A stretch of DNA of 64,000 bases from Leifsonia sp. Root4 (GTDB lineage: Bacteria > Actinomycetota > Actinomycetes > Actinomycetales > Microbacteriaceae), in assembly GCF_001425085.1 (NCBI RefSeq), contig NZ_LMDN01000001.1:1142550-1206549 (forward strand). The letters are read 5' to 3'. Shown piece after piece: positions 1 through 64,000 of this stretch; position 1 is the first letter of the stretch; every line of letters begins with the position of its first letter. Position numbers and translations under genes: made by a program. Below the pieces are notes generated by a model. It had not been told where the DNA came from. It saw only the letters and a list, made by a program, of their open reading frames with translations, and made no database searches.

Positions 1-630
1 GTAGTCGCCGGCCGGAACGCGCAGGATGATCGCTCCGTTGGAGGTGTTGGCCCGCACGTCCTGAGGGGTCGCGAGCTCCAGGTCGATGGCGCCGTTCGAC
101 GTCTTGGCGATGATGCCGTCTCCGCTCAGGCCGCTGCCCTCGATGCGGCCATTGCTCGTGCCGACCTCCACGCGTCCGGTCACGTCCTCCAACTCGATGC
201 GGCCATTGCTCGTGCTCACCTCGACGTTGTTCACCTCGCTGAGTTCGATCGAGCCGTTCTCGGTTTGGCCGCTCACATCCACGCCTGCCGGGAGCTCGAT
301 CGAGTACTCGACCGTGCATCGGCGGCCGCATCCACTGAGCACCAGCTCATCGCCGTTGACCTCGTAGGTGGTCCCGATATCGCGCTTGGCGCCCCAGTAC
401 TTGATCTCGCGCTCGATGTGGATGCCGGTTGCGGCCATCTCCCCGCTGATGCTGACGCTCCCGGTGGGATCGTCGATGCGCACGCTGGTGACGGTGGTGT
501 CGCTGAGGGTCGTCTCGTCGCCCATGCCGTGGGCCGGCAGCAGCGCGCATCCGCTCAGGATCGTCGCGCCGATCGCGAGGCCGGCAACGGCCCCACTGAT
601 GCGAGTTGCGGTTCGGATGGTGGTGCGCAT
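1..630 (-). CDS. Putative lipoprotein, DUF4097-like (3' end outside window)
   Basis: The reading frame is open from an ATG at 630 to the window edge (210 codons), so the C-terminus is missing. The N-terminus has a basic start, a hydrophobic stretch and a lipobox LSGC with the cysteine at residue 28, so it should be a membrane-anchored lipoprotein. The mature part is a run of short beta-strand repeats of the type 'SNGRIE..' and 'TSNGAI', the pattern of DUF4097 / adhesin-like beta-helix proteins. The exact function of this family is not known. The similar but cytoplasmic-looking protein at 1823-2677 lies close by on the other strand. Start choice: this is the only ATG in front of a complete signal peptide. 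Confidence 0.7.
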   Translation of the reverse strand, partial: MRTTIRTATRISGAVAGLAIGATILSGCALLPAHGMGDETTLSDTTVTSVRIDDPTGSVSISGEMAATGIHIEREIKYWGAKRDIGTTYEVNGDELVLSGCGRRCTVEYSIELPAGVDVSGQTENGSIELSEVNNVEVSTSNGRIELEDVTGRVEVGTSNGRIEGSGLSGDGIIAKTSNGAIDLELATPQDVRANTSNGAIILRVPAGDY

Positions 631-758
631 GAGTGTTCTCCCTGTCGTGGCCGCCCGATCGAGCGCCGAAGTTCTACACTCACGACGGTAGTAACCCGGG
701 CGGCAGCTGTCACGGGGGCTTCCCCCCGAAGCACGGTTGGGGCTGCCCCACACACAGG

Positions 759-805
759 CGCTCGGGTTCCGGATGCCGCGGCGTGCGGCATCCGGAACCC
801 GAGCG
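759..805. terminator. Perfect 21-bp stem-loop at 3' end of the TipA-like gene
   Basis: Arms 759-779 and 785-805 are perfectly complementary around a 5-nt loop (ggcgt). It lies just past the stop of the minus-strand MerR gene. There is no clear T-run on either side, so it would be a non-canonical terminator or 3' stabiliser. Its core is GGTTCCGGATGCCGC, the same core as the hairpin at 42637-42674. Confidence 0.6.
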
Positions 806-827
806 TTCTCGCCCGGCGCTGCTCTGC

Positions 828-1598
828 CTAGAGCTCGCGCTCCGCGAATACGGTCAGCGCGTCGCGCACGAACTCGGCTCCGGATTGCCCGCCGTAGTTG
901 GCGCCGAAGCGCTCGTCGGCCACATACATCTCGGCCAGGCCGAGCAGATAGGCCTTGGGCGGTCCGCTTGCGCCGCCGGTCGTTCCGCCGCCCGGGGTGC
1001 CCGGAATGCCGCGCAGCCACTCGACGTGGCGGCGCGCCAGGGCCTGCGCCTCCGCGCTGTCCGCAGCGACGCCGCTAGTCGCGGCCGCGCTCCAGTCGGC
1101 GGCGAGCTGCCGTTGCCGCTCCTGCCACCCGGCCTTCTGCTCTGCTGTCATCGAGCGCCACCACGCGTCACTCTTCGCGTAGGCATCCGCGCCCCAGCGC
1201 TGCTCGACCTCCTCTTTGTACTGGGTGTGGTCGAATCCATCGAACATGTTCTCTGCCATCAGTTGTTCACCTCCCTCCAAGGTCTCTATCGTCAGTTCCA
1301 CCGACGCGATCTGCCGCGCCAGTCGGTCTTGCTCCTGCCGCAGCCAGTCGAGGTGGCCGTGCAGGGCGTGCCTCTCGTCACGCTCGTTGTCGAGCACGTC
1401 GGCGATCGCTGGCAACCCCAACCCGAGTTGACGCAGCAGCAAGATGCGCTGCAATCGCACGAGCGCGGCCTCGTCGTAGTGCCGATAGCCGTTGGAGCCG
1501 ATGCTGCTCGGCCGCAGTAGGCCCGTCTCGTCGTAGTGGCGCAGTGTGCGGCTCGTCGTTCCGGCGAGCTTCGCGATCTCCTGAATCGACCAGTGCAT
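828..1598 (-). CDS. MerR-family regulator with TipAS-type ligand domain
   Basis: A 256-aa protein. Residues 1-70 are a MerR winged helix (SIQEIAKLAGTTSRTLRHYDETGLL), followed by a coiled dimerisation helix to about residue 110. The rest is an all-helical domain with WWRSMTAEQKAGWQ, the pattern of TipAS / albicidin-binding domains. TipA-like proteins activate transcription after trapping thiopeptide or other amphipathic antibiotics; the ligand here is unknown. The ATG at 1598 is preferred because it begins exactly at the MerR motif and has a GAGGGAG ribosome site; upstream extension has no family similarity. It is transcribed away from the DUF4097 gene, sharing the 1599-1822 intergenic region. 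A strong hairpin follows the stop. Confidence 0.85.
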   Translation of the reverse strand: MHWSIQEIAKLAGTTSRTLRHYDETGLLRPSSIGSNGYRHYDEAALVRLQRILLLRQLGLGLPAIADVLDNERDERHALHGHLDWLRQEQDRLARQIASVELTIETLEGGEQLMAENMFDGFDHTQYKEEVEQRWGADAYAKSDAWWRSMTAEQKAGWQERQRQLAADWSAAATSGVAADSAEAQALARRHVEWLRGIPGTPGGGTTGGASGPPKAYLLGLAEMYVADERFGANYGGQSGAEFVRDALTVFAEREL

Positions 1599-1737
1599 GT
1601 CTCCCTCTCCGGCCCGTGCGCCTGCGCGCTGTGTGCCGCCACTGACAACCGTAGAAGTTGACGTTGCGTCAATGTCAAGTGCACGGCGCATTCTGGGCTC
1701 AGGCTTTTTGCAGCGGGGAACCTTGACGAACGGCGGG

Positions 1738-1780
1738 ACGCGATATATCGTGAATCTCAGCACAACGCGATATATCGCGT
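1738..1780. promoter_or_regulatory. Two copies of an ACGCGATATATCG palindromic operator
   Basis: A perfect 16-bp palindrome (ACGCGATATATCGCGT) lies at 1765-1780 and a 13/16 match at 1738-1753, spaced 27 bp centre to centre. Both lie directly upstream of the DUF4097-PadR operon. AT-rich centres with dyad symmetry next to a padR gene are typical of PadR autoregulation. The first gene starts 43 bp downstream, so repression by blocking the promoter is plausible (inference). Confidence 0.65.
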
Positions 1781-1822
1781 ATGCATCGGTTTCGGCATCC
1801 GCCACATACAAGGAGACAACTA

Positions 1823-2677
1823 ATGGCAATCGAGAAATGGCTCATTCAGCCAGGCGAGAGCAAGGTCATCGACCTGGAGTTCGTGCGCAGCCTCAAGGTG
1901 GGCATGATCGGCGGCAAGATCGACGTCATCGCACACGACGAGTCGAGCGCGCGCGTCGAGGTGCACTCGGTCACCGGCAAGGAACTCAAGGTGGAGATCG
2001 ACGGCGACCGCCTCGAGATCGACCACCCCCAGCTGCGCTGGGACAACTTCCTCGACGTGTTCAAGGGCTTCACCGGTAGCGCAAAGGCCGAGGTGAGCGT
2101 GCTCGTGCCGCGCGATGTCGCGATCAAGCTCGGTGTCGTCTCGGCGGAGGCCCTCGTCTCTGGATTCGCGAGCGACGCCAAGCTCAGCACCGTGACCGGC
2201 GACGTCGTCGTCGACCACGTGATCGGCGACCTCGACGTGAACACGGTCAACGGTGAGGTCTCGGTCGGCAACCACACCGGTCGCATCAACGTCAACACGG
2301 TCTCGGGTGACGTCGTCGCCAGCGGGTCCATCACGCGCTTCAGCGCCGACGGGGTCTCGGGCAACATGATCCTCGACGTCGTTGGAACGCCGTCGGAGAT
2401 CAACACGAACACCGTCTCGGGCGACCTCACGGTGCGCCTGGACGCCGGCCCCGGCGAGCGCTACCGCGTCAACACCGTCGCGGGAACCGTGTTCCTCGAC
2501 GACACGACATTCAAGGGAACCCTCGGCAAGGGCTTCGAGCGCGTGATCGGCGAACTCTCCGGCAGTTGGCTCGATCTGCAGGCCAACTCGGTCTCCGGCA
2601 ACATCTCGATCGTGCGGCGCGGCGCCACGGCCCCCGTCGACTTCACGGTCTCGAGCGAAGGCGAGGCATCGGCATGA
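1823..2677 (+). CDS. DUF4097-family beta-repeat protein
   Basis: A 284-aa protein starting at the ATG behind an AGGAGAC ribosome site. It has no signal peptide or membrane segment. From about residue 80 on it consists of a repeating pattern 'VNTVSGDVVAS...NTVSGDLTVRL', that is, short beta strands stacked as in DUF4097 / adhesin-like proteins. No enzymatic motif is visible and the molecular role is unknown. It overlaps the next gene (padR) by four bases (ATGA), so the two are translationally coupled, and both sit behind the duplicated palindrome at 1738-1780. In Actinobacteria this pair is common, which suggests the regulator controls its own partner. Confidence 0.8.
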   Translation: MAIEKWLIQPGESKVIDLEFVRSLKVGMIGGKIDVIAHDESSARVEVHSVTGKELKVEIDGDRLEIDHPQLRWDNFLDVFKGFTGSAKAEVSVLVPRDVAIKLGVVSAEALVSGFASDAKLSTVTGDVVVDHVIGDLDVNTVNGEVSVGNHTGRINVNTVSGDVVASGSITRFSADGVSGNMILDVVGTPSEINTNTVSGDLTVRLDAGPGERYRVNTVAGTVFLDDTTFKGTLGKGFERVIGELSGSWLDLQANSVSGNISIVRRGATAPVDFTVSSEGEASA

Positions 2678-3312
2678 CCCCGCCGGTTTTCGCCCACGGC
2701 AACCTGCGCCTGTACCTGCTCTCGCTCCTGGCAGAGCAGCCGCGGCACGGCTACGAGCTGATCCAGGCATTGAGCGACCGCTTCGGCGGCAGCTACATCC
2801 CGAGCGCCGGCACGATCTACCCGCGCTTGTCCAAGCTCGAGGAGGAGGGGCTGGTGACCAAGGAGAGCGACGGCCGCAAGACCACGTACTCGATCACGGA
2901 TGCCGGCCGGGCCGAGCTTGAGGCACGGCGCGGCGAGCTCGATTCGATCGAAGACGCGATGACCGACTCGGTGCGGCGCATCGCCGACGAGGTGCGCGCC
3001 GGCGTCAATGACGCCATGCGCAGCCTGCGCGCCGACCTGGCGAGCGCCGCGCGTGACGCCAAGCGCGGAGGCAAGACCGAGTCGGCGAAGAGCGCGTTCA
3101 CAGCCGGATCGAGCCAGCAGCAGCACATCGACTCGAACCGCGCGGTGCACGATGCCGAGATGGCGATCACGCAGTTCCGCCAGGTGCTCCGCACGGAGCT
3201 CCGCACCCAAGCGGCCCGCTCGCGGGTATCGCCGGAGGCGGCGATTCTGCTGCGCCAGCGGCTCGAGGCAGTGCAGGCCGAAATGCTCAGCCTGCTGCGT
3301 TCAACACCGTGA
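2674..3312 (+). CDS. PadR-family transcriptional regulator
   Basis: A 212-aa protein. Residues 5-80 form the PadR winged helix (LLSLLAEQPRHGYELIQALSDRFGGSYIPSAGTIYPRLSKLEEEGLVT), followed by the usual beta-wing TYSITDAGRAEL. The C-terminal ~120 residues are a long charged and alanine-rich helical region, probably dimerisation. The ATG overlaps the upstream stop (ATGA). It probably represses its own operon through the palindromes at 1738-1780 (inference). The TGA stop at 3310-3312 is embedded in a GACGC-gca-GCGTC hairpin, the head of a truncated family-B repeat. Confidence 0.88.
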   Translation: MTPPVFAHGNLRLYLLSLLAEQPRHGYELIQALSDRFGGSYIPSAGTIYPRLSKLEEEGLVTKESDGRKTTYSITDAGRAELEARRGELDSIEDAMTDSVRRIADEVRAGVNDAMRSLRADLASAARDAKRGGKTESAKSAFTAGSSQQQHIDSNRAVHDAEMAITQFRQVLRTELRTQAARSRVSPEAAILLRQRLEAVQAEMLSLLRSTP

Positions 3313-3430
3313 CGCGCAGCGTCGCGGCGGCGCCCACAGCGTAGGGCCGCGCGCCCGAAGCGGTGGCGCCGGTTCTCACGCTGGCTCGAGGGAGCAGCCG
3401 AGGAGCGAGGCAGCCCCCGAAGCCCGGACA
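3309..3430 (+). repeat. Truncated family-B head and family-C repeat
   Basis: Just at the padR stop codon lies the hairpin head of the family-B element (GACGC/GCGTC) without the rest. At 3378-3425 follows a family-C segment (GCTCGAGGGAGCAGCCGAGG...GCCCCCGAAGCCC), also found at 8540, 47172, 47385 and 55613. No gene is supported between 3313 and 3491. Confidence 0.6.
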
Positions 3431-3491
3431 GGGCCGGAAACGGCCGGAAACGGCCGGCGCGATCAAGCCGTGCTGGGCTTCGCGCAGAGGA

Positions 3492-3722
3492 TCAGCTGGG
3501 GCGCGGGCAGTACAGCTGCGTGCGCTCGCCGGACCGGTCGATCTCGTGCTCGGACATCGGCACTCCGCAGAGCGGGCAGAGCTTCGGCGCCGGCACGGCC
3601 GGCGGCGTCTCGTTGTACGGACCCAGCGGGGGCGGGCCGATGTAGGGCACGAGCTTGCGGTTCAGTTTGTCGAAGAGACCCGCGAGCTTGCCGCCCGTAC
3701 CTTCATCTTTGCTTCGTGCCAT
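3492..3722 (-). CDS. Small zinc-ribbon-like protein, unknown function
   Basis: A 76-aa acidic/basic mixed protein starting MARSKDEGTGGKLAGL. The C-terminal half carries CPLCG at about residues 50-54 and a second cysteine in LYCPRPS near the end, separated by a histidine (SEHEID), which resembles a one-knuckle zinc ribbon with one ligand uncertain. The middle is proline-rich (IGPPPLGPYNETPPAVPAP). I do not recognise a named family. It is divergent from the OhrR-like gene. A TACACT -10 box at 3730-3735 (minus strand) ends seven bases before the ATG, so the mRNA is probably leaderless. Confidence 0.6.
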   Translation of the reverse strand: MARSKDEGTGGKLAGLFDKLNRKLVPYIGPPPLGPYNETPPAVPAPKLCPLCGVPMSEHEIDRSGERTQLYCPRPS

Positions 3723-3727
3723 AATGA

Positions 3728-3739
3728 TTAGTGTACTAA
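3728..3739. promoter_or_regulatory. Near-palindrome TTAGTGTACTAA between divergent genes
   Basis: Ten of twelve bases are symmetric. It overlaps the minus-strand -10 box of the small zinc-ribbon gene and lies upstream of the MarR/OhrR-like gene. It could be a regulator site. It does not match the usual OhrR box, so the assignment is tentative. Confidence 0.35.
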
Positions 3740-3802
3740 GTAAGTCGCCGTCCCTCAAACCAGGGCGGCGGTGAGGCAGAGGCGGCTCCAGATGAACGGC
3801 AC

Positions 3803-4354
3803 ATGCTCCAAATGAACGGCACAATGAACCACATGATCAACGAGACGGTGAACGGCACCACGAGTGGGCCCGCTGGTGCGGGCGCCGCGGCATCCGTCGA
3901 CCCGGCATCGCTCGAGGCGGGAACCGTCGACCTGCTCGCACTCGAGAGCCAGGTCTGCTTCGGGCTCGCCGTCGCCGCCCGCGGCGTGATCGGCGCCTAC
4001 CGGCCGATCCTCGAACCGCTCGGGCTCACGCACCCGCAGTACCTCGTGATGCTCGCGCTCTGGCAGGCGAGCCCCCGCACCGTCCGCGACCTCGGAGAGG
4101 CGCTGCAGCTGGAGCCAGCCACCCTCTCCCCCCTGCTCAAGCGACTCGAGGCGGCCGGGTACATCACGCGGGCCCGCAACGCCAACGATGAGCGCGCCCT
4201 CGACATCACGCTCACGGATGCCGGCCGCGCACTGCGCGAGCAGGCGCTCGGGATCCCCCCGCAGGTGATCAAGCGTCTCGGCATGAGCCTCGACGAGCTC
4301 GCGACCCTGCGCGCGACGCTGGCGCGCGTGATCGAGGCGGTCGGCGCCGAGTAG
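3803..4354 (+). CDS. MarR-family regulator, OhrR-like
   Basis: A 183-aa winged-helix protein. The core (residues 45-180) contains LESQVCFGLAVAARGVIGAYRPILEPLGLTHPQYLVMLALW, a close match to OhrR-type peroxide sensors including the reactive cysteine (C52 from this start). It then has the recognition helix LEPATLSPLLKRLEAAGYITR and the wing NANDERALDITLTDAG. OhrR proteins repress organic-hydroperoxide resistance genes until the cysteine is oxidised. No ohr gene is adjacent here. The start is uncertain: in-frame ATGs occur at 3803, 3812, 3824 and 3833 and none has a clear ribosome site. The first ~40 residues are low complexity and probably dispensable. Confidence 0.82.
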   Translation: MLQMNGTMNHMINETVNGTTSGPAGAGAAASVDPASLEAGTVDLLALESQVCFGLAVAARGVIGAYRPILEPLGLTHPQYLVMLALWQASPRTVRDLGEALQLEPATLSPLLKRLEAAGYITRARNANDERALDITLTDAGRALREQALGIPPQVIKRLGMSLDELATLRATLARVIEAVGAE

Positions 4355-4428
4355 GCGCATCACCCGATGCGCCCAGGCGACTCTGCCTGCGCCCGCGCCG
4401 CGTCCGCGTCCGCCGCCTGAATCGTTCC

Positions 4429-4481
4429 AGAGTGCAGAAATCGCGCTCTTCGGCACGATATGTGCGCAATTTCTGCACTCT
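4429..4481. repeat. Long inverted repeat (18-bp arms) between marR and GH1 gene
   Basis: Arms 4429-4446 (AGAGTGCAGAAATCGCGC) and 4464-4481 pair with one mismatch around a 17-nt loop. It lies 75 bp after the marR stop and has no T-tract. It resembles in layout the unique hairpins at 29420, 33834, 36146 and 50776. Confidence 0.65.
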
Positions 4482-4540
4482 CGGTGAGCGGCGGGGCACT
4501 CGGGGCCCCGCACGAATTCCGGGCCAATCGGAGGATGACG

Positions 4541-6106
4541 GTGTACGAAACGCGCCGACTGGCGAACAATGGGCTCATGAGCACGAACTCTGGCGACGAG
4601 CGCCGTGCGGACGCGGCGGCGGCACAGGCCGCACCGGCTGCACCACGAGCGGCACGGACGGCTGCCCCAAGTGCCAACACCGCGCGCGCCGCGGGAACCG
4701 TCCGCCCCTTCCCGCCCGGGTTCCTCTTCGGTGCGGCGACGGCGGCCTACCAGATCGAGGGCGCCGCCCACCGGGACGGCCGCACCGACTCCATCTGGGA
4801 CGCATTCTGCCGCGTGCCCGGCGCGGTGATCAACGGCGACTCCGGCGAGGACGCGTGCGAGCACTACGACCGCTATCGCGAGGACGTGGCCGTGATGAAG
4901 GAGCTCGGCCTGCAGACCTACCGCTTCTCCAGCTCGTGGTCACGGGTGCGTCCAGACGGCGGCGCCGTGAACCCCCTGGGCGTCGACTTCTACTCGCGGC
5001 TGACCGACGAACTGCTCGGCGCCGGCATCCGCCCCTGGCTCACGCTCTACCACTGGGATCTGCCGCAGGCCATCGAGGAGGACGGCGGCTGGACGAACCG
5101 CGACACCGCCTACCGCTTCCGCGACTACGCGCTCAGCATGCACGACGCCCTCGGCGACCGCGTGCCGGTGTGGACGACGCTCAACGAGCCGTGGTGCTCG
5201 AGCTTCCTCAGCTACACCGCCGGCGCCCATGCCCCCGGCCGGCAGAGCCCGGAGCAGGGCCTCGCCGCCGCCCACCACCTCCTGCTCGCCCACGGCCTCG
5301 CGATCGAGGCACTGCGGGAGCGCGATGCCTCCCTCGAGCTCGGCATCACCCTCAACCTCACCGTGGCCAAGCCGGTCGATCCGGCGAGCGCCGGCGATCT
5401 CGATGCCGCCCGCCGCATCGATGCCCAGTTCAACCGGGTCTTCCTCGACCCCATCTTCCGCGGCAGCTACCCAGAGGACTTCCTCGAGGACGTCACCGGG
5501 CTCGGCCTGGAGACGTACGTCAAGGAGGGCGATCTCGCCCAGATCGCGCAGCCGATCGACTCGCTCGGCGTCAACTACTACCACGGCGAGTTCGTCAGCG
5601 ACCGGCCGGCCGCGCACCCCCTCGTCGGCGACGCCCCGACGACAAGGCAGACCCGCTCGCCGTTCCCCGCCGCCGACGGCGTCTTCAACCACCCGCAGGG
5701 GCTACCGCTGACCGCCATGGAGTGGGAGGTGCAGCCCGACGGCCTGCGCGAACTCCTGGTCGAGGTGGAGGCCGAGTACAGCGGCCCGGCCCGCGTCAAG
5801 CTCTACGTCACCGAGAACGGCGCGGCCTACGACGATGTGGTGGCGGATGACGGCACGGTGCCCGACCCGGGGCGCACCGAGTTCCTGCGCGAGCACCTCG
5901 GCGCCGTGCTCGACGCCATCGACGAGGGCGTCGACGTGAAGGGCTACTTCTACTGGTCGCTGCTCGACAACTTCGAGTGGGCCTGGGGCTACGAGAAGCG
6001 CTTCGGGATCGTCCGCGTCGACTACGACAGCCAGCAACGCACCATCAAAGAGAGCGGCCACGAGTACCGCCGGATCATCGCCGCGAGGGCCCTGAACGCA
6101 CACTGA
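4541..6106 (+). CDS. Family GH1 beta-glucosidase
   Basis: About 521 aa. The (beta/alpha)8 glycosidase core begins near residue 65 (FPPGFLFGAATAAYQIEGA). The acid/base glutamate lies in TTLNEPW (about residue 216) and the nucleophile in YVTENGAAY (about residue 424), so both catalytic carboxylates are present. SLLDNFEWAWGYEKRFGI near the end is the family's sugar-binding tryptophan motif. It hydrolyses beta-linked disaccharides such as cellobiose in the cytoplasm; no signal peptide. The GTG at 4541 is chosen because GGAGG lies six bases upstream. The ATG at 4577 is an alternative with a poor ribosome site. Residues 10-60 are alanine-rich and not part of the fold. It could act on products of the GH5 enzyme at 25.4 kb (inference). 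Confidence 0.9.
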   Translation: MYETRRLANNGLMSTNSGDERRADAAAAQAAPAAPRAARTAAPSANTARAAGTVRPFPPGFLFGAATAAYQIEGAAHRDGRTDSIWDAFCRVPGAVINGDSGEDACEHYDRYREDVAVMKELGLQTYRFSSSWSRVRPDGGAVNPLGVDFYSRLTDELLGAGIRPWLTLYHWDLPQAIEEDGGWTNRDTAYRFRDYALSMHDALGDRVPVWTTLNEPWCSSFLSYTAGAHAPGRQSPEQGLAAAHHLLLAHGLAIEALRERDASLELGITLNLTVAKPVDPASAGDLDAARRIDAQFNRVFLDPIFRGSYPEDFLEDVTGLGLETYVKEGDLAQIAQPIDSLGVNYYHGEFVSDRPAAHPLVGDAPTTRQTRSPFPAADGVFNHPQGLPLTAMEWEVQPDGLRELLVEVEAEYSGPARVKLYVTENGAAYDDVVADDGTVPDPGRTEFLREHLGAVLDAIDEGVDVKGYFYWSLLDNFEWAWGYEKRFGIVRVDYDSQQRTIKESGHEYRRIIAARALNAH

Positions 6107-6161
6107 GAATGTGCGCCGTTAGGAATCCGTTAGGGCGCGCCCTGCTCGGCATTCTCGGGCG

Positions 6162-6175
6162 TAGGCTCTCCAGCC
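6162..6175 (+). promoter_or_regulatory. Leaderless-type -10 box for the KimA-like gene
   Basis: TAGGCT at 6162-6167 is followed after eight bases by the GTG start at 6176, and no ribosome site is present. Confidence 0.5.
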
Positions 6176-8317
6176 GTGACGAACGACACACCTGAGGCAC
6201 CGGCAGAGCTGCGCTCGGCAAAACACTGGATCATCGGGGAACCTCTTCCCAGCGAGAAGCTCGAGGGGCAGCTGCTGCCCAAGCACCTCGCCCTCCCGAT
6301 CTTCGCGAGCGACCCCCTCTCCTCCGTGGCGTACGCGCCGCAGGAACTGCTGATGATCCTGATGATCGGCGGGCTCGCCTTCCTGAGCTTCGCCCCGTGG
6401 GTCGCCGTTGCCGTGATCGTGCTCCTCGTCACGGTCGTCGCGAGCTATCGGCAACTGATCAAGGCCTACCCCTCCGGCGGCGGCGACTACGAGGTGGCGC
6501 ACCGTAACCTCGGCGAGAAGGCCGGCCTCGTCGTGGCATCCGCCCTGCTCGTGGACTACGTGATGACCGTCGTCGTCTCTGTGGCATCCGGCGTTGACAA
6601 CATCATCTCGGCCATCCCAGAGCTCAACCCCTTCCGGGTGGAACTCGCGATCGTCTTCGTCATCATCCTCGCCGCGATCAACCTCCGCGGGGTCAGCGAG
6701 TCGAGCAAGGCCTTCGCGATCCCGACGTACCTGTTCATCAGCAGCGTCGCGCTCATGATCGTCACCGGCCTCGTGCGCACCGTCTTCGGCGATGCCCCGG
6801 TGGCCGAGTCCGCCGCGCACGGGGTACAGGCCGAACAGCTGACGCAGGCCGCCGTCATCCTGCTGCTGCTGCGCTCCTTCGCCAGCGGATGCAGCGCGCT
6901 CACCGGCGTTGAGGCGATCTCCAACGGCGTGCCGGCGTTCCGCATGCCCAAGGTCAAGAACGCCCAGCGCACCCTGGTGCTGATGGGCGGCATCGCCATC
7001 GTGCTGTTCGCCGGCCTCACCGCGCTCGCGCTGATCTCGCAGGTGCACTACGCGGAGGACGCCTGTCACCTGATCGGCTTCGCCGACTGCGAGACCCAGC
7101 CGCAACGCAGCCTCATCGCCCAGGTCGCCGCCGCCACCTTCGGCAACAACTCGATCCTGTTCTTCGTGATCCAGGCGGCGACGGCGCTCGTGCTGCTGCT
7201 CGCCGCCAACACCGCGTTCAACGGCTTCCCGCTGCTCGGCTCGGTGCTCGCGAAGGACGGCTACGCGCCGAAGTCGCTCAGCACCCGCGGCGACCGGCTG
7301 ATCTACTCGAACGGCGTGCTGCTGCTGGCCCTGGCCGCCGTCGTGATCCTCGCGGTGTTCCAGGCGAACCTCACCGTGCTGATCCAGCTCTACATCATCG
7401 GCGTCTTCGTCTCCTTCACGCTCGGCCAGACCGGCATGGTCGTGCACTGGCTGCGCGAGCTGAAGAAGCCGGGCTCCGACCGCGGTGCCATCTGGCGGGG
7501 CCTCAGCATCAATGCCGTCGGCGCGGCCATGACGGCCGTGGTGCTGCTGGTCGTCACCATCACCAAGTTCACGCACGGCGCCTGGCTGGTCTTCCTGATG
7601 ATGCCGATCCTGTTCCTGCTGATGCTCGGTGTGAACCGCTACTACCGCGACGTCGCGACGGAGATCGAGGTCGATCCGGTCACGACCTTCGGCTCGCAGG
7701 GCGACCACGCCATCGTGCTCGTCGGCAACATGCAGAAGCCCGTGCTCAAGGCACTCGACTACGCCATCGCGGCCCGCCACGAATCGCTGGAGGCCGTGCA
7801 CGTCTCGCTCGACGACGCGCAGACGAAGCAGCTGAAGAAGGACTGGGTGCGCATGAACATCCAGGTGCCGCTGCGCGTGCTGAGCTCGCCGTACCGCGAC
7901 CTCAGCCTCCCACTGATCCAGCACGTGAAGTCCCGCCGCGAGGAGCACGGCTCCGAGGTGACGACCATTTACATGCCGCAGTACATCGTCGGGCACTGGT
8001 GGGAGGGGCTGCTGCACAACCACAAGGCCCGCCGCGTGCGCCAGAAGCTCATGATGGTGCACGGCGTGACGATCGCCCTCGTGCCCTGGCTGCTGGACTC
8101 CAGCGAGCTGATCTACGGACGCCGCTCGCGCCCCGTCCCCGGCCAGGACCGCCGCGGCGAGCCAGTGCGCCCCGTCCCGCGCAAGCCGATCGCACCGGCG
8201 ACGGTCGCCGATGGGCGTCCGCAGCCGCGCACCGGCTCGACGGCCACCGCCGTGCACCCGGGTGCGGCTCCGACGACGTCCCGCCCCTCGGCGTCGCGCC
8301 GCAAGAAGCGCAAGTAG
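6176..8317 (+). CDS. kimA: KimA-type potassium importer (APC superfamily)
   Basis: A 713-aa membrane protein. Residues 35-480 contain about twelve hydrophobic segments with KimA hallmarks: SDPLSSVAYAPQE, YPSGGGDYEVAHRNLGEKAGL, FASGCSALTGVEAISNGVPAF and LAANTAFNGFPLL. Residues 500-650 form a cytosolic domain (AVHVSLDDAQTK, MPQYIVGHWWEGLLHN). The layout follows Bacillus KimA (YdaO), a proton-coupled K+ importer controlled by c-di-AMP in other bacteria. The last ~70 residues (RPVPGQDRRGEPVRPVPRKP..., ending SRRKKRK) are a basic, proline-rich tail that I do not know from KimA. No c-di-AMP riboswitch is visible; the promoter appears leaderless. An amino-acid permease annotation is the alternative but fits the motifs less well. 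Confidence 0.85.
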   Translation: MTNDTPEAPAELRSAKHWIIGEPLPSEKLEGQLLPKHLALPIFASDPLSSVAYAPQELLMILMIGGLAFLSFAPWVAVAVIVLLVTVVASYRQLIKAYPSGGGDYEVAHRNLGEKAGLVVASALLVDYVMTVVVSVASGVDNIISAIPELNPFRVELAIVFVIILAAINLRGVSESSKAFAIPTYLFISSVALMIVTGLVRTVFGDAPVAESAAHGVQAEQLTQAAVILLLLRSFASGCSALTGVEAISNGVPAFRMPKVKNAQRTLVLMGGIAIVLFAGLTALALISQVHYAEDACHLIGFADCETQPQRSLIAQVAAATFGNNSILFFVIQAATALVLLLAANTAFNGFPLLGSVLAKDGYAPKSLSTRGDRLIYSNGVLLLALAAVVILAVFQANLTVLIQLYIIGVFVSFTLGQTGMVVHWLRELKKPGSDRGAIWRGLSINAVGAAMTAVVLLVVTITKFTHGAWLVFLMMPILFLLMLGVNRYYRDVATEIEVDPVTTFGSQGDHAIVLVGNMQKPVLKALDYAIAARHESLEAVHVSLDDAQTKQLKKDWVRMNIQVPLRVLSSPYRDLSLPLIQHVKSRREEHGSEVTTIYMPQYIVGHWWEGLLHNHKARRVRQKLMMVHGVTIALVPWLLDSSELIYGRRSRPVPGQDRRGEPVRPVPRKPIAPATVADGRPQPRTGSTATAVHPGAAPTTSRPSASRRKKRK

Positions 8318-8318
8318 C

Positions 8319-8707
8319 CGCATCCGCTGATTGAGCCTGTCGAAATCAAGGTTTCGACACCCCGTCGATTGAGCCTGTCGAAATCAGGGTTTCGACAGGC
8401 TCAACCAGCGGGGCGACCGTCTCCGCGGACACGCTCAGGGCTTCGCGTGCGTCGCTGCTCCTTCGTCGCGGCGCCGCTCGCTCGAGCCAACGTGCAGATG
8501 GGCGCCGCTCGCTCGAGCCAACGTGCATTCTCCCGCTGGCTCGAGGGAGCAGCCGAGGAACGAGGCCGCGACCGAAGCCAAGCCCGCCGGAACGCGGCGC
8601 CCCATCCGCTGATTGAGCCTGTCGAAATCAAGGTTTCGACAAGCTCAACCGACGGGGTTTCGACAGGCTCAACCAGCGGGGGTTTCGACTGCGCCACGGA
8701 GCACGAG
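8319..8707. repeat. Intergenic repeat cluster, families A and C
   Basis: No gene is supported in these 390 bases. At 8327-8413 and 8607-8690 lie inverted pairs of family A (TTGAGCCTGTCGAAA followed by TTTCGACAGGCTCAACC). Between them, 8415-8580 holds family C in both orientations (AGGGCTTCGCGTGCGTCGC, CTGGCTCGAGGGAGCAGCC). The cluster separates two convergent genes, and the facing A copies could form hairpins that end transcription from both sides. Confidence 0.8.
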
Positions 8708-9778
8708 CTAGAGCAGCGCCATGATCTGGCGGGCGATTGTGCGCCCGGCCCTGCTCGCCCCGACGGTCGAGGCCTGCGGCCCATAACCGGCGAGGAAGAT
8801 GCGCGGGTCTGTCCAGGACGCACCGGCGGCCACCGTGACACCGCCGGCCTGCTCGCGGAGCTTCAGCGGGGCGAGGTGGCGCAGCTCCGGCCGGAATCCG
8901 GTCGCCCAGATGATTGCATCAGCGGGGGCGAAGCTGCCGTCGGCCCAGCGCGCGCCGTCGGTCTCGAGCCGCGCGAACATCGGCCGGGCCACGAGGAGCC
9001 CGCGATTGATGCCGGCGGCGATGCGGCGTGTCTTCGGAACGCCGGTCCCGCTGACGATGCTGGGCAGGGCCCGCCCGGCCCTGGCGGCCTTGTCTTGCTG
9101 GGCAACCGCGGCGGCGGCATCCTCGATGTCGAGCTGCTCGCTATCGAGCCAGTCGATCGGGCGGCGCGACACCCAGGTGAGGCCGGATGCGACGCCCTCC
9201 AGCTCGAGCATGAAGCCGATCGCCGAGGTGCCTCCGCCGACCACGATCACGTTCTTGTCGCGGAACTCCTCGGCCGAGACGAAGTCGGAGGTGTGCAGGT
9301 GGCGCCCGGCGAAGCCCGGCGTACCCGGGTAGTGCGGGATGAACGGGGCACCCCATGTGCCCGTCGCGTTCACGACGAATCGTGTCGCGATCGCGCCGCG
9401 GTCGGTCTGCACGAGCAGGTCGGCCCCGTGGTTGGCGACGGAGCGGACCGTGACCGGGCGCTCGACGCCGAGCTGGAAGTGCTGCTCGTAGCGGCGGTAG
9501 TAGTCGCCGACGACATCGCGCGCCGGCACGTCGCGTTCCGCGGTGTCGAAGCTCAGGCCGAGCTCGGCCATGCCGGGCAGATCGTGCACGCGGTGGGCGG
9601 AGCCGAGCCGCAGGCTCTGCCAGCGGTGCTGCCAGGCGCCGCCGGCATCCGGACCTCGGTCGAGCACGACGAAGTCCTGGCCTGCGACCAGTTCGAAGCG
9701 CCTCAGATAGTAGGCGACGGCGAGTCCAGCCTGTCCGGCGCCAATGACGACGACCGGTACAGAACGGTCGGAATCCAT
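8708..9778 (-). CDS. FAD/NAD(P)-dependent flavoprotein, monooxygenase-like
   Basis: A 356-aa protein with an N-terminal dinucleotide fold (VVVIGAGQAGLAVAYYL, residues 7-25) for FAD and a second GxGxxG-like site (VIVVGGGTSAIGFMLELE, about residue 175) for NAD(P)H. An ATG.WATGF motif near residue 310 (AIIWATGFRPELRHL) is typical of flavin-containing monooxygenase / CzcO-like enzymes. The substrate cannot be told from sequence. Start: ATG at 9778 behind GATGAGG; a GTG one codon upstream is also possible. It stands alone and faces the repeat cluster at its 3' end. Confidence 0.82.
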   Translation of the reverse strand: MDSDRSVPVVVIGAGQAGLAVAYYLRRFELVAGQDFVVLDRGPDAGGAWQHRWQSLRLGSAHRVHDLPGMAELGLSFDTAERDVPARDVVGDYYRRYEQHFQLGVERPVTVRSVANHGADLLVQTDRGAIATRFVVNATGTWGAPFIPHYPGTPGFAGRHLHTSDFVSAEEFRDKNVIVVGGGTSAIGFMLELEGVASGLTWVSRRPIDWLDSEQLDIEDAAAAVAQQDKAARAGRALPSIVSGTGVPKTRRIAAGINRGLLVARPMFARLETDGARWADGSFAPADAIIWATGFRPELRHLAPLKLREQAGGVTVAAGASWTDPRIFLAGYGPQASTVGASRAGRTIARQIMALL

Positions 9779-9925
9779 CACTCCTCATCTCAGATCTGGG
9801 CCTGTGAAGCAGCCACCGGCACAGCGCACCCTACATGCTAAACTGGCGGTTAGTTTTCATACTTTTTATCGGTAAATCCCGGGTGCAACATCGGTACCCG
9901 GCCTGTCATCGTAAGGGGGTCTCGC

Positions 9926-10150
9926 ATGGGGCGCGGCCGTCAAAAAGCAAAGCACACCAAGGTTGCCCGTGAGCTGAAGTATTTCAGCCCCGACACCAAC
10001 TATGGTGCACTCGAACGTGAACTCACCCACAGCGGCGATGTTCGCGCGGGTGAGGATCGTCTCGACGAGGACCTCGCCAAGTGGCCTGAGTATGAGGCCA
10101 CGCAGTACGAGGACACCTACGCCACCGAGGACGAGCAGAAGCGCGCCTAG
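9926..10150 (+). CDS. DUF3073 protein
   Basis: A 74-aa protein beginning MGRGRQKAKHTKVARELKYFSPDTNY, the conserved signature of actinobacterial DUF3073. The start has a strong AAGGGGG site. The N-terminal third is basic, the C-terminal half acidic (YEDTYATEDEQKRA). The function of the family is unknown. It typically lies beside purM, as here, where purM is convergent. A canonical terminator follows at 10173. Upstream (9840-9925) is an AT-rich stretch that probably holds the promoter. Confidence 0.88.
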   Translation: MGRGRQKAKHTKVARELKYFSPDTNYGALERELTHSGDVRAGEDRLDEDLAKWPEYEATQYEDTYATEDEQKRA

Positions 10151-10172
10151 CGTTCACTTTCGATTCCGGATG

Positions 10173-10212
10173 CCGTGAGCTCAGCGTTTCGACGCTGAGC
10201 TCACGGCTTTTC
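10173..10212 (+). terminator. Terminator after DUF3073 gene
   Basis: A perfect 14-bp stem (CCGTGAGCTCAGCG at 10173-10186 with 10193-10206), 6-nt loop, followed by CTTTTC. Confidence 0.85.
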
Positions 10213-10223
10213 GTGTACCCGCG

Positions 10224-10441
10224 CGGGCGGCGCGCAGCGCCGCGAAAGGCGGCAGCCCATTCCAAGGCAACCTCCACCACCGCAAGCGATGCTGGTGCGG
10301 TTTCGACAAGCTCAACCAGCGGTGCGGTTTCGACAAGCTCAACCAGCGGTGGTGCGGTTTCGACAAGCTCAACCAGCGGTGGTGCGGTTTCGACAAGCTC
10401 AACCAGCGGTGGTGCGGTTTCGACAGGCTCAGCCAGCGGAA
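10224..10441 (+). repeat. Family-B element plus five tandem family-A repeats
   Basis: 10227-10300 is a family-B element: head hairpin GCGGCGC-gca-GCGCCGC, then GAAAGGCGGCAGCC, CCAAGGCAACCTC and the tail AGCGATGCTGG. It runs directly into five tandem copies of family A starting at 10301, 10328, 10358, 10388 and 10418 (27-, then 30-bp period). The last copy differs (GACAGGCTCAGCC). No gene is present; the open frames crossing it are repeat translations. Confidence 0.85.
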
Positions 10442-10467
10442 GTGCTGACTGAGCCCTCGAACAAGGG

Positions 10468-11571
10468 CTACGCCGCGTAGCTGCCGACGAGGCGCACGGC
10501 ACCGCCGTCGACGCCCTTTGCGCCCTGCTCGAAACCGGTGAAGTCGCGGGGAGCGGTCGAGACGCGGCCGGCGACCCAGGAGTGGATGCCCTCGGCCTCG
10601 AGCTTGGCGACGACGCTCGAGGCGGCATCCGCGGACACGACGGCGAACATGCCGATACCGAGGTTCCAGGTGCCCTCCGAGCTCTCGAGGCTGGTGCCGG
10701 CGAGGTCGCTGAGCACGCGGAACACGCTGCTCGGCGACCAGCTGGCACGGTCGAGCTCGACCCAGGAGCCGACGGGCAGCACGCGCGCGAGGTTCGCCGC
10801 GATGCCGCCGCCGGTGACGTGGCTGAGCGAGTGAACGCTGGGGCCGACGGCCGGGTCTTCGAGCAGGCGAACGAGCGGGCCCGTGTAGAGGCGGGTCGGT
10901 TCGAGCAGCACCTCGCCGACGACGCCGCCGAACTCGTTGGAGTGATCGGTGTAGCCGATGTTGTTGCTGGCGAGGATGTGACGAACCAGAGAGAAGCCGT
11001 TGGAGTGGATGCCGGAGGAGGCCATCGCCACGACGACGTCACCGTGCTGCACGCGCTCGGCACCGAGCACGGCGTCACCCTCGACGACGCCGACGGCGGC
11101 GCCTGCCACGTCGTAGTCATCGGCGCCGAGCAGGCCGGGGTGCTCTGCGGTCTCGCCGCCGACGAGGGCGGTGCCCGTCTCGGAGCAGGCCTTGGCGATG
11201 CCCTCGACGATGGAGGCGATGCGCGCGGGGACGACCTTGCCGCATGCGATGTAGTCGGTCATGAAGATCGGCTTCGCGCCCACGACGATGATGTCGTCGA
11301 CGACCATGCCGACGAGGTCCTGACCGATGGTGTCGTGCTTGTCGAGAGCCTGCGCGATGGCGACCTTGGTGCCGACGCCGTCGGTCGAGGTGGCCAGCAG
11401 CGGGCGCTTGTACGCCGTCAGGAATGACACGTCGAAGAGGCCGGCGAAGCCGCCGACGCCGCCCAAGACGTTTGGTCCGTGCGTCTTGGAGACAGCCGCC
11501 TTCATGAGTTCGACCGCGAGGTCACCGGCTACTGTGTCGACGCCTGCAGCGGCGTAAGAATTCTCGGTCAC
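10468..11571 (-). CDS. purM: Phosphoribosylformylglycinamidine cyclo-ligase
   Basis: A 367-aa cytoplasmic ATP-dependent enzyme that closes the imidazole ring, FGAM to AIR, in purine synthesis. Motifs: SYAAAGVD at the start, GGVGGFAGLFD (about residue 38), STDGVGTKV (about 62), MVVDDIIVVGAKPIFMTDYIACGK, ALVGGETAEHPG, SSGIHSNGFSLVR and HVTGGGIAANLARVLP, all typical of PurM and complete in length. The GTG start at 11571 has TACCCT six bases upstream on the minus strand, so the transcript may be leaderless. AGAGGG could alternatively serve as a ribosome site. purF lies upstream on the same strand, but a plus-strand gene separates the two. Confidence 0.96.
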   Translation of the reverse strand: MTENSYAAAGVDTVAGDLAVELMKAAVSKTHGPNVLGGVGGFAGLFDVSFLTAYKRPLLATSTDGVGTKVAIAQALDKHDTIGQDLVGMVVDDIIVVGAKPIFMTDYIACGKVVPARIASIVEGIAKACSETGTALVGGETAEHPGLLGADDYDVAGAAVGVVEGDAVLGAERVQHGDVVVAMASSGIHSNGFSLVRHILASNNIGYTDHSNEFGGVVGEVLLEPTRLYTGPLVRLLEDPAVGPSVHSLSHVTGGGIAANLARVLPVGSWVELDRASWSPSSVFRVLSDLAGTSLESSEGTWNLGIGMFAVVSADAASSVVAKLEAEGIHSWVAGRVSTAPRDFTGFEQGAKGVDGGAVRLVGSYAA

Positions 11572-11681
11572 CCCTCTAGGGTACCGGGCCGCGAACCGCC
11601 GTCAGGCGCCGCGGCGGCGAGCACCGCCCGGAGAGCGAATATTTCTCGGAATCACCCGGTCCGCGCCAGCTGGCCGAGGGA

Positions 11682-11693
11682 TACACTGGCGCT
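11682..11693 (+). promoter_or_regulatory. Leaderless-type promoter for the 11694 gene
   Basis: TACACT at 11682-11687 lies six bases before the ATG at 11694 with no ribosome site between. Confidence 0.5.
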
Positions 11694-12422
11694 ATGTGGG
11701 GCTCCGGCGCGGCATGGTGGTCGGTTCGCGAAGAGGCGAATCGACAGGTGCTGCTCGCCCTCTACCTGCGCGATCGACTCGGCCTCGAGGCCCCGGTCGA
11801 GCTGCCGCGGCTGCTCGGTGTGAAGGGCGTTCCGGATGCCACCGCGCTGCGTGAACTGCGGCACCCGCAACACCACCTCCTCCCGAGGCACTCCGGCCAA
11901 CACCGGCAGGGCGACGCCGTTCCCGAGCCGGCCAACGAGCCGTTGCCGTTCGAGCTGATGCCGGAACCACAGCGGAGCATGCTCGAAACCCAGTGGCTGG
12001 CCTGGTGGCGGAGCGCAGTGGAGCCGGAGCGCAACACCTCGCCCGTTCCGCTGGACCTCGTGCCGGCGTTCGGCGATCTGATCGCCCTGCCCGAGAGCGG
12101 CGCCGAGCTGTTGATCGAGATGATCACGCCGTTCGCCGATCCGGCGATCGCCTGGTCGGATGCCGCCGCCCGCCGTTTCAGCGAGTATCAGCACGAGCCG
12201 CGCGGCTCACTGAAACTCGCCTATGCCGGCCTGATCGCCGAGAACGAACGGGAGCACGGCCGACGGGCGCGTGTGTTCGAGCTCACCGTGCAGTTGCTGC
12301 CGCTCGCGGCATCCGGCGCGTGGTGGATCGGGCAGACGACGATCGCGATGACCGACACACTGCGGAGCGATCCCGCCGGTTTCGCCGAGGCGTTGCGCCC
12401 GATCATCGCCGAGCTCGCCTGA
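11694..12422 (+). CDS. Hypothetical protein between purM and purF
   Basis: A 242-aa protein I do not recognise. It starts MWGSGAAWWSVREEANRQVLLALYLRDRLGL and contains a tryptophan-rich segment (ETQWLAWWRSAVEPERN) and a C-terminal part with GSLKLAYAGLIAENEREHGRRARVFELTVQLLPLAASGAWWIG. The last 30 residues are helical and amphipathic. No signal peptide or transmembrane segment is clear. Its position between purM and purF, opposite in strand, suggests a conserved neighbourhood rather than a shared pathway. Translation appears to start from a leaderless mRNA. Confidence 0.7.
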   Translation: MWGSGAAWWSVREEANRQVLLALYLRDRLGLEAPVELPRLLGVKGVPDATALRELRHPQHHLLPRHSGQHRQGDAVPEPANEPLPFELMPEPQRSMLETQWLAWWRSAVEPERNTSPVPLDLVPAFGDLIALPESGAELLIEMITPFADPAIAWSDAAARRFSEYQHEPRGSLKLAYAGLIAENEREHGRRARVFELTVQLLPLAASGAWWIGQTTIAMTDTLRSDPAGFAEALRPIIAELA

Positions 12423-12433
12423 GGCCCTCCCAA

Positions 12434-12658
12434 GCCGGCTGAGCCTGTCGAAATCTGTCGTGCGGCGTGGTTTCGACAAGCTCAACCAGCGGGGACTGTC
12501 CCGTTAATCGAGCTCGTGCGGCGTGGTTTCGACAAGCTCAACCAGCGGGGGTGATTCGCCGGATCCCTTGTGGCCCGCGGAACCGCACCAGCATCGCTTG
12601 CGGTTCTCAAGGTTTCCGTGCGACTGGCTGCCGCCTTCAATAACGCTGGCGCGTTATT
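12434..12658. repeat. Families A and B between convergent gene ends
   Basis: Family-A copies lie at 12442-12457, 12472-12495 and 12531-12553; the last two are part of a ~60-bp duplicated segment with CGTGCGGCGTGG. A reverse-oriented family-B element lies at about 12588-12658: tail CCAGCATCGCTTG, then GGCTGCCGCCTTC, then a head hairpin AATAACGC-tggc-GCGTTATT at 12639-12658. The hairpin's outer arm contains the purF stop codon (12654-12656). Confidence 0.8.
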
Positions 12659-14213
12659 CCTGCCGCCCCGGGTCGCCGATCACGACGGGCATGTTCGTCT
12701 CGAGCACGCTCTCGAACTCGGCATCCGGCCCCGGGTCGCAGCCGTTGGATGCTGCGGGGCGCTCCAGCAGGTTCTTGCCGAGGTGCTGCGACTCTGGCAG
12801 CGGGATCGGGTACTTGCCGGTGAAGCAGGCCGTGCAGAGGCGCTCGCGCGGCTGCTCCGTTGCCTCGATCATGCCGTCTTCCGAGAGGTAGCCGAGCGAG
12901 TCGGCACCGATCGACTGACGGACCTCGTCGATGGCCAGGCCTGTGGCGACGAGCTCTGCCCTGGTGGCGAAGTCGATGCCGTAGAAGCAGGGCCACGTGA
13001 TGGGCGGGCTCGAGATGCGCACGTGCACCTCGGCGGCGCCGGCCTCCCGCAGCATCGACACGAGGGCGCGCTGCGTGTTGCCGCGCACGATCGAGTCGTC
13101 AACGACGATCAGACGCTTGCCCTTGATGACCGCCTTGAGCGGGTTCAACTTGAGCTTGATGCCGCGCTGGCGGATGGTCTGCGACGGCTGGATGAATGTG
13201 CGGCCGACGTAGGAGTTCTTGACGAGCCCCTGACCGAAGGGGATGCCGCTGGCCTGGGCGTAGCCGATGGCGGCCGGCGTTCCGGACTCGGGGGTCGGGA
13301 TGACGAGGTCGGCCTCGACGGGGTGTTCCGCCGCGAGGCGGCGGCCCATCTCGACCCGCGCCTCGTGCACACCGCGACCGGCGATCGTGGTGTCCGGGCG
13401 GGCCAGGTAGACGTACTCGAAGACGCAGCCGGCCGGCTTGGACTCGGCGAAACGCTGGGTGCGCAGGCCGTCCTCGTCGATCGTGATGAGCTCGCCGGGC
13501 TCGACCTCGCGCACGAAGGCGGCGCCGACGATGTCGAGTGCCGCGGTTTCGGATGCCACGACCCAGCCACGGTCGAGGCGACCGAGCACCAGCGGGCGGA
13601 CGCCCTGCGGGTCACGGGCGGCGTAGAGGGTGTGCTCGTCCATGAAGACGAGGCAGTATGCGCCGCGGAGGCGGGGCAGCACCTCGAGGGCGGTCTGCTC
13701 GAGCGTGTGCTCGCGGTCACCCGTCAGCAGCGCCGTGACGACGGCGGTGTCTGTGGTGTTGCCACGACGCAGCTCGCCGTCGGTCTCCGGGTATCGCTCG
13801 TGCACGAGCTCGAGCAGCTCGGCCGTGTTGGTGAGGTTGCCGTTGTGGCCGAGGGCCACGGTGCCGGTGGCGGTGCGCCCGAGAGTCGGCTGCGCGTTCT
13901 GCCAGCTGGAGGCGCCCGTGGTCGAGTAGCGCGTGTGTCCGACGGCGATGTGGCCGGTCAGCGTGTTGAGCGCGGTCTCGTTGAAGACCTGCGACACAAG
14001 GCCCATGTCCTTGTAGATGAGGATCTTGTCGCCATCGCTCGTCGCGATGCCGGCAGACTCCTGGCCGCGGTGCTGCAGCGCGTAGAGGCCGAAGTAGCTG
14101 AGCTTGGCGACTTCCTCGCCCGGCGCCCAGACCCCGAAGACGCCACAGGCATCCTGCGGCCCCTTCTCGCCCTGAAGAAGATCGTGATTGAGAAGTCCGT
14201 CGCCTCTGGCCAA
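12654..14213 (-). CDS. purF: Amidophosphoribosyltransferase
   Basis: A 519-aa enzyme for the first step of purine synthesis (PRPP + glutamine to phosphoribosylamine). It carries a 22-residue propeptide and the catalytic cysteine in QDACGVFGVW (C23), Ntn-glutaminase motifs (LQHRGQESAGIATSD, GHNGNLTN) and the PRPP-binding loop RLIVVDDSIVRGNTQR (about residue 375). Cysteines near the end (CTACFTGKYP) are the type that bind the structural Fe-S cluster in Bacillus-like PurF. The start is a TTG at 14213, seven bases after AAGGGG, giving the usual propeptide length. It is 11 bp downstream of a small membrane-protein gene, so probably co-transcribed with it. Its stop lies inside a family-B hairpin. 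Confidence 0.95.
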   Translation of the reverse strand: MARGDGLLNHDLLQGEKGPQDACGVFGVWAPGEEVAKLSYFGLYALQHRGQESAGIATSDGDKILIYKDMGLVSQVFNETALNTLTGHIAVGHTRYSTTGASSWQNAQPTLGRTATGTVALGHNGNLTNTAELLELVHERYPETDGELRRGNTTDTAVVTALLTGDREHTLEQTALEVLPRLRGAYCLVFMDEHTLYAARDPQGVRPLVLGRLDRGWVVASETAALDIVGAAFVREVEPGELITIDEDGLRTQRFAESKPAGCVFEYVYLARPDTTIAGRGVHEARVEMGRRLAAEHPVEADLVIPTPESGTPAAIGYAQASGIPFGQGLVKNSYVGRTFIQPSQTIRQRGIKLKLNPLKAVIKGKRLIVVDDSIVRGNTQRALVSMLREAGAAEVHVRISSPPITWPCFYGIDFATRAELVATGLAIDEVRQSIGADSLGYLSEDGMIEATEQPRERLCTACFTGKYPIPLPESQHLGKNLLERPAASNGCDPGPDAEFESVLETNMPVVIGDPGRQE

Positions 14214-14224
14214 GCCGAGACCCC

Positions 14225-14596
14225 TTACTGTGAGTTGTCGCTCGAATGCGCGTCAATTCTATCCGCCACAACGGTGACGGCTCGACGCGCGGCGCGACGG
14301 TCGAGGATCAGTGCCACGAGCGCGCCGAGCGCGAGGCCGATCGCACCCAGGAACAGCAGCAGGAAGCCGAAGACCTGACCGCGGTCGTAGTCTTCGTTCT
14401 CGGGGAAGATGAGGGTGAGCACCAGGGCCGCGACGATGCCGACACCGGCGCCGAGGGCGAGGAAGCGCATGTAGCGCGGCGAACGGCGCACCGTCAGCGT
14501 CTCGTGTGCAACGACGGTCTCCACCGGCTCTCCGGGGGTGTGCGGTGCGGGGTCTGGTGCTGCGGTTTCACTCACCCCTCCATTCTCGCGCACCAT
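14225..14596 (-). CDS. Small two-helix membrane protein upstream of purF
   Basis: A protein of up to 123 aa with a hydrophilic N-terminus and two transmembrane helices (YMRFLALGAGVGIVAALVLTLIF, about residues 42-65, and GQVFGFLLLFLGAIGLALGALVALIL, about 73-98), then a basic RRAARRAVTVV and an acidic tail. I do not know its function; similar small proteins lie upstream of purF in related actinobacteria. The start is uncertain: ATG at 14596, or GTG at 14575 directly after GGAGGG. It reads straight into purF. Confidence 0.7.
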   Translation of the reverse strand: MVRENGGVSETAAPDPAPHTPGEPVETVVAHETLTVRRSPRYMRFLALGAGVGIVAALVLTLIFPENEDYDRGQVFGFLLLFLGAIGLALGALVALILDRRAARRAVTVVADRIDAHSSDNSQ

Positions 14597-14620
14597 CCTG
14601 AGTTCATGGCGCGCATCGCG

Positions 14621-14660
14621 AAAAGAGCAGGGCCCCCACCGTATTCGGTGAGGGCCCTGC
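14621..14660 (-). terminator. Terminator of the HtaA giant gene
   Basis: On the minus strand a 15-bp stem (GCAGGGCCCTCACCG with its complement, one wobble) is followed by TCTTTT. It lies 18 bp past the stop of the giant gene and just upstream of the 14596 start. Confidence 0.85.
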
Positions 14661-14677
14661 TTCGTGGCATCGCCGTG

Positions 14678-17600
14678 CTACTCGGCCGAGGCGCCAGCCC
14701 CCGCTCGACGCCGCTTGACGAGCAGCACGACGATGACAGCCACGGCGGCGGCGAGAGCCGCCGCCAGGATCCAGACGATCCAGTCGACACCCTGCTCGGC
14801 GGTGTCCGCGCTGGTGGCGGTCGCCTCCGTGTCGCCTGCCCCGGTCTCGGCCGCGACGGCCTCCTCCGCCACGACGGCGCAGTCGGCGGTCGGCAGCGTG
14901 AAGCTGACCGGGTCGAGGGCGTCGCCGGCCGGGTAGGTGCCGAAGGCTGCTGCCCCGGCATCCGTCAGCTCTGCGGCGATGTCGGTGCCGGTGATGCCGC
15001 TCTCGGTCACCTGCAGGCTGCCGTCGCCGAGGGCGAGGCTGCCGAAGCGCACGGCCTGGGCGGCGATCGGCTCACCCTGCTGGGTGGTGCCGGTCACGTC
15101 GAGCACGAGGTAGCCCTCCGTGGCGCTGACGAGCTCGATGCGCGGGTTCGCGATCGTGGTGTCGAGGGCGCCATCGTGGCCGGTGAAGCGGATGCCGCCG
15201 CTGTAGTTCACGAGGCCGGAGCCGGTCTCGGCGTCGATGCTGCCGGAGCCGTCTGCCCAGTGGAACAGGCCGTCGGCCTCGGTGGTGCCGCCGGAGAGCT
15301 CCCAGCCGCCGTTGGCGATGCCGCTGCTGATGTAGGCGAGGAAGCTCGCCTTGAAGCCCCAGTCGAGCGTTGCGCCGGAGACAGCGCAGGAGCCGGCGAC
15401 CGTGCGCTCGGGGATAGTGAGCACGATGCCCTTGCTGATCGAGCCCTGCACGGTCAGCGTGTGCTCACCGGTGAGCGTGGCCGGAAGCGTTCCGCTCCAG
15501 CGCACGACACCGTTCGCGTCGGCCGTGAGATTCTCGGCCAGCACGGTGGGGGTCGAGTAGATCACGACGCGGATGCCCGTCTCGTTCGGCTGGAAGCCGT
15601 CGACCTCGAAGGAGATCTGGCCGCCTGCCACAAGGCCCGCGAGCACGGCCGGAGCGAGCGTGATGCCCGTCGTGGCCGGCGGGGTTGCCGGGATGTCGCT
15701 CGCTGCCGGGGTGCGAACGGATGCCGTCGACACCGTTCCCGTCGAACCGGCCGGGGCCGCGGCGGCGGCTCCGATCGTGACAGTGAGAGGGTCCAGGGCA
15801 CGGCCAGCAGGGTAGTAACCCTGGAACGCGCTCGAACCCGCGGCGGTCAGCGTGACCGGGGCACCGCTGAACACCGTGGCACCGTTCAGCGTCGACCGCG
15901 AGGCCGCACCGAGGTCGACCGTGGCGAAGTCCACCCGGCTGCCGTTGACCGAGAGCGAGAGGATCGCGCTGGATGGTCCCGCCACCGAGAGGCTCGGGTT
16001 CGAGAACGTCAGGTCGAGGATGCCGCCATGGCCGGTGAAGCGCACGTTGCCGGCGTAGTCGGCCGTTCCTGTGCCGCTGCCCTGGTCGAAGCTGCCGCCG
16101 CTCTGGCCGAACTGGAATGCTCCGCCAGAGGAGGTGGCGCCACCGTCGACGGTGATGCTGCCGCCCGTCGCCGGCTTGCTGAGGTAGTCGCGGAAGCTGG
16201 CCGAGACGCCCCAGCTGAGCGAGCCGCCCTGCACCGTCGGCGCGACGATCGGAGGAACGATCGGGGTGGTCGGGGGCGTGATCGGTGGGGTCACCGGCGG
16301 CACGACACCGCTCGTGACGGTGACGGTGCTCGCGGCCGAGCTGCTCGCGGCGAAGCCGGCATCCGGAACGAAGCGCGCGGTCAGCGCGACGTCGCCGACG
16401 GTGCGGAGCACTGCGGTGGCCGAGGCCGCCCCGTCGGCGAGCCGAACGGGGGCACCGATCTGCTCGCCGTTGGCGGCGAAGATGACGCTGCCCTGAGCGG
16501 TGGCCGGGGTGACGGTCGCGTTCAACGTGACCGTGGCACCGACGGTGACGGCGCTCGTGTCGACGACGAGGCCGGTGCGGGTCCCGATCGTCTCGGCCGG
16601 CTCCGTCGTTCCGGTGCTGAAGGCGACGGTGATCGGGTCGAGGAGGGTGCCTGCCGGGTAGAAGTCCTGGAAGGCGGTCGCGCCGGCGGCACTGAGGGTG
16701 ACGGGGGCGTCGACGACGAGTGTCGTGCCCTTGTCCGTGCTCGTTCCGGCTGCGGCGAGATTGACGGTCGCGAAGTCGACGCGTGCGCCGTTGACGGCGA
16801 CGCTCAGCGTCGCGCGGCTGGCGCTGTCGAGTCGGAGCTTCGGAGCGCTGAGCGTCAGGTCCAGTGCACCGTGGTGGCCGGTGAAGCGCACACCGCCGGC
16901 GTACTCTGCTGTTCCCTTGCCTGCCTGCAGGTCGACGGTGCCGCCGGCCTGGGCGAAGAGGAACGCTGACCCGGCCGCGCTCGCCCCATCGACCGGGGTG
17001 ATCGCACCGGAGGCGATGGGCCCCGTGACGTAGTCGCGGAAGGCTCCGTAGACGCCCCAGGCCAGTTCGCCCTTCTGCACGACGGGCGGCGTGACCGGCT
17101 TGGCAGCGACGGCGACGACGACGGCCGCGGAGGTGCTGCCGGTGAAGAGCGCCGGCTTGGCCGGGGTGAAGACGGCCGTGAGCGAGGCCGATCCGACCGC
17201 GGTGAGCTTCACGGTGGCTGTCGCGGTGCCGTTCTTGACGGCGACATCCTTCGCGATGACGCTGACGCCGTTGAAGAAGCTGACCGTTCCGGATGCCGAC
17301 ACCGGCGCGATGACGGCGGTCGCCGTGACGGTGCTGCCGGTGACGACGGCGGTCTTGTCGACGCTCAGCGTGGTGCTGGTCGCTGCGGCGCCGGGCTCCG
17401 GCGTGGTCGGGAACAGCGCGTTCCACTGGGCATCGCTCGGGGTGAGCGCGGCGCGGGCGTAGATCGTATCGGCGTTCGGGGCCGTGTGGCCCTTCCAGAC
17501 AATGACCTCGTACTGCTTGCCGCGGTCAAGGGCCGTGGTCGGGGCGACGAGCGTCTTGTCGAAGGATCCGCCGATGATGGCGCCAGGCGTCATCCAGAAA

Positions 17601-19642
17601 CCGAATGCGGCATAGCCGCCCGATGCGTCAACGTTCGCCTCCGTGCCCTTCTCGATCAGCGCCGCGTAGGCGCCGGTGGTCGTGCCGAAGCTCGAACCGA
17701 CGACCCGGACCGTGAGGCCGGAATCCGCCGTGGCCGATGACACCGTCGTCGCAATGCTCGGGGACGGAGCCACGACCGACGGGAACACCGCATCCCACTG
17801 ACCGGACGACGGGGCGATATCGGCCCGCGCGTAGATCGTGTCGGCGTTCGGGAGGGAGTGCTGCTTCCAGATCAGGACCTCGTACTGCTTGGAGCGATCC
17901 AGCTTGGCGGTCGGAGCGACGAGCGTCTTGTCGAACGCACCCCCGGCGATCGATGCGGGCCAGTACTCCATCGCGACGAAGCCGGAACCGGCGGTCACCG
18001 ACGACTCGGTGCCCTTCTCGATGATCGCCGCGTAGGCCGATGTGGTCGCGCCGAAGCTCGATCCGACGAGACGCACCGACAGGCCGGTCGCTTCTGAGGC
18101 CGCAGCGACAGTCGCCGCAACGCTCGGGGACGGAACCACGACGGGCGGGAACACGGCGTTCCACTGGGCGTTGCTCGGGGTGACGGCCGCGCGGGCGTAG
18201 ATCGTGTCGGCGTTCGGGAGCGTGTGCTCCTTCCAGATCACGACCTCGTACTGCTTGCTGCGGTCCAGCTTGGCGGTCGGGGCGACGAGCGTCTTGTCCA
18301 ACGCGCCCGCAACGATCCCGCCCCGCAGGTACTCCATGGCGATGAAGCCAGAACCGGCGGTCACCGACGACTCGGTGCCCTTCTCGATGATCGCGGCGTA
18401 GGCCGATGTGGTCGCGCCGAATCCAGAACCGACGACGCGCACGCCCAGCCCGGACTCCGCCGAGGCGGAGTCGACGGATGCCGTGATCGTCGGGGTGACG
18501 ACCTTCGGCGCGAAGGTGATCGGGGTGAACGTCTCGAACTGGGCCGCCTTGGCGCCGCTGCCCGAGTAGGTGTAAATGCCGTAGCCCGTGCCGGGGTTCT
18601 TCGTGAACTCCTCAGAAACCGACAAGGTCGCCTCGAAGGTGCCATCGGCCTTCAGCTCGATCGCACCGGCGTTCGTGCCGCCGATCGATGCCATGTCAGC
18701 GGCCGGAACGGCCCACTTCTGATCAGCGACCACGCGCGACGCCGACGGCGCAGACTCGGACGGCTTCCACACATCCGCGAAACGACCGAACACGACGTAG
18801 GAACCGGCGAACTTGCCGGCCAGCGGCGGGCGAGTGCCCGAGGTGGCGTCACCGGCAACGAAACCAGTACCGGTCACCGTGACCGTCTCACCGGCCGCGT
18901 TCAGGCCATCCGTCTTCGACACCGGCGTCGGCGCGACGGCGGGCGGGAACAGCGCGTCCCACTGCTCGGTCGTCGGAGCGACGTCGGCGCGGGCGTAGAT
19001 CGTGTCGGCGTTGGGGGCCGAGTGGCCCTGCCAGACGATGACCTCGTACAGCTTGGTGCGGTCGAGGGCGGTGGTCGCCGCGACGAGTGACTTGTCGAAT
19101 GCGCCGTCGACGATGGCGCCGGGCGTCATCCAGTAGCCGAAGGCCGTGTAGCCGCCGGAGGCGCCGACGGCAGCCTCCGTGCCCTTCTCGATCAGCGCAC
19201 CATACGCGCCGGTCGTGGCGCCGAAGCCGGATCCGACGACCCGGACGGTGAGCCCGGCCTCCTCGGATGCCGAGTCCACCGTGACGGCGAGCGCGGCGAC
19301 GTCGGCGACGAGCGGGGCTGCGTCGGGCGTCTCCTCGGCCGGCGGAGCCGCCTCGGGGGCCGGAGCGGCCGCGTCCTGCGGCGCATCGGCGGCCGGCTCA
19401 TCGGTGACGCTCTCTGTCGGCGTCGCGTCGGCAGGGGCCGTCTCCTCAGCCGGAGCCTGCTCAGCCGGCTGCTCCGCGAGCTGCTCTGCGGGCTGCTCTG
19501 CGGGCTGCTCGATCCCGGGCACCGCGGCGGTTGCGAACGCGGGCGCGGCCGTGGCGAGCGGAGCACCAAGCGCCAGGAGCGCGATCGTGAGAGTGGCTAG
19601 CCATCTCTGTGGGCGGGCACGGTGCTGCTGCAGTGTCTTCAC
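14678..19642 (-). CDS. Giant cell-surface HtaA-domain heme-acquisition protein
   Basis: A 1654-aa secreted, membrane-anchored protein. Residues 1-37 are a signal peptide. Residues ~40-115 are a Pro/Glu/Ala linker with EQPAEQ repeats. Four ~115-aa repeats (TVDSASEEAGLTVRVVGSGFG...PNADTIYARADVAP) lie at about 116-233, 390-505, 507-620 and 622-740. A different domain ending GYGIYTYSGSGAKAAQFETF sits between the first and second. Two bacterial Ig-like domains (about 745-835 and 1025-1115) alternate with three HtaA domains starting near 857, 1139 and 1426 (W-GV..SF..Y, VRFTGHHGALD). A transmembrane helix (about 1617-1640) and KRRR end the protein. HtaA domains bind heme at the surface of corynebacteria. 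Divergent hmuTUV and two DtxR boxes support this role. GTG start with GGAGAAG upstream. Confidence 0.88.
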   Translation of the reverse strand: MKTLQQHRARPQRWLATLTIALLALGAPLATAAPAFATAAVPGIEQPAEQPAEQLAEQPAEQAPAEETAPADATPTESVTDEPAADAPQDAAAPAPEAAPPAEETPDAAPLVADVAALAVTVDSASEEAGLTVRVVGSGFGATTGAYGALIEKGTEAAVGASGGYTAFGYWMTPGAIVDGAFDKSLVAATTALDRTKLYEVIVWQGHSAPNADTIYARADVAPTTEQWDALFPPAVAPTPVSKTDGLNAAGETVTVTGTGFVAGDATSGTRPPLAGKFAGSYVVFGRFADVWKPSESAPSASRVVADQKWAVPAADMASIGGTNAGAIELKADGTFEATLSVSEEFTKNPGTGYGIYTYSGSGAKAAQFETFTPITFAPKVVTPTITASVDSASAESGLGVRVVGSGFGATTSAYAAIIEKGTESSVTAGSGFIAMEYLRGGIVAGALDKTLVAPTAKLDRSKQYEVVIWKEHTLPNADTIYARAAVTPSNAQWNAVFPPVVVPSPSVAATVAAASEATGLSVRLVGSSFGATTSAYAAIIEKGTESSVTAGSGFVAMEYWPASIAGGAFDKTLVAPTAKLDRSKQYEVLIWKQHSLPNADTIYARADIAPSSGQWDAVFPSVVAPSPSIATTVSSATADSGLTVRVVGSSFGTTTGAYAALIEKGTEANVDASGGYAAFGFWMTPGAIIGGSFDKTLVAPTTALDRGKQYEVIVWKGHTAPNADTIYARAALTPSDAQWNALFPTTPEPGAAATSTTLSVDKTAVVTGSTVTATAVIAPVSASGTVSFFNGVSVIAKDVAVKNGTATATVKLTAVGSASLTAVFTPAKPALFTGSTSAAVVVAVAAKPVTPPVVQKGELAWGVYGAFRDYVTGPIASGAITPVDGASAAGSAFLFAQAGGTVDLQAGKGTAEYAGGVRFTGHHGALDLTLSAPKLRLDSASRATLSVAVNGARVDFATVNLAAAGTSTDKGTTLVVDAPVTLSAAGATAFQDFYPAGTLLDPITVAFSTGTTEPAETIGTRTGLVVDTSAVTVGATVTLNATVTPATAQGSVIFAANGEQIGAPVRLADGAASATAVLRTVGDVALTARFVPDAGFAASSSAASTVTVTSGVVPPVTPPITPPTTPIVPPIVAPTVQGGSLSWGVSASFRDYLSKPATGGSITVDGGATSSGGAFQFGQSGGSFDQGSGTGTADYAGNVRFTGHGGILDLTFSNPSLSVAGPSSAILSLSVNGSRVDFATVDLGAASRSTLNGATVFSGAPVTLTAAGSSAFQGYYPAGRALDPLTVTIGAAAAAPAGSTGTVSTASVRTPAASDIPATPPATTGITLAPAVLAGLVAGGQISFEVDGFQPNETGIRVVIYSTPTVLAENLTADANGVVRWSGTLPATLTGEHTLTVQGSISKGIVLTIPERTVAGSCAVSGATLDWGFKASFLAYISSGIANGGWELSGGTTEADGLFHWADGSGSIDAETGSGLVNYSGGIRFTGHDGALDTTIANPRIELVSATEGYLVLDVTGTTQQGEPIAAQAVRFGSLALGDGSLQVTESGITGTDIAAELTDAGAAAFGTYPAGDALDPVSFTLPTADCAVVAEEAVAAETGAGDTEATATSADTAEQGVDWIVWILAAALAAAVAVIVVLLVKRRRAGAGASAE

Positions 19643-19730
19643 GACGCGGCTTCTCCAGGCAAGAAGGAGCCCACGCAGGAACGGTCTTCGTTCACGTGGG
19701 CTGGATGTGGGATCAAACGCCGGAGCATGG

Positions 19731-19749
19731 TTAGCTAAGGCTTACCTAA
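19731..19749. promoter_or_regulatory. DtxR/IdeR iron box 1
   Basis: The 19-bp sequence, read on the minus strand as TTAGGTAAGCCTTAGCTAA, matches the DtxR/IdeR consensus closely and is a near palindrome. It lies 89 bp upstream of the HtaA start. Expected effect: repression by iron-loaded DtxR. Confidence 0.85.
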
Positions 19750-19780
19750 CCGTTGCAGATTCACAGCGAACTGTCAATTC

Positions 19781-19799
19781 TTAGCTTAGGCTATCCTTA
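19781..19799. promoter_or_regulatory. DtxR/IdeR iron box 2, overlapping hmuT promoter
   Basis: TTAGCTTAGGCTATCCTTA resembles the same consensus. It overlaps a TATCCT -10 box (19792-19797) that lies eight bases before the hmuT ATG, so bound DtxR would block this leaderless-type promoter. Confidence 0.8.
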
Positions 19800-19805
19800 G
19801 TTATC

Positions 19806-20963
19806 ATGATCTCCTCCGTTCCCCACTCCCCCGTGCGCCGTGCGCTGCGGGGCGGGGCACCCCTCGCTCTGGCCGTCATCCTGCTTGCGCTGACCGGGTG
19901 TGCGAGCACAACGGTCGCGGCGGAATCGCCGCGCGAGTGCGTGGCATCCGAGATCCCCCTCGCCGAGTTGACGGTGCTGGATGCGCCGCGCGACTGGGTC
20001 GGCCCCTCGACGGCCTGCCTGGCCGACGCCGGCATCACGGCCGTCGACAGCGCGTCGGAGCCGCAACTGCCCGTGACCGTCATCGACGACAAGGGCACCG
20101 AGGTGACGGTGACCGATGCCTCGCGCATTCTTGCGCTCGACGTCTCCGGCTCCCTCGCCGCGACCGTGTTCGGGCTCGGCCTCGGCGAGCAGGTCGTCGG
20201 CCGCGACAGCTCCACCGGCTTCGCCGAGGCGGCCGAGCTGCCCGTCGTGACCATGGGCGGCCACCAGCTCTCGGCCGAGCCGATCCTCGAGCTCGCCCCC
20301 ACCGTCATCCTCACCGACACCACGCTCGGCCCGCCCGCCGTACTCGCCCAGCTGCGCGATGCCGGCATCCCCGTCGTCATCACCACCTCAGAGCGCAGCA
20401 TCGACACCATCGGCACCGTGATCGAGCAGGTCGCCGCGGCGTTGGGAGTTCCGGATGCCGGCACGGAGCTCACCGAGCGCGTGCACGCCGAGCTGGCCGC
20501 CGTCACGGCCGAGATCGAGGGCATCGCCCCGGCGGACGCCGCAGACCGGCCGCGCATGCTCTTCCTCTACGTGCGTGGCAGCGCCGGCGTCTACTACCTC
20601 TTCGGCGAGGAGTCGGGGGCCGACGCGCTGATCACGAGCATCGGTGGCGTCGACGTCGCCGGCGAGATCGGCTGGCAGGGCATGCGCCCGGTGACGGCCG
20701 AGGCGCTCGTCGAGGCCGCGCCCGACCTCGTGCTGGTGATGACCAAGGGTCTGGAGTCGGTCGACGGCGTCGAGGGCCTCCTCGAGAGCATCCCCGCGCT
20801 GGCGAGCACGCCGGCCGGGGTGAACCGCCGGATCGTCGACATGAGCGACACCGAGATTCTGAGCTTCGGCCCGCGCACGCCGCAGGTGCTTGAAGCGCTG
20901 GCGCGCGCCGTCTACGCGCCGGAGCAGTCCGGCCCGGTCGCGGCCGAGGCCACAGCCAAATGA
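19806..20963 (+). CDS. hmuT: Heme ABC transporter substrate-binding lipoprotein
   Basis: A 385-aa lipoprotein with lipobox LTGC (cysteine 32). The periplasmic-binding fold of the heme/siderophore class follows (ILALDVSGSLAATVFGLGLGEQVVGRD; LELAPTVILTDTTLGPPAVLAQLRDAGIPVV; VDMSDTEILSFGPRTPQVLEAL). It should receive heme from the HtaA surface protein and pass it to HmuUV. The ATG overlaps no ribosome site and lies directly after DtxR box 2. The stop overlaps the hmuU start (ATGA). A residue-level heme ligand (usually Tyr/His) cannot be fixed by eye; candidates are Y at about 259-260 in AGVYYLFGEE. Confidence 0.92.
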   Translation: MISSVPHSPVRRALRGGAPLALAVILLALTGCASTTVAAESPRECVASEIPLAELTVLDAPRDWVGPSTACLADAGITAVDSASEPQLPVTVIDDKGTEVTVTDASRILALDVSGSLAATVFGLGLGEQVVGRDSSTGFAEAAELPVVTMGGHQLSAEPILELAPTVILTDTTLGPPAVLAQLRDAGIPVVITTSERSIDTIGTVIEQVAAALGVPDAGTELTERVHAELAAVTAEIEGIAPADAADRPRMLFLYVRGSAGVYYLFGEESGADALITSIGGVDVAGEIGWQGMRPVTAEALVEAAPDLVLVMTKGLESVDGVEGLLESIPALASTPAGVNRRIVDMSDTEILSFGPRTPQVLEALARAVYAPEQSGPVAAEATAK

Positions 20964-22156
20964 CGATCAGCGAGACGCGCAGCGTCGCGAAAGGCGGCAG
21001 CCCAAACCAAGGAAACCTGCCCACCGAGAGCGATGCTGGCCGGGTTTCGACCCTTCGACAGGCTCAGGGCAGGCCAAGCTCAACCAGCGGGCTCCCGCTG
21101 ATTGAGCCTGTCGAAATCAAGCGGCTCCGTCGCAGGCGTGCTGTGCTGTTCGGCGCGCTCAGCGTCGCGCTCGTGCTCGTCTGTCTCGTCTCGGCCGGCA
21201 GCGGCCAGCTCACGATCCCGCCGAGCGAGGTCGTCGGCTCCGTGCTCCGGGCGCTCGGCCTCGACGTCGGCCCGGCCGCCAACCCCACCGGCGATGTCGC
21301 CCTCTGGACGATCCGCTTCCCGCGCATCGTGCTCGCACTGCTGATCGGCGCTGCCCTGGCGGCATCCGGCACCCTCATGCAGGCCGTGTTCTCGAACCCA
21401 CTGGCCGAGCCGAGCGTCGTCGGTGTCTCCTCCGGCGCGGCACTCGGCGCGGCCACCGCCATCGTCTTCGGCTGGACCTTCCTCGGCGAGTGGAGCGTGG
21501 CCCTGGCCGCCTTCATCGCCGGCCTGGCGACGACGCTCTTCGTCTACTTCGCCAGCCGCACACGCGGCAAGACCGAGGTCGTCACCCTCGTGCTCACCGG
21601 CATCGCGATCAACGCCTTCGCCGGCGCCGCACTGGCCTTGCTCACCTTCCTCGGCGACAGCGCATCGCGGGAGCAGATCATCTTCTGGCAGCTCGGCAGC
21701 CTGAACGGTGCGCGCTGGCAGCAGGTCGCGATCATCGCGCCACTCGTGCTGATCGGTCTGATCGTCGCGTTCAGCCTCGCCCGCACCCTCGACCTGTTCT
21801 CGCTCGGCGAGCGCGGGGCACGCCACCTCGGCGTCAACGTCGAGCTCGTGCGCATCGTCGTGATCGTCGTCGTGGCCGTTCTGGTCTCCGCCGCCGTCGC
21901 CTTCGCCGGCATCATCGCCTTCGTCGGCCTCGTCGTTCCCCACCTCATGCGCATGGTGCTCGGCCCGGCCCACCGCCCGCTGCTGATCGCGAGCGTACTC
22001 GGCGGCGCGCTGCTCATGGCCAGCGCCGACCTCGTCGCGCGCACCGCCGTGCCGATGGCCGATCTGCCCATCGGCATGCTCACCTCGCTCGTCGGCGGGC
22101 CGTTCTTCTTCTGGCTGCTCCGTCGCACGCGCCGCCGCTCTGGAGGCTGGGGATGA
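20960..22156 (+). CDS. hmuU: Heme ABC transporter permease with repeat-encoded N-terminus
   Basis: A 398-aa FecCD-type permease. From residue ~55 it has the usual nine to ten membrane helices with RFPRIVLALLIGAALAASGTLMQAVFSNPLAEPSVVGVSSGAALGA, GSLNGARW and FVGLVVPHLMRMVLGP. Residues 1-54 (from SETRSVAKGGSPNQGN to GLPLIEPVEIK) are not family sequence: they are the translation of a family-B element followed by family-A repeats. The ATG at 20960 overlaps the hmuT stop (ATGA) and is the only well-coupled start. The next in-frame candidate, GTG 21143, would delete the basic RLRRRR segment before helix 1. So the repeat appears to be inside the gene and translated. Confidence 0.9.
   Translation: MTISETRSVAKGGSPNQGNLPTESDAGRVSTLRQAQGRPSSTSGLPLIEPVEIKRLRRRRAVLFGALSVALVLVCLVSAGSGQLTIPPSEVVGSVLRALGLDVGPAANPTGDVALWTIRFPRIVLALLIGAALAASGTLMQAVFSNPLAEPSVVGVSSGAALGAATAIVFGWTFLGEWSVALAAFIAGLATTLFVYFASRTRGKTEVVTLVLTGIAINAFAGAALALLTFLGDSASREQIIFWQLGSLNGARWQQVAIIAPLVLIGLIVAFSLARTLDLFSLGERGARHLGVNVELVRIVVIVVVAVLVSAAVAFAGIIAFVGLVVPHLMRMVLGPAHRPLLIASVLGGALLMASADLVARTAVPMADLPIGMLTSLVGGPFFFWLLRRTRRRSGGWG
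20966..21121 (+). repeat. Family-B and family-A repeats inside hmuU coding sequence
   Basis: Head hairpin GACGC-gca-GCGTC at 20971-20983, then GAAAGGCGGCAGCC, CCAAGGAAACCTG and GAGCGATGCTGGCCGG. Family-A units in both orientations follow, at 21045-21080 and 21099-21118. The frame stays open through the whole block. Confidence 0.85.
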
Positions 22157-22986
22157 GCATCCGCGAGTCACTGACCGAGGTTCCGGATGCCGCGGCGCCC
22201 GCCGCGCCGAGCACTCCTGCCCCGAGCCTGGCCGCCCGCGGCCTGAGCGTCACCATCGACGGCGCCCGGCTGCTCGACGACGTCGACTTCGAGGCGCGCC
22301 CGGGCGAGTTGCACGCCCTGCTCGGCCCAAACGGTGCAGGCAAGTCAACGCTCCTCGGCGCCCTCGCCGGCGACGTGACACCGAGTGCCGGCACCGCGAG
22401 TCTCGACGGACGCCCGCTCGCCACATGGAAGCTGCGCGAACTCGCCCGCGTGCGCGCGGTGCTGTTGCAGCAGCACGAGGTGTTCTTCCCCTTCACCGTG
22501 CGCGAGGTCGTCGAGATGGGCCGGGCGCCCTGGCGGGGAACCGCCGCTGAGGATGACGACGAGCGGATGATCGCCGAGGCGATGGCGCTGACCGACATCA
22601 CGGCGCTCGCCTCACGGTCTGTTCCGTCACTCTCCGGCGGCGAGCGCGCCAGGGCCGCGCTCGCGCGGGTGCTGGCGCAGGGGGCGTCGACGCTGATGCT
22701 CGACGAGCCGACCGCCGCCCTCGACCTGAAACACCAAGAAGACGTGATGCGTCTGGCGCGGGAGCGCGCGGCATCCGGCGACACCGTGATCGTCGTGCTG
22801 CACGACCTCAACGTGGCCGCCGCGTACGCCGACAGGGTCACGCTGCTGCAGCGCGGCCGCGTCGTCGCCAGCGGGGAGCCGCGCGCGGTGCTGACCGCCG
22901 AGCGCATCGCCGCCGTCTACGGCCAGGCGGTCGAGGTGCTCGAGCACCCGCGCACGGGAACTCCGCTGATCCTGCCGCTGCGCTGA
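22153..22986 (+). CDS. hmuV: Heme ABC transporter ATP-binding protein
   Basis: A 277-aa ABC ATPase. Walker A is LLGPNGAGKSTLLGAL (about residue 56), Q-loop VLLQQHEVFFPFTVREVVEMGRAPW, signature SVPSLSGGERARAALARVLAQ, Walker B TLMLDEPTAALDLKHQ and switch histidine VVLHDLNVAA. The long FPFTV / MGR..W region is characteristic of HmuV-type heme transporters. The ATG overlaps the hmuU stop (ATGA), so hmuTUV is one tightly coupled operon under the DtxR-controlled promoter. The first ~25 residues (Pro/Ala-rich) are an extension. Confidence 0.94.
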   Translation: MSIRESLTEVPDAAAPAAPSTPAPSLAARGLSVTIDGARLLDDVDFEARPGELHALLGPNGAGKSTLLGALAGDVTPSAGTASLDGRPLATWKLRELARVRAVLLQQHEVFFPFTVREVVEMGRAPWRGTAAEDDDERMIAEAMALTDITALASRSVPSLSGGERARAALARVLAQGASTLMLDEPTAALDLKHQEDVMRLARERAASGDTVIVVLHDLNVAAAYADRVTLLQRGRVVASGEPRAVLTAERIAAVYGQAVEVLEHPRTGTPLILPLR

Positions 22987-23186
22987 CGCCGCGCACTCCG
23001 CTTGCTCGAGAGACCCCGCTTGCTCGAGACTCCGCTGGTCGAGTAGGCCGTCCACGGCCGTATCGAGACCGAGGCCCGCGCGAAATCGCAGCAGCATCGG
23101 TGACGGTTCTTGAGGCTGCCAAGGAGTGGGCTGCCGCCTTTCGCGACGCTGCGCCTCGCGCTACTCAACCAGCGGAATGGCGGCTG
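22987..23186. repeat. Families D and B downstream of hmuV
   Basis: 23037-23072 is a family-D hairpin (TCGAGTAGGCCG...CGGCCGTATCGAGACC), also at 55556, 55829 and 62276. 23090-23160 is a reverse-oriented family-B element with head arms CGCGAGGC/GCGTCGCG (one mismatch). No gene is supported here. Confidence 0.75.
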
Positions 23187-23546
23187 CTACAGCAGCGGGA
23201 GCTGCTCGGCGAGGTCGGCGCGCTGCCCGGAGGCGTGCACCGTGCCCGAGCCGAGCGCCTCTGCCCAGGGCAGCTCGCCCGTGGCGAGTTCCAGCCAGGT
23301 GGCGGCATCCGTCTCGATCACGTTCGGCGGGGTGCCTCGTGTGTGCCTCGGCCCCTCGATGCACTGCACGGCGCCGAACGGCGGAACGCGCACCTCGAGG
23401 GTGTTGCCGGGAGCCAGCTCGGCGAGCAGCTGCAGGGTGTAGCGCACGGCGAGGGCCCGGACGTCGCGGCTCGCCTCTGCCCGATCGGTTCGCCAGGCGG
23501 CGACGGCCGCCCGCCCCTGTGCGTCATCGATGCGTGCCCGTGCCAT
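23187..23546 (-). CDS. SCP2/sterol-carrier-like small protein
   Basis: A 119-aa cytoplasmic protein, MARARIDDAQGRAAVAAWRTDRAEASRDVRALAVRYTLQLLAELAPG, then VEVRVPPFGAVQCIEG-like strands and a C-terminal helix region with TDAATWLELATGELPWAEALGSGTVHASG. This matches the actinobacterial sterol carrier family protein that accompanies purine genes (for example next to purF-purM in mycobacteria). No enzymatic residues are visible; a lipid-binding role is inferred only from the family name. A TAGCGT box ends seven bases before the ATG on the minus strand. The open frame extends upstream into repeats, but that part is not real coding sequence. Confidence 0.75.
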   Translation of the reverse strand: MARARIDDAQGRAAVAAWRTDRAEASRDVRALAVRYTLQLLAELAPGNTLEVRVPPFGAVQCIEGPRHTRGTPPNVIETDAATWLELATGELPWAEALGSGTVHASGQRADLAEQLPLL

Positions 23547-23566
23547 GCCCCCAACGCTACCCGCCC

Positions 23567-23858
23567 GCGGTTTCGACAGGCTCAACCAGCGCGGCGCGCA
23601 GCGTCGCGAAAGGCGGCAGCCCACACCAAGGAAACCTCGTGACGGAGAGCGATGCTGGCCGGGTTTCGACAGGCTCAACCAGCGCGGCGCGCAGCGTCGC
23701 GAAAGGCGGCAGCCCCCACCAAGGAAGCCTCGTGGCGGAGAGCGATGCTGGCCGGGTTTCGACAGGCTCAACCAGCGGGGTGGGGCTCAACCAGCGGAGC
23801 GGGGCTCAACCGGCGGGGCCCGGGGCCGGGACCCCCGTTGATTGAGCCTGTCGAAATC
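23567..23858 (+). repeat. Tandem B-A repeat block before purD
   Basis: Two consecutive ~102-bp units (about 23570-23671 and 23672-23772) each consist of family A followed by a complete family-B element (head CGCGGCGC-gca-GCGTCGCG, tail GAGCGATGCTGGCCGG). More A copies lie at 23757-23780 and, inverted, at 23841-23857. No gene is present. The block sits between the SCP2-like gene and purD, which diverge, so any promoters must lie at its edges. Confidence 0.85.
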
Positions 23859-23899
23859 AGGGCGGACCGGCCGCGCGGGCGGGAGCACGCGGCATCCGG

Positions 23900-23911
23900 T
23901 AGCCTGAACCG
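23900..23911 (+). promoter_or_regulatory. Leaderless-type promoter of purD
   Basis: TAGCCT at 23900-23905, six bases, then the GTG at 23912. Confidence 0.55.
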
Positions 23912-25216
23912 GTGAGAATTCTGGTCCTCGGTTCCGGTGCCCGCGAGCACGCCATCATCACCGCCCTCCTGGCAGAGGAGCAGCGTGGCGGCGACGCCCA
24001 CGAGATCATCTCCGCGCCCGGCAATGCCGGCATCGCCGCGGATGCCGGCGCCGAACGCGCCGGCTCGATCAGCACCGTCGCCCTCGACGCCAACGACCCC
24101 GTCGCCGTGGCCGACTACGCCATGGACAACAACGTGCAGCTCGTTGTGATCGGCCCGGAGGCCCCACTGGTCGCCGGCGTCGCCGACGCGCTCCGCACCC
24201 GCGGCATCCCCGTGTTCGGGCCGGCCCAGGCCGCAGCCCAGCTCGAGGGATCGAAGACCTTCGCCAAGCGCATCATGGACGAGGCCGGCGTTCCCACCGG
24301 CCGCGCCGTGCGCGCAGGCAGCCTCGCCGAGGCGACCGCCGCCATCGACGAGTTCGGTGCGCCGTACGTCGTCAAGGCTGACGGCCTCGCAGCGGGCAAG
24401 GGCGTGCTCGTCACCGAGTCGCGCGACGCCGCCATCGGCCACGCCAGCCACTGGCTGCAGCACGGCAGCGTGCTGATCGAGGAGTTCCTCGACGGCCAGG
24501 AGGTCTCCCTCTTCTTCCTCAGCGACGGCCACAATGTGCTGCCGCTCTCCCCCGCCCAGGACTACAAGCGTCTCTCCGACGGCGACGCGGGCCCCAACAC
24601 CGGCGGCATGGGCGCGTACTCGCCGCTGCCCTGGCTCGACGCCGAGTTCGGCAGCGAGGCCGCCTTCGTCGACGAGGTGCAGCGCACGATCGCGCTGCCG
24701 ACCGTGCGCCGGCTCGCCGCCGAGCAGACGCCGTTCATCGGCCTGCTCTACTGCGGCCTGATCCTGACCTCACGCGGCATCCGCGTGATCGAGTTCAACG
24801 CCCGCTTCGGCGACCCGGAGACGCAGGTCGTGCTCCCCCGCCTCGTCACCCCGCTCTCGAGCCTGCTCTTCGACGCAGCCACCGGCGCACTCGGCGAGCG
24901 CGCGAACCCCGAGTTCTCGGCCGACGCCTGCGTCACCGTTGTGCTCGCCAGCGAGAACTACCCGGAGACGCCCGTGACCGGCCGCCCGATCACCGGGCTG
25001 GATGCCGCAGCCGCCGTCGACGGCGTGCACATCGCCCACGCCGCGACCGCCAGCCGCGACGGCGGCCTCGTCTCGACCGGTGGCCGCGTGCTCAACGTCG
25101 TCGCGACCGCGCCGGACTTCGCCGGCGCTCGCGCCCGCGCCTACGAGGCGCTCGGCCTCATTCAGCTCGAGGGCGCGCAGTTCCGCAGCGACATCGCCGC
25201 CCGCGTGGCGGAGTAA
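23912..25216 (+). CDS. purD: Phosphoribosylamine-glycine ligase
   Basis: A 434-aa ATP-grasp enzyme that makes GAR from phosphoribosylamine, glycine and ATP, the step after PurF. N-terminal Rossmann-like domain [18 protein letters not shown]-grasp region from about residue 110 ([52 protein letters not shown]); metal-binding [16 protein letters not shown] near residue 295; C-terminal B-domain [14 protein letters not shown]. Length is normal. GTG start directly after a -10 box, no ribosome site. A strong terminator follows. Confidence 0.96.
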
Positions 25217-25241
25217 CCACGGCGCGAGCCGCACACCGCGC

Positions 25242-25284
25242 GTGAGGGCCGGGCCACCATACGGTGACCCGGCCCTCACTGTTT
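25242..25284. terminator. Bidirectional terminator between purD and GH5 gene
   Basis: A perfect 12-bp stem (25242-25253 with 25268-25279), 14-nt loop that can itself pair (CACC/GGTG), followed by TGTTT. Confidence 0.85.
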
Positions 25285-25363
25285 CATGCCGGGCTCGGCC
25301 CGAGCGGCGCCTGGACTCGGGCTGAGTCGGAGCAGGGCGCCGAAGCGCCGCGCCCCGACCCCG

Positions 25364-27298
25364 CTAGGCCAGCGGCTTGCAGAGCAGACCGCTCGGCACG
25401 CCGCCGTTGTTCCAGCGGTAGGTGTACGCGACACCGGCGATGTACTCGTTGTTGTTGCACTGCCCCTTGTACTTGCCCGGCGCCCAGTCGCTGCCGGTCG
25501 AGCCGCCGCCGGCCGGGCGGTTGTCGCCCTGGTCGAACCACAGGGTGCGTCCCTGGCTGTTCGGCAGGGTGTCGGTGCTCTGCGAGCAGTACAGCTTCGA
25601 CATCGCCCACTTGTTCGTCACGCCAGGGTTGACGCTGTACCCGGTGGCGATCTGGCCGGCCGGGCACTGCAGCTTGGTATAGCCGCCCGCCCAGTCGTGA
25701 GTCACGGTCGCCTCGGTGCTCACGATCGTGTGCGTGCTGCTCGTCGCCGGCTGCGCGTTGTTCGTGCACAGAGCACGGTTGGAGCTGCGGGAGAGTCCGA
25801 TCAGGCGCTCGGAGTCAGCGCAGTTGCCCTTCCACTGGCCCGAATCCCAGTCTGTCCCCTGCGCACGCAGCGAGGAGTTGTTGTCGGGTGACGTCGCGCC
25901 GCTGCCGAGCATGTTCCAGCGCGGCGGGGCGGCGACGGGTCCGCTCTTGCCCGGCGCGGTGACGAGCTTCGACCAGGCCGGGTAGCGCCAGTCATCCGCG
26001 ATGCTGAACTTGGTGCCGGTGGGCGAGTAGCCGATCAACGCGAACTTGTCGCTGAACACACCCGCTTCGGTGGCGTGGGTCACCAGCGGCCAGACCGCGA
26101 AGTCGGTGTCGTTTGCGACGAGCACGTCGATGAAGTTGCCCCACCAGGCGATCTCCTTGGGGTTGTCCTGCCCGGCGCCGGTGGTGCCGAACTCGCTCAG
26201 CCAGACCGGGGCCGTGTAGTGCTGGCCGGGCGTCGTCACGTACAGCGACTCGGCGGTCACCGCGGCGGAGAGCTCGGCGGCCGTCATATCGCGGTAGCGC
26301 GGGTCGTGGGTCTCGCCGAGCCCCGTTGCCCCGGTGTGGTTCGGGCCGGTGAAGCCGTAGACGTGTGAGGAGTAGACGAGCTTGTCCGGGAACAGGATAG
26401 TGTTCGACGTCGTCGCGACCGGTCGAAGGTTGGGCCGCTCGTGGAAGAAGCCGTCGATCGGAATGCCCTGCCAGTTGATGCCCTCCATCACGATCAGCGT
26501 GTTCGGGTTCACTTTCTGGATGGCGACCGCCGCGAGCTGGTACGCCTTGTAGAGGTCATTGGCGTCGCCCATGCCCCAGTTCGGGTCGTCCGTGATGTCA
26601 CGACGCACCTCGTTGCGCAGGTCCATGCCCACCACGCGCGGGTTGTTCACGTAGCGCGCGGCGAGGAACGCCCAGTCGCTGACGAACTTGTCGAGGGTCT
26701 GGCTGCTGTGCGGCTTGGAGTTACCGTCGTTCTCTCCACAGCACCAGCGCGAGGTCGTGCTGTGGTTGTTCAGGATGACGGCGAAACCGTCCGCAGTGAG
26801 CGCGGCGACCGCGGCGTCGAAGATCTGCAGCGGCGTCTTGCCCATGAGCTGCGGGTTCGCCAGCACGGCGGCATCCGGAACAGGCGCCGTCATGCTCAGC
26901 ATCTCGTTGGAGAACGGCAGGCGGATGCTGTTGATGCCAACCTGGTGGAAGTCGGCCATGAGCGTGTTCAGCGGCACACGGTCGAGCCCCATCGGGATGT
27001 CATAGCTCACGCCGCTGTTGTAGTTGGCGGGATCGCTCTTCGGCTGCGTGCCGTTCCAGTGGCCCTGGGCTCCATCCCAGTTCGCCGACTTCAGCTTGAA
27101 ACGGTTGCCGTTGGCGTCGACGACGTAGCGGCCCCGCGTGCTGAGCGGTGCCGCCCAGGAAGCGGAGAGCTCGGCCCCCGTGAGAACGGGAATCGGTGGC
27201 GGCGTGGTGCTCGTATCTGCATACACGGGAGTCGCGATCGACACTGCCAGGGCAGCTGTCGTGATCGCGACGATGAGTCGCACGGTGCGACGTTGCAT
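25364..27298 (-). CDS. Secreted GH5 endoglucanase with C-terminal repeat module
   Basis: A 644-aa protein. Residues 1-29 are a signal peptide (RLIVAITTAALAVSIATPVYA). The GH5 barrel spans about 50-460, with acid/base glutamate in DLRNEV (about 228) and nucleophile in WLSEFGT (about 368). It should cut beta-1,4-glucan outside the cell. The C-terminal ~160 residues hold three cysteine-containing repeats: DWDSGQWKGNC...ALC, DWAGGYTKLQC...LYC and DWAPGKYKGQC...LLC, probably disulfide-bonded; I do not know a named family. Start: ATG at 27298 with AGAGAGG seven bases upstream; the earlier in-frame start is out of the signal peptide context. Two tandem LacI-like sites lie upstream at 27399-27424. 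The cytoplasmic GH1 enzyme at 4.5 kb may use its products. Confidence 0.9.
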   Translation of the reverse strand: MQRRTVRLIVAITTAALAVSIATPVYADTSTTPPPIPVLTGAELSASWAAPLSTRGRYVVDANGNRFKLKSANWDGAQGHWNGTQPKSDPANYNSGVSYDIPMGLDRVPLNTLMADFHQVGINSIRLPFSNEMLSMTAPVPDAAVLANPQLMGKTPLQIFDAAVAALTADGFAVILNNHSTTSRWCCGENDGNSKPHSSQTLDKFVSDWAFLAARYVNNPRVVGMDLRNEVRRDITDDPNWGMGDANDLYKAYQLAAVAIQKVNPNTLIVMEGINWQGIPIDGFFHERPNLRPVATTSNTILFPDKLVYSSHVYGFTGPNHTGATGLGETHDPRYRDMTAAELSAAVTAESLYVTTPGQHYTAPVWLSEFGTTGAGQDNPKEIAWWGNFIDVLVANDTDFAVWPLVTHATEAGVFSDKFALIGYSPTGTKFSIADDWRYPAWSKLVTAPGKSGPVAAPPRWNMLGSGATSPDNNSSLRAQGTDWDSGQWKGNCADSERLIGLSRSSNRALCTNNAQPATSSTHTIVSTEATVTHDWAGGYTKLQCPAGQIATGYSVNPGVTNKWAMSKLYCSQSTDTLPNSQGRTLWFDQGDNRPAGGGSTGSDWAPGKYKGQCNNNEYIAGVAYTYRWNNGGVPSGLLCKPLA

Positions 27299-27398
27299 TT
27301 GCGAACCTCTCTGTTGACTTTCGCGCACCGCCGAGCGTCGAAAGACAACGCCGGTTCGGGTGCCTGACACCGCCATGCTAGGCGCGCACTCACCAAAA

Positions 27399-27424
27399 TG
27401 TCAACGTAAACAGTTAGCGTAAAC
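27399..27424. promoter_or_regulatory. Tandem LacI-type operator upstream of GH5 gene
   Basis: Two adjacent 13-bp units, TGTCAACGTAAAC and AGTTAGCGTAAAC, each roughly GTT..CG..AAC, the LacI-family pattern. On the minus strand the first contains TTGACA, a good -35 element. Likely a sugar-responsive repressor site, the regulator being elsewhere. Confidence 0.5.
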
Positions 27425-27509
27425 ATTCTTGCGGGCGCGCACGCCGGATGCCGTCTGGCACCGTCGACAGGCATCCACTGGCGGGGCCGCGCGCGCCGCG
27501 CCGCGCCCG

Positions 27510-27521
27510 TAGACTGGTGCG
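27510..27521 (+). promoter_or_regulatory. Leaderless-type promoter of purC
   Basis: TAGACT at 27510-27515, six bases, then GTG at 27522. Confidence 0.55.
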
Positions 27522-28442
27522 GTGACTGCAGAACTCTCCGGCTGGACCCACGTGTACTCGGGCAAGGTGCGCGACCTCTACGTGCCGAGCGCGACGATGA
27601 CCGACGACGACAGCTGGACCGGCGACCCGCTCGCCACCAGCCCCGAGGTTCTCGTCGTGGCCAGCGACCGCGTGAGCGCATTCGACCACGTTCTCGAGCC
27701 CGGCATCCCGGGCAAGGGCGAGCTACTCACCACCCTCAGCCTGTGGTGGTTCGACCAGCTGCAGGTGCCCAACCACCTGATCGCCGACCACGGTCTCGAC
27801 GGCGCCAGCCGCATCCCGGCCGCCGTCGCCGGGCGCAGCATGCTCGTGCGGACCCTGGACATGTACCCGGTCGAGTGCGTCGTGCGCGGCTACCTCACCG
27901 GCAGTGGCTGGAAGGAATACCAGGCGTCACAGACCGTTTGCGGCATCCCGCTGCCCGCCGGCCTGCAGAACGGCGACCGCCTGCCCGAGCCGATCTACAC
28001 CCCCGCGTGGAAGGCCCCGCTCGGCGAGCACGACGAGAACATCAGCTACGAGCGCACCGTCGAGCTGGTCGGGGCGGATGTCGCGGCCGAGCTCCGCGCA
28101 CTCTCGCTGCAGATCTTCGCCGACGCCTCGGCCATCGCCGAGGCGCACGGCCTGATCCTCGCCGACACCAAGTTCGAGTTCGGCGCGGACCGCGAGAACG
28201 GCGTCACCCGCCTCGGCGACGAGGTGCTCACGAGCGACTCCAGCCGCTACTGGGATGCCGCAGCCTATGCCGCCGGCAGCACGCCCGAGGCGCGCATGGC
28301 CAGCTTCGACAAGCAGATCGTGCGCGACTGGCTGGCCGCCAACTGGGACCAGCAGGGCACGCCGCCCGAGCTCCCGGCCGAGATCGTCGAGCAGACAGCA
28401 GCCCGCTACCGCGAACTGCTGGGCCGCCTCACCGCGCTGTAA
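27522..28442 (+). CDS. purC: SAICAR synthase
   Basis: A 306-aa cytoplasmic enzyme joining CAIR and aspartate with ATP. Motifs: HVYSGKVRDLYVP at the N-terminus, VVASDRVSAFDHVLEPGIPGKGELLTTLSLWWFDQL, MYPVECVVRGYLTGSGWKEYQ, LPEPIYTPAWKAPLGEHDENISYE and LILADTKFEFG with EVLTSDSSRYWDA. All are diagnostic of PurC. The length fits the actinobacterial/eukaryotic-like form (about 300 aa rather than 240). purB is not in this window. Translation probably begins leaderless. Confidence 0.96.
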   Translation: MTAELSGWTHVYSGKVRDLYVPSATMTDDDSWTGDPLATSPEVLVVASDRVSAFDHVLEPGIPGKGELLTTLSLWWFDQLQVPNHLIADHGLDGASRIPAAVAGRSMLVRTLDMYPVECVVRGYLTGSGWKEYQASQTVCGIPLPAGLQNGDRLPEPIYTPAWKAPLGEHDENISYERTVELVGADVAAELRALSLQIFADASAIAEAHGLILADTKFEFGADRENGVTRLGDEVLTSDSSRYWDAAAYAAGSTPEARMASFDKQIVRDWLAANWDQQGTPPELPAEIVEQTAARYRELLGRLTAL

Positions 28443-28488
28443 GGCCCCGCGCCGGAATACGGGCGCCGCGGCATCCGTTGCACTCAGC

Positions 28489-29376
28489 ATGACCGAGCAG
28501 CCACCGTCCACGCGTAGCGCCAGCGAACTGCTGGCCCCCGACACCGGAATGGGCGCGGTGACGCTGCGCGTCGGCAACCTCGACGCGATGATCGCCTACT
28601 ACCGCGACGCCGTGACACTGCGGCTGCTGAGTCACGAGGGCGGAACCGCCGTGCTTGGCCGCGGCACCACCCCGATCGTCATCCTGCAGCATGCGCCGGA
28701 GCTGGCCAGCCCGGAGCCTCGCGCCGCAGGGCTCTTCCACACGGCCATCCTGTTCGAGACACAGGCAGCTCTCGCCGCCGCCGTGTACTCGGTGGCCAGG
28801 CAGCACCCCGGAACCTTCACGGGCAGCGCCGACCACATCGTGAGCGAGGCCTTCTACTTCACCGACCCCGAGGGCAACGGCATCGAGCTCTACTGGGACC
28901 GCACCCGCACCGAGTGGAGCTGGACCCACGGCACGATCGACATGGCGACTCTCGCCCTCGATCCCAATGACTACCTGCAGACGCACCTCACCGAGGCCGG
29001 CATCGCCGACCCCGTGATCGGCGGCGCCGTGGTCGGCCACGTGCACCTCTCGGTCGGCGACGTCGCCAGCGCCCGCGATTTCTACGTCGACAAGCTCGGC
29101 TTCGAGACCACCGCGGAGATGGGCGGCAGCGCGCTGTTCGTCTCGGCCGGCGGCTACCACCACCACATGGCGATGAACACCTGGAACAGCCGCGGGGCCG
29201 GCCAGCGCCGCCTCGCCCTCGGGCTCGGGCAGGTCGACATCCTGGTTCCGGATGCCGATGCGCTCGGCTCGTTGCAGGAGCGGATGACGCACTACGGCGT
29301 CGGCGTGCGCGACGACGGCCACACGCTGCGCTTCGACGACCCGTGGGCGAACCTCATCCAGGTGCGCACTGCGTAG
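28489..29376 (+). CDS. VOC-family protein (extradiol-dioxygenase-like, two modules)
   Basis: A 295-aa protein with two glyoxalase/bleomycin-resistance-type beta-alpha-beta modules. The first starts GAVTLRVGNLDAMIAYYRDAVTLRLL and ends in AFYFTDPEGNGIELYWDR. The second starts VVGHVHLSVGDVASARDFYVDKLGFE and includes GGYHHHMAMNTW. Histidines in HTAILF, HVHLSV and the glutamate in GIELYW could bind a divalent metal as in catechol-2,3-dioxygenase relatives. The substrate is unknown. It follows purC by 46 bp and may be read through from it, though no coupling is seen. A very long hairpin lies past the stop. Confidence 0.82.
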   Translation: MTEQPPSTRSASELLAPDTGMGAVTLRVGNLDAMIAYYRDAVTLRLLSHEGGTAVLGRGTTPIVILQHAPELASPEPRAAGLFHTAILFETQAALAAAVYSVARQHPGTFTGSADHIVSEAFYFTDPEGNGIELYWDRTRTEWSWTHGTIDMATLALDPNDYLQTHLTEAGIADPVIGGAVVGHVHLSVGDVASARDFYVDKLGFETTAEMGGSALFVSAGGYHHHMAMNTWNSRGAGQRRLALGLGQVDILVPDADALGSLQERMTHYGVGVRDDGHTLRFDDPWANLIQVRTA

Positions 29377-29419
29377 GCAGCACCGCGCCGACGTCTAGCG
29401 CTGCCGGGCGCACGGCGGA

Positions 29420-29501
29420 GCCGGTCCGCGGATGCGGCAGGCGACACGCCGCTGGTTCGGGGCGGAACCGCCCGTTTCGGCCAACGCATCCGCGAACCGG
29501 C
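29420..29501. repeat. Long inverted repeat between convergent VOC and TetR genes
   Basis: Arms 29420-29436 (GCCGGTCCGCGGATGCG) and 29485-29501 pair with one mismatch. A smaller GGTTC/GAACC hairpin (29454-29469) lies in the loop. No T-tract on either side. Confidence 0.6.
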
Positions 29502-29534
29502 TGCGCGAATCCGGCGCACAGATGCCGCGGCGGC

Positions 29535-30212
29535 TCAGTTCTTGTGCACCGCGTGGTGGAAGCCGTCGGCGTCGAGCGGCGTGCCGGGCAGTTCGGTGCG
29601 CACATTCTCTGCCCGCAGACCGTCGAGCACGATGCCGAGCTGGCGGCGCCAGTCGATCGTGGCCGGCTGGCCCGGTCGGTTGTAGGTGGAGAGCACGCCG
29701 AGCATCGTGACGAGGATCGACACGTCGACCCCGTTGACATCTGGGCGGAGTTCGCCGTCGGCCTGAGCGCGTGCGATGAGGGCGGCGAGGGGCGCCTCGA
29801 TCGCCGCACCGGGTCGGTAGTCGGCATCCGCGGTGCCCATGTAGACGATGATCGATGGCAGGCCGGGGTCCTCGATCAGCCACTCCGCGACGCGTTCGAC
29901 GTAGAGCGAGACGCCCTCCCATGCGCTGGGCGCGGAGAAGATGTCGGATGCCGAGGCCATGAGCGCCGCCAGCGACTGCTCGTAGAGCGCCCTGATCAAC
30001 TCTGTGCGGTTCGGGAAGTGCCGGTAGAGCGTCGCGATCCCCACCTCGGCACGGCGCGCGATCTCCTCCAGTGACGCATCGCTGCCCCGTTCGGCCACGA
30101 CGGCGCGGGCCTCGCTGAGCAGTCGATCGTAGTTGCGTTGGGCGTCTTTACGACGCCGGATCGGCTCGGCGCCGGAGCCGACGCTGACTGCCGAATCGCC
30201 CGTAGAACTCAT
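29535..30212 (-). CDS. TetR-family regulator
   Basis: A 225-aa protein with an N-terminal DNA-binding domain (RLLSEARAVVAERGSDASLEEIARRAEVGIATLYRHFPNRTELIRALY, about residues 30-78) and a helical ligand domain ending near residue 200. It lies divergent from the kynurenine operon, 194 bp away, so it may regulate tryptophan catabolism (inference). Most TetR proteins of this class are repressors. The first 20 residues are a hydrophilic extension. Confidence 0.87.
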   Translation of the reverse strand: MSSTGDSAVSVGSGAEPIRRRKDAQRNYDRLLSEARAVVAERGSDASLEEIARRAEVGIATLYRHFPNRTELIRALYEQSLAALMASASDIFSAPSAWEGVSLYVERVAEWLIEDPGLPSIIVYMGTADADYRPGAAIEAPLAALIARAQADGELRPDVNGVDVSILVTMLGVLSTYNRPGQPATIDWRRQLGIVLDGLRAENVRTELPGTPLDADGFHHAVHKN

Positions 30213-30406
30213 GCTCCCAGTGTACGCCTCGCCTGGAAAATATACCGAGGTCAGCCTCCGCTTTACGACGCCCCGCTGCTGCGGCGCTGACCTGAGCGCA
30301 GAGTGCCTCGGGGGCGCGCCGAGCCGCGTTGCGCTCGGCCCCCGCTGGCAGCGATGATGCTTGGAGCAACCATGGAGTTGCGCATGGCATCAAGCGAGGA
30401 GCACCA
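30213..30406. promoter_or_regulatory. Divergent promoter region, tetR and kynurenine operon
   Basis: An AT-richer core (GGAAAATATACCGAGG, about 30235-30250) lies near the tetR start and is bracketed by CCTCG and CGAGG, which could be a TetR site. The kynA start has GAGGAG at a suitable distance. No clearer element can be claimed. Confidence 0.4.
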
Positions 30407-31267
30407 GTGTCGGTCGAGAAGAACACCCGCGAGTTCGACCCGGACATTGTGACGGATTTCACTGACCGGATGAGCTACGGCGGCTACCTGCAGCTCGACA
30501 CGCTGCTCTCGGCCCAGCTGCCGGTGAGCGTGCCGGAGCACCACGACGAGCTGCTCTTCATCGTGCAGCACCAGACGACGGAACTCTGGCTCAAGCTCGT
30601 GCTGCACGAGTTGGCGAGCGCCCGCGATCTGCTGCGCGCCGACCAGCTCGCCCCCGCGCTCAAACGCATCGCCAGGGTCAAGCACATCCAGCGCACGCTG
30701 ACGGAGCAGTGGTCGGTTCTCGCCACGCTCACCCCCACCGAGTACGCCGAGTTCCGCGGCTTCCTCGGCAACTCCAGCGGCTTCCAGTCCTGGCAGTACC
30801 GCGCCGTCGAGTTCGTGCTCGGCAACAAGAATCGCCGCATGCTGAGCGTCTTCGAGTCGGATGCCGCGGCATCCGCCCTGCTCGGCGAACTGCTCGAGGC
30901 CCCGAGCATCTACGACGAGTTCCTGCGCTACCTGCACCGTGCCGGGCACGCGGTGCCGCAGTCGGTGCTGGAGCGCGACGTGACCGAGGCGTGGGTGCTC
31001 GACCCCGAGTTGGTGCCCGTGTTCCGGCACATCTACGAGAACGCGAGCGAGAACTGGTCGGCCTACGAGGCCTGCGAGGAGTTCGTCGACCTCGAGGAGA
31101 ACTTCCAGCTCTGGCGCTTCCGGCACTTGAAGACCGTGCAGCGCACGATCGGCATGAAGACGGGAACCGGCGGCTCGACCGGCGCGTCCTTCCTGCAGAA
31201 GGCCCTCGAGCTCACCTTCTTCCCCGAGCTGTACGCGGTGCGCACCGAGATCGGCCGCACGCCGTGA
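30407..31267 (+). CDS. kynA: Tryptophan 2,3-dioxygenase
   Basis: A 286-aa heme enzyme that opens the tryptophan indole ring to N-formylkynurenine. Motifs: YGGYLQLDTLLSAQ, HHDELLFIVQHQTTELWLKLVLHEL (distal side), FRGFLGNSSGFQSWQYR, and FRHLKTVQRTIGMKTGTGGSTGASFLQKAL with the probable proximal heme histidine and the conserved GTGGS loop. The length matches bacterial TDO (about 280). GTG start at 30407 six bases after GAGGAG. It is the first gene of a three-gene operon: seven bases to the amidohydrolase, which overlaps kynU. Confidence 0.95.
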   Translation: MSVEKNTREFDPDIVTDFTDRMSYGGYLQLDTLLSAQLPVSVPEHHDELLFIVQHQTTELWLKLVLHELASARDLLRADQLAPALKRIARVKHIQRTLTEQWSVLATLTPTEYAEFRGFLGNSSGFQSWQYRAVEFVLGNKNRRMLSVFESDAAASALLGELLEAPSIYDEFLRYLHRAGHAVPQSVLERDVTEAWVLDPELVPVFRHIYENASENWSAYEACEEFVDLEENFQLWRFRHLKTVQRTIGMKTGTGGSTGASFLQKALELTFFPELYAVRTEIGRTP

Positions 31268-31274
31268 GAACGCC

Positions 31275-32390
31275 GTGATCACCGAGGGCACGCGGATCAG
31301 CGTGCGCAACTGGTGGGCCGGCGAGTGGCGGGGGCCGACGGTCTTCACCTACCACTCCGGCCACCTGCACCCCGACCCGGAGCCGTCGCTGACCGACACC
31401 GCCGCACAGCGGGCGGCGCGCGCCCGCCCGGCGGAGCTGGAGATCCCCGGCACCCTCTTCCCCGTGCTCTTCGACCGGCATGTGCACATGGGGCTGATCG
31501 ATCGCGAGGCACTGCTGCCCGGCGGCATCACCCACGCGCTCGACCTCGGCTGGATTCCCGAGGAGATCGCGCTCTGGGCGATCGACTCGGCGCAGATGGG
31601 CTCCGAGCTGCCGGAAACCTACTTCGTCGGTGCCTTCCTCACCGCGCCGGGCGGCTACCCCGGCCGGAGCGGGTGGGCCCCACCCGGCTCGATCATCGAG
31701 CTGAACACCTTCGAGGAGGCACAGGCGGCCGTCGACGCCCAGGCGGAGCTCGGCGCCAGGGCGATCAAGCTCATGCTGAACAGCGACGCCGGCCCACTGC
31801 CGGAGCTGCACGCGCAGATCGGCGTCTACGAGCGGGCCAGACGCAAGAAGATCCCGCTCATCGCCCACGCCGAGGGCATCGGCAGCGCCCAGCTGGCCGT
31901 CGACGTCGGCGCCGACCTCCTCGCCCACGCCCCGTTCAGCGAGGTGCTGAGCCGGCAACTGCTCGAGGAGATGACACTCATGGGCATGCAGTGGGTCTCG
32001 ACGATCGACATCCACGGCTGGGGCGAGAAGACACCGGCCCGTTCCATCGCCATCGAGAATGTGCGCCACTTCGTGCAGCTCGGTGGCAAGGTGCTCTACG
32101 GCACCGACCTCGGCAACGGGCCGCTGCCGGTCGGCGTGAACGAGCGCGAACTCCTCGCCCTCGCCGAGGCCGGGCTGAGCGCGAACGGACTCGTCACCTC
32201 GATCGCCGGAGACGGCTCGAATCTGCGCATCGGCCCGCGCGTCGCCTGGGTTCCCGGCGATCCGCCGAGCGAGATCGCCTTCGCAGCCGGCGAGGAGACA
32301 GACACGACCGACATCGCCGAACAGACCGCCCGCTGGCTCGCCGGAGCCCGCGGAACAACGCTTGACTACCTCGAGGAGACCCTGCCATGA
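31275..32390 (+). CDS. Metal-dependent amidohydrolase in kynurenine operon
   Basis: A 371-aa amidohydrolase-superfamily TIM barrel. The metal sites are visible: DRHVHMG (H69, H71), AIKLML lysine (about 165), LIAHAEG histidine (about 198), LLAHAPF histidine (about 217) and the catalytic YGTDLGNG aspartate (about 277). It sits between tryptophan dioxygenase and kynureninase with 7-bp spacing and a 4-bp overlap, exactly where the missing second step, hydrolysis of N-formylkynurenine, would be expected. No KynB- or arylformamidase-type gene is in the window. I infer a formamidase role; a different amide or lactone substrate is possible. GTG start. Confidence 0.85.
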   Translation: MITEGTRISVRNWWAGEWRGPTVFTYHSGHLHPDPEPSLTDTAAQRAARARPAELEIPGTLFPVLFDRHVHMGLIDREALLPGGITHALDLGWIPEEIALWAIDSAQMGSELPETYFVGAFLTAPGGYPGRSGWAPPGSIIELNTFEEAQAAVDAQAELGARAIKLMLNSDAGPLPELHAQIGVYERARRKKIPLIAHAEGIGSAQLAVDVGADLLAHAPFSEVLSRQLLEEMTLMGMQWVSTIDIHGWGEKTPARSIAIENVRHFVQLGGKVLYGTDLGNGPLPVGVNERELLALAEAGLSANGLVTSIAGDGSNLRIGPRVAWVPGDPPSEIAFAAGEETDTTDIAEQTARWLAGARGTTLDYLEETLP

Positions 32391-33739
32391 GCGATGACCG
32401 CACCACGATCTCGGATGCCGCGGCGGCAACCGCCGGCCCCGCACGCGAGTCCGCGCTCGACCACGCGGTCGCCTCCGCAGCTGACTCCGCAGCTGACTCG
32501 CTGCGCGCCGAGGCGGCGCGACTCGATGCGGCAGACCCGCTCGCCTACTTCCGCGAACGTTTCGCCGGCGCGGAGAGCGAGCTCGTGTACTTCGACGGCA
32601 ACTCCCTCGGGCGGCCGCCGCTATCCGCGATCGAGCGGGTCGAGCGCTTCCTTCGCGAGGAGTGGGCCGGCCGGCTGATCCGCGGCTGGGACGAGTCCTG
32701 GTTGCGCCTGCCCTATGAGATCGGCGATCGCATCGGCGCATCGGTGATCGGCGCGGCCGCCGGTCAGACGGTGATCGGCGACTCCACGACGGTGCTGCTG
32801 TACAAGCTGGCGCGCGCCGCCGTCGACGCGCAGATCGCCCGCGATCCGGCCCGCGTCGAGATCGTCGTCGACACCGACAACTTCCCGACCGACCGCTACA
32901 TCCTCGACGGCATTGCGAAGGAGCGCGGGCTGACCCTGCGCTGGATCGAGGTCGACACGAGCGCCGGCGTCACGCCGGAGCAACTGGCAGGCGTCGTCGG
33001 GCCGCAGACGGCGCTCGTCGTCATCTCGCACGTCGCCTACCGGTCGGCCCACCTTGCCGATGCGCCGGAACTCACCCGCATCGCCCACGATGCGGGGGCG
33101 TTGATCCTCTGGGACCTCTGCCACTCCGCCGGCGCCGTGCCCGTCGAGGCCGACGCCTGGGGCTTCGACCTGGCCGTCGGCTGCACCTACAAGTACCTCA
33201 ATGGCGGGCCGGGCTCGCCGGCCTTCGCCTATGTGCGTGAGGGGCTGCAGGCCGAGCTCGCCCAGCCGATCCAGGGCTGGTGGGGCACGAGCGACATGTT
33301 CGCGATGGGCCCGAACTACGAGCCGGCCCCCGGCATGCAGCGCTTCGTCAGCGGAACGGCCTCCATCGTCGGCATGCTCGCCATGCAGGACACGATCGAG
33401 ATGATCGAGGAGGCGGGCATGGGCGCGATCCGGGAGAAGTCCCGCGCACTGACCGCCTTCGCGATCCGTCTGTTCGAGGAGTGGCTCGCCCCGCTCGGCG
33501 TCACGCTTGCAACGCCGGGTGACCCGGAGGAGCGCGGCGGGCACGTGACCGTGCACCACCCGGCCATGCGCGAGGTGAATGCCAGGCTGTGGGAGCAGGA
33601 CGTCATCCCCGACTACCGCGATCCGGGCGGACTGCGGATCGGGCTCGCGCCGCTCTCGACCAGCTTCGACGAGGTCTACCGCGGCATGGGTGCCGCCCGC
33701 GACACCCTCGCGTCGGTGCTCGCCGGCCCCGCCGGCTGA
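32387..33739 (+). CDS. kynU: Kynureninase
   Basis: A 450-aa PLP enzyme that cleaves kynurenine to anthranilate and alanine. Motifs: YFDGNSLGRPP near residue 70, the PLP-binding region VIGDSTTVLLYKL, VVDTDNFPTDRYILDG, LILWDLCHSAGAVPVE (Asp and His at the cofactor) and the Schiff-base lysine in VGCTYKYLNGGPGSPAF (about residue 268). C-terminal RIGLAPLSTSFDEV is also conserved. The first ~45 residues are an Ala/Asp-rich extension. ATG overlaps the amidohydrolase stop (ATGA). Its TGA stop is the first three bases of a degenerate family-A repeat. Confidence 0.95.
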   Translation: MSDDRTTISDAAAATAGPARESALDHAVASAADSAADSLRAEAARLDAADPLAYFRERFAGAESELVYFDGNSLGRPPLSAIERVERFLREEWAGRLIRGWDESWLRLPYEIGDRIGASVIGAAAGQTVIGDSTTVLLYKLARAAVDAQIARDPARVEIVVDTDNFPTDRYILDGIAKERGLTLRWIEVDTSAGVTPEQLAGVVGPQTALVVISHVAYRSAHLADAPELTRIAHDAGALILWDLCHSAGAVPVEADAWGFDLAVGCTYKYLNGGPGSPAFAYVREGLQAELAQPIQGWWGTSDMFAMGPNYEPAPGMQRFVSGTASIVGMLAMQDTIEMIEEAGMGAIREKSRALTAFAIRLFEEWLAPLGVTLATPGDPEERGGHVTVHHPAMREVNARLWEQDVIPDYRDPGGLRIGLAPLSTSFDEVYRGMGAARDTLASVLAGPAG

Positions 33740-33832
33740 GCTTGTCGAAACCGAGCCAGCAGCGGTCGCTGTTCCTGAGTTTGCCTGGCTGAAGGCTGCC
33801 GCCTTTCGCGACGCTGCGCGTCCCGCACGCAC
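33735..33832 (-). repeat. Families A and B after kynU
   Basis: GGCTGAGCTTGTCGAAA (33733-33749) is an A variant containing the kynU stop. A reverse family-B element follows: tail near 33756-33772, GGCTGCCGCC at about 33794-33803, head CGCGACGC-tgc-GCGTCCCG (one mismatch) at about 33807-33825. Confidence 0.7.
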
Positions 33833-33833
33833 G

Positions 33834-33919
33834 GTCGCGAAAACAGGCAGCAGCGCTCCGGTGTACGCGGAAACAGGCGGTGCCGGCGCAATTGCGCCGG
33901 CACTGCCTGTTTTCGCGAC
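33834..33919. repeat. Triple-arm hairpin between convergent kynU and MFS genes
   Basis: The 3' arm 33892-33919 can pair with either of two upstream arms. With 33834-33850 it forms 17 perfect bp (GTCGCGAAAACAGGCAG). With 33866-33891 it forms a 26-bp loopless palindrome with two wobble positions. The two folds exclude each other. It lies between 3' ends, so a bidirectional terminator is the simplest reading, yet there is no T-run. Confidence 0.7.
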
Positions 33920-33934
33920 GGGCTGCGGAGGCGG

Positions 33935-35467
33935 TCAGTCGGCGGCGACCGGCGTCGGGCCGGTCTCGGCCGCCTCGGCATCCGCGTCTTGCTGCGGCGT
34001 GGTCCAGCCGTGCACCTTCTTGGGTGCGGCGAAGAACGCCACGGCGAGCGCCCCGAGCACGGCGACGACCGCCGGCAGCAGCAGCGACTGCCCCATCGCG
34101 GTGCTGAAGCCGGCCTGCAACGCCTCGGGCAGCACGGTGTTGCCGGAGCCCGCGCCCTCGCCCGCCCCGCCGCCCTCGGTGAAACCGGGCAGCTCGGCCG
34201 CGAGGCGCGACTGCATGAGGGCTGCGATGCCGGCGCTTCCGAGCACGGCACCCATCTGACGCGTCGTGTTGTAGACGCCGGAGCCGGCGCCGGCCAGGCG
34301 CGGCGGCAGGTTGCGGGTGGCCGAGGTCGCCAGCGGCGCCCAGATGCCGGCGTTGGCGAGGCCGAGCAGCGCGATCGGGAACAGCAGCTGCCAGAGCGGC
34401 ACATCAGCCGTGAGGATGCTGCCGAGCCAGGCGAGGGAACCGGCGAGGCAGAGCAGGCCGAAGCCGGCGATGTACTTGGGGTTCACCCGGTCGACGAGCT
34501 TGCCGACGACGGGCGCGAGCCCACCCGAGATCAGGGCCATCGGAATGAGCAGCAGCGCTGACTGAGTCGGCGTGAGGCCGCGCACCGTCTGCGTGTAGAA
34601 CATCAGCGGCAGCGCCATCGCGGTGATCGCGAATCCGACGGTCGTGATGGCGACGTTGGAGAGCGCGAAGTTGCGGTCGCGGAACAGGCCGAGCGGCAGC
34701 AGCGGCTCCCCCTTGTTGATCGCCTGCCAGCCGATGAACGCGGCGAAGATCACGATGCCGGTGATGATGAGGCCCCACACCGTGATCGGTCCCCAGATCA
34801 CGCCCCAGTCGTAGCTCTCGCCCTCCTGGATGCCGAACACGATCAGGAACAGGCCGAGCGCGCTGAGGATGACGCCGGGGATGTCGAAGCGGTGCTTGTG
34901 CGTGGCCAGCGTCGGCACGAGCCGCCACGCCAGGATGAAGGCGACGATGCCGACGGGCACGTTGACGAAGAAGATCCACTCCCAGCCGGCGGCATCCACC
35001 AACACGCCACCGAGGATCGGGCCGACGAGCGTCGCGACGCCGGCGACGGCGCCCCAGAGTCCCATGGCCTGGCCGCGCCGGTCCGGCGGGAAGATGCGGG
35101 TGATCACGGCCATCGTCTGCGGCGTCATCATGGCCGCGCCGAAGCCTTGGAAGACGCGGGCCATGATCAGCGAGTTGATGTCGCCGGAGAAGCCACACCA
35201 AGCGGATGCCGCGGTGAAGACGACCAGGCCGATGAGGTAGAGCCTCTTCGGGCCGAAGCGGTCGCCGAGGCGGCCGGTGATCAGCAGCGGCACGGCGTAG
35301 GCGAGCAGATAGGCGCTCGTCACCCAGATCACGCTGTTGATGTCGGCGTCGAGCCCGGTCATGATCGACGGGTTCGCGACCGAGACGATCGTGGAGTCGA
35401 CCAGGATCATGAAGAATCCGAGCACGAGTGCCCAGAGGGCCGGCCAGGGCCGGGTGACGATTTCCAT
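33935..35467 (-). CDS. MFS drug-efflux transporter, DHA2 (14-TM) type
   Basis: A 510-aa inner-membrane protein with about fourteen hydrophobic segments. Diagnostic motifs: LVDSTIVSVANPSI (motif D1), TGRLGDRFGPKRLYLIGL (motif A), ARVFQGFGAAMMTPQTMAVI (motif B) and WGAVAGVATLVGPILGGVLVDAAGWEWIFFVNVPVG (motif C, antiporter signature). These mark EmrB/QacA-type proton-coupled multidrug exporters. Start at ATG 35467 behind AAGGAC; 11 bp after padR, hence one operon. The C-terminus is acidic. The drugs exported are not known. Confidence 0.92.
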   Translation of the reverse strand: MEIVTRPWPALWALVLGFFMILVDSTIVSVANPSIMTGLDADINSVIWVTSAYLLAYAVPLLITGRLGDRFGPKRLYLIGLVVFTAASAWCGFSGDINSLIMARVFQGFGAAMMTPQTMAVITRIFPPDRRGQAMGLWGAVAGVATLVGPILGGVLVDAAGWEWIFFVNVPVGIVAFILAWRLVPTLATHKHRFDIPGVILSALGLFLIVFGIQEGESYDWGVIWGPITVWGLIITGIVIFAAFIGWQAINKGEPLLPLGLFRDRNFALSNVAITTVGFAITAMALPLMFYTQTVRGLTPTQSALLLIPMALISGGLAPVVGKLVDRVNPKYIAGFGLLCLAGSLAWLGSILTADVPLWQLLFPIALLGLANAGIWAPLATSATRNLPPRLAGAGSGVYNTTRQMGAVLGSAGIAALMQSRLAAELPGFTEGGGAGEGAGSGNTVLPEALQAGFSTAMGQSLLLPAVVAVLGALAVAFFAAPKKVHGWTTPQQDADAEAAETGPTPVAAD

Positions 35468-35478
35468 GGACGTTGTCC

Positions 35479-36072
35479 TTAATTCGGGGAGTGCGGGAAA
35501 GGGGCGGCGCCGGTCTCGAGCCACGGCAGGTCGCCGCTCGCGATGTCGGCGACGGTGGCGGTGAGCCAGCTGATCTCGGTGCGGAGCAGCGTCGCCCGGT
35601 AGTCGACGTCGACCCAGTACAGGCGCGGGACGCCCCGGGCGGCTGCGCCGGCCATGAGCTGCTCGATCTCGGCGAGCTCGGCCTGGAGGAGCGCGACGCG
35701 GGCGCCGAGGAGCTCGGTCACCTCGTGCCGCGGGAGGTTGTGGGACTCTCCGAGTGCCAGCGGGAAGCGTGGGTACTCGTTGACGGGGGTGGCGAGGAGT
35801 TCGGCGATCGTGCCGCCCAGGCGCTCGCGCCCGGCATCCGTGATCTCGTAGCTCGTCCGCTCCGGCCGATTGCCCGCCCGTTCGGTGCCGCGCACGGCGG
35901 CGAGGCCCTGTTCGAGCAGCCGATCGACCGCGTGGTAGAGCGAGCCACGGCGCACCTTGACGACCCGGTCCTCACGGCGCTGGATCAGCAGTTGGTACAT
36001 CTCGTAGGGGTGCATGGGTCGCTCCGCGAGCAGCGCGAGTGCCGCGATGCCGAGGGGCGTGAGCGCGACCAC
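35479..36072 (-). CDS. PadR-family regulator of the MFS exporter
   Basis: A 197-aa protein: winged helix LTPLGIAALALLAERPMHPYEMYQLLIQRREDRVVKVRRGSLYHAVDRLLEQGLA (residues 4-60), wing TSYEITDAGRERL, and a C-terminal helical domain with a long dimerisation helix (VALLQAELAEIEQLM). The GTG start fits the family N-terminus. It precedes and probably represses the MFS gene, with the dyad TAGTCCnnnnGGACTA (36089-36104) 17 bp upstream as the likely operator. Confidence 0.88.
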   Translation of the reverse strand: MVALTPLGIAALALLAERPMHPYEMYQLLIQRREDRVVKVRRGSLYHAVDRLLEQGLAAVRGTERAGNRPERTSYEITDAGRERLGGTIAELLATPVNEYPRFPLALGESHNLPRHEVTELLGARVALLQAELAEIEQLMAGAAARGVPRLYWVDVDYRATLLRTEISWLTATVADIASGDLPWLETGAAPFPHSPN

Positions 36073-36088
36073 AGTATTCCGTTCCGAT

Positions 36089-36104
36089 TAGTCCAACCGG
36101 ACTA
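36089..36104. promoter_or_regulatory. Dyad operator TAGTCC-n4-GGACTA upstream of padR
   Basis: A perfect 6-bp inverted repeat separated by AACC, placed at the promoter of padR-MFS. Probable PadR site. Confidence 0.6.
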
Positions 36105-36145
36105 TTAGACCCCGGATGCCGCACCCCGTCAATCCGCGAGTCCGT

Positions 36146-36202
36146 TGAGAGCGGTCAAATGGCCACTTTCGACCCCCTGAAGCGGCCATTTGACCGCTCT
36201 CA
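36146..36202. repeat. Perfect 19-bp inverted repeat after the phosphonate operon
   Basis: Arms 36146-36164 (TGAGAGCGGTCAAATGGCC) and 36184-36202 pair perfectly around a 19-nt loop. It starts 13 bp beyond the last gene of the phosphonate operon and lies before the padR promoter. No T-tract. Confidence 0.7.
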
Positions 36203-36214
36203 GTGGAACTGCGA

Positions 36215-37588
36215 CTAGTCGGCGGGGTGGATGCGGCGACCGGTGCGATCGCGGTCCGGGTACGGGTGCGGCACGGCGTGCGGAACCGCGCTCGGCGCCA
36301 GGCCGATGCGGGCGGCGACCGGCGCCACGGCGGCCGGGCGCACCGCCTCGGAGTCCGGCGCGGGCGGGCGGAACAGGGCGGTGGGCGAGATCCCCGCTGG
36401 CGAGGAGGGCGAGGACGCGGGGGCGGTCGCCGGCGCCGTGGACGCAGCCGGTGCCGGGCCGCCGAGCGCACGCGCCGCGGCAAAGGCCGCGTCGATCTGC
36501 TCGAGCGGGAACACCTCGCCGAGCAGCTGCTCGAACGGGCGCCGCCGCCATGCCGTCGCCAGGTAGTCGGCGGCCCGCTGCAGCTGGACCGGCGTGTAGT
36601 TGTGCACGCCGCGCACGGTCAGCAGCTGGCGCACGACGCGCTCCGGGTCCAGCTGCACCGGCGCACTCGGTGAGACGCTGCCAACGAGCACGAGCACGCC
36701 GCCGGTGTCGAGGGAGGCGATGGCGGATGCCACAGCGGGCACGGCCCCGGAGAGCTCCAGCGCAACATCGCAGAGCCCGCGCCCCCTTGTCTGCGCGGCG
36801 AGCACCCTCGCGAGGCTTCCGGTCGCTGCGCTCGGAAGCGACGGATCGGCGACGGCCGCCGCACCGAAGCGCAGCGCGGCCGCACGCCGCTCGGCGCTCG
36901 GGTCACTGACGATCACGCGCGCCCCGGCATCCGTCGCCATCGCCGTCGCCGTGAGACCAAGCATCCCGGCACCCGTCACGAGCACGGTGCGGCCGGTCAG
37001 CGGCGTGATCTGCTCGGCCGCCTCGATCGCGGCGACGACCGTGGCGGTGGCGCACGACGCCGGCGCGAGAACCCCGGCCGGGGTCTCGTCGTCGACGATC
37101 ACGATGCCGGTGCCGCGCTTCAGGTGCACGGCAGAGGCAAAGCCGCCGCTCAGCTCCCACTCGTGGTGCACGGCCTCGTGGCCGTACTTCGCCGCCGAGC
37201 TGCACTTGTTCGAGAGCCCGCGCCGGCAGCGCGCGCAGCGCCCGCACGACACGACGACCGACCAGATCACCCGCATGCCCGCCTCGAGGCGTCGGCCGTC
37301 TACGGCGCGCACCGGGCCGGCGGTCGCGAGCACCCTGCCCACCTGTTCGTGGCCGAGCACCGATGGCACCGGCCCCGGCCGGTGGCCGGAGATGGTGTGC
37401 ACATCGGATCCGCACACGGTCGCCAGCTCCACCGAGACCAGGGCGTCGCCGTGGGCCAGCCGGATGCCGGGAACGGCGAGCGCCTCGTGGGCGCGGCCGA
37501 CTCCCGGCCACACCATCGCGAGGGCGGCCGGGGTCAGATCGAGGTCAAGCGATTCGGTTCGCGGCGATGCGAGCGCTGTTCCGGGCAT
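36215..37588 (-). CDS. Phosphonate-associated zinc alcohol dehydrogenase
   Basis: A 457-aa medium-chain dehydrogenase. Catalytic-zinc region ATVCGSDVHTISGHRP...LGHEQVG, structural-zinc cysteines CGRCARCRRGLSNKC (about 115-130), and NAD(P) fold TVLVTGAGMLGLTATAMA (about 205). The family found in phosphonate operons is predicted to reduce or oxidise the aldehyde/alcohol formed during phosphonate breakdown. The enzyme proper ends near residue 370; the last ~85 residues are a Pro/Ala/Ser-rich tail (PAPAASTAPATAPASSPSSP...) not seen in the family. Stop-to-start gap to the phosphonatase is eight bases. It is the last gene of the operon. Confidence 0.85.
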   Translation of the reverse strand: MPGTALASPRTESLDLDLTPAALAMVWPGVGRAHEALAVPGIRLAHGDALVSVELATVCGSDVHTISGHRPGPVPSVLGHEQVGRVLATAGPVRAVDGRRLEAGMRVIWSVVVSCGRCARCRRGLSNKCSSAAKYGHEAVHHEWELSGGFASAVHLKRGTGIVIVDDETPAGVLAPASCATATVVAAIEAAEQITPLTGRTVLVTGAGMLGLTATAMATDAGARVIVSDPSAERRAAALRFGAAAVADPSLPSAATGSLARVLAAQTRGRGLCDVALELSGAVPAVASAIASLDTGGVLVLVGSVSPSAPVQLDPERVVRQLLTVRGVHNYTPVQLQRAADYLATAWRRRPFEQLLGEVFPLEQIDAAFAAARALGGPAPAASTAPATAPASSPSSPAGISPTALFRPPAPDSEAVRPAAVAPVAARIGLAPSAVPHAVPHPYPDRDRTGRRIHPAD

Positions 37589-37596
37589 GGACCGGC

Positions 37597-38586
37597 CTAC
37601 GCCTGAACGTCGGAAGCGGGCGCGGCGCCGGCGTCGGCGCCGGCGTCAGAATCGTCCTCGCCGTCCACATCGTCCTCGCCGTCCACATCGTCAGCGTCGT
37701 CTGCGTCGTCCTCGTTCTCGTCGAATTCGGCGTCCTCGTCGTCGAACAGGCCGAGCAGCTCAGGCAGTTCGGCGATGGAGCTGATCACGTCGTCGGCGCC
37801 GGCGGCCAACAGCTGCTCCTCGCCGTGGGCACCGCTCAGCACGCCGATCACGAGGCCGGCTCCGGCCCGGGTTCCGCTCTGCATGTCGGAGACGGTGTCG
37901 CCGACGACGATCATGGCCTCCACCGCGCTGGTCTCGGTGCGCAGCAGCGCTGTGAGGGGCATGTCGGGATGCGGGCGGCCCCGGCCGGCATCCGCCGGGG
38001 TCAGCACGATGTCTGCGAGGTCGCGCCAGTCGAGCGCGTCGAGGATCGCGTTGACGGTCGGCCGGGCAAAACCCGTGGTGAGCGCCACGGTGATGCCGGC
38101 CTCCTGCAGCTGTTCGATGGCGAGGCGGGCGCCGGGGATCTCGGTCACACCCTCCTCGGCGACGATCTCGGCGTAGGCCGCCTCGAACGCGGCGTTCGCG
38201 GCCTGGGCGCGCTCCTCGTCGCCGGTGATGGCGCGGAACACCTCGATCTTGGACTGCCCCATCGTGACGCGCACGTACTCGAGGGCCGCCTCGCGCTCCT
38301 CGGGCGTCGCGCCGATGTTCTGCCGCTCGGCGACGCGGCCGAAGGCGCGCTCGACGGTGCCGTCGTCGGCGACGGTCGTTCCGGCCATGTCGAGCACGAC
38401 GAGCTCGATCGCCACCTCGTACTCCTCAAGCTCGAACTCCTCAAGCTCGAACTCCTCGAGCTCCTCGTCGTCGTAGAAGGAATCGAGCGCGTCGTCGAGT
38501 TCGAGCTCGATGGCGTCGATGTCGGTGGCGTCCGCGGCTGGGACGTCGGTGATGTCGGTGGCGGTGATTGGAGCGGTCTCGGTCAT
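37597..38586 (-). CDS. Phosphonatase-like HAD hydrolase with acidic extensions
   Basis: A 329-aa protein. The core (about 60-275) is a HAD hydrolase of the PhnX-like type: nucleophile Asp66 in VVLDMAGTT (alanine where other HADs have the second Asp, as in phosphonoacetaldehyde hydrolase), and VTMGQSKIEVFRAI with Lys113 aligned to the Schiff-base lysine of PhnX. ALTTGFAR and VVGDTVSDMQSG complete the motifs. It probably cleaves the C-P bond of phosphonoacetaldehyde. Odd features: an N-terminal acidic segment with three FELEE units (15-bp DNA repeat at 38421-38465), and a C-terminal tail of ~45 mostly Asp/Glu residues with two DVDGED units. ATG at 38586. Confidence 0.85.
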   Translation of the reverse strand: MTETAPITATDITDVPAADATDIDAIELELDDALDSFYDDEELEEFELEEFELEEYEVAIELVVLDMAGTTVADDGTVERAFGRVAERQNIGATPEEREAALEYVRVTMGQSKIEVFRAITGDEERAQAANAAFEAAYAEIVAEEGVTEIPGARLAIEQLQEAGITVALTTGFARPTVNAILDALDWRDLADIVLTPADAGRGRPHPDMPLTALLRTETSAVEAMIVVGDTVSDMQSGTRAGAGLVIGVLSGAHGEEQLLAAGADDVISSIAELPELLGLFDDEDAEFDENEDDADDADDVDGEDDVDGEDDSDAGADAGAAPASDVQA

Positions 38587-38648
38587 GATCAGCCTGTCTT
38601 TCTGGTGAGCCGGTGGGAGGAAGTGGGCGGCGGTGCGGGGCGGGCCCG

Positions 38649-39905
38649 CTAGGCGCGGGCGGGTTCGAAAAGCTCGGCGATCACGCTGTCGGCGAGGCCG
38701 AGGCCGCACGTCATGCCGATGCCGGTGGTCGCGGCCACGATGTGCACGCCGGGCAGCGGCGACTCGACGAGGAACTCGTTCGGCCCAGAGGCGTAGACGC
38801 CCTGCCAGCGTTCGAGCACCTGCAGGCGCGCCCCGCCGAACAGCTCACTCGTGATGGCGGCGAGGGCGTCGAACGCCCCCTCTTGTTGGAACGGCGTCAC
38901 CGACTGCCCGCGATAGTGGGTGTCTCCGACGATCAGGCTGCCGTCGGGCAGCTGCGTGTACATCTGGTTGAGGTCGAGCGCCATGAGTTGCGGATGCCGC
39001 CGCTCCAGCCGTTCGCGCAGGGCGGCCGTCGCCGGTGACGCGGCGAAGGCGGAGTAGCGCAGCATCGACCAGCCGGTGAGCAGCGGGCCGGGCAGGGCGA
39101 ATGCCGGAGTCTCTGGCCCGGCGCCGGGCAGCTCGACGCGTACCCGCATCATGTCGAGGCCGCAGCGACGGATGCCGACGGCCTGCGCGACCTCGCCGAA
39201 GAGCTGATCGATGTCGTGGTTGACGGCCACGATGATCGTGTCGGCGGCGATGTGGCCGCGGCTGGTGGAGAGCACGCCGGACTTCACGGACCGCACGGCA
39301 CTCTGCCAGCGGAACTGCACACCGCGGGTGGCCAGCCAGCGGGCCAGCGCCGGAACGGCCTCGCGCGGGTTCAGCTGTAGGTCGTCGCGCATCCAGGCGC
39401 CTCCGACGACGTCGGGGCCGAGGGCGGGGACGGCGGCGCGCATCTGGGCGGCGCTCAGCAGTTCGACGGGCGGCACGTCGGCGGGCGGCTGCTCGGCATA
39501 GCGCTGCGCAGCGTTCCGCCCGGTGTTCTGCGGGGTGTTCTGTGCGGAGGCGAAGTCGGCCAGCACGGCCGCCTCGTCATCCGCTCGCGCGACCAGCCAT
39601 GCCCCGCTCGTTCGCAGCCACATTCCCGTCTCGGCGGAGATCCTCAGCCAGAGTTCTCGGCTGCGCTCCGCGTAGGCGCGGGCCTGCCCGGTCTGCGCGC
39701 TCACGCAGGCGTGTCCGAAGTTGCGGATCGAGGCTCCGCTGATGTCGGCGGCCCTGTCGACGACGACGACGGAGAGCCCGCGGTCGATCGCGGCGAGCGC
39801 ATGCCCGAGTCCGACGACGCCGGCCCCGACGATGGCGACGTCGAACTCTTCGAATGTGCCGGTCTGTCGAACGGCGGGGTGGGCGCTTGAACGGGCGGAG
39901 ACCAT
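38649..39905 (-). CDS. FAD-dependent oxidoreductase of phosphonate operons
   Basis: A 418-aa DAO-like flavoprotein. FAD fold FDVAIVGAGVVGLGHALAAIDRGLSVVVVDR (residues 22-52), SGASIRNFGHACVSAQTG, a substrate domain with LNPREAVPALARWL, and the C-terminal FAD contact VHIVAATTGIGMTCGLGLADSVIAEL. This is the family repeatedly found with phosphonatase-like HAD genes; it is thought to oxidise the amino carbon of 2-aminoethylphosphonate or related compounds to phosphonoacetaldehyde. Start ATG shares one base with the phnE stop (TGATG). With the next two genes it would form an oxidative degradation route that does not need a transaminase (inference). Confidence 0.87.
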   Translation of the reverse strand: MVSARSSAHPAVRQTGTFEEFDVAIVGAGVVGLGHALAAIDRGLSVVVVDRAADISGASIRNFGHACVSAQTGQARAYAERSRELWLRISAETGMWLRTSGAWLVARADDEAAVLADFASAQNTPQNTGRNAAQRYAEQPPADVPPVELLSAAQMRAAVPALGPDVVGGAWMRDDLQLNPREAVPALARWLATRGVQFRWQSAVRSVKSGVLSTSRGHIAADTIIVAVNHDIDQLFGEVAQAVGIRRCGLDMMRVRVELPGAGPETPAFALPGPLLTGWSMLRYSAFAASPATAALRERLERRHPQLMALDLNQMYTQLPDGSLIVGDTHYRGQSVTPFQQEGAFDALAAITSELFGGARLQVLERWQGVYASGPNEFLVESPLPGVHIVAATTGIGMTCGLGLADSVIAELFEPARA

Positions 39906-41653
39906 CAGTGCAGTGCCTTTCTGATCCAGCTGGCGAGACCCTCGACGATGAGAACCGTCGCGGTCATCATGAGGACGATCGCCATCACCTCGTCGTAGGC
40001 CGAGATACGTCCGGCGTTGTTGAGGTAGAAGCCGATCCCGCCACCGCCGACAATGCCGAGGATGGTGGCCGCGCGCAGATTGGTGTCGAGCATGTAGAAG
40101 CTGTGGCCGATGATGGCCTTGCTCGACGGCGGAACGGTCGCGGCAGCGTACACCTGCATGCGGCTCGCCCCCGCCGCGCGCAGTGCGCGTTCCGGCCCCG
40201 GTGCAACCTCCTCGAAGCTGTCGGCGAAGAGCTTGCCGAGCAACCCGATTCCGCAGAAGCCGAGGGCGAGGACTCCGGCCTGCGGGCCGAAGCCGGTGAT
40301 CACGATGAGCACGATCGCGAGGATCAGCTCCGGGATGCCGCGCACGACGACGAGCGAGAGCCGCGCTCCGACTCTGGTGGCCCGGTTCGGGGCGATGTTG
40401 CGGGCGGCGAGCGAGCCGACCACGAGCGAGAGCAGCAGGCTGAGCAGCGTGGCGGCGAGCGCGATCTGGATCGTCTCGGCCATCGCACCGAACATCTGCT
40501 CCGCCGAGTAGTTGCCGAAACTCGGCGGCCACAGCTTGGCGAGCATCGCAGGCACGTATTTCCAGAAGGTGAGCAGATCGCCCCACTGGATGTCGCAGAC
40601 CCAGAGCGCACCGACGACCACCGCGGCGGCGATCGCCGACCACACGGCGTTCGTGCGGCGGCTGGCCGTCCACGGGCGGCGCATGGCCGCGTCGACGTCG
40701 GCGAAGCCGGCAACGCCGTGCGGCGCGAGCAGGGTCTGTTCGGTGCGCGCGGCGAAGCGCCCCGTCACGCCGCGGCCGGCCCTGGCGGCGGCGCGCACCG
40801 TGCGGTCCCCAAGGCCGCGCCCGCTGGGGGCGACGCCGAGCAGCGAGGTGCGCACGGCAGAGGAGACGATCTCCATGCCGACGCAGAGCAGGAAGATCAC
40901 GAGAGCGAGACCCATCGCCAGCGCGTAGTCGAGCGACTGCAACGCGAAGGCGAGGTCGTGGCCGAGGCCGACGACACCGACGTAGCCGAGGATGACGGAG
41001 CCGCGCAGGTTGATGTCGTTGCGGTGCAGGATGGTGGCGACGAAGGACGGCGCGACCTGGGGCATCACCCCACTGAAGAACTGCTGAGCGGTGCTGCCGC
41101 CCGCCGCACGGATCGCCCGGCGGGGGCCCTCGTCGATCTGCTCGATGGCGTCGGCGAAGAGCTTGGAGATCATGCCGATCGAGTGGATGCCAATGGCGAT
41201 GATGCCGGGCAGCGCACCGAGCGTGAACATGCCGGCGAGGATCATCGCGATCACCACGTCGGGGATCGCCCTGGTCACGACGCCGATGGAACGGCCGGCA
41301 ACGCGCCAGCCGCGCCCCGGAGTGGTGTTGCCGGCGGCCAGATAGGCCACCGGGAGCGAGAGCACCGCGGCGAGCAGCGTTCCGATGATGACGATGCCGA
41401 GGGTGAGTGCGGTCGACCAGAGCAGCTCGCCGAGCGGCGGGAACTCGAGCGGCAGCGCGCGCGAGAGGAAGTTCTCGGCGTTGCCCCAGCTGGCGATGAT
41501 GTCCGGCAGCGAGATGCCGACGGCGGCGAATGACCACGCGGCGGCGGCGAGCACCAGCAGGATGGCGACGATCGCCGCGATCCGCTCCGGCGAGGTGCGC
41601 GGCCGAACCGGGGCGACGAGGCCCCGCGGCTGGCTGAGCGTCGCTGTGCTCAT
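39905..41653 (-). CDS. phnE: Phosphonate ABC permease, tandem PhnE fusion
   Basis: A 582-aa membrane protein made of two PhnE-type permease domains. The first (about 20-270) contains ALTLGIVIIGTLLAAVLSLPVAYLAAGN, the second (about 335-582) ETIQIALAATLLSLLLSLVVGSLAARNIAP. Each has its own EAA loop (FADAIEQIDEGPRRAIRAAGGS and FADSFEEVAPGPERALRAAGAS). Many bacteria carry phnE as two genes, so this is a fused dimer in one chain. The ATG overlaps the phnC stop (ATGA). A linker of ~60 basic residues joins the halves (DRTVRAAARAGRGVTGRFAARTEQ). Confidence 0.92.
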   Translation of the reverse strand: MSTATLSQPRGLVAPVRPRTSPERIAAIVAILLVLAAAAWSFAAVGISLPDIIASWGNAENFLSRALPLEFPPLGELLWSTALTLGIVIIGTLLAAVLSLPVAYLAAGNTTPGRGWRVAGRSIGVVTRAIPDVVIAMILAGMFTLGALPGIIAIGIHSIGMISKLFADAIEQIDEGPRRAIRAAGGSTAQQFFSGVMPQVAPSFVATILHRNDINLRGSVILGYVGVVGLGHDLAFALQSLDYALAMGLALVIFLLCVGMEIVSSAVRTSLLGVAPSGRGLGDRTVRAAARAGRGVTGRFAARTEQTLLAPHGVAGFADVDAAMRRPWTASRRTNAVWSAIAAAVVVGALWVCDIQWGDLLTFWKYVPAMLAKLWPPSFGNYSAEQMFGAMAETIQIALAATLLSLLLSLVVGSLAARNIAPNRATRVGARLSLVVVRGIPELILAIVLIVITGFGPQAGVLALGFCGIGLLGKLFADSFEEVAPGPERALRAAGASRMQVYAAATVPPSSKAIIGHSFYMLDTNLRAATILGIVGGGGIGFYLNNAGRISAYDEVMAIVLMMTATVLIVEGLASWIRKALH

Positions 41654-42585
41654 CGGGGTGCCGGACCGCTGCTGCCGGGCGCCGTCGACGAGTCGTCGTC
41701 GGAGGCCGGAGCGGCGAACTGCAACTCGAGTTCGCTGATGGCGCGGAACTCGCTGGTCGTCGTGGCGACGCGACCGTAGATCTCCATCACCTCGGACTTG
41801 CTGAGACCCGCGGTAGGGGTGTCGAGCACGACCTGGCCGTGGCGGAGCCCGACGATGCGGTCGCCCCAGCCGAGGGCGAGGTCGACCTGGTGCAGGCTGC
41901 ACAGCACGGTGAGCCCGTTGTCGACGGCGATCTCGCGGATGAGGTTCATGACCTGTTCGCTCGACTCGGGGTCGAGCGAGGCGACGGGTTCGTCGGCGAG
42001 CAGCACCTCCGGGTTCTGCATGAGCGCCCTGGCGATGGCGACGCGCTGCTGCTGGCCGCCCGAGAGGGTGTCTGCCCGCTGGTACGCGGCGGAGAGCAGG
42101 CCGACACGGTCGAGGTGGCCGAGGGCCGCGCGCTTGAGATCCCGCGGGTAGCTGATGAGCCCGAGGCGCGGTCCGCGGAGGGCGGCGAGCGCCCCGGTGA
42201 GCACGTTCTCGAGCACGCTGAGCGAGCCGACGAGCTCGAATTGCTGGAACACGAAGCCGATGCGGCTGCGCAGCCGGCGCAGCTCTCGGCCCGTGAGCTG
42301 GGCCAGGTCCTGGCCGAGCACGCTGATCTCGCCGAAGCTCGGCTGCTCGAGGCCGTCGACGTGGCGCAGCAGCGTGGACTTTCCGGAGCCGGAGAGCCCG
42401 AGCAGCACAACGACCTCGCCGCGCTTGACCTCGAGGTTCACGTCGTTGAGCGCGGCCAGATCGCCGAAGCGCTTGCCGAGCCCGCTCATGCGCACAACGG
42501 TGTCGGTGTCGGATGCCGGTGTTGCAGCGGCGGTCGGCGCTGACGCCGCGTGTGCAGTCATCGGCGCGGGCACGAGCTCGGTCAT
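41650..42585 (-). CDS. phnC: Phosphonate ABC transporter ATPase
   Basis: A 311-aa ABC ATPase: Walker A VVLLGLSGSGKSTLLRHVDGLE (about 60), Q-loop IGFVFQQFELVGSLSVLENVLTGAL, signature ADTLSGGQQQRVAIARALMQ, Walker B VLLADEPVASLDPESSEQ and the switch SLHQVDLALGWGDRIVGLRHG. The spacing and the NLIREIAVDNGLTVLCSLHQV segment are typical of PhnC. The first 30 residues and the last 25 (acidic, Ser/Pro-rich) are extensions. Its start lies 105 bp after phnD, across the hairpin at 42637-42674. Confidence 0.92.
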   Translation of the reverse strand: MTELVPAPMTAHAASAPTAAATPASDTDTVVRMSGLGKRFGDLAALNDVNLEVKRGEVVVLLGLSGSGKSTLLRHVDGLEQPSFGEISVLGQDLAQLTGRELRRLRSRIGFVFQQFELVGSLSVLENVLTGALAALRGPRLGLISYPRDLKRAALGHLDRVGLLSAAYQRADTLSGGQQQRVAIARALMQNPEVLLADEPVASLDPESSEQVMNLIREIAVDNGLTVLCSLHQVDLALGWGDRIVGLRHGQVVLDTPTAGLSKSEVMEIYGRVATTTSEFRAISELELQFAAPASDDDSSTAPGSSGPAPR

Positions 42586-42636
42586 GGCTGGGTTCCTTCG
42601 GTGCTGGTTCGGTGGTCTGGTGCCGGGTGTGCGAGC

Positions 42637-42674
42637 GGGTTCCGGATGCCGCGGGCGCGCGGCATCCGGAACCC
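42637..42674. terminator. Perfect 17-bp hairpin between phnD and phnC
   Basis: Arms 42637-42653 (GGGTTCCGGATGCCGCG) and 42658-42674 pair perfectly with a 4-nt loop. It sits in the only large gap of the operon, immediately after phnD. Likely an attenuating or 3'-protecting structure giving more binding protein than permease. Confidence 0.7.
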
Positions 42675-42690
42675 GATCAGACGGTGCCGG

Positions 42691-43662
42691 CTACTGGCAC
42701 TGCTTGGCGTTGGTCGCCTCGCAGATGTCGCGGATCAGGTCGTAGTACTCGTCGTCGACCGGGGCGAGAGCGTAGAAGGTGTTGATGAAGCCCTCGGAGT
42801 CGGCGTTCTTGATGCCGGCATCCTGGATGTCGGTGATGGTGATGTTGCTCAGGCCCTCGACGATCGTGGTCTTGAGCTCGGCCGGCAGGCTGTCGGAGAC
42901 GACCATCGGGGCGCCGGGGACCTTGGTCTTGGCGATGATCTTCACGCCGGCCTGGTTCTCGGCGACGGAGTCCTCGGCGAAGCCGGCCTCACACTCGACA
43001 CCCTCGGAGGTCTTGAGCGCAGACACGTCGTGCTTGCCCGCGAAGACCGGGGTGACGTCCTTCTCCGGGTCGATGCCGGCCTCGAGCAGGTTGTAGCTCG
43101 GGAACAGGTAGCCGGAGGTGGAGCTCGGGTCGACGAAGCAGACCTTCTTGCCCTTGAAGCCGTCGATCGAGGTGATGCTGCTGCCCTCTGGCACGATGGC
43201 CTCGGAGTAGTAGCCGGGCTCTTCGCCCTCTTGGGTGATGATCGAGGCGAACGGGGTGATCTTGGCGCCGTTGTTGGTGGCGGTGACGTAGGTGAAGCCG
43301 GAGAAGCTGGCGACGTCGATCTTGCCGGCGACGGCGGCCTCGATGAGCGCGGCGTAGTCGGTCGACTCGTGGTACTCGACCTCCTTGCCGGTGATCTCGG
43401 CGATGTAGTCCATCAGCGGCTGGTAGTTGGTCTGCGTGTCGACGGTGTCTGGCACGACGCCGAAGACGAGCGTGGCGTCATCCTTGGCGAAGCTCACGGT
43501 CTCGGCGTTCGCGTCGCCCGCGGCGGCGCCGGCTGCGTCGTCGGTGGTTCCGGCAGCAGGAGCGCAGGCCGCCAGCCCGACGGTCAGTGCGAGTGCTGCA
43601 CCGACGGCGAGCAGACGCGGAAGGGTGAACGAGCCGTTGGTCGGCTTGGAAAGCAGTGACAC
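42691..43662 (-). CDS. phnD: Phosphonate-binding lipoprotein
   Basis: A 323-aa lipoprotein with lipobox VGLAAC (cysteine 33) and a Thr/Asp/Ala-rich linker. The type-2 binding fold has PhnD motifs: LVFGVVPDTVDTQTNYQPLMDYIAEITGKEVEYHESTDYAALIEAAVAGKIDVASFSGFTYV, KVCFVDPSSTSGYLFPSYNLLEAG and AGKHDVSALK. It captures phosphonates outside the membrane for PhnCE. GTG start at 43662 with AAAGG upstream. First gene of the operon. A phosphate-starvation (PhoP) site is not evident. Confidence 0.93.
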   Translation of the reverse strand: MSLLSKPTNGSFTLPRLLAVGAALALTVGLAACAPAAGTTDDAAGAAAGDANAETVSFAKDDATLVFGVVPDTVDTQTNYQPLMDYIAEITGKEVEYHESTDYAALIEAAVAGKIDVASFSGFTYVTATNNGAKITPFASIITQEGEEPGYYSEAIVPEGSSITSIDGFKGKKVCFVDPSSTSGYLFPSYNLLEAGIDPEKDVTPVFAGKHDVSALKTSEGVECEAGFAEDSVAENQAGVKIIAKTKVPGAPMVVSDSLPAELKTTIVEGLSNITITDIQDAGIKNADSEGFINTFYALAPVDDEYYDLIRDICEATNAKQCQ

Positions 43663-43769
43663 GGATGTGACCTTTCAGGATTCCGGCTGGTGCGAATGCT
43701 GTGACGGTGCCGGCGGACATCGATCACGCTAAGGAGCCAGAACCAACCCACGGTCGCTCATCGGTTACG

Positions 43770-43870
43770 CGCGAGTGAACGCGATGCGAAGCATTGCGTT
43801 CACTCGCGAAAGGCGGCAGCCCACAATCAGGCAATCCCGGGTACCGCGACCGATGCTGGTGCGGTTTACG
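43770..43870 (+). repeat. Family-B element with an 18-bp head hairpin
   Basis: Head arms 43770-43787 (CGCGAGTGAACGCGATGC) and 43791-43808 pair with one wobble around a gaa loop, much longer than in other copies and with different sequence. The usual AAAGGCGGCAGCC, AATCAGGCAATCC and GACCGATGCTGG follow. No gene is supported in 43663-43884. The phnD promoter must lie between 43663 and this element. Confidence 0.8.
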
Positions 43871-43884
43871 CGCCCTCAGCAGGG

Positions 43885-44739
43885 TCAGCGCGAGCTGATG
43901 CTCACGAACTTGCGGATGCAGAGCGGCACGAAGACCACGAGCATCACGAAGACGCCGATCAGGGTGGTCGCGATCGGGTTCTGCTGGGTCCAGGCGTCGC
44001 CGACCGGGGTGCCTGGCGGCACATTGCCGAAGAGCTCGCGCGCAGACTGCACCAGGGCCGACACCGGGTTGTATTGGGCGATCGTCTGCAGAACCGGCGG
44101 AAGGGTCTCGGCCGGCACGAAGGCATTCGAGATGAAAGTCAGCGGGAACAGGATCAGGAATGAGACGTTGTTGACCACCTCTGGGCTTCGCACGCTCATG
44201 CCCACGAACGCCATCACCCAGGAGAAGGAGTAGGCGAACAGGAGCAGCAGGGCGACGCCGGCGACTCCCTCCCAGAAGCTCGAGTTGATCCGCCAGCCCA
44301 CGATGAGCCCGGTAAGCATCATCACGGCCATCGACAGGCCGTTGATGAAGAGGTCGCCGTTGGTGCGGCCGACCAGCACGGCACTGGGGCTCATCGGCAG
44401 GGTGCGGAAGCGGTCGATGATGCCATCCTTCAGGTCCTGCGCCATCGCCGAGCCCGACCAGGTGGAGCCGAACACCACCGTCTGGGCGAAGATCCCGGCC
44501 ATGATGAATTCGGTGTAGCTGATTCCCGGAATGTTGATGACGCCCTCGTACACGTAGGTGAAGAGCAGAACGAACATGATCGGCTGCAGCGTCGTGAACA
44601 CGAGGATGTCCGGCACGCGCTTGACCTTGATCAGGTTGCGCCGCGTGGTGATCCAGCCGTCGTTGAACCACGTTCCGATCGATGACGGAATGCCAGAGGC
44701 ATCCGGCAGGGTCGTTGTCCCACGCACTGCGGTTGTCAC
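43885..44739 (-). CDS. ABC-2 type permease (DrrB-like)
   Basis: A 284-aa protein with six transmembrane segments. The N-terminal SSIGTWFNDGWITTRRNLIKVKRVPDILVFTTLQPIMFVLLFTYVYEG and ISYTEFIMAGIFAQTVVFGSTWSG are typical of daunorubicin-resistance-type exporters, as is GIIDRFRTLPMSPSAVLVGRT. It forms the channel for the ATPase encoded upstream. The GTG start overlaps the ATPase stop (GTGA). The substrate is unknown. Confidence 0.9.
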   Translation of the reverse strand: MTTAVRGTTTLPDASGIPSSIGTWFNDGWITTRRNLIKVKRVPDILVFTTLQPIMFVLLFTYVYEGVINIPGISYTEFIMAGIFAQTVVFGSTWSGSAMAQDLKDGIIDRFRTLPMSPSAVLVGRTNGDLFINGLSMAVMMLTGLIVGWRINSSFWEGVAGVALLLLFAYSFSWVMAFVGMSVRSPEVVNNVSFLILFPLTFISNAFVPAETLPPVLQTIAQYNPVSALVQSARELFGNVPPGTPVGDAWTQQNPIATTLIGVFVMLVVFVPLCIRKFVSISSR

Positions 44740-45806
44740 GGCACACCCGCCTTCTGCGACTTCTCCTGCCGGGGCTTCTCCTTCTGGGCTTTCTCCTGCC
44801 GCGTCTTCTTCGACTTCCCGCCGTCGACTTCATCGCCGTCGGCGTCGGCCTCCGTGCTCGCCATATGTCCGGTGAGCTTCAGGAAGACGTCGTCGAGGGT
44901 CGGCCTGCGCATGCCGGCATCGTGCAGGCGGATGCCGGCGGCGTTCAGCTCGCGCAGCACGAGCTCGAGCGCGAGCGGCCCCTCGCGCACGGCGACGGAG
45001 AGGCTGCGGCCGTCACCGTCCTCGCGCACATCGGAGGCCCCGTGGTGCTGCAACACCCGGGCGGCGGAATCGCGGTCACCGGCGTCGACGAGGGTCAGCT
45101 CGATCTGCTGCCCGCCGATGCGGGCCTTCAGCTCGTCGGCCGTTCCCTCTGCGATGAGCTTGCCGCCGTCGATCACCGAGATGTCGTCGGCCAGCCGGTC
45201 GGCCTCCTCGAGGTACTGGGTGGTCAGGAACACGGTCGTGCCCTCGCCGACCAGGCCGGTGATGACATCCCACATGCCGAGCCGGCTGCGCGGGTCGAGG
45301 CCCGTCGTCGGCTCGTCGAGGAAGAGCACCCGTGGCCGGGAGAAGATGGCGCCGGCGAGGTCGATGCGCCGCCGCATGCCGCCGGAGAAGCCCTTGACCG
45401 GGCGGTTCTGCGCCTCGGTCAGCTCGAAGGACTCGATCAGCTCCTTCGCCCGGCGCCTGGTGGCCCTCGCGCCCAGATGGTAGAGCCGGCCGACCATGTC
45501 GAGGTTCTCCAGCCCGGTGAGGTTCTCGTCGACGGCCGCGTACTGGCCGGAGACGCCGATGATGGGGCGGATGCGGTGGGCGTCGCGGACGACGTCGATT
45601 CCGTCGATGCTCGCGTTGCCGGCATCCGGCTTGATCAGCGTGGTGAGCACCTTGACCATGGTCGTCTTGCCAGCGCCGTTCGGGCCGAGCAGCGCGCGCA
45701 CGGTGCCCTGCCGCACGGAGAGGTCGACACCATCGAGTGCGTGCACGGGGTCTGAGCCCTTGGGCGTGTAAATCTTCACAAGCCCATTAGCCTGAATAAA
45801 ACTCAC
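44736..45806 (-). CDS. ABC exporter ATPase (DrrA-like)
   Basis: A 356-aa ATPase: Walker A LLGPNGAGKTTMVKVLTTL (about 41), GVSGQYAAVDENLTGLENLDMVGRLYHLG, signature KGFSGGMRRRIDLAGAIF, Walker B VLFLDEPTTGLDPRSR, switch LTTQYLEEADRLAD, and the DrrA C-terminal domain PTLDDVFLKLTGH. The last 40 residues are a Lys/Gln-rich tail with QEKAQKEKPRQEKSQK repeats, unusual for DrrA. The start is the GTG at 45806, with TACCGT seven bases upstream (leaderless-type). An earlier in-frame start would add an unrelated N-terminus. Confidence 0.9.
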   Translation of the reverse strand: MSFIQANGLVKIYTPKGSDPVHALDGVDLSVRQGTVRALLGPNGAGKTTMVKVLTTLIKPDAGNASIDGIDVVRDAHRIRPIIGVSGQYAAVDENLTGLENLDMVGRLYHLGARATRRRAKELIESFELTEAQNRPVKGFSGGMRRRIDLAGAIFSRPRVLFLDEPTTGLDPRSRLGMWDVITGLVGEGTTVFLTTQYLEEADRLADDISVIDGGKLIAEGTADELKARIGGQQIELTLVDAGDRDSAARVLQHHGASDVREDGDGRSLSVAVREGPLALELVLRELNAAGIRLHDAGMRRPTLDDVFLKLTGHMASTEADADGDEVDGGKSKKTRQEKAQKEKPRQEKSQKAGVP

Positions 45807-45849
45807 CTTGTGTACGGTAGTCGTGCTCCGCGATGTGATCAAGGGCTTC

Positions 45850-45935
45850 TGTACGACACCGACAAGCATCGGTCACTGGTTCGCGGGCTTCCTTGGACAG
45901 GGCTGCCGCCTTTCGCGACGCTTCGCGTCGCGCCG
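45850..45935 (-). repeat. Family-B element in the purS / exporter intergenic region
   Basis: Reverse orientation: tail AAGCATCGGTC at about 45867, GGGCTGCCGCCTTT at about 45900-45913, head CGCGACGC-ttc-GCGTCGCG (perfect 8 bp) at about 45914-45932. The purS -10 box follows at 45944, so the head would lie over its -35 region. Confidence 0.75.
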
Positions 45936-45943
45936 GCAGCGGC

Positions 45944-45949
45944 TAGAAT
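45944..45949 (+). promoter_or_regulatory. -10 box of purSQ
   Basis: TAGAAT, 42 bases before the purS GTG, which also has its own ribosome site (GGAGAA). So purSQ has a leader, unlike purD and purC. Confidence 0.5.
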
Positions 45950-45991
45950 TGGCCTGACCCCACCCCTCTCGACTCCGGATGGAGAATCACG

Positions 45992-46258
45992 GTGCCCACG
46001 ATCGTCGTCGAAGTAATGCCGAAGGCCGAACTGCTGGACCCGCAGGGCAAGGCCGTAGCCGGCGCCCTCGCCCGAATCGGCAAGGACGGATTCAGCTCGG
46101 TGCGCATCGGCAAGCGCTTCGAGATCACCGTTGACGGCCCCGTCACCGACGCCGTGCGCGCGGAGGTCGAGGCGATCGCCAACGACATCCTCTCGAACTC
46201 GGTGATCGAAGACGTCGTCGGCATCCACTACGAGACGCCGGCCGGAGAGACGCACTGA
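45992..46258 (+). CDS. purS: FGAM synthase subunit PurS
   Basis: An 88-aa protein, [48 protein letters not shown], the standard PurS ferredoxin-like fold. It bridges PurQ and PurL in the three-part FGAM synthase. GTG start with GGAGAA. The stop overlaps the purQ start by one base (TGATG). Confidence 0.95.
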
Positions 46259-46956
46259 TGAAGATCGGCGTCGTCACCTTCCCGGGCTCGCTCGATGACC
46301 GCGACGCCCAGCGCGCCGTGCGTCTCGCCGGCGCGGAGCCCGTCGCCCTCTGGCACGGTTCGCACAGCCTCGAGGGCGTCGACGCCCTCGTGCTTCCCGG
46401 TGGCTTCAGCTACGGCGACTACCTGCGCTGCGGCGCGATCGCCAGCCTCTCGCCGATCATGACCGAGGTCATCGACGCCGCGAACAAGGGCATGCCCGTA
46501 CTCGGCATCTGCAACGGCTTCCAGATGCTCGCAGAGGCGCACCTCGTCGACGGCGGCCTGATCCGCAACGACCACGGCAACTTCATCTGCCGCGACCAGA
46601 AGCTGCGCGTCGAGAACACCGACTCCGCCTGGACCAGCGACTTCGCGGTCGGCCAGGAGATCACCATCCCGCTGAAGAACGGCGAGGGCGGATTCATCGC
46701 CGACGCCGAGACGCTCGCGCGCCTCGAGGGCGAGGGCCAGGTCATGTTCCGCTACGTCGACGTGAACCCCAACGGTTCCCTGAACGACATCGCCGGCGTG
46801 CGCAACGCCCGCGGCAACGTGGTCGGCCTGATGCCGCACCCCGAGCACGCGGTCGAGGCCGGCTTCGGTCCAGACACCGATGTGGCCATGCGCTCCGGCA
46901 TCGACGGCCTCGGCTTCTTCACCTCGGTGATCAAGCAGGCTCTCGTCAACGCCTAG
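46258..46956 (+). CDS. purQ: FGAM synthase glutaminase subunit PurQ
   Basis: A 232-aa class-I glutamine amidotransferase. It starts [25 protein letters not shown], has the nucleophile cysteine in [17 protein letters not shown] (about 87) and the His/Glu pair in [11 protein letters not shown] (about 200). It supplies ammonia to PurL. Coupled to purS; purL is 6 kb downstream, not in the same operon. A terminator follows. Confidence 0.95.
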
Positions 46957-46979
46957 GCGTTCGCACCACCAGCGTCACG

Positions 46980-47017
46980 CAGCGCCCGGCTCCTCAGGGG
47001 TCGGGCGCTGTTGCGTT
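46980..47017 (+). terminator. Terminator after purQ
   Basis: A 9-bp stem CAGCGCCCG/CGGGCGCTG (46980-46988 with 47002-47010), followed by TTGCGTT. Confidence 0.75.
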
Positions 47018-47596
47018 CCGGCCCAGCTCCGGCATCCGTCGGCACCGCCGGCGTGTGCGCTCGGCCGGTGTTTCGGTCGACACTCCGTAGTTGCGGGCGA
47101 TGGATGCGGCGCGCCACCCGAAACTCCGGCCGAGCGCGCATCGTGTTGGCGCTTCCGGGCAGGGCAACCCCGCTGGCTCGAGGGAGCAGCCGAGGAACGG
47201 GGCCGCCCCCGAAGCCCTGACACCGCCAGGAACAGATGCCCGAGCGACGGTTTCACGCATCCGCTCAGGGCTTCGCGGGCGTCGCTGCTCCTTCGTCGCT
47301 GCGCCGCTCGCTCAAGCCATCGTGCAGAGAGACGCCGAGCGGCCGGAATCGGCGCGAAGAAGGTCGAGCGGCCGGCATCCGCACGCTGGCTCGAGGGAGC
47401 AGCCGAGGAACGAGGCCGCGCCCGAAGCCCTGACACCGCCAGACACGGATGGCGAAGCGAGGGTTCACGCATCCGCTCAGGGCTTCGCGGGCGTCGCTGC
47501 TCCTTCGTCGCTGCGCCGCTCGCTCAAGCCATCGTGCAGAGAGACGCCGCTCGCTCGAGCCCAACGTGCAGGAAGCCGGCGTAGCGCGGGGCGTGA
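47018..47596. repeat. Family-C repeat region with a ~212-bp tandem duplication
   Basis: No gene is supported. CTGGCTCGAGGGAGCAGCCGAGG begins at 47173 and again at 47386, and CGCATCCGCTCAGGGCTTCGCGG at 47256 and 47468, a 212-213-bp period. Each unit contains both family-C halves in opposite orientation (GCTCGAGGGAGCAGCC and GGCTTCGCGGGCGTCGCTGC). Open frames on both strands here are repeat translations. Confidence 0.8.
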
Positions 47597-47929
47597 CTAG
47601 ACGGCAGAGGTGGTGACGTAGGCGCCGACCACAGCGGGGGCGGCGTTCACGTAGCTGTTCGCGATGACGAGGCGAGCGGTGTCTGAGCTGACGTAGCCGC
47701 CGGGCTGCGCGGCGCCCGCCGTCGCGCCCGACACGTAGCCGCCGACGTCGCGCCGCACGGCGGCGAGCAGACTCTGGCCGGCCGAGCCCATCGCGATCTG
47801 CTGGGCGTCGCCGCGGTACGGCTCATCGAGGAGCGCGGCGACCTGGCCGGCGCTGCCCATCGCGCGCTGCTGCATGTCGAGTCCGTCGGATGCCGCGGGC
47901 GTACCGGGATCGGTGATGTTCGAGTTCAT
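47597..47929 (-). CDS. Small Gly/Ala/Tyr-Val repeat protein downstream of catalase
   Basis: A 110-aa protein with an excellent AGGAG site six bases before the ATG. Residues 18-53 contain two copies of QQ-x-AMGSAGQ, separated by VAALLDEPYRGDA. The C-terminal half has four short units GGYVSGATAG, GGYVSSDTARL, NSYVNAAPAV and GAYVTTSAV. It has no signal peptide or transmembrane helix and no cysteine. I recognise no family. It follows catalase on the same strand after a 165-bp gap that contains a strong hairpin, so it may be expressed with the Fur-catalase genes or on its own. The repeats suggest self-assembly or a modified peptide substrate, but that is speculation. Confidence 0.7.
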   Translation of the reverse strand: MNSNITDPGTPAASDGLDMQQRAMGSAGQVAALLDEPYRGDAQQIAMGSAGQSLLAAVRRDVGGYVSGATAGAAQPGGYVSSDTARLVIANSYVNAAPAVVGAYVTTSAV

Positions 47930-48004
47930 GTGCTGCTCCTTTCCACCCGCGAGGTGCTGGTGGCTTCGAGTGAACGCAGAGCTCCATTGGACGGCGTGGG
48001 TGGC

Positions 48005-48041
48005 GGGGCATCCGGCCGTCGCGAAGACGACCGGATGCCCC
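48005..48041. terminator. Hairpin between catalase and small repeat gene
   Basis: A perfect 11-bp stem GGGGCATCCGG/CCGGATGCCCC (48005-48015 with 48031-48041), with a GTC/GAC extension in the loop. Confidence 0.65.
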
Positions 48042-48094
48042 ATGCGTCACCACGACGGTGACACGGGGTGGTGCTGGGTGGTGCGGGGTGGTGC

Positions 48095-49552
48095 TTAGAG
48101 GGCGAGGACCGCGGCGACGGTCACGCGCAGCGTGGCGCCGAGCTCGGCGTCGACGTTCGTCCAGTACTGGAAGAAGCGCTCGCGGATGTCCTCGACCGTG
48201 ATCGAGCTGCCCTGACCGGTGAGGGTGTCGACGAAACGCGCCTTGGCGGCGTCGTCGAAGACCTCGCGGTAGAGCGTTCCGGCCTGGCCGAAGTCGTCAT
48301 CCTCCGAGTGCAGGGTGGCGGCGGTGCGCACGAGCTCGCCGTCGCTCTCCCAGCTGCCGGCACCGGCGGCTGCGGCGTCCGCGGCCGGGCCACCGACGCT
48401 GTTCGGCGCGTACACGGGAACGGTCGGCGCGTTGAAGCCGTGACGCTGCGCGCCGTCCTGCGAGTAGTTGTGGACCGGGGCCGCGTGCGGCGCGTTCACC
48501 GGGATCTGGTTGTAGTTGGTGCCGACGCGGTAACGCTGGGCGTCCGGGTAGCTGAAGACGCGGGCCATCAGCATCTTGTCGGGGCTGATGTCGATGCCGG
48601 GAACCGTGTTCGCCGGCGAGAAGGCGGCCTGCTCGATCTCGGCGAAGAAGTTCTGCGGGTTGCGGTTGAGCGTGTGCGTGCCGACCTTGATCAGCGGGTA
48701 GTCGGCGTGCGGCCAGACCTTGGTGAGGTCGAAGGGGTTGAAGCGGTAGTGCTTCGCGTCGTCGTAGGGCATGACCTGCACGTGCAGATCCCACGACGGG
48801 AAGTTGCCGGCCTCGATCGCCTCGTAGAGGTCGCGACGGTAGTAGTCGGCATCCGCGCCGGCGATGAGCTCGGCCTCAGCCGCGTCGATCTCGACGTTGC
48901 CCTGGTTCGAGGTGAAGTGGTACTTGACCCAGAAGCGCTCGCCGGCTGCGTTGATCCACTGGTAGGTGTGCGAGCCGAAGCCGGGCATCTCGCGCCACGA
49001 GCGCGGGAGGCCGCGGTCGCCCATGAGGTAGGTGACCTGGTGGGCGGACTCGGGCGAGAGGCCCCAGAAGTCCCACTGCATGTCGGAGTTGCGGAGGCCG
49101 GAGCCCGGCATGCGCTTCTGCGAGTGGATGAAGTCGGGGAACTTGATACCGTCGCGAATGAAGAAGACGGGGGTGTTATTGCCGACGATGTCGTAGTTGC
49201 CCTCCGTCGTGTAGAACTTCACCGAGAAGCCGCGCACGTCGCGCCAGGTGTCTGGCGAACCCTGTTCGCCGGCGACGCTCGAGAAGCGCTGCAGCGTCTC
49301 GGTGCTCGCACCCGGCTGGAACACGGCGGCACGGGTGAACGCCGAGACGTCCTCCGTCACCTCGAAGGTGCCGAATGCTCCGCCACCCTTGGCGTGGACG
49401 ACACGCTCCGGCACGCGCTCCCGGGCGAACTGGGCGAGCTTCTCGACGAGGTAACGGTCATGCAGCGCGGTCGCGCCGTTCGGGCCGGCGGTGAGCGAGT
49501 GCTCGTCGCTGGCGACGGGGGTTCCGGTTTGCGTGGTCGTGAATTCCGACAT
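48095..49552 (-). CDS. katA: Monofunctional heme catalase
   Basis: A 485-aa catalase of the small-subunit clade. The active-site histidine is in [18 protein letters not shown] (H53), the distal asparagine region is [29 protein letters not shown], and the proximal heme-iron tyrosine is in [25 protein letters not shown] (RxFxYxDxQxxRxGxN). It destroys hydrogen peroxide in the cytoplasm. ATG behind AAGGAAG. The Fur-family gene lies directly upstream, 121 bp away on the same strand, so peroxide- or iron-responsive control is likely. Confidence 0.96.
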
Positions 49553-49673
49553 GGCTTCCTTACTCTGTTTCGGTTCTGTGTGGTGTTCGGTAGGGCGGAT
49601 ACGTTCGTGGGGCGCGCTGGCGCGCCGAATACTGCCCCGGTGACGGGGCGGTGCTGCGGGTGCGGATGCCGCG

Positions 49674-50147
49674 CTACTGCGGCTCTGTTCGCGCTTCTGC
49701 TGCTTCTGCTGCGGCGCGGGCGGCCTGGCAGTCGGCGCAGAGGCCCCAGAAGGTGACCTCGGCCGTCTGGATCTCGAAGCCGTGCGTGCTGTGCGGGGTG
49801 AGGCACGGCGCCTCACCGATGACGCAGTCCACGTCTTGCACGGCCTGGCAGCCGGTGCAGACGAGGTGGTGGTGGTTGTCGCCGATGCGGTTCTCGTACA
49901 GCGCCGGCGAGCCTGCCGGCTCGATCTTGCGCAGGAGGCCAGCGCCTTCGAGCGCGGCGAGCACGCCGTAGACGGCCTGCATCGAGCTGTTCGGCAGCGC
50001 GGTGCCGATGGCGCCGAAGATGTCCTCGGCGCTGCGGTGGCCAGGGTGCTGCACGACGTCGAGCACCGCGAGGCGGGGGGCCGTGACCTTGAGCCCGGCG
50101 GAGCGCAGACGCTCCTCTGGGCTCGTGGTTGCGGCATCCGACGTCAT
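49674..50147 (-). CDS. Fur-family regulator (FurA/PerR-like)
   Basis: A 157-aa metalloregulator. Winged helix [62 protein letters not shown] (residues 14-75), metal site region [10 protein letters not shown], and the structural zinc pairs CTGC (about 97-100) and CADC (about 136-139). Position upstream of catalase matches the furA-kat arrangement of actinobacteria, in which FurA represses the peroxidase gene and itself. A TACGGT -10 box lies six bases before the ATG, so translation is probably leaderless, as in mycobacterial furA. The dyad at 50164-50186 overlaps its -35 box. Confidence 0.92.
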
Positions 50148-50163
50148 GACTCCACCGTAGCAG

Positions 50164-50186
50164 TTGTTTTGATTCAGTCAAGACAA
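50164..50186. promoter_or_regulatory. FurA-type dyad operator
   Basis: TTGTTTTGA-n5-TCAAGACAA, 9-bp arms with one mismatch. It overlaps the -35 box of the fur promoter (TTGACT on the minus strand, 16 bp from TACGGT), so it is well placed for autorepression. Confidence 0.75.
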
Positions 50187-50299
50187 CGGCGGTGGCCCGC
50201 ACAGCATTCACACAGCCCGATTCGAACTTTCGACGCATGCGATCGCCCAGCCGCGGCTGCGATGATGGGAGCATCCCCCGATCTTTGGAGCCATCCGCC

Positions 50300-50761
50300 G
50301 TGTCACCACGCCTGTTCTACCGCACACTCGCCATTGCCGAAGCGATCACCTGGACGGGTCTGATCACCGCGATGATCCTGAAGTACGGCTTCGATGCCGG
50401 CGGACTGCCCGTGCTGATTGCCGGCTCGCTGCACGGCCTCGTGTTCCTGACCTACGCATTCACCGCCGTGCTCGTCGGCGTGAACCAGCGCTGGTCGATC
50501 CCGCTCATCATCCTCGGCGTGATCACGGCGATCGTGCCGTACGCCACCGTGCCGTTCGACATCTGGGCCGACCGCACCGGGCGCCTCGACGGCCCGTGGC
50601 GCAAGGAGACCAGCGACGACCCGCGCGACAAGCACTGGATCGACAGCACCATGCGCTGGTTCCTCAACCACACGGCCGCGCTCGTCGGCATCTTCGTCAT
50701 CGGCATTGCCGGCATCATGACCGTGCTGCTCATCGCCGGCCCTCCCGGCGGCTGGAGCTAG
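50300..50761 (+). CDS. DUF3817 membrane protein
   Basis: A 153-aa protein, SPRLFYRTLAIAEAITWTGLITAMILKYG, with three to four transmembrane helices and the conserved GSLHGLVFLTYAFTAVLVG, the hallmark of DUF3817 (YdzA-like). The C-terminal helix (ALVGIFVIGIAGIMTVLLIAG) follows a charged loop with DPRDKHWIDSTMRWFLNH. No function is established. GTG start at 50300 with GGAG nine bases upstream. It diverges from the Fur gene. Confidence 0.8.
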   Translation: MSPRLFYRTLAIAEAITWTGLITAMILKYGFDAGGLPVLIAGSLHGLVFLTYAFTAVLVGVNQRWSIPLIILGVITAIVPYATVPFDIWADRTGRLDGPWRKETSDDPRDKHWIDSTMRWFLNHTAALVGIFVIGIAGIMTVLLIAGPPGGWS

Positions 50762-50775
50762 CAGCCCGCTCGACC

Positions 50776-50839
50776 ATGGCCCATGTTGGGCGCAGTGGCC
50801 CGCGTTCGCGCATGGGCCACCGCGCCGAACACGGGCCAT
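50776..50839. repeat. Long inverted repeat between DUF3817 and methyltransferase genes
   Basis: Arms 50776-50801 and 50814-50839 (ATGGCCCATGTTGGGCGC... with its complement) pair over 26 bp with three mismatches around a 12-nt loop. Both flanking genes end here. No T-tract. Confidence 0.65.
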
Positions 50840-50873
50840 TGCGTTGCTCGCGGCGGGCTGCAGGCCGGCGCCG

Positions 50874-51755
50874 CTAGGGCCTCCGCGCGGCCCAGACCGT
50901 GCGGCCGGTGCGCAGCCGCAGATCGCCGCGGCGGCGCAGGCTCAGCGGACCGTCGTCGGCGATGAGCTGCTCGAACAGGGCGCGCTCGGATGCCGTCATC
51001 CGCGGCACCGCGACGGGCGCCAGCCGGCGCAGATAAGCCTGTGCGTAGCGGCCGCCCACGGCATCCGGCTCGAGCGGCAGGTCGACGACGAACGATGCCT
51101 TCTCGATGCGGGTGAAACCGGCCCGCTCGATGCCGTCGCTCCAGTCCGGGTGGTCGTGAGCCGGCGAGCGCTTCTCGGCGAGCAGCTCGTGGATGTGAGC
51201 CTCGAGCTCCGCCGCACCATCGCCGCTCTCCGCCGCGCTTGTGCCCGCGTTTGTGCTCCCGTTTGTGCTCTCGCCACCGCTGAGAAAGCGCGGGGGGCCG
51301 TCCATCTCGACGACGACGAGCAGGCCGCCCGGGCTCAGCACCCCAGCGAGCACCCCAAACGCCCGCGCCGCATCGGCGAGCTCGTGTAGGGAGGCCGACG
51401 CCCAGGCCAGGTCGACGGCACCGAGCTCCGGCCACGCGCCGTCGAAGTCCATCCGCACGGTCGACACCCGCCCTGCCACTCCGGCAGCGGCCGCCGCACC
51501 CCGCACGCGATCGAGCATGCCGGCGGATCGGTCGGCCGCGAGCAGCTGGGCGGTCGGGAACCGCTCGGCGAGGGCGACCGTGCCTGCGCCGCTGCCCGCT
51601 CCGACGTCGAGGATCCGCTGCGGCGAGCGCACGCGCTCGCCCACCCACGTGGTGATGTCGCCGAGGGTGCTCGTCAGTACGACCGCGTCCAGATCGAGGA
51701 TCTCGGCGATGGACGCATCGTCGTGGGCGTGGGTGTGCGAGTGGGGCGCGGTCAT
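50874..51755 (-). CDS. Class I SAM-dependent methyltransferase
   Basis: A 293-aa protein. SAM-binding motif I RILDVGAGSGAGTVALAERFP (about 47-67), motif II LLAADRSAGML, acidic AVDLAWASASLHELADA and VLSPGGLLVVVEMDG. The His-rich N-terminus (HSHTHAHDD) might bind metal. The substrate is unknown. It is divergent from the XRE-cupin gene with only 47 bp between starts. TAGGCT lies six bases before the ATG, so translation is probably leaderless. Confidence 0.88.
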   Translation of the reverse strand: MTAPHSHTHAHDDASIAEILDLDAVVLTSTLGDITTWVGERVRSPQRILDVGAGSGAGTVALAERFPTAQLLAADRSAGMLDRVRGAAAAAGVAGRVSTVRMDFDGAWPELGAVDLAWASASLHELADAARAFGVLAGVLSPGGLLVVVEMDGPPRFLSGGESTNGSTNAGTSAAESGDGAAELEAHIHELLAEKRSPAHDHPDWSDGIERAGFTRIEKASFVVDLPLEPDAVGGRYAQAYLRRLAPVAVPRMTASERALFEQLIADDGPLSLRRRGDLRLRTGRTVWAARRP

Positions 51756-51802
51756 GCAATCAGCCTAGGCGCGCCCTGCGGCTCCGACATAGACTCTTGC
51801 CT
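51756..51802. promoter_or_regulatory. Face-to-face leaderless promoters
   Basis: Minus strand: TAGGCT (51762-51767), six bases, ATG at 51755. Plus strand: TAGACT (51790-51795), seven bases, ATG at 51803. The 47-bp gap holds both -10 boxes, and each -35 must overlap the other promoter, so the two genes should compete. Confidence 0.6.
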
Positions 51803-52432
51803 ATGCAGCAAGATGCGCACAACCACGACTCCGACCCCACGACTGGGGCCGAGGTCGACATCGACGCGCTCATCCGCCGCCGGATCCGGGCGCTCCGCCT
51901 CGCCAAGGGCTGGTCGCTCGACACCCTCGCCGAGCGCAGCTTCCTCAGCCCATCGAACCTCAGCCGGATCGAGACGGGGCAGCGCCGGATCGCCCTCGAC
52001 CAGCTCGTGCCGATCGCCCGCGCCCTCGACACCACGCTCGATCAGCTCGTCGAATCGCCGAACGACGACGACGTCGTCATCCGTCCGCACGTGCACGAAC
52101 AGCGCGGCACCACCGTGTGGACCCTCGCCCGCGAGCGCAGTCCGCACGAGATGACGGTCGCGAAGATGCGGATGACGAAGCCGGCACCGCCGACGGGGGA
52201 TCTCGCCGTGCACCCGGGCCGCGACTGGTTCACGGTGCTCTCCGGTACCGCAGAACTGCGCCTCGGCGAGCGCCTGATCCTGGTCGAGGCCGGAAGCGCG
52301 GCCGAGTTCTCCACGATGATCCCGCACGCGATCGGCGCGCACGGCGCAGCGGTCGAGATCCTGGCGATTCTCAGCCACGATGGCGAACGGGCGCACATCG
52401 CGCACACGGTCGACACCGGGGACGTCGAGTAG
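51803..52432 (+). CDS. XRE-family regulator with C-terminal cupin
   Basis: A 209-aa protein. Helix-turn-helix: IRRRIRALRLAKGWSLDTLAERSFLSPSNLSRIETGQRRIALDQLVPIARALDTTLDQLV (about 24-85). The cupin domain has H-x-GRDWFTVLSGTAELRLGERLILVEAGSAAEFSTMIPHAIGAHG. Such SutR/PuuR-like proteins bind a small molecule in the cupin. It probably regulates the divergent methyltransferase and itself, given the shared 47-bp promoter (inference). Confidence 0.9.
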   Translation: MQQDAHNHDSDPTTGAEVDIDALIRRRIRALRLAKGWSLDTLAERSFLSPSNLSRIETGQRRIALDQLVPIARALDTTLDQLVESPNDDDVVIRPHVHEQRGTTVWTLARERSPHEMTVAKMRMTKPAPPTGDLAVHPGRDWFTVLSGTAELRLGERLILVEAGSAAEFSTMIPHAIGAHGAAVEILAILSHDGERAHIAHTVDTGDVE

Positions 52433-52454
52433 GCGCGGCGCAGTCGGCGGCCTT

Positions 52455-52530
52455 CCAGAGCCAGCACCGTGCGCAGATGTCGAGGTTGCCTAGGTGATGG
52501 CCGCCGACTTTCGCGACGCTGCGCGTCGCG
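52455..52530 (-). repeat. Family-B element abutting the cupredoxin stop codon
   Basis: Head CGCGACGC-tgc-GCGTCGCG (perfect 8 bp) at about 52512-52530, directly next to the TAG stop at 52531-52533 of the minus-strand gene. GCCGCCGACTTT and a degenerate tail (52463-52490) follow. Confidence 0.75.
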
Positions 52531-52947
52531 CTACTCGACGATCACGACCCCGCCCATGCGGGGGTGCGGGCTGCAGCTGTAGTCGAAGGTGCCGGCCTCG
52601 GTGAAGACGTGTGTGTAGCTGCCCTGCGTCATCATCTCGCTCACGAAGCTGCCGTCGGCCGCAACCACGTCGTGCTCGACGACGCCGTCATCGAAGATCC
52701 ACGTCACGGCCTGGCCGGGCTTCACGGTGACCGACGCCGGCGTGAACGTCATGTCCTTGACGGTGACGGTGGCCGCGACATCCACGGATGCCGCCTCGGC
52801 GGAGGCCACGACGGCCGGCTTGCTTGAGCAGCCGCTCAGCACGAGCAGCGCGGCCACGGCGAGCAGTGCTGCGGCGAGCAGCGCCCCCGATCGGCGCGTG
52901 CGGGTCGGGCGCCCCGCGAGTGCGAGACCGGCGTGTGAGTGAACCAT
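52531..52947 (-). CDS. Cupredoxin (plastocyanin-like) lipoprotein
   Basis: A 138-aa lipoprotein with lipobox LSGC (cysteine 40). The mature domain (about 55-138) is a cupredoxin: VTVKDMTFTPASVTVKPGQAVTWIFDDGVVEHDVV with one copper histidine, and TFDYSCSPHPRMGGVVIVE with the Cys-His-Met ligands. It is a type-1 copper electron carrier at the outer face of the membrane. AAGGAG precedes the ATG. It is isolated; the partner oxidoreductase is not in the window. Confidence 0.92.
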   Translation of the reverse strand: MVHSHAGLALAGRPTRTRRSGALLAAALLAVAALLVLSGCSSKPAVVASAEAASVDVAATVTVKDMTFTPASVTVKPGQAVTWIFDDGVVEHDVVAADGSFVSEMMTQGSYTHVFTEAGTFDYSCSPHPRMGGVVIVE

Positions 52948-53035
52948 CGTGCTCCTTCGTTGTGCCGGGATTCGGCCCATCCAGCCTAGGCGGGAGGCCG
53001 GGCACGACCCGGGCGTCGGGCCCAGAGCCAAACGG

Positions 53036-53041
53036 TAGACT
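53036..53041 (+). promoter_or_regulatory. -10 box of purL
   Basis: TAGACT, about 70 bases before the purL start, giving a ~60-nt leader. Confidence 0.4.
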
Positions 53042-53110
53042 GAGCGGAGCCTGCATCCACCAGCCGTGCCTGTCTCGGGCCGTGCCATTGTCATTGGGAG
53101 AGCGCCACTC

Positions 53111-55435
53111 GTGACCGAAAACCCCGCCAACACGTCTGTGCGCGGTGTCGCCGACACCGTACAGAACGCCGCTGCGACGCCCGAGAAGGAACAGCCCTAC
53201 GGCGCCCTCGGCCTGAAGCCCGATGAGTACGAGCAGATCAAGAAGATCCTCGGCCGCCGCCCCACCTCGGGCGAGCTCGCCATGTACTCGGTGATGTGGA
53301 GCGAGCACTGCTCCTACAAGAGCTCGAAGAACTACCTGCGGCAGTTCGGCCAGAAGGTCTCCCCCGCCATGAAGAAGAACCTCATGGTCGGCATGGGCGA
53401 GAACGCCGGCGTCGTCGACGTCGGTGAGGGCTGGGCGGTCACCTTCAAGATCGAGAGCCACAACCACCCCAGCTACATCGAGCCGTTCCAGGGCGCAGCA
53501 ACCGGCGTCGGCGGCATTGTTCGCGACATCATCTCGATGGGCGCCCGCCCCGTCGCCGTCATGGACGCGCTCCGCTTCGGCGCCATCGACCACCCCGACA
53601 CGGCCCGCGTCGTGCACGGCGTCGTCTCCGGCATCTCCTTCTACGGCAACTGCCTCGGCCTGCCGAACATCGGTGGCGAGACCTACTTCGACTCGGTCTA
53701 CCAGGCCAACCCGCTCGTCAACGCCCTCGCGGTCGGCGTGCTGCGCCACGAAGACCTGCACCTGGCCAACGCCAAGGGCGTCGGCAACAAGGTCGTGCTC
53801 TTCGGCGCCCGCACCGGCGGCGACGGCATCGGCGGCGCATCGATCCTCGCCTCCGACAGCTTCGACGAGGGCGGGCCGACCAAGCGCCCCGCGGTACAGG
53901 TCGGCGACCCCTTCGCCGAGAAGGTGCTCATCGAGTGCTGCCTCGAGCTCTACAAGAACGAGCTTGTCGAGGGCATCCAGGACCTCGGCGCCGCCGGCAT
54001 CAGCTGCGCGACGAGCGAGCTCGCGGCCAACGGCGACGGCGGCATGGTCATCGCCCTCGAGAACGTGCTGCTGCGCGACCCAACGCTCACCGCCGAGGAG
54101 ATCCTCATGTCGGAGAGCCAGGAGCGCATGATGGCGATCGTGACACCCGAGAAGCTCGAGGGCTTCCTCGCCGTCGTCGCGAAGTGGGATGTCGAGACCA
54201 GCGTGCTCGGCGAGGTGACCGACACCGGCCGCCTCGTCATCAACTGGCACGGCGAGGAGATCGTCAACGTCGACCCGAACACGGTCGCCGTCGACGGCCC
54301 CGTCTACGACCGCCCGGTCGCCTACCCGACGTGGCTCGACGCGCTGCAGGCAGACACGGCATCCGTTCTGCCCCGGCCAACTGATGCCGCAGCTGTGCGC
54401 GCCCAGCTGCTGCAGCTCGTCGGCAGCCCGAACCTCGCAGACAAGAGCTGGATCACCAGCCAGTACGACAAGTACGTGCTCGGCAACACGGCCCTCAGCT
54501 TCCCGGATGACGGCGGCATGGTGCGCGTGGACGAGGAGAGCGGCCTCGGCTTCGCCGTCGCCACCGACGCCAACGGTCGCTACTGCCAGCTCGACCCGAA
54601 GCAGGGCGCCCGCCTGGCCCTCGCCGAGGCGTACCGCAACGTGGCTACCACCGGCGCGGTTCCCGTCGCCATCTCCGACTGCCTGAACTTCGGCTCGCCG
54701 GAGAACCCCGAGGTCATGTGGCAGTTCGCCCAGGCCGTCGAGGGATTGGCCGACGGCTGCCTCGAGCTCGAGGTTCCCGTGACCGGCGGCAACGTGTCGT
54801 TCTACAACCAGACCGGCGACTCCCCCATCCACCCCACGCCCGTCGTGGCCGTGCTCGGTGTGATCGACGACGTCGCCCGCCGCATCCCCTCCGGCTGGCA
54901 GGACGACGGACACAACATCTACATGCTCGGCACGACCAAGCTCGAGCTCGACGGCTCGGCATGGGCCGGCGTCATCCACGACCACCTCGGTGGTCGCCCG
55001 CCGGCCGTGGACCTCGCGGCAGAGCGCCGCCTGGCCGGGCTGCTGCACGCGGCATCCGTCGAGGGCCTCATCGACAGCGCACACGACCTCGCAGACGGCG
55101 GCCTCGGCCAGGCCCTCACCGAGGCCGTGCTGCGCTTCGGTGTCGGTGCCCGCGTCTGGCTCGGCGACCTCGCAGAGCGCGACGGCGTCGACACGGCGAC
55201 CGCACTGTTCTCCGAGTCGACCGGCCGCGTGATCGTCAGCGTTCCGCGCGAGGACGACGTCAAGTTCCGCGGCCTCTGCGAGGGGCGCGAGTACGAGGTT
55301 CTCCGCATCGGCGTGACGGATGCCGGCACCGACGGCCTCGACATCCAGGGCGAGTTCCACGTTCCGCTCGAGGAGCTCCGCACCGCGCACCGTTCGCCGC
55401 TCGCCGACGCCTTCGGCCCGGTGGTCGGCTACTAG
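53111..55435 (+). CDS. purL: FGAM synthase large subunit PurL (small type)
   Basis: A 774-aa enzyme, the size expected for the PurS/PurQ-dependent PurL rather than the 1300-aa fused type. Motifs: [21 protein letters not shown] (near 60), [50 protein letters not shown], and [18 protein letters not shown]. The second half repeats the fold ([55 protein letters not shown]). It converts FGAR, ATP and ammonia to FGAM. GTG start at 53111 behind GGGAGAG. A GTG at 53066 would add 15 unconserved residues. A canonical hairpin follows. Confidence 0.96.
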
Positions 55436-55449
55436 TCGCCCGCTGCACG

Positions 55450-55487
55450 GAAGGGCTCGGTCGTTCGCGACCGGGCCCTTCTGCGTT
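55450..55487 (+). terminator. Terminator after purL
   Basis: A 14-bp stem (GAAGGGCTCGGTCG with 55468-55481, one wobble), TTCG loop, then TGCGTT. Confidence 0.8.
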
Positions 55488-55492
55488 CCTCG

Positions 55493-55945
55493 CCTCGCTG
55501 ATTGAGCACGTCGAACCCCTCGCTGGTTGAGCCTGTCGAAACCCTGCCGGCACGTTGGTCGAGTAGGCCGCCCGCGGCCGTCTCGAGACCCGGGCGACCC
55601 GATCCGATCAGACGCTCAGGGCTTCGGGGGCGGCCTCGTTCCTCGGCTGCTCCCTCGAGCCAGCGTGAGGATGCACGACGCTCGCAACCCAGCGTGAAGA
55701 TGCACGACGCTCGCAACCCAGCGTGGGAACTCACGCTGGCTCGAGCGAGCGGCGCCGCGACGAAGGAGCAGCGACGCACGCGAAGCCCTGAGCGGATCCG
55801 CCGACACTGGGGCGTGAGATCCATGCTGGTCGAGTAGGCGCGCTAGCGCCGTATCGAGACCCTCGCACATGCGAAGACTCCAGCCCGCGAGGTCTCGATA
55901 CGCTCGTTCCTCGCTACTCGACCAGCAAAACTGTCCTGCCTCTTG
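55493..55945. repeat. Repeat region, families A, C and D
   Basis: No gene in about 480 bases. Family A lies at 55498-55545; family D (TCGAGTAGGCCG...CGGCCGTCTCGAGACC) at 55556-55592 and, as a longer inverted pair, at 55829-55925. Family C appears in both orientations at 55613-55670 and 55735-55795. A short direct repeat (GATGCACGACGCTCGCAACCC) occurs twice near 55672-55722. Confidence 0.8.
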
Positions 55946-55955
55946 CGGGTGACCG

Positions 55956-55967
55956 TAGGCTGGTGTC
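55956..55967 (+). promoter_or_regulatory. Leaderless-type promoter of the NUDIX gene
   Basis: TAGGCT at 55956-55961, six bases, then ATG at 55968. Confidence 0.55.
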
Positions 55968-56480
55968 ATGAGCGATCACGGGCGGTTTCAGGTGATTCCG
56001 GCGGCCTACGTCTTCCTGCTGCGCCCGGGCGCCGGCGCCGGTTCCGGCAGCCTGTACGCAGGGGCCGACACGGCAGGCCCCGATGAGGTGCTCCTGCAGC
56101 TGCGCCGGGGCACCGGCTACTACGACGAGCACTGGGCCTCCGGCGCGGCCGGTCACGTGGAGCCAGGCGAATCCGTGTTCGCCGCCGCAGCCCGCGAGGC
56201 CCGCGAGGAGCTCGGCGTCTCGATCGACGCTTCGATGCTGCATCCGCTCACCGCGATGCACCGCACCCACGGCAACGGACAGGAAATCGACGAACGCGTC
56301 GACTTCTTCTTCGCCTGCCGCGAATGGCACGGAACCCCGGAGCTGCAGGAGGAGAAGGCCGCAGCCCTGGCCTGGTTCCCGCTGGATGCCCTGCCCACGC
56401 CGGTCGTGCCACACGAGCTTTTCGTTCTCGAGGGCCTCCGCACCGGCACTCTTGCGTCGACGGTGGCGTACGGCTTCTAG
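55968..56480 (+). CDS. NUDIX hydrolase
   Basis: A 170-aa protein with the complete Nudix box GHVEPGESVFAAAAREAREELGV (about 64-86; G-x5-E-x7-REUxEE-x-G-U). It hydrolyses a nucleoside diphosphate linked to another moiety; the substrate cannot be read from sequence. YEHW and RVDFFFACREWHG match MutT-like house-cleaning enzymes. It contains a short glycine-rich insertion (PGAGAGSGSLYAGADTAG) after strand 1. The transcript appears leaderless. Confidence 0.9.
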   Translation: MSDHGRFQVIPAAYVFLLRPGAGAGSGSLYAGADTAGPDEVLLQLRRGTGYYDEHWASGAAGHVEPGESVFAAAAREAREELGVSIDASMLHPLTAMHRTHGNGQEIDERVDFFFACREWHGTPELQEEKAAALAWFPLDALPTPVVPHELFVLEGLRTGTLASTVAYGF

Positions 56481-56534
56481 GCCCCGCCGGCCGACGCAGA
56501 GTCGGCTGCCGCACGGCCAGCCGCGCCCGTCGCG

Positions 56535-58088
56535 CTAGCCAGTCGCGCGCGAGCCGGTCAGCTGCTGCACGGTAACGAGCTGCGCGACGACGGCCTCGCG
56601 GAACGCCAGCGAGTCGCCCACCTCGGCCGGGAACACCGCGGGGAGAGCGAGCATCCGCCCGACGACGGCATCCGGGTGTTCGCGGAGCTCCGTCTCCGAC
56701 CCAACCGTGCTCTGCAGCTGCGCGGCGATCGGATCGTCCAGCGTGTGCCCGCCCGGCGCGGTCGATGCCGCGACGTAGCCGATCCACGCTGCGACGACAA
56801 GCGCCAACCCACGCGGCGTCGCCCCGGCGGCAAGCCGATCCGCGACGGTCCCGAGGATGCGTACAGGCAGTTTCTGCGAGCCGTCCATCGCAACCTGCGC
56901 GGTCGTGTGCGCGAGGCTCGGGTTCGCGAAGCGTTCGAGAACACTGTCGCGATACTCCGCCAGATCGATACCGGCAGGCGCGGTGAGGGTCGGCAGGATG
57001 TCATCGTCGATGACGCCGACGGCCAGAGCCCGCAGCCGCTCGTCGCCAACCGCGGACGCGATCGTGCGGTGGCCGCTCAGCGCGCCGAGCCAAGCCAACA
57101 GGGAGTGCGTCGCGTTCAGGGTGCGCAACTTCACCATCTCGTAGGGCGCGACATCCTCCGTCAGGATGGCGCCGGCCTTCTGCCAAGCGGGGCGCGGCCC
57201 GGCGAAGTCATCCTCGATCACCCACTGCGAGAACGGCTCGGCGACGACGAGGGCGTCATCCTGCAGCCCGAGCAGCTCGAGCGCCTCCGCGCGGTCGGCG
57301 TCCGTCGTCGCCGGGGCGATCCGGTCGACCATCGTCGACGGGAAGGTGACGGATGCCGCCAACCACCGGCGGAAGGCCGCGGCCTCCGCCCCGGCTGGCA
57401 GCGCAGCAGCGAGCGATTCCACGAGGCGGCGCGTGACGCCGCCGTTGTCGACCATGTTGTCGCAGGACACCACCGAGAAGGCGCCAACGCCGTTGCGGTG
57501 GCGACGGGCCAGGCCACGCACGAGCAGGCCGATCGGCGTCTGCGACGCGGCCCCGCCACCGTCAGCGCCAGACTCGAGAGCGGCGCCGCTCAGTTCGGCG
57601 TCGATCAGTGCCAGGTCGTGCACCACGGCCGGCAGTGAGAGGTCGATGCGGCCGTCCGGTGCGCGCAGATAGCCCTTCTCGGTGATCGTGAGGGTGGCCA
57701 GATGCGTAGTCGACGCCGCGAGCGTCGCCACGACCTGCTCCGAGTCCCGCCTGGGCCAGGCGACGTCGCGCACGGAGGAGACCAGCTGGAGTCGCGTGTC
57801 GCTCGCGCTCTTCTCCAGCACGCCGTAGAGGCAGTCCTGCGGCTGCAACTGGAGGGCGACGGCATCCGTTCGTCCGGTCACCCCGAGGATCCCCCAGTGC
57901 GTCTCGCCCTCGGCCGCAGCTGCTCGCTCGGTGTAGACGGCCTGGTGGGCGCGGTGGAACGCGCCGATGCCGAAGTGCACGATGCCCAGCGAGAGCTCGT
58001 CGGCGGTCAGAAGCGGCAACTCGACGGCCGTACCGGGGCGCTGGAGCCGGGCGAGGGTCTCACTCGAGAGGCGGAGTGCTGCGGTCAC
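56535..58088 (-). CDS. uxuB: Mannitol dehydrogenase family, probable fructuronate reductase
   Basis: A 517-aa long-chain polyol dehydrogenase. The nucleotide fold begins LGIVHFGIGAFHRAHQAVYTERAAAAEG. FSVVSCDNMVDNGGVTRRLV and PSTMVDRIAPATT follow, and the catalytic region is VKLRTLNATHSLLAWLGALSG with the conserved Lys and the Asn/His pair. UxuB reduces fructuronate to mannonate. The neighbourhood supports this over mannitol dehydrogenase: uxaC and a mannonate dehydratase lie across the LacI gene. GTG/ATG ambiguity is small; ATG 58088 is used. It is co-directional with and 49 bp downstream of the LacI gene. Confidence 0.85.
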   Translation of the reverse strand: MTAALRLSSETLARLQRPGTAVELPLLTADELSLGIVHFGIGAFHRAHQAVYTERAAAAEGETHWGILGVTGRTDAVALQLQPQDCLYGVLEKSASDTRLQLVSSVRDVAWPRRDSEQVVATLAASTTHLATLTITEKGYLRAPDGRIDLSLPAVVHDLALIDAELSGAALESGADGGGAASQTPIGLLVRGLARRHRNGVGAFSVVSCDNMVDNGGVTRRLVESLAAALPAGAEAAAFRRWLAASVTFPSTMVDRIAPATTDADRAEALELLGLQDDALVVAEPFSQWVIEDDFAGPRPAWQKAGAILTEDVAPYEMVKLRTLNATHSLLAWLGALSGHRTIASAVGDERLRALAVGVIDDDILPTLTAPAGIDLAEYRDSVLERFANPSLAHTTAQVAMDGSQKLPVRILGTVADRLAAGATPRGLALVVAAWIGYVAASTAPGGHTLDDPIAAQLQSTVGSETELREHPDAVVGRMLALPAVFPAEVGDSLAFREAVVAQLVTVQQLTGSRATG

Positions 58089-58137
58089 GGGTCTCCTCGT
58101 GGTCAGGTGTCAGGCTGCGCGGGTGCGCGGTGGGGTG

Positions 58138-59133
58138 TCAGCGCCGCGGTGCGACGCCGGTGGAGTTCCGCACGATGAGCTCTGTGCCGAGCACGGGCAC
58201 CACAGGCGTTCCGGCCCGGCCGAGCACCGTGTCCAGCAGCAGATCGACGCTGGCGCGCCCCATCTGCACCCGGGGGCAGTCGACGGTGGTGACGTTCGGC
58301 CACACCAGGGTCGAGACGGGGACGTTGTCGAAGCCGGCAACGCTCATGGCCTCCGGAACGCCCACGCCACGCTGCCGGAGCCGGTCGATCAGCCCGACGG
58401 CCACGAGATCGTTGAAGGCGACGACGGCGGTCGCACCGCTCGCGATCGCCAGGTCACCGGCCTGCAGCCCGCCGGAGAACGATGGGGGGAAGTTGCCCAA
58501 CTCGAGCAGCTCGAGCTCGGGCGACGCCGCCGCGACCGCGCGCATGGCCTCAACGCGCACCGTGTTCGACCACGAGCTGGTCGGGCCCGCCGCGTACGCG
58601 ATGGTGCGGTGGCCGAGGGCGAGCAGGTGGGCCATGACGCTCCGCACGCCGCCGCCGTTGTCGAATGCGATCGACGGAACACCATCGACCGTGCGGTTCA
58701 CGAGAACCACCGGGTGTTCCTCAGCCACGGCACGCACGGCGTCGTCGCCGCCACGTGCCGAACAGAGGATGACGCCGTCGACCTGTTTCGCCAGGCTGCG
58801 CACGATCTCGGCCTCGACCGCGGCATCCTCGTCCGAGTCGGCGATGAACACCGCATAACCGGCCGCTCGCGCCCGCGCCTGCACGCCCTTGCAGATCGAC
58901 GCGAAGTACGGGTTCTCGAGGTCGGGGACGACGAGTCCGATGTTGCCGGTGCGCCCCGTGATGAGACCGCGGGCGGCCGGGCTCGGCCGGTAGCCCAGCG
59001 TCCTGGCCGCCTCCCGCACGTGCACTCGCGTCGCCTCCGCGACCTGATCCGGCTTCGCGAGGGCTCGCGAGACGGTGGAGATCGACACCCCGGCGGCCTT
59101 GGCAACATCGCGAATCGTCACAGCCATGTCCAT
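58138..59133 (-). CDS. LacI-family regulator of the uronate cluster
   Basis: A 331-aa repressor. DNA-binding domain VTIRDVAKAAGVSISTVSRALAKPDQVAEATRVHVREAARTLGYRPSPAARGL (about 4-57) with the hinge helix, then a periplasmic-binding-like effector domain (NIGLVVPDLENPYFASICKGVQARARAAGYAVFIADSDED, AFDNGGGVRSVMAHLLALGHRTIAYAAG, VAGFDNVPVSTLVWPNVTTVDCP). It separates uxaC-manD from uxuB and most likely senses a uronate intermediate. ATG 59133 behind AGGG; ATG 59127 is nearly equal. An operator-like dyad lies at 59183-59196. Confidence 0.92.
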   Translation of the reverse strand: MDMAVTIRDVAKAAGVSISTVSRALAKPDQVAEATRVHVREAARTLGYRPSPAARGLITGRTGNIGLVVPDLENPYFASICKGVQARARAAGYAVFIADSDEDAAVEAEIVRSLAKQVDGVILCSARGGDDAVRAVAEEHPVVLVNRTVDGVPSIAFDNGGGVRSVMAHLLALGHRTIAYAAGPTSSWSNTVRVEAMRAVAAASPELELLELGNFPPSFSGGLQAGDLAIASGATAVVAFNDLVAVGLIDRLRQRGVGVPEAMSVAGFDNVPVSTLVWPNVTTVDCPRVQMGRASVDLLLDTVLGRAGTPVVPVLGTELIVRNSTGVAPRR

Positions 59134-59182
59134 ACCGCCCTGCGTGTGTCGCGCTGCGCCCACCGTGGGCACGCTCCCATTC

Positions 59183-59196
59183 TGCAAACCTTTTCA
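59183..59196. promoter_or_regulatory. LacI-type operator in the uxaC-lacI intergenic region
   Basis: TGCAAACCTTTTCA has the TGnAAAnnTTTnCA symmetry of LacI-family operators. It lies 50 bp upstream of the LacI start and 186 bp upstream of uxaC. The rest of 59134-59381 is AT-richer and holds a TATGTT -10-like box at 59282. Confidence 0.5.
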
Positions 59197-59381
59197 TGAT
59201 TTCGTCAAGTTCGGCCACGTGAGCGCGCGGCTGACGGCACAGAGATCGGATGAATTTGCGCCAACTCCCTCGGAAATTCGGTATGTTAACGGTGAGCGGC
59301 CGCGAGAATGCGTCGAAGCATCGAAGCACATTCGCCTGAAACACGCTCAAGAGTTGTTGCATTCAACGAGGAGGCAGAGTC

Positions 59382-60806
59382 GTGTCATCGGAACCCTGGG
59401 GCGTGAACCCCGATCGCGCACTGCCGGCGGAGCCCACGCAGCGCGGCATCGCGCGGGAGCTCTACCGGGCCGTGGCCGATCTGCCGATCATCTCGATGCA
59501 CGGCCACATCGACGTCGGCGCGATCCTGCGCAACGACGCGTTCGGCGACCCGGCCGAGATGTTCATCATCCCCGACCACTATCTGCTGCGGATGTTGGTC
59601 TCCCAGGGCATCACACACGAGCAACTCGGCGTGCGGCCGCTGGACGGCGGCGGTTTCGAGACCGATCACCGCATGGTCTGGCGTCGTTTCGCCGAGAACT
59701 GGAAGCTCTTCCGCGGCACCCCCACCCGCTACTGGATGGAACACGAGCTCTCCCTGATCTTCGGCATCACCGAAGCGCCGTCCGCGGCCACAGCCGACGC
59801 AATCTACGACCAGCTCTCCGAGACCCTCGCTCGGCCGGAGTGGCACATTCGGCCGCTCTTTGATCGCTTCAACATCGAGATGCTGAGCACGACGGATGCC
59901 GCGCACTCCGCGCTCACCGAGCACGCGGCGCTCGCCGCTGAGGGCTGGGGCGAGCGGGTTGTCCCGACGTTCCGCCCAGACAGCGTCTTCTACCCCGACC
60001 GTGCAGACTGGCGGAGCGAGATCGAGGCGCTGGCCGGGGTGAGCGGCATCGACATCGTCGACTACCCCAGCTTCCTCGAGGCGCTGCAGCAGCGCCGCTT
60101 CGCCTTCGTCGCCGCCGGCGGCCTGGCAACGGATCACGGCCACCTCAGCGCCGACACGACACCGCTCGACGCCATCGAGGCCCACCGCATCTTCGCCGAG
60201 GCACTCCGCGGCCCGGTCGACACGGCCGCCGCGGCCACCTTCGCCGCCAACATGCTGTTCGAGAGCGCGCGGATGTCGGTGCAGGACGGTCTCGTCATGC
60301 AGCTGCACCCCGGCGTTGCGCGCAACCACTCCGCTCCCAACTTCCGGGCGTTCGGCGCCGACAAGGGCTTCGACATCCCGCAGAACGTCGAGTTCACCCG
60401 GGCGCTGCAGCCACTGCTCGACGCCTTCGGCTTCGAGCCGCGCTTCCGGCTGATCCTGTTCACCATCGACGAGACGGTGTACTCCCGGGAGCTCGCACCG
60501 ATCGCCGGCGCCTACCCCGCCGTCAAGCTCGGCGCCCCGTGGTGGTTCCTCGACTCCCCGGACGGCATGATGCGTTTCCGCGAACTCGTCACCGAGTCCG
60601 CCGGCTTCTACAACACGAGCGGCTTCGTCGACGACACGCGCGCCTTCGCCTCCATCCCGGCGCGGCACGACCTGGCCCGCCGGGTCGATGCCGGATACCT
60701 CTCGAAGCTCGTCGCCGAACACCGCCTGGGTATCGACGAGGCGACGGAGACGATCATCGACCTCGCCCACACGCTGCCGCTGGCGGCGTACGCGCGCAGA
60801 GCCTGA
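59382..60806 (+). CDS. uxaC: Glucuronate isomerase
   Basis: A 474-aa amidohydrolase-like TIM-barrel enzyme that converts D-glucuronate to D-fructuronate (and galacturonate to tagaturonate). The metal-site motif PIISMHGHIDVGAIL is near residue 38. GFFTDH-type HRMVWRRFAENWKLFRGTPTRYWMEHEL, LSTTDAAHSALTEH, and the C-terminal GAPWWFLDSPDGMMRFRELVTESAGFYNTSGFVDDTRAFASIPARHDLARRVDA are all strongly diagnostic. GTG start with GAGGAGG. It begins an operon with the mannonate dehydratase 60 bp downstream. Confidence 0.95.
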   Translation: MSSEPWGVNPDRALPAEPTQRGIARELYRAVADLPIISMHGHIDVGAILRNDAFGDPAEMFIIPDHYLLRMLVSQGITHEQLGVRPLDGGGFETDHRMVWRRFAENWKLFRGTPTRYWMEHELSLIFGITEAPSAATADAIYDQLSETLARPEWHIRPLFDRFNIEMLSTTDAAHSALTEHAALAAEGWGERVVPTFRPDSVFYPDRADWRSEIEALAGVSGIDIVDYPSFLEALQQRRFAFVAAGGLATDHGHLSADTTPLDAIEAHRIFAEALRGPVDTAAAATFAANMLFESARMSVQDGLVMQLHPGVARNHSAPNFRAFGADKGFDIPQNVEFTRALQPLLDAFGFEPRFRLILFTIDETVYSRELAPIAGAYPAVKLGAPWWFLDSPDGMMRFRELVTESAGFYNTSGFVDDTRAFASIPARHDLARRVDAGYLSKLVAEHRLGIDEATETIIDLAHTLPLAAYARRA

Positions 60807-60866
60807 GCCGACATCCGCCCCACCCATACCGACACACGAACAGTCAGTGAAGAAAAGAGAAGCACC

Positions 60867-62099
60867 GTGAGCACCATTGAACGCGCAGAAGTCTTCGTCA
60901 CGAGTCCGGGACGCAACTTCGTCACGCTGAAGATCACCACCTCGGATGGGGTGACCGGCCTCGGCGACGCGACCCTGAACGGCCGCGAGCTCTCGGTCGT
61001 CGCCTACCTCACTGAGCACGTCATCCCGATGCTGATCGGGCGAGACCCGCAGAACATCGAGGACACCTGGCAGTACCTCTACCGTGGCGCGTACTGGCGC
61101 CGCGGCCCCGTCACCATGGCGGCGATCGCCGCCGTCGACGTCGCCCTGTGGGACATCAAGGGCAAGATCACGGGGCAGCCGGTGTACCAGCTGCTCGGAG
61201 GTGCCTCCCGCACCGGTGCGCTCGCCTACGGGCACGCCTCCGGCTCCGACATCCCCTCGCTGTTCACCTCGATCCGGAACCACCTCGACCAGGGTTTCAA
61301 GGCGATCCGGATCCAGACCGGAGTTCCCGGGCTCGGCCAGGTCTACGGTGTCGCAGGCGACCAGGCTCCCGGCCAGCGCTACGACTACGAACCGGCCAAG
61401 CGCACGTCCGTGCCGAGCGAGGAGGAGTGGGACACCGCCGCCTACCTCAACCACATCCCCAGCGTCTTCGCCGCCGTGCGCGAGGAGTTCGGCTACGAGC
61501 TCCCCCTGCTGCACGACGGACACCACCGGATGACGCCCAACCAGGCCGCCATCCTCGGCAAGTCGCTCGAGCCGTACAAGCTGTTCTGGCTCGAGGACTG
61601 CACGCCGGGCGAGAACCAGGAGGCGCTGCGCCGCGTGCGCTCCCAGACGACGACGCCGCTCGCCATCGGCGAGGTCTTCAACACCGTCTTCGACTACCAG
61701 ACGCTCATCACGGAGCAGCTGATCGACTACGTGCGCAGCGCCGTCACGCACACCGGTGGCATCAGCGCACTGAAGAAGATCATGGACTTCGCGGCGGTCT
61801 ACCAGATTAAGTCCGGCTTCCACGGCCCGACCGACATCTCACCCGTCGGCATGGCCGCGGCGCTGCACCTCGACATCGCCATCCACAACTTCGGCATCCA
61901 GGAGTACATGAAGCACCCCGCCGACACGCTGGAGGTCTTCGAGACCAGCTACAGCTTCGAGAACGGCCTGCTGCACCCGGGAACGAACCCCGGCCTCGGC
62001 GTCGAGTACAACGAGGAGCTGGCCGCCGGCTTCGAGTACGCGCCGGCGTACCTGCCCGTCAACCGGCTGCAGCTCGACGGCACGATCCACGACTGGTGA
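60867..62099 (+). CDS. manD: Mannonate dehydratase, enolase superfamily (ManD/RspA)
   Basis: A 410-aa enolase-superfamily enzyme. N-terminal capping domain [54 protein letters not shown]. Barrel with metal ligands in [15 protein letters not shown] (Asp), [10 protein letters not shown] (Glu) and [13 protein letters not shown] (Glu), a catalytic RYDYEPAKR loop and [18 protein letters not shown]. It dehydrates D-mannonate to 2-keto-3-deoxygluconate, replacing the unrelated UxuA. This completes glucuronate to KDG together with UxaC and UxuB. GTG start behind AGAAAAGAGAAG. A terminator follows. Confidence 0.9.
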
Positions 62100-62130
62100 T
62101 CGCCGGGCGTTGAACGTCAGCGCTGAACGC

Positions 62131-62167
62131 AGAAGGGCCGATTCGCGAGAGTCGGCCCTTCTTCTTT
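62131..62167 (+). terminator. Terminator after manD
   Basis: A perfect 11-bp stem AGAAGGGCCGA with 62152-62162, 10-nt loop, then TCTTT. Confidence 0.85.
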
Positions 62168-62169
62168 GC

Positions 62170-62638
62170 CAGCGTGGGTTTCGACAAGCTCAACCAACGG
62201 AAGACTGCCTGCTGGTTGAGTAGCGAGGAACGAGCGTATCGAAACCTCACGGACCGCAGCCGTCGCACGGACTTCGGTCTCGATACGGCCGTAGACGGCC
62301 TACTCGACCAGCGTGGAGGGTTTCGACAGGCTCAACCAACGGGGGGTCTCGGAACAGCTTGCCGGTTGAGTAGCGAGGAACGAGCGTATCGAAACCTCAC
62401 GGGCTGGAGCGTTCGCACGGACATCGGTCTCGATACGGCCGTAGACGGCCTACTCGACCAGCGTGGAGGGTTTCGACAGGCTCAACCAGCGCGGCGCGCA
62501 GCGTCGCGAAAGGCGGCAGCCCAATCCAAGGCAAACTCAGGATCCGCGACCGATGCTGGCAGGGTTTCGACAGGCGCGACCAGCGGGGGCGGAGGGGTTT
62601 CGACAGGCTCAACCGACGCGGCGCGCAGCGGAGCGGTG
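62170..62638. repeat. Repeat region, families A, B and D
   Basis: No gene in about 470 bases. Family A occurs at about 62178-62200, 62327-62345, 62469-62490, 62563-62580 (degenerate) and 62597-62615. A ~150-bp unit containing family D (GAGTAGCGAGGAACGAGCGTATCGAAACC and TCGATACGGCCGTAGACGGCCTACTCGACC) is present twice (about 62212-62345 and 62364-62490). A complete family-B element (head CGCGGCGC-gca-GCGTCGCG, tail CGACCGATGCTGGC) lies at 62490-62562, and a truncated head at 62618. Confidence 0.8.
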
Positions 62639-62639
62639 C

Positions 62640-63314
62640 TCAGCTGGTGGCGAGCTGCCCGCCGACGAGCGCGTGGCCGTCCGAGTGGGCGCGGAACAGT
62701 CGTGCCGCGGTCTCCGGGTCACCACCGTCGAGCGCGCTCAGCAGGCCGCGGTGCGTCTCGGCGACCTGGTGCCAGTCCCCGACGAAGTTGGGGTCGGAGA
62801 CAACGTGCAGCGAGCGCATGCTCGGCTCGATCTGCTCCCACATTCGCGGCAGGTACACGTTGCCGCTCAGTTCGATCACCGTGCGGTGGAAGAACAGGTC
62901 GAGTTCGCGGAACCCGGCGATGTCACCGGCGGATGCCGCCTCGTGCATCTGGTCGATGGCGTCCGCGAGTGCGTCGTGCGCCGCGGGGTTCAGCTGGCCG
63001 CACGCCAACGAGGCGGCGAGGCCCTCGAGCGCGATGCGCACGGTGCGCGCCTGCTCGGCCTCCTCTTCGCTGAACGCCGTGACGAAGCTGCCCCGGTGCG
63101 GAACGTGCGTGACAACGCCCTCGTGGATGAGGCGCTTCAGCGCCTCACGCACCGGCGCCTGGCTGACTTCGAGCTCGCGCGCCAGCTGGGATTCCACCAA
63201 CTGCGCACCCGGCTCGAAGGTGCCGTTCCTGATCGAGGTCTTGATCAGCGCGTAGACCCGGTCCGAGAGCAGACCTCGGTCCAGGCTCAGAGAGGTGTAG
63301 CCTGCGTCGCTCAT
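62640..63314 (-). CDS. GntR-family regulator (FadR/FCD type)
   Basis: A 224-aa protein. Winged helix LLSDRVYALIKTSIRNGTFEPGAQLVESQLARELEVSQAPVREALKRLIHEGVVTHVPHRGSFV (about 15-80). The C-terminal all-helical FCD domain carries the metal-binding set: Asp/His in FRELDLFFHRTVIELSGN and His in VAETHRGLLSALDGGD and RAHSDGHA. Such proteins respond to small carboxylates and often control sugar-acid catabolism. The ATG overlaps the upstream lactonase stop (TGATG), so they form an operon. Next to the uronate genes, a role in that pathway is likely but unproven. Confidence 0.9.
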   Translation of the reverse strand: MSDAGYTSLSLDRGLLSDRVYALIKTSIRNGTFEPGAQLVESQLARELEVSQAPVREALKRLIHEGVVTHVPHRGSFVTAFSEEEAEQARTVRIALEGLAASLACGQLNPAAHDALADAIDQMHEAASAGDIAGFRELDLFFHRTVIELSGNVYLPRMWEQIEPSMRSLHVVSDPNFVGDWHQVAETHRGLLSALDGGDPETAARLFRAHSDGHALVGGQLATS

Positions 63315-64000
63315 CAATTCAACCTACCGTCGCGTTGCGTGAATGTCGTCATGGGTGATTCGGCCACGCTATCGCGTCTGCCGTATCGGGGCCGGGATTG
63401 CCCGAACTCCAATGTGGTCGCGGCGGCCGGCACCGGTTGCCTGAGGCCGTACACGGAGCGAGCGGTCTCGCCGAAGATGCGTTCCCGCTCCTCGTCCGTG
63501 CAGTGCGCCAGCTCGGCGTCGATGCGGCGGAGAACCCCGGCGTAGTCCAGCCCGGTGCGCATCGACATCGGCCAGTCGCTGCCGAAGAGCAGCCGTTCCG
63601 CCCCGAAGGAGTCGAGTGCGGCGCGCACGATGCGCCCCGGTGCGTCTGGGCGACTGTCGTCATCCGCCAGAGAGAGGATGCCGGAGATCTTCGCATTCAC
63701 CGTTGGCTGCGCCGCGACAGCGGCCAGCTCGGCCTCCCAGCCCACCTCGATCGGATCCTGGCCGATCCCCATGTGGCAGAGCACGATGGTCAGCGCCGGG
63801 TGGCGTTCGGCGAGGCGTGAGACGGAGCGGAGTTGCGCGGGCCGCAGCAGCAGCTCGAGCACGAGACCATTGGCGGCCAGGCCGGAGCAGAGCGCGTCGA
63901 TGCCGGGGATCGCGGTGAGGTCGTCCGAGGCGCCGCGTGCCGGGATGCGCACGCCGACGACGGGGCCGCCGTTCTCCAGCGAGCGAGCGACTGCGGGGTG
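63314..64000 (-). CDS. Amidohydrolase family, lactonase-like (5' end outside window)
   Basis: An open frame runs from the stop at 63314 to the window edge (229 codons), so the N-terminal part with the HxH motif is missing. Visible: VVGVRIPARG, ALTIVLCHMGIGQDPIEVGWEAEL (metal histidine), NAKISGILSLADDD, ALDSFGAERLLFGSDWPMSMRTGLDYAGVL (catalytic Asp in FGSDWP), and ERERIFGETARSVYGL. This is the amidohydrolase_2 type that includes sugar-acid lactonases and decarboxylases. With the GntR gene and neighbouring uronate genes, an aldonolactone/uronolactone hydrolase is a reasonable guess. Confidence 0.8.
   Translation of the reverse strand, partial: HPAVARSLENGGPVVGVRIPARGASDDLTAIPGIDALCSGLAANGLVLELLLRPAQLRSVSRLAERHPALTIVLCHMGIGQDPIEVGWEAELAAVAAQPTVNAKISGILSLADDDSRPDAPGRIVRAALDSFGAERLLFGSDWPMSMRTGLDYAGVLRRIDAELAHCTDEERERIFGETARSVYGLRQPVPAAATTLEFGQSRPRYGRRDSVAESPMTTFTQRDGRLN

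Follow-up and report, generated by a model that had tools for sequence, protein, structure and literature searches.

A REP-like repeat of Microterricola whose covarying head hairpin is apparently in part remade from neighbouring sequence

What keeps a short genomic repeat folded when the bases that fold it differ from copy to copy? The question is raised by an element at position 43770 of the window, the stretch of 64,000 nucleotides analysed here (G000:C1:1142550-1206549), which belongs to a genome of 3.87 Mb in 7 contigs (G000). An initial annotation had described a family of such elements with head hairpins in which both arms change together, and had taken the paired changes as a sign of selection on base pairing. 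Four genomes of the same genus (G001 to G004) served for comparison; the genus of G000 is taken as Microterricola through the same-genus label. We find that the element is a new variety of REP-like repeat, that it is real and covarying, and that its hairpin is partly remade from its neighbours; as judged from the sequences, it was apparently mobile in the past and is apparently kept by its host.

The element is about 75-80 bp long and consists, in order, of a GC dinucleotide, the head hairpin, the core GAAAGGCGGCAGCC and two shorter conserved blocks (Table 1). In aligned copies the hairpin is followed by GAAAGG, and a tail of about 50 nt after the head is conserved. The 18-bp stem annotated at 43770 was recovered (43770-43808, triloop GAA). 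One of its pairs is G.T, and its right arm ends on the first G of the core. The 11 copies that had been listed for the window were recovered as well, 9 with an exact core and 2 (12626r and 52499r) with 2 core mismatches. The copy listed at 23692 starts earlier, its core lying at 23701 and its 7-bp head beginning near 23684. The sequence CCAAGGnAACC did not hold as a fixed block, as aligned copies keep only about AGGnAA of it. With up to 3 mismatches allowed, the 14-mer core matched the window 29 times; 100 shuffles gave 13.7 matches on average and 24 at most, so that many of the 3-mismatch matches are due to chance. Other abundant short repeats, among them TTTCGACARGCTCAACC with 78 exact copies in G003, are frequent neighbours of the element, giving mosaics; they lie in the window at about 47171-47551 and 55526-55930 and are found throughout the genus, with inverted blocks of some 100-380 bp in the match lists.

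Table 1. Parts of the element at 43770 and copies of the element in the window.
Feature	Position	Strand	Remarks
Long head hairpin, 18-bp stem, triloop GAA	43770..43808	+	left arm 43770-43787, loop 43788-43790, right arm 43791-43808
Invariant core GAAAGGCGGCAGCC	43808..43821	+	14-mer, common to copies
Tail block B (CAGGCAATC; consensus ~AGGnAAnC)	43828..43836	+	aligned copies
Tail block C CGATGCTGG	43851..43859	+	close to right end of element
Copy, core 10244	10227..10298	+	7-bp head GCGGCGC/GCGCCGC; G001 and G002 sites empty
Copy, core 12626-12639, 2 mismatches	12588..12660	-	head AATAACGC/GCGTTATT; host AATA within left arm
Copy, core 20989	20972..21043	+	orthologous site without copy in G001, G002, G003
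Copy, core 23129-23142	23091..23159	-	core match
Copy, core 23608	23591..23662	+	first member of 93-bp tandem pair
Copy, core 23701	23684..23755	+	second member of 93-bp tandem pair
Copy, core 33794-33807	33756..33824	-	orthologous G003 site without copy
Copy, core 45901-45914	45863..45931	-	site occupied in G003; without copy in G001, G002, G004
Copy, core 52499-52512, 2 mismatches	52461..52529	-	core match
Copy, core 62508	62491..62562	+	core match

The exact core occurs 64 times in G000 (35 forward, 29 reverse), where the reversed pattern used as a control has 0 matches, and 20, 17, 54 and 17 times in the four same-genus genomes. One of the other 35 genomes searched had a single match, which is about background (the reversed pattern matches in three genomes). 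For a covariance model, 7 odd-headed copies were left out of the 64 in G000; the model, made from the remaining 57, matched 28 times in G001, 25 in G002, 24 in G004 and 76 in G003 at E <= 0.001. Applied to 299 genomes of the family (E <= 1e-4, stricter filters), it matched 18, of which 5 belong to the genus and 13 to 8 other genera of Microbacteriaceae; outside the genus they are few per genome and keep the core and the AGGnAA block, while the last block is different. A scan of a genome collection with a strict pattern returned one stretch, NZ_MPZN01000030.1 of Microterricola pindariensis. The element is amplified within Microterricola, and elsewhere in the Microbacteriaceae it is sparse. Compound arrangements were also seen: head and core repeated three times with a 35-bp period and no tail between (L229 1360-1480, the same site as L213, in G237), and tandem tail units with a reduced or absent head (L217 at about 1529-1680 of the minus strand, with a 69-bp period, and the MFDGAA* site in G004, L191). 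At L207 (about 1450-1700, genus g3, G104), a copy is flanked on one side by a tRNA gene and on the other by a partial direct duplicate of that gene's 3' end.

The view that the head is conserved as structure and not as sequence was borne out when arm compensation was followed through a structural alignment of the copies. In the 8-bp head helix of 57 copies, 97.6% of cells were paired and 5 of the 8 pairs showed double changes; double-change cells numbered 25 against 3.6 in shuffles (57 of 64 copies), with slid partners far lower. Among 151 non-redundant copies, the pairing of each copy's own arms exceeded that of swapped arms with z = 22, and 0 of 2000 swaps scored as high. Near-identical tails were removed before the pairing, arm-length and context counts, which kept 151 of 185 and 147 of 181 copies. 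Of 131 standard heads, 124 have a GNA loop (GCA 69, GAA 42, GTA 9, GGA 4), and in 123 the arm is preceded by GC. Hairpins of the type d(GCGNAGC) are unusually stable as DNA.

The length of the right arm, counted from loop to core, is quantised at 7 nt or 17-20 nt. It is 7 nt in 125 of the 151 copies, 17 nt in 3, 19 nt in 4 and 20 nt in 2, the rest having arms of 12-13 nt (2) or 5-6 nt (4) or no recognised arm (11). Shuffled upstream controls mostly had no arm and gave 12-13 nt arms in 18 of 3020 cases, and stems of 10-11 pairs occur in 4 of 191 copies. At 26 loci of other genera the arm is 7 nt in 18, 17 nt in 1, 8 nt in 1 and absent in 4; it is 19 nt in two, which are one site fetched twice. 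Long stems exceed short ones by 10-13 bp, which would correspond to about one helical turn. Some of the long heads (19-20 bp) contain A/T tracts. In a double-hairpin form, a second 7-bp hairpin with a GNA or GNNA loop lies inside the core (copies 36/114, 92 and 138); this form is present in two genera (the second represented by L221).

The further claim that paired changes by themselves reveal selection on base pairing is not supported in that form. At several orthologous sites whole stretches of 8-19 nt in the right arm repeat the left host flank in inverted form, as template switching would produce, and at about seven sites (43808, 12626 and copies 43, 73, 116, 160 and 198) the left arm matches host sequence that a sister has without the element, and the right arm is its inverse. 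The gene end and stop GCAAGTAG at copy 73 (G003) are also present in G000 and G002, which have no element there, and its right arm ends in CCACTTGC. Similarly, the last codons and stop GCGCGCGGATAA at copy 43 (L039) match the coding end at the empty G002 site and have their exact inverse in the right arm. Copy 116 (G003) has GCGTAG against GCATAG in G001 and G004, and copy 198 (G001) has the coding sequence CGCGAGGC against CGCGAAGC in G003. The arm of copy 160 (G002) starts inside a tRNA-Gln gene, at its 3' end; G000 and G003 carry this gene without the element. At site 12626, the host AATA is found in G001, which has no element there, and G002 has a standard head at this site.

Arms at shared sites were also compared between species. 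At site 43808 the tail is common to G000 and G003, and the basal 10 bp of the stem are wholly different, each paired with its own left flank (own pairs 10 and 10; swapped 4 and 6). The G000 stem at the LKGA* site was remade relative to the other four genomes (own 9 pairs; swapped 4-5). At the MFDGAA* site in 5 species, own pairs numbered 9, 10, 10, 9 and 6 of 10 against 6-10 for swapped arms; own arms were no better than swapped ones in 2 of the 5 species and worse in G000, which is poorly paired. That right arms track codon changes at this site is only partly borne out, and the GARG* site was uninformative on own versus swapped pairing. Insertion of the tail beside a pre-existing hairpin was rejected, as the empty sister sites of copies 93, 176 and 179 have no such hairpin; standard heads therefore arrive with the element. 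A host-derived arm at copy 184 was likewise rejected, the G004 ortholog showing that the arm was carried along.

According to a study of RNA genes, template switching makes and mends perfect stems in one step and produces multi-base compensatory changes (PMC8794818). The element resembles these quasipalindrome or template-switch mutations in that perfect stems and multi-base compensatory changes would appear in one step by copying of the opposite arm; it differs from the RNA genes of that study in being a repeated intergenic element with a preferred stem length, and what its arms would copy is where coding genes, or in one case a tRNA gene, end (PMC8794818). Whole-arm copying with a short return homology, the GC at the foot, would fit template switching. 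The patterns suggest such a process, against which the MFDGAA* site counts. Since template switching alone leaves the preferred arm length unexplained, we infer that the stem is also under selection.

Occupied and empty sites, which had been proposed as a source of evidence, were found in the sister genomes. A sister site could be aligned cleanly for 68 copies; for 54 of these one or more sisters have the element at the site, and for 32 one or more lack it. These counts are not frequencies, given that the stretches were fetched around known copies, and an empty site may reflect either gain or loss. By eye, copy 176 and its empty G002 counterpart, the clearest single pair of this kind, show no target-site duplication. 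Where copies are retained, the core is conserved in place. In 10 ortholog pairs of G000 and G003, identity was 139/140 in the core, 121/140 in the head arms, 28/30 in block B and 62/70 in block C, compared with 271/381 in spacers, 166/230 in the left flank and 117/229 in the right flank; in 9 pairs of G001 and G004 it was 123/126 in the core and 302/345 in spacers. These counts leave out 3 of 13 G000-G003 groups (4, 5 and 8) and 2 of 11 G001-G004 groups (20 and 21), and core identity is biased upward, as copies were found through the core; yet a core that changed as freely as the spacers would seldom have been picked up. The fixed stem length and the conservation of the core in place suggest, at the level of sequence, a function at each site.

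Genes were called with a codon-usage gene caller and context was counted on 194 of 219 copies, those with 2-mismatch cores being dropped; 185 of the 194 copies, from five genomes, are intergenic. The 147 non-redundant copies whose neighbours on both sides are known comprise 64 in convergent and 18 in divergent regions, 29 in tandem sense and 36 in tandem antisense position, and the convergent to divergent ratio of 64:18 contrasts with a background of 178:247 (Fisher P 1.3e-9). In 60 of 93 cases a head follows a same-strand stop codon at a distance of at most 30 nt, against 27.7 expected under uniform placement; the other three combinations of ends show no excess (head-start 14/54, 13.8 expected; tail-stop 30/100, 30.8; tail-start 3/47, 10.6). 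Of these 60 stop-adjacent heads, 14 share their first base with the stop and 7 have the stop in the loop (GTA plus G), and in these cases the element supplies the whole or part of the stop codon.

In several respects the element is similar to REP and REPIN elements, which are served by RAYT (TnpAREP): these are short high-copy palindromes with a conserved hairpin, mostly intergenic and depleted upstream of genes, and the element matches them with 64 exact copies and its 185 of 194 intergenic positions. REPIN and TnpAREP are reportedly the topics of earlier papers. Unlike in the REP/RAYT system, the Y1/RAYT transposase (Y1_Tnp, PF01797) was found in 0 of the 5 genus genomes, with matches in 5 of 14 control genomes, and a GTAG-type tag at the hairpin foot is not general (TAGC in 22/127 copies, 14/47 of the stop-adjacent and 8/80 of the others). 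The element further differs in its long conserved tail after the hairpin and in arms remade from host flank. Mobilisation by RAYT/IS200 was accordingly rejected, as was a reverse transcriptase common to the genus, RVT_1 being found in 1 of the 5 genomes; this is G000, where it lies at G000:C1:443738-444373 (L237). The CGTC-tagged palindromic repeats also lack a dedicated transposase; they are placed in five phyla, Actinobacteria not among them, and the word actinobacteria is absent from the main text of the survey of GTAG and CGTC repeats (PMC3733652). Their short tail CCA sets them apart from the anatomy of the element (PMC3733652). A single 111-base query, run in distant mode, matched nothing in the phage collection or in the plasmid collection, and one pattern matched nothing in viral contigs; none of the top matches listed from one open-access library describes the repeat.

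The reading that we prefer, and to which we attach about as much belief as doubt, is that of a REP-like DNA element, formerly mobile and without RAYT, whose stem is kept by template switching together with selection and which serves as punctuation at gene ends. The element would have spread in the past through some machinery and would now reside mainly behind stop codons; template switching would keep the stem perfect, one arm serving as the template for the other, and selection would retain stems of the right length. Head and core would be read, probably as DNA by a putative protein or as a hairpin at the 3' end of the transcript, and such reading would constitute the punctuation, as a putative terminator or barrier. 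The initial suggestion of a non-autonomous mobile element or DNA cruciform is supported; the absence of a mobilising enzyme (Y1 0/5, RVT_1 1/5) and of a clear target-site duplication speaks against the preferred reading. The gene-end function is suggested by position. Intrinsic terminators, too, stand right behind stop codons, and the A/T tracts of the 19-20 bp heads recall them; against a terminator role, the 7-bp heads of aligned copies are not followed by a T-run, the conserved 50-nt tail follows the hairpin, and antisense copies between tandem genes are as common as sense ones. Host-derived arms could also originate at insertion itself, a variant that we consider distinctly improbable. An incoming strand ending in GC beside the core would anneal at a host GC near the 3' end of a gene, copy the host over 7-20 nt (last codons, stop codon or tRNA end) and then turn round, so that each such insertion would make its own hairpin from the host; arms would be 7 or 17-20 nt long because loop and core must face the same side of the helix for the machinery or the reader, and most standard heads would be carried-over copies.

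The strong covariation of the head raises the alternative of a cis-acting or small structured RNA, such as a 3'-UTR RNA, with stepwise compensatory changes in a helix under RNA selection. The heads adjoining same-strand stops (60/93) and the terminator-like A/T tracts of long heads would agree with this, as would the weak support for a short AGG/CCT pairing within the tail (z 2.6; 8/2000 swaps as high) and, in the earlier alignment of 57 copies, 8 G.U cells against 2 A.C cells. This excess is gone in 62 distinct heads, where mismatches are 10 G.T and 9 A.C and thus favour neither strand; the other tail pairings tested reached z 0.4 to 2.2 (P3 z 0.4 and 1.9), copies between tandem genes show no sense preference, and whole arms were replaced. 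Rfam gave 0 matches in the whole window at the gathering cut-off, in line with the statement that no named family matches, and at E up to 5 the 10 loci searched gave a tRNA and weak sub-cut-off matches, none over the elements taken as real. Of the structured repeat originally proposed the covarying head stands (z 22) and the tail shows weak covariation at most (best z 2.6), and we regard the 3'-UTR or small RNA as weakened and unlikely. A purely selfish element of the MITE or REP kind, its conservation due to mobility alone and its place behind genes to tolerance, appears unlikely to a similar degree: it would account for presence and absence between sisters, tandem duplicates, 17-64 copies per genome within one genus and depletion in divergent regions, whereas a core conserved in place while spacers and flanks diverge, together with the exact arm length, suggests function at the site, and no transposase candidate was found. 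Most improbable of all is a set of binding sites for a chromosome-organising protein, as for Noc or SlmA. Its appeal lies in the scarcity of sites in the terminal 30% of the replichore (origin = dnaA), with 3/61 in G003, 2/24 in G001 and 2/23 in G002 (18.3, 7.2 and 6.9 expected), or 7/108 against 32.4 pooled, at a post-hoc cut that was picked after the gap was seen and with gene content uncontrolled. KS p values were 0.0006, 0.054 and 0.147, respectively, against 0.37 for the unrelated control repeat A, which leans in the same direction in G003 (12/59 against 17.7 expected, P 0.066); core genes near the origin could explain the scarcity, a hairpin in fixed orientation behind stops would be unexpected for such sites, and no protein is known.

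Microterricola genomes carry dozens of copies, mostly just behind genes, with a hairpin that is sometimes apparently built by copying the end of the neighbouring gene backwards. Covariation is usually taken as proof of RNA selection and may here stem largely from arm-to-arm copying, and the combination of occupied and empty sites offers a way to tell the two apart. The element would represent a REP-like family that has no RAYT and is constrained in the length of its hairpin; its phylum is not mentioned in the main text of the REP survey (PMC3733652). Should host-templated heads arise at insertion, they would, if this is true, point to a new insertion mechanism.
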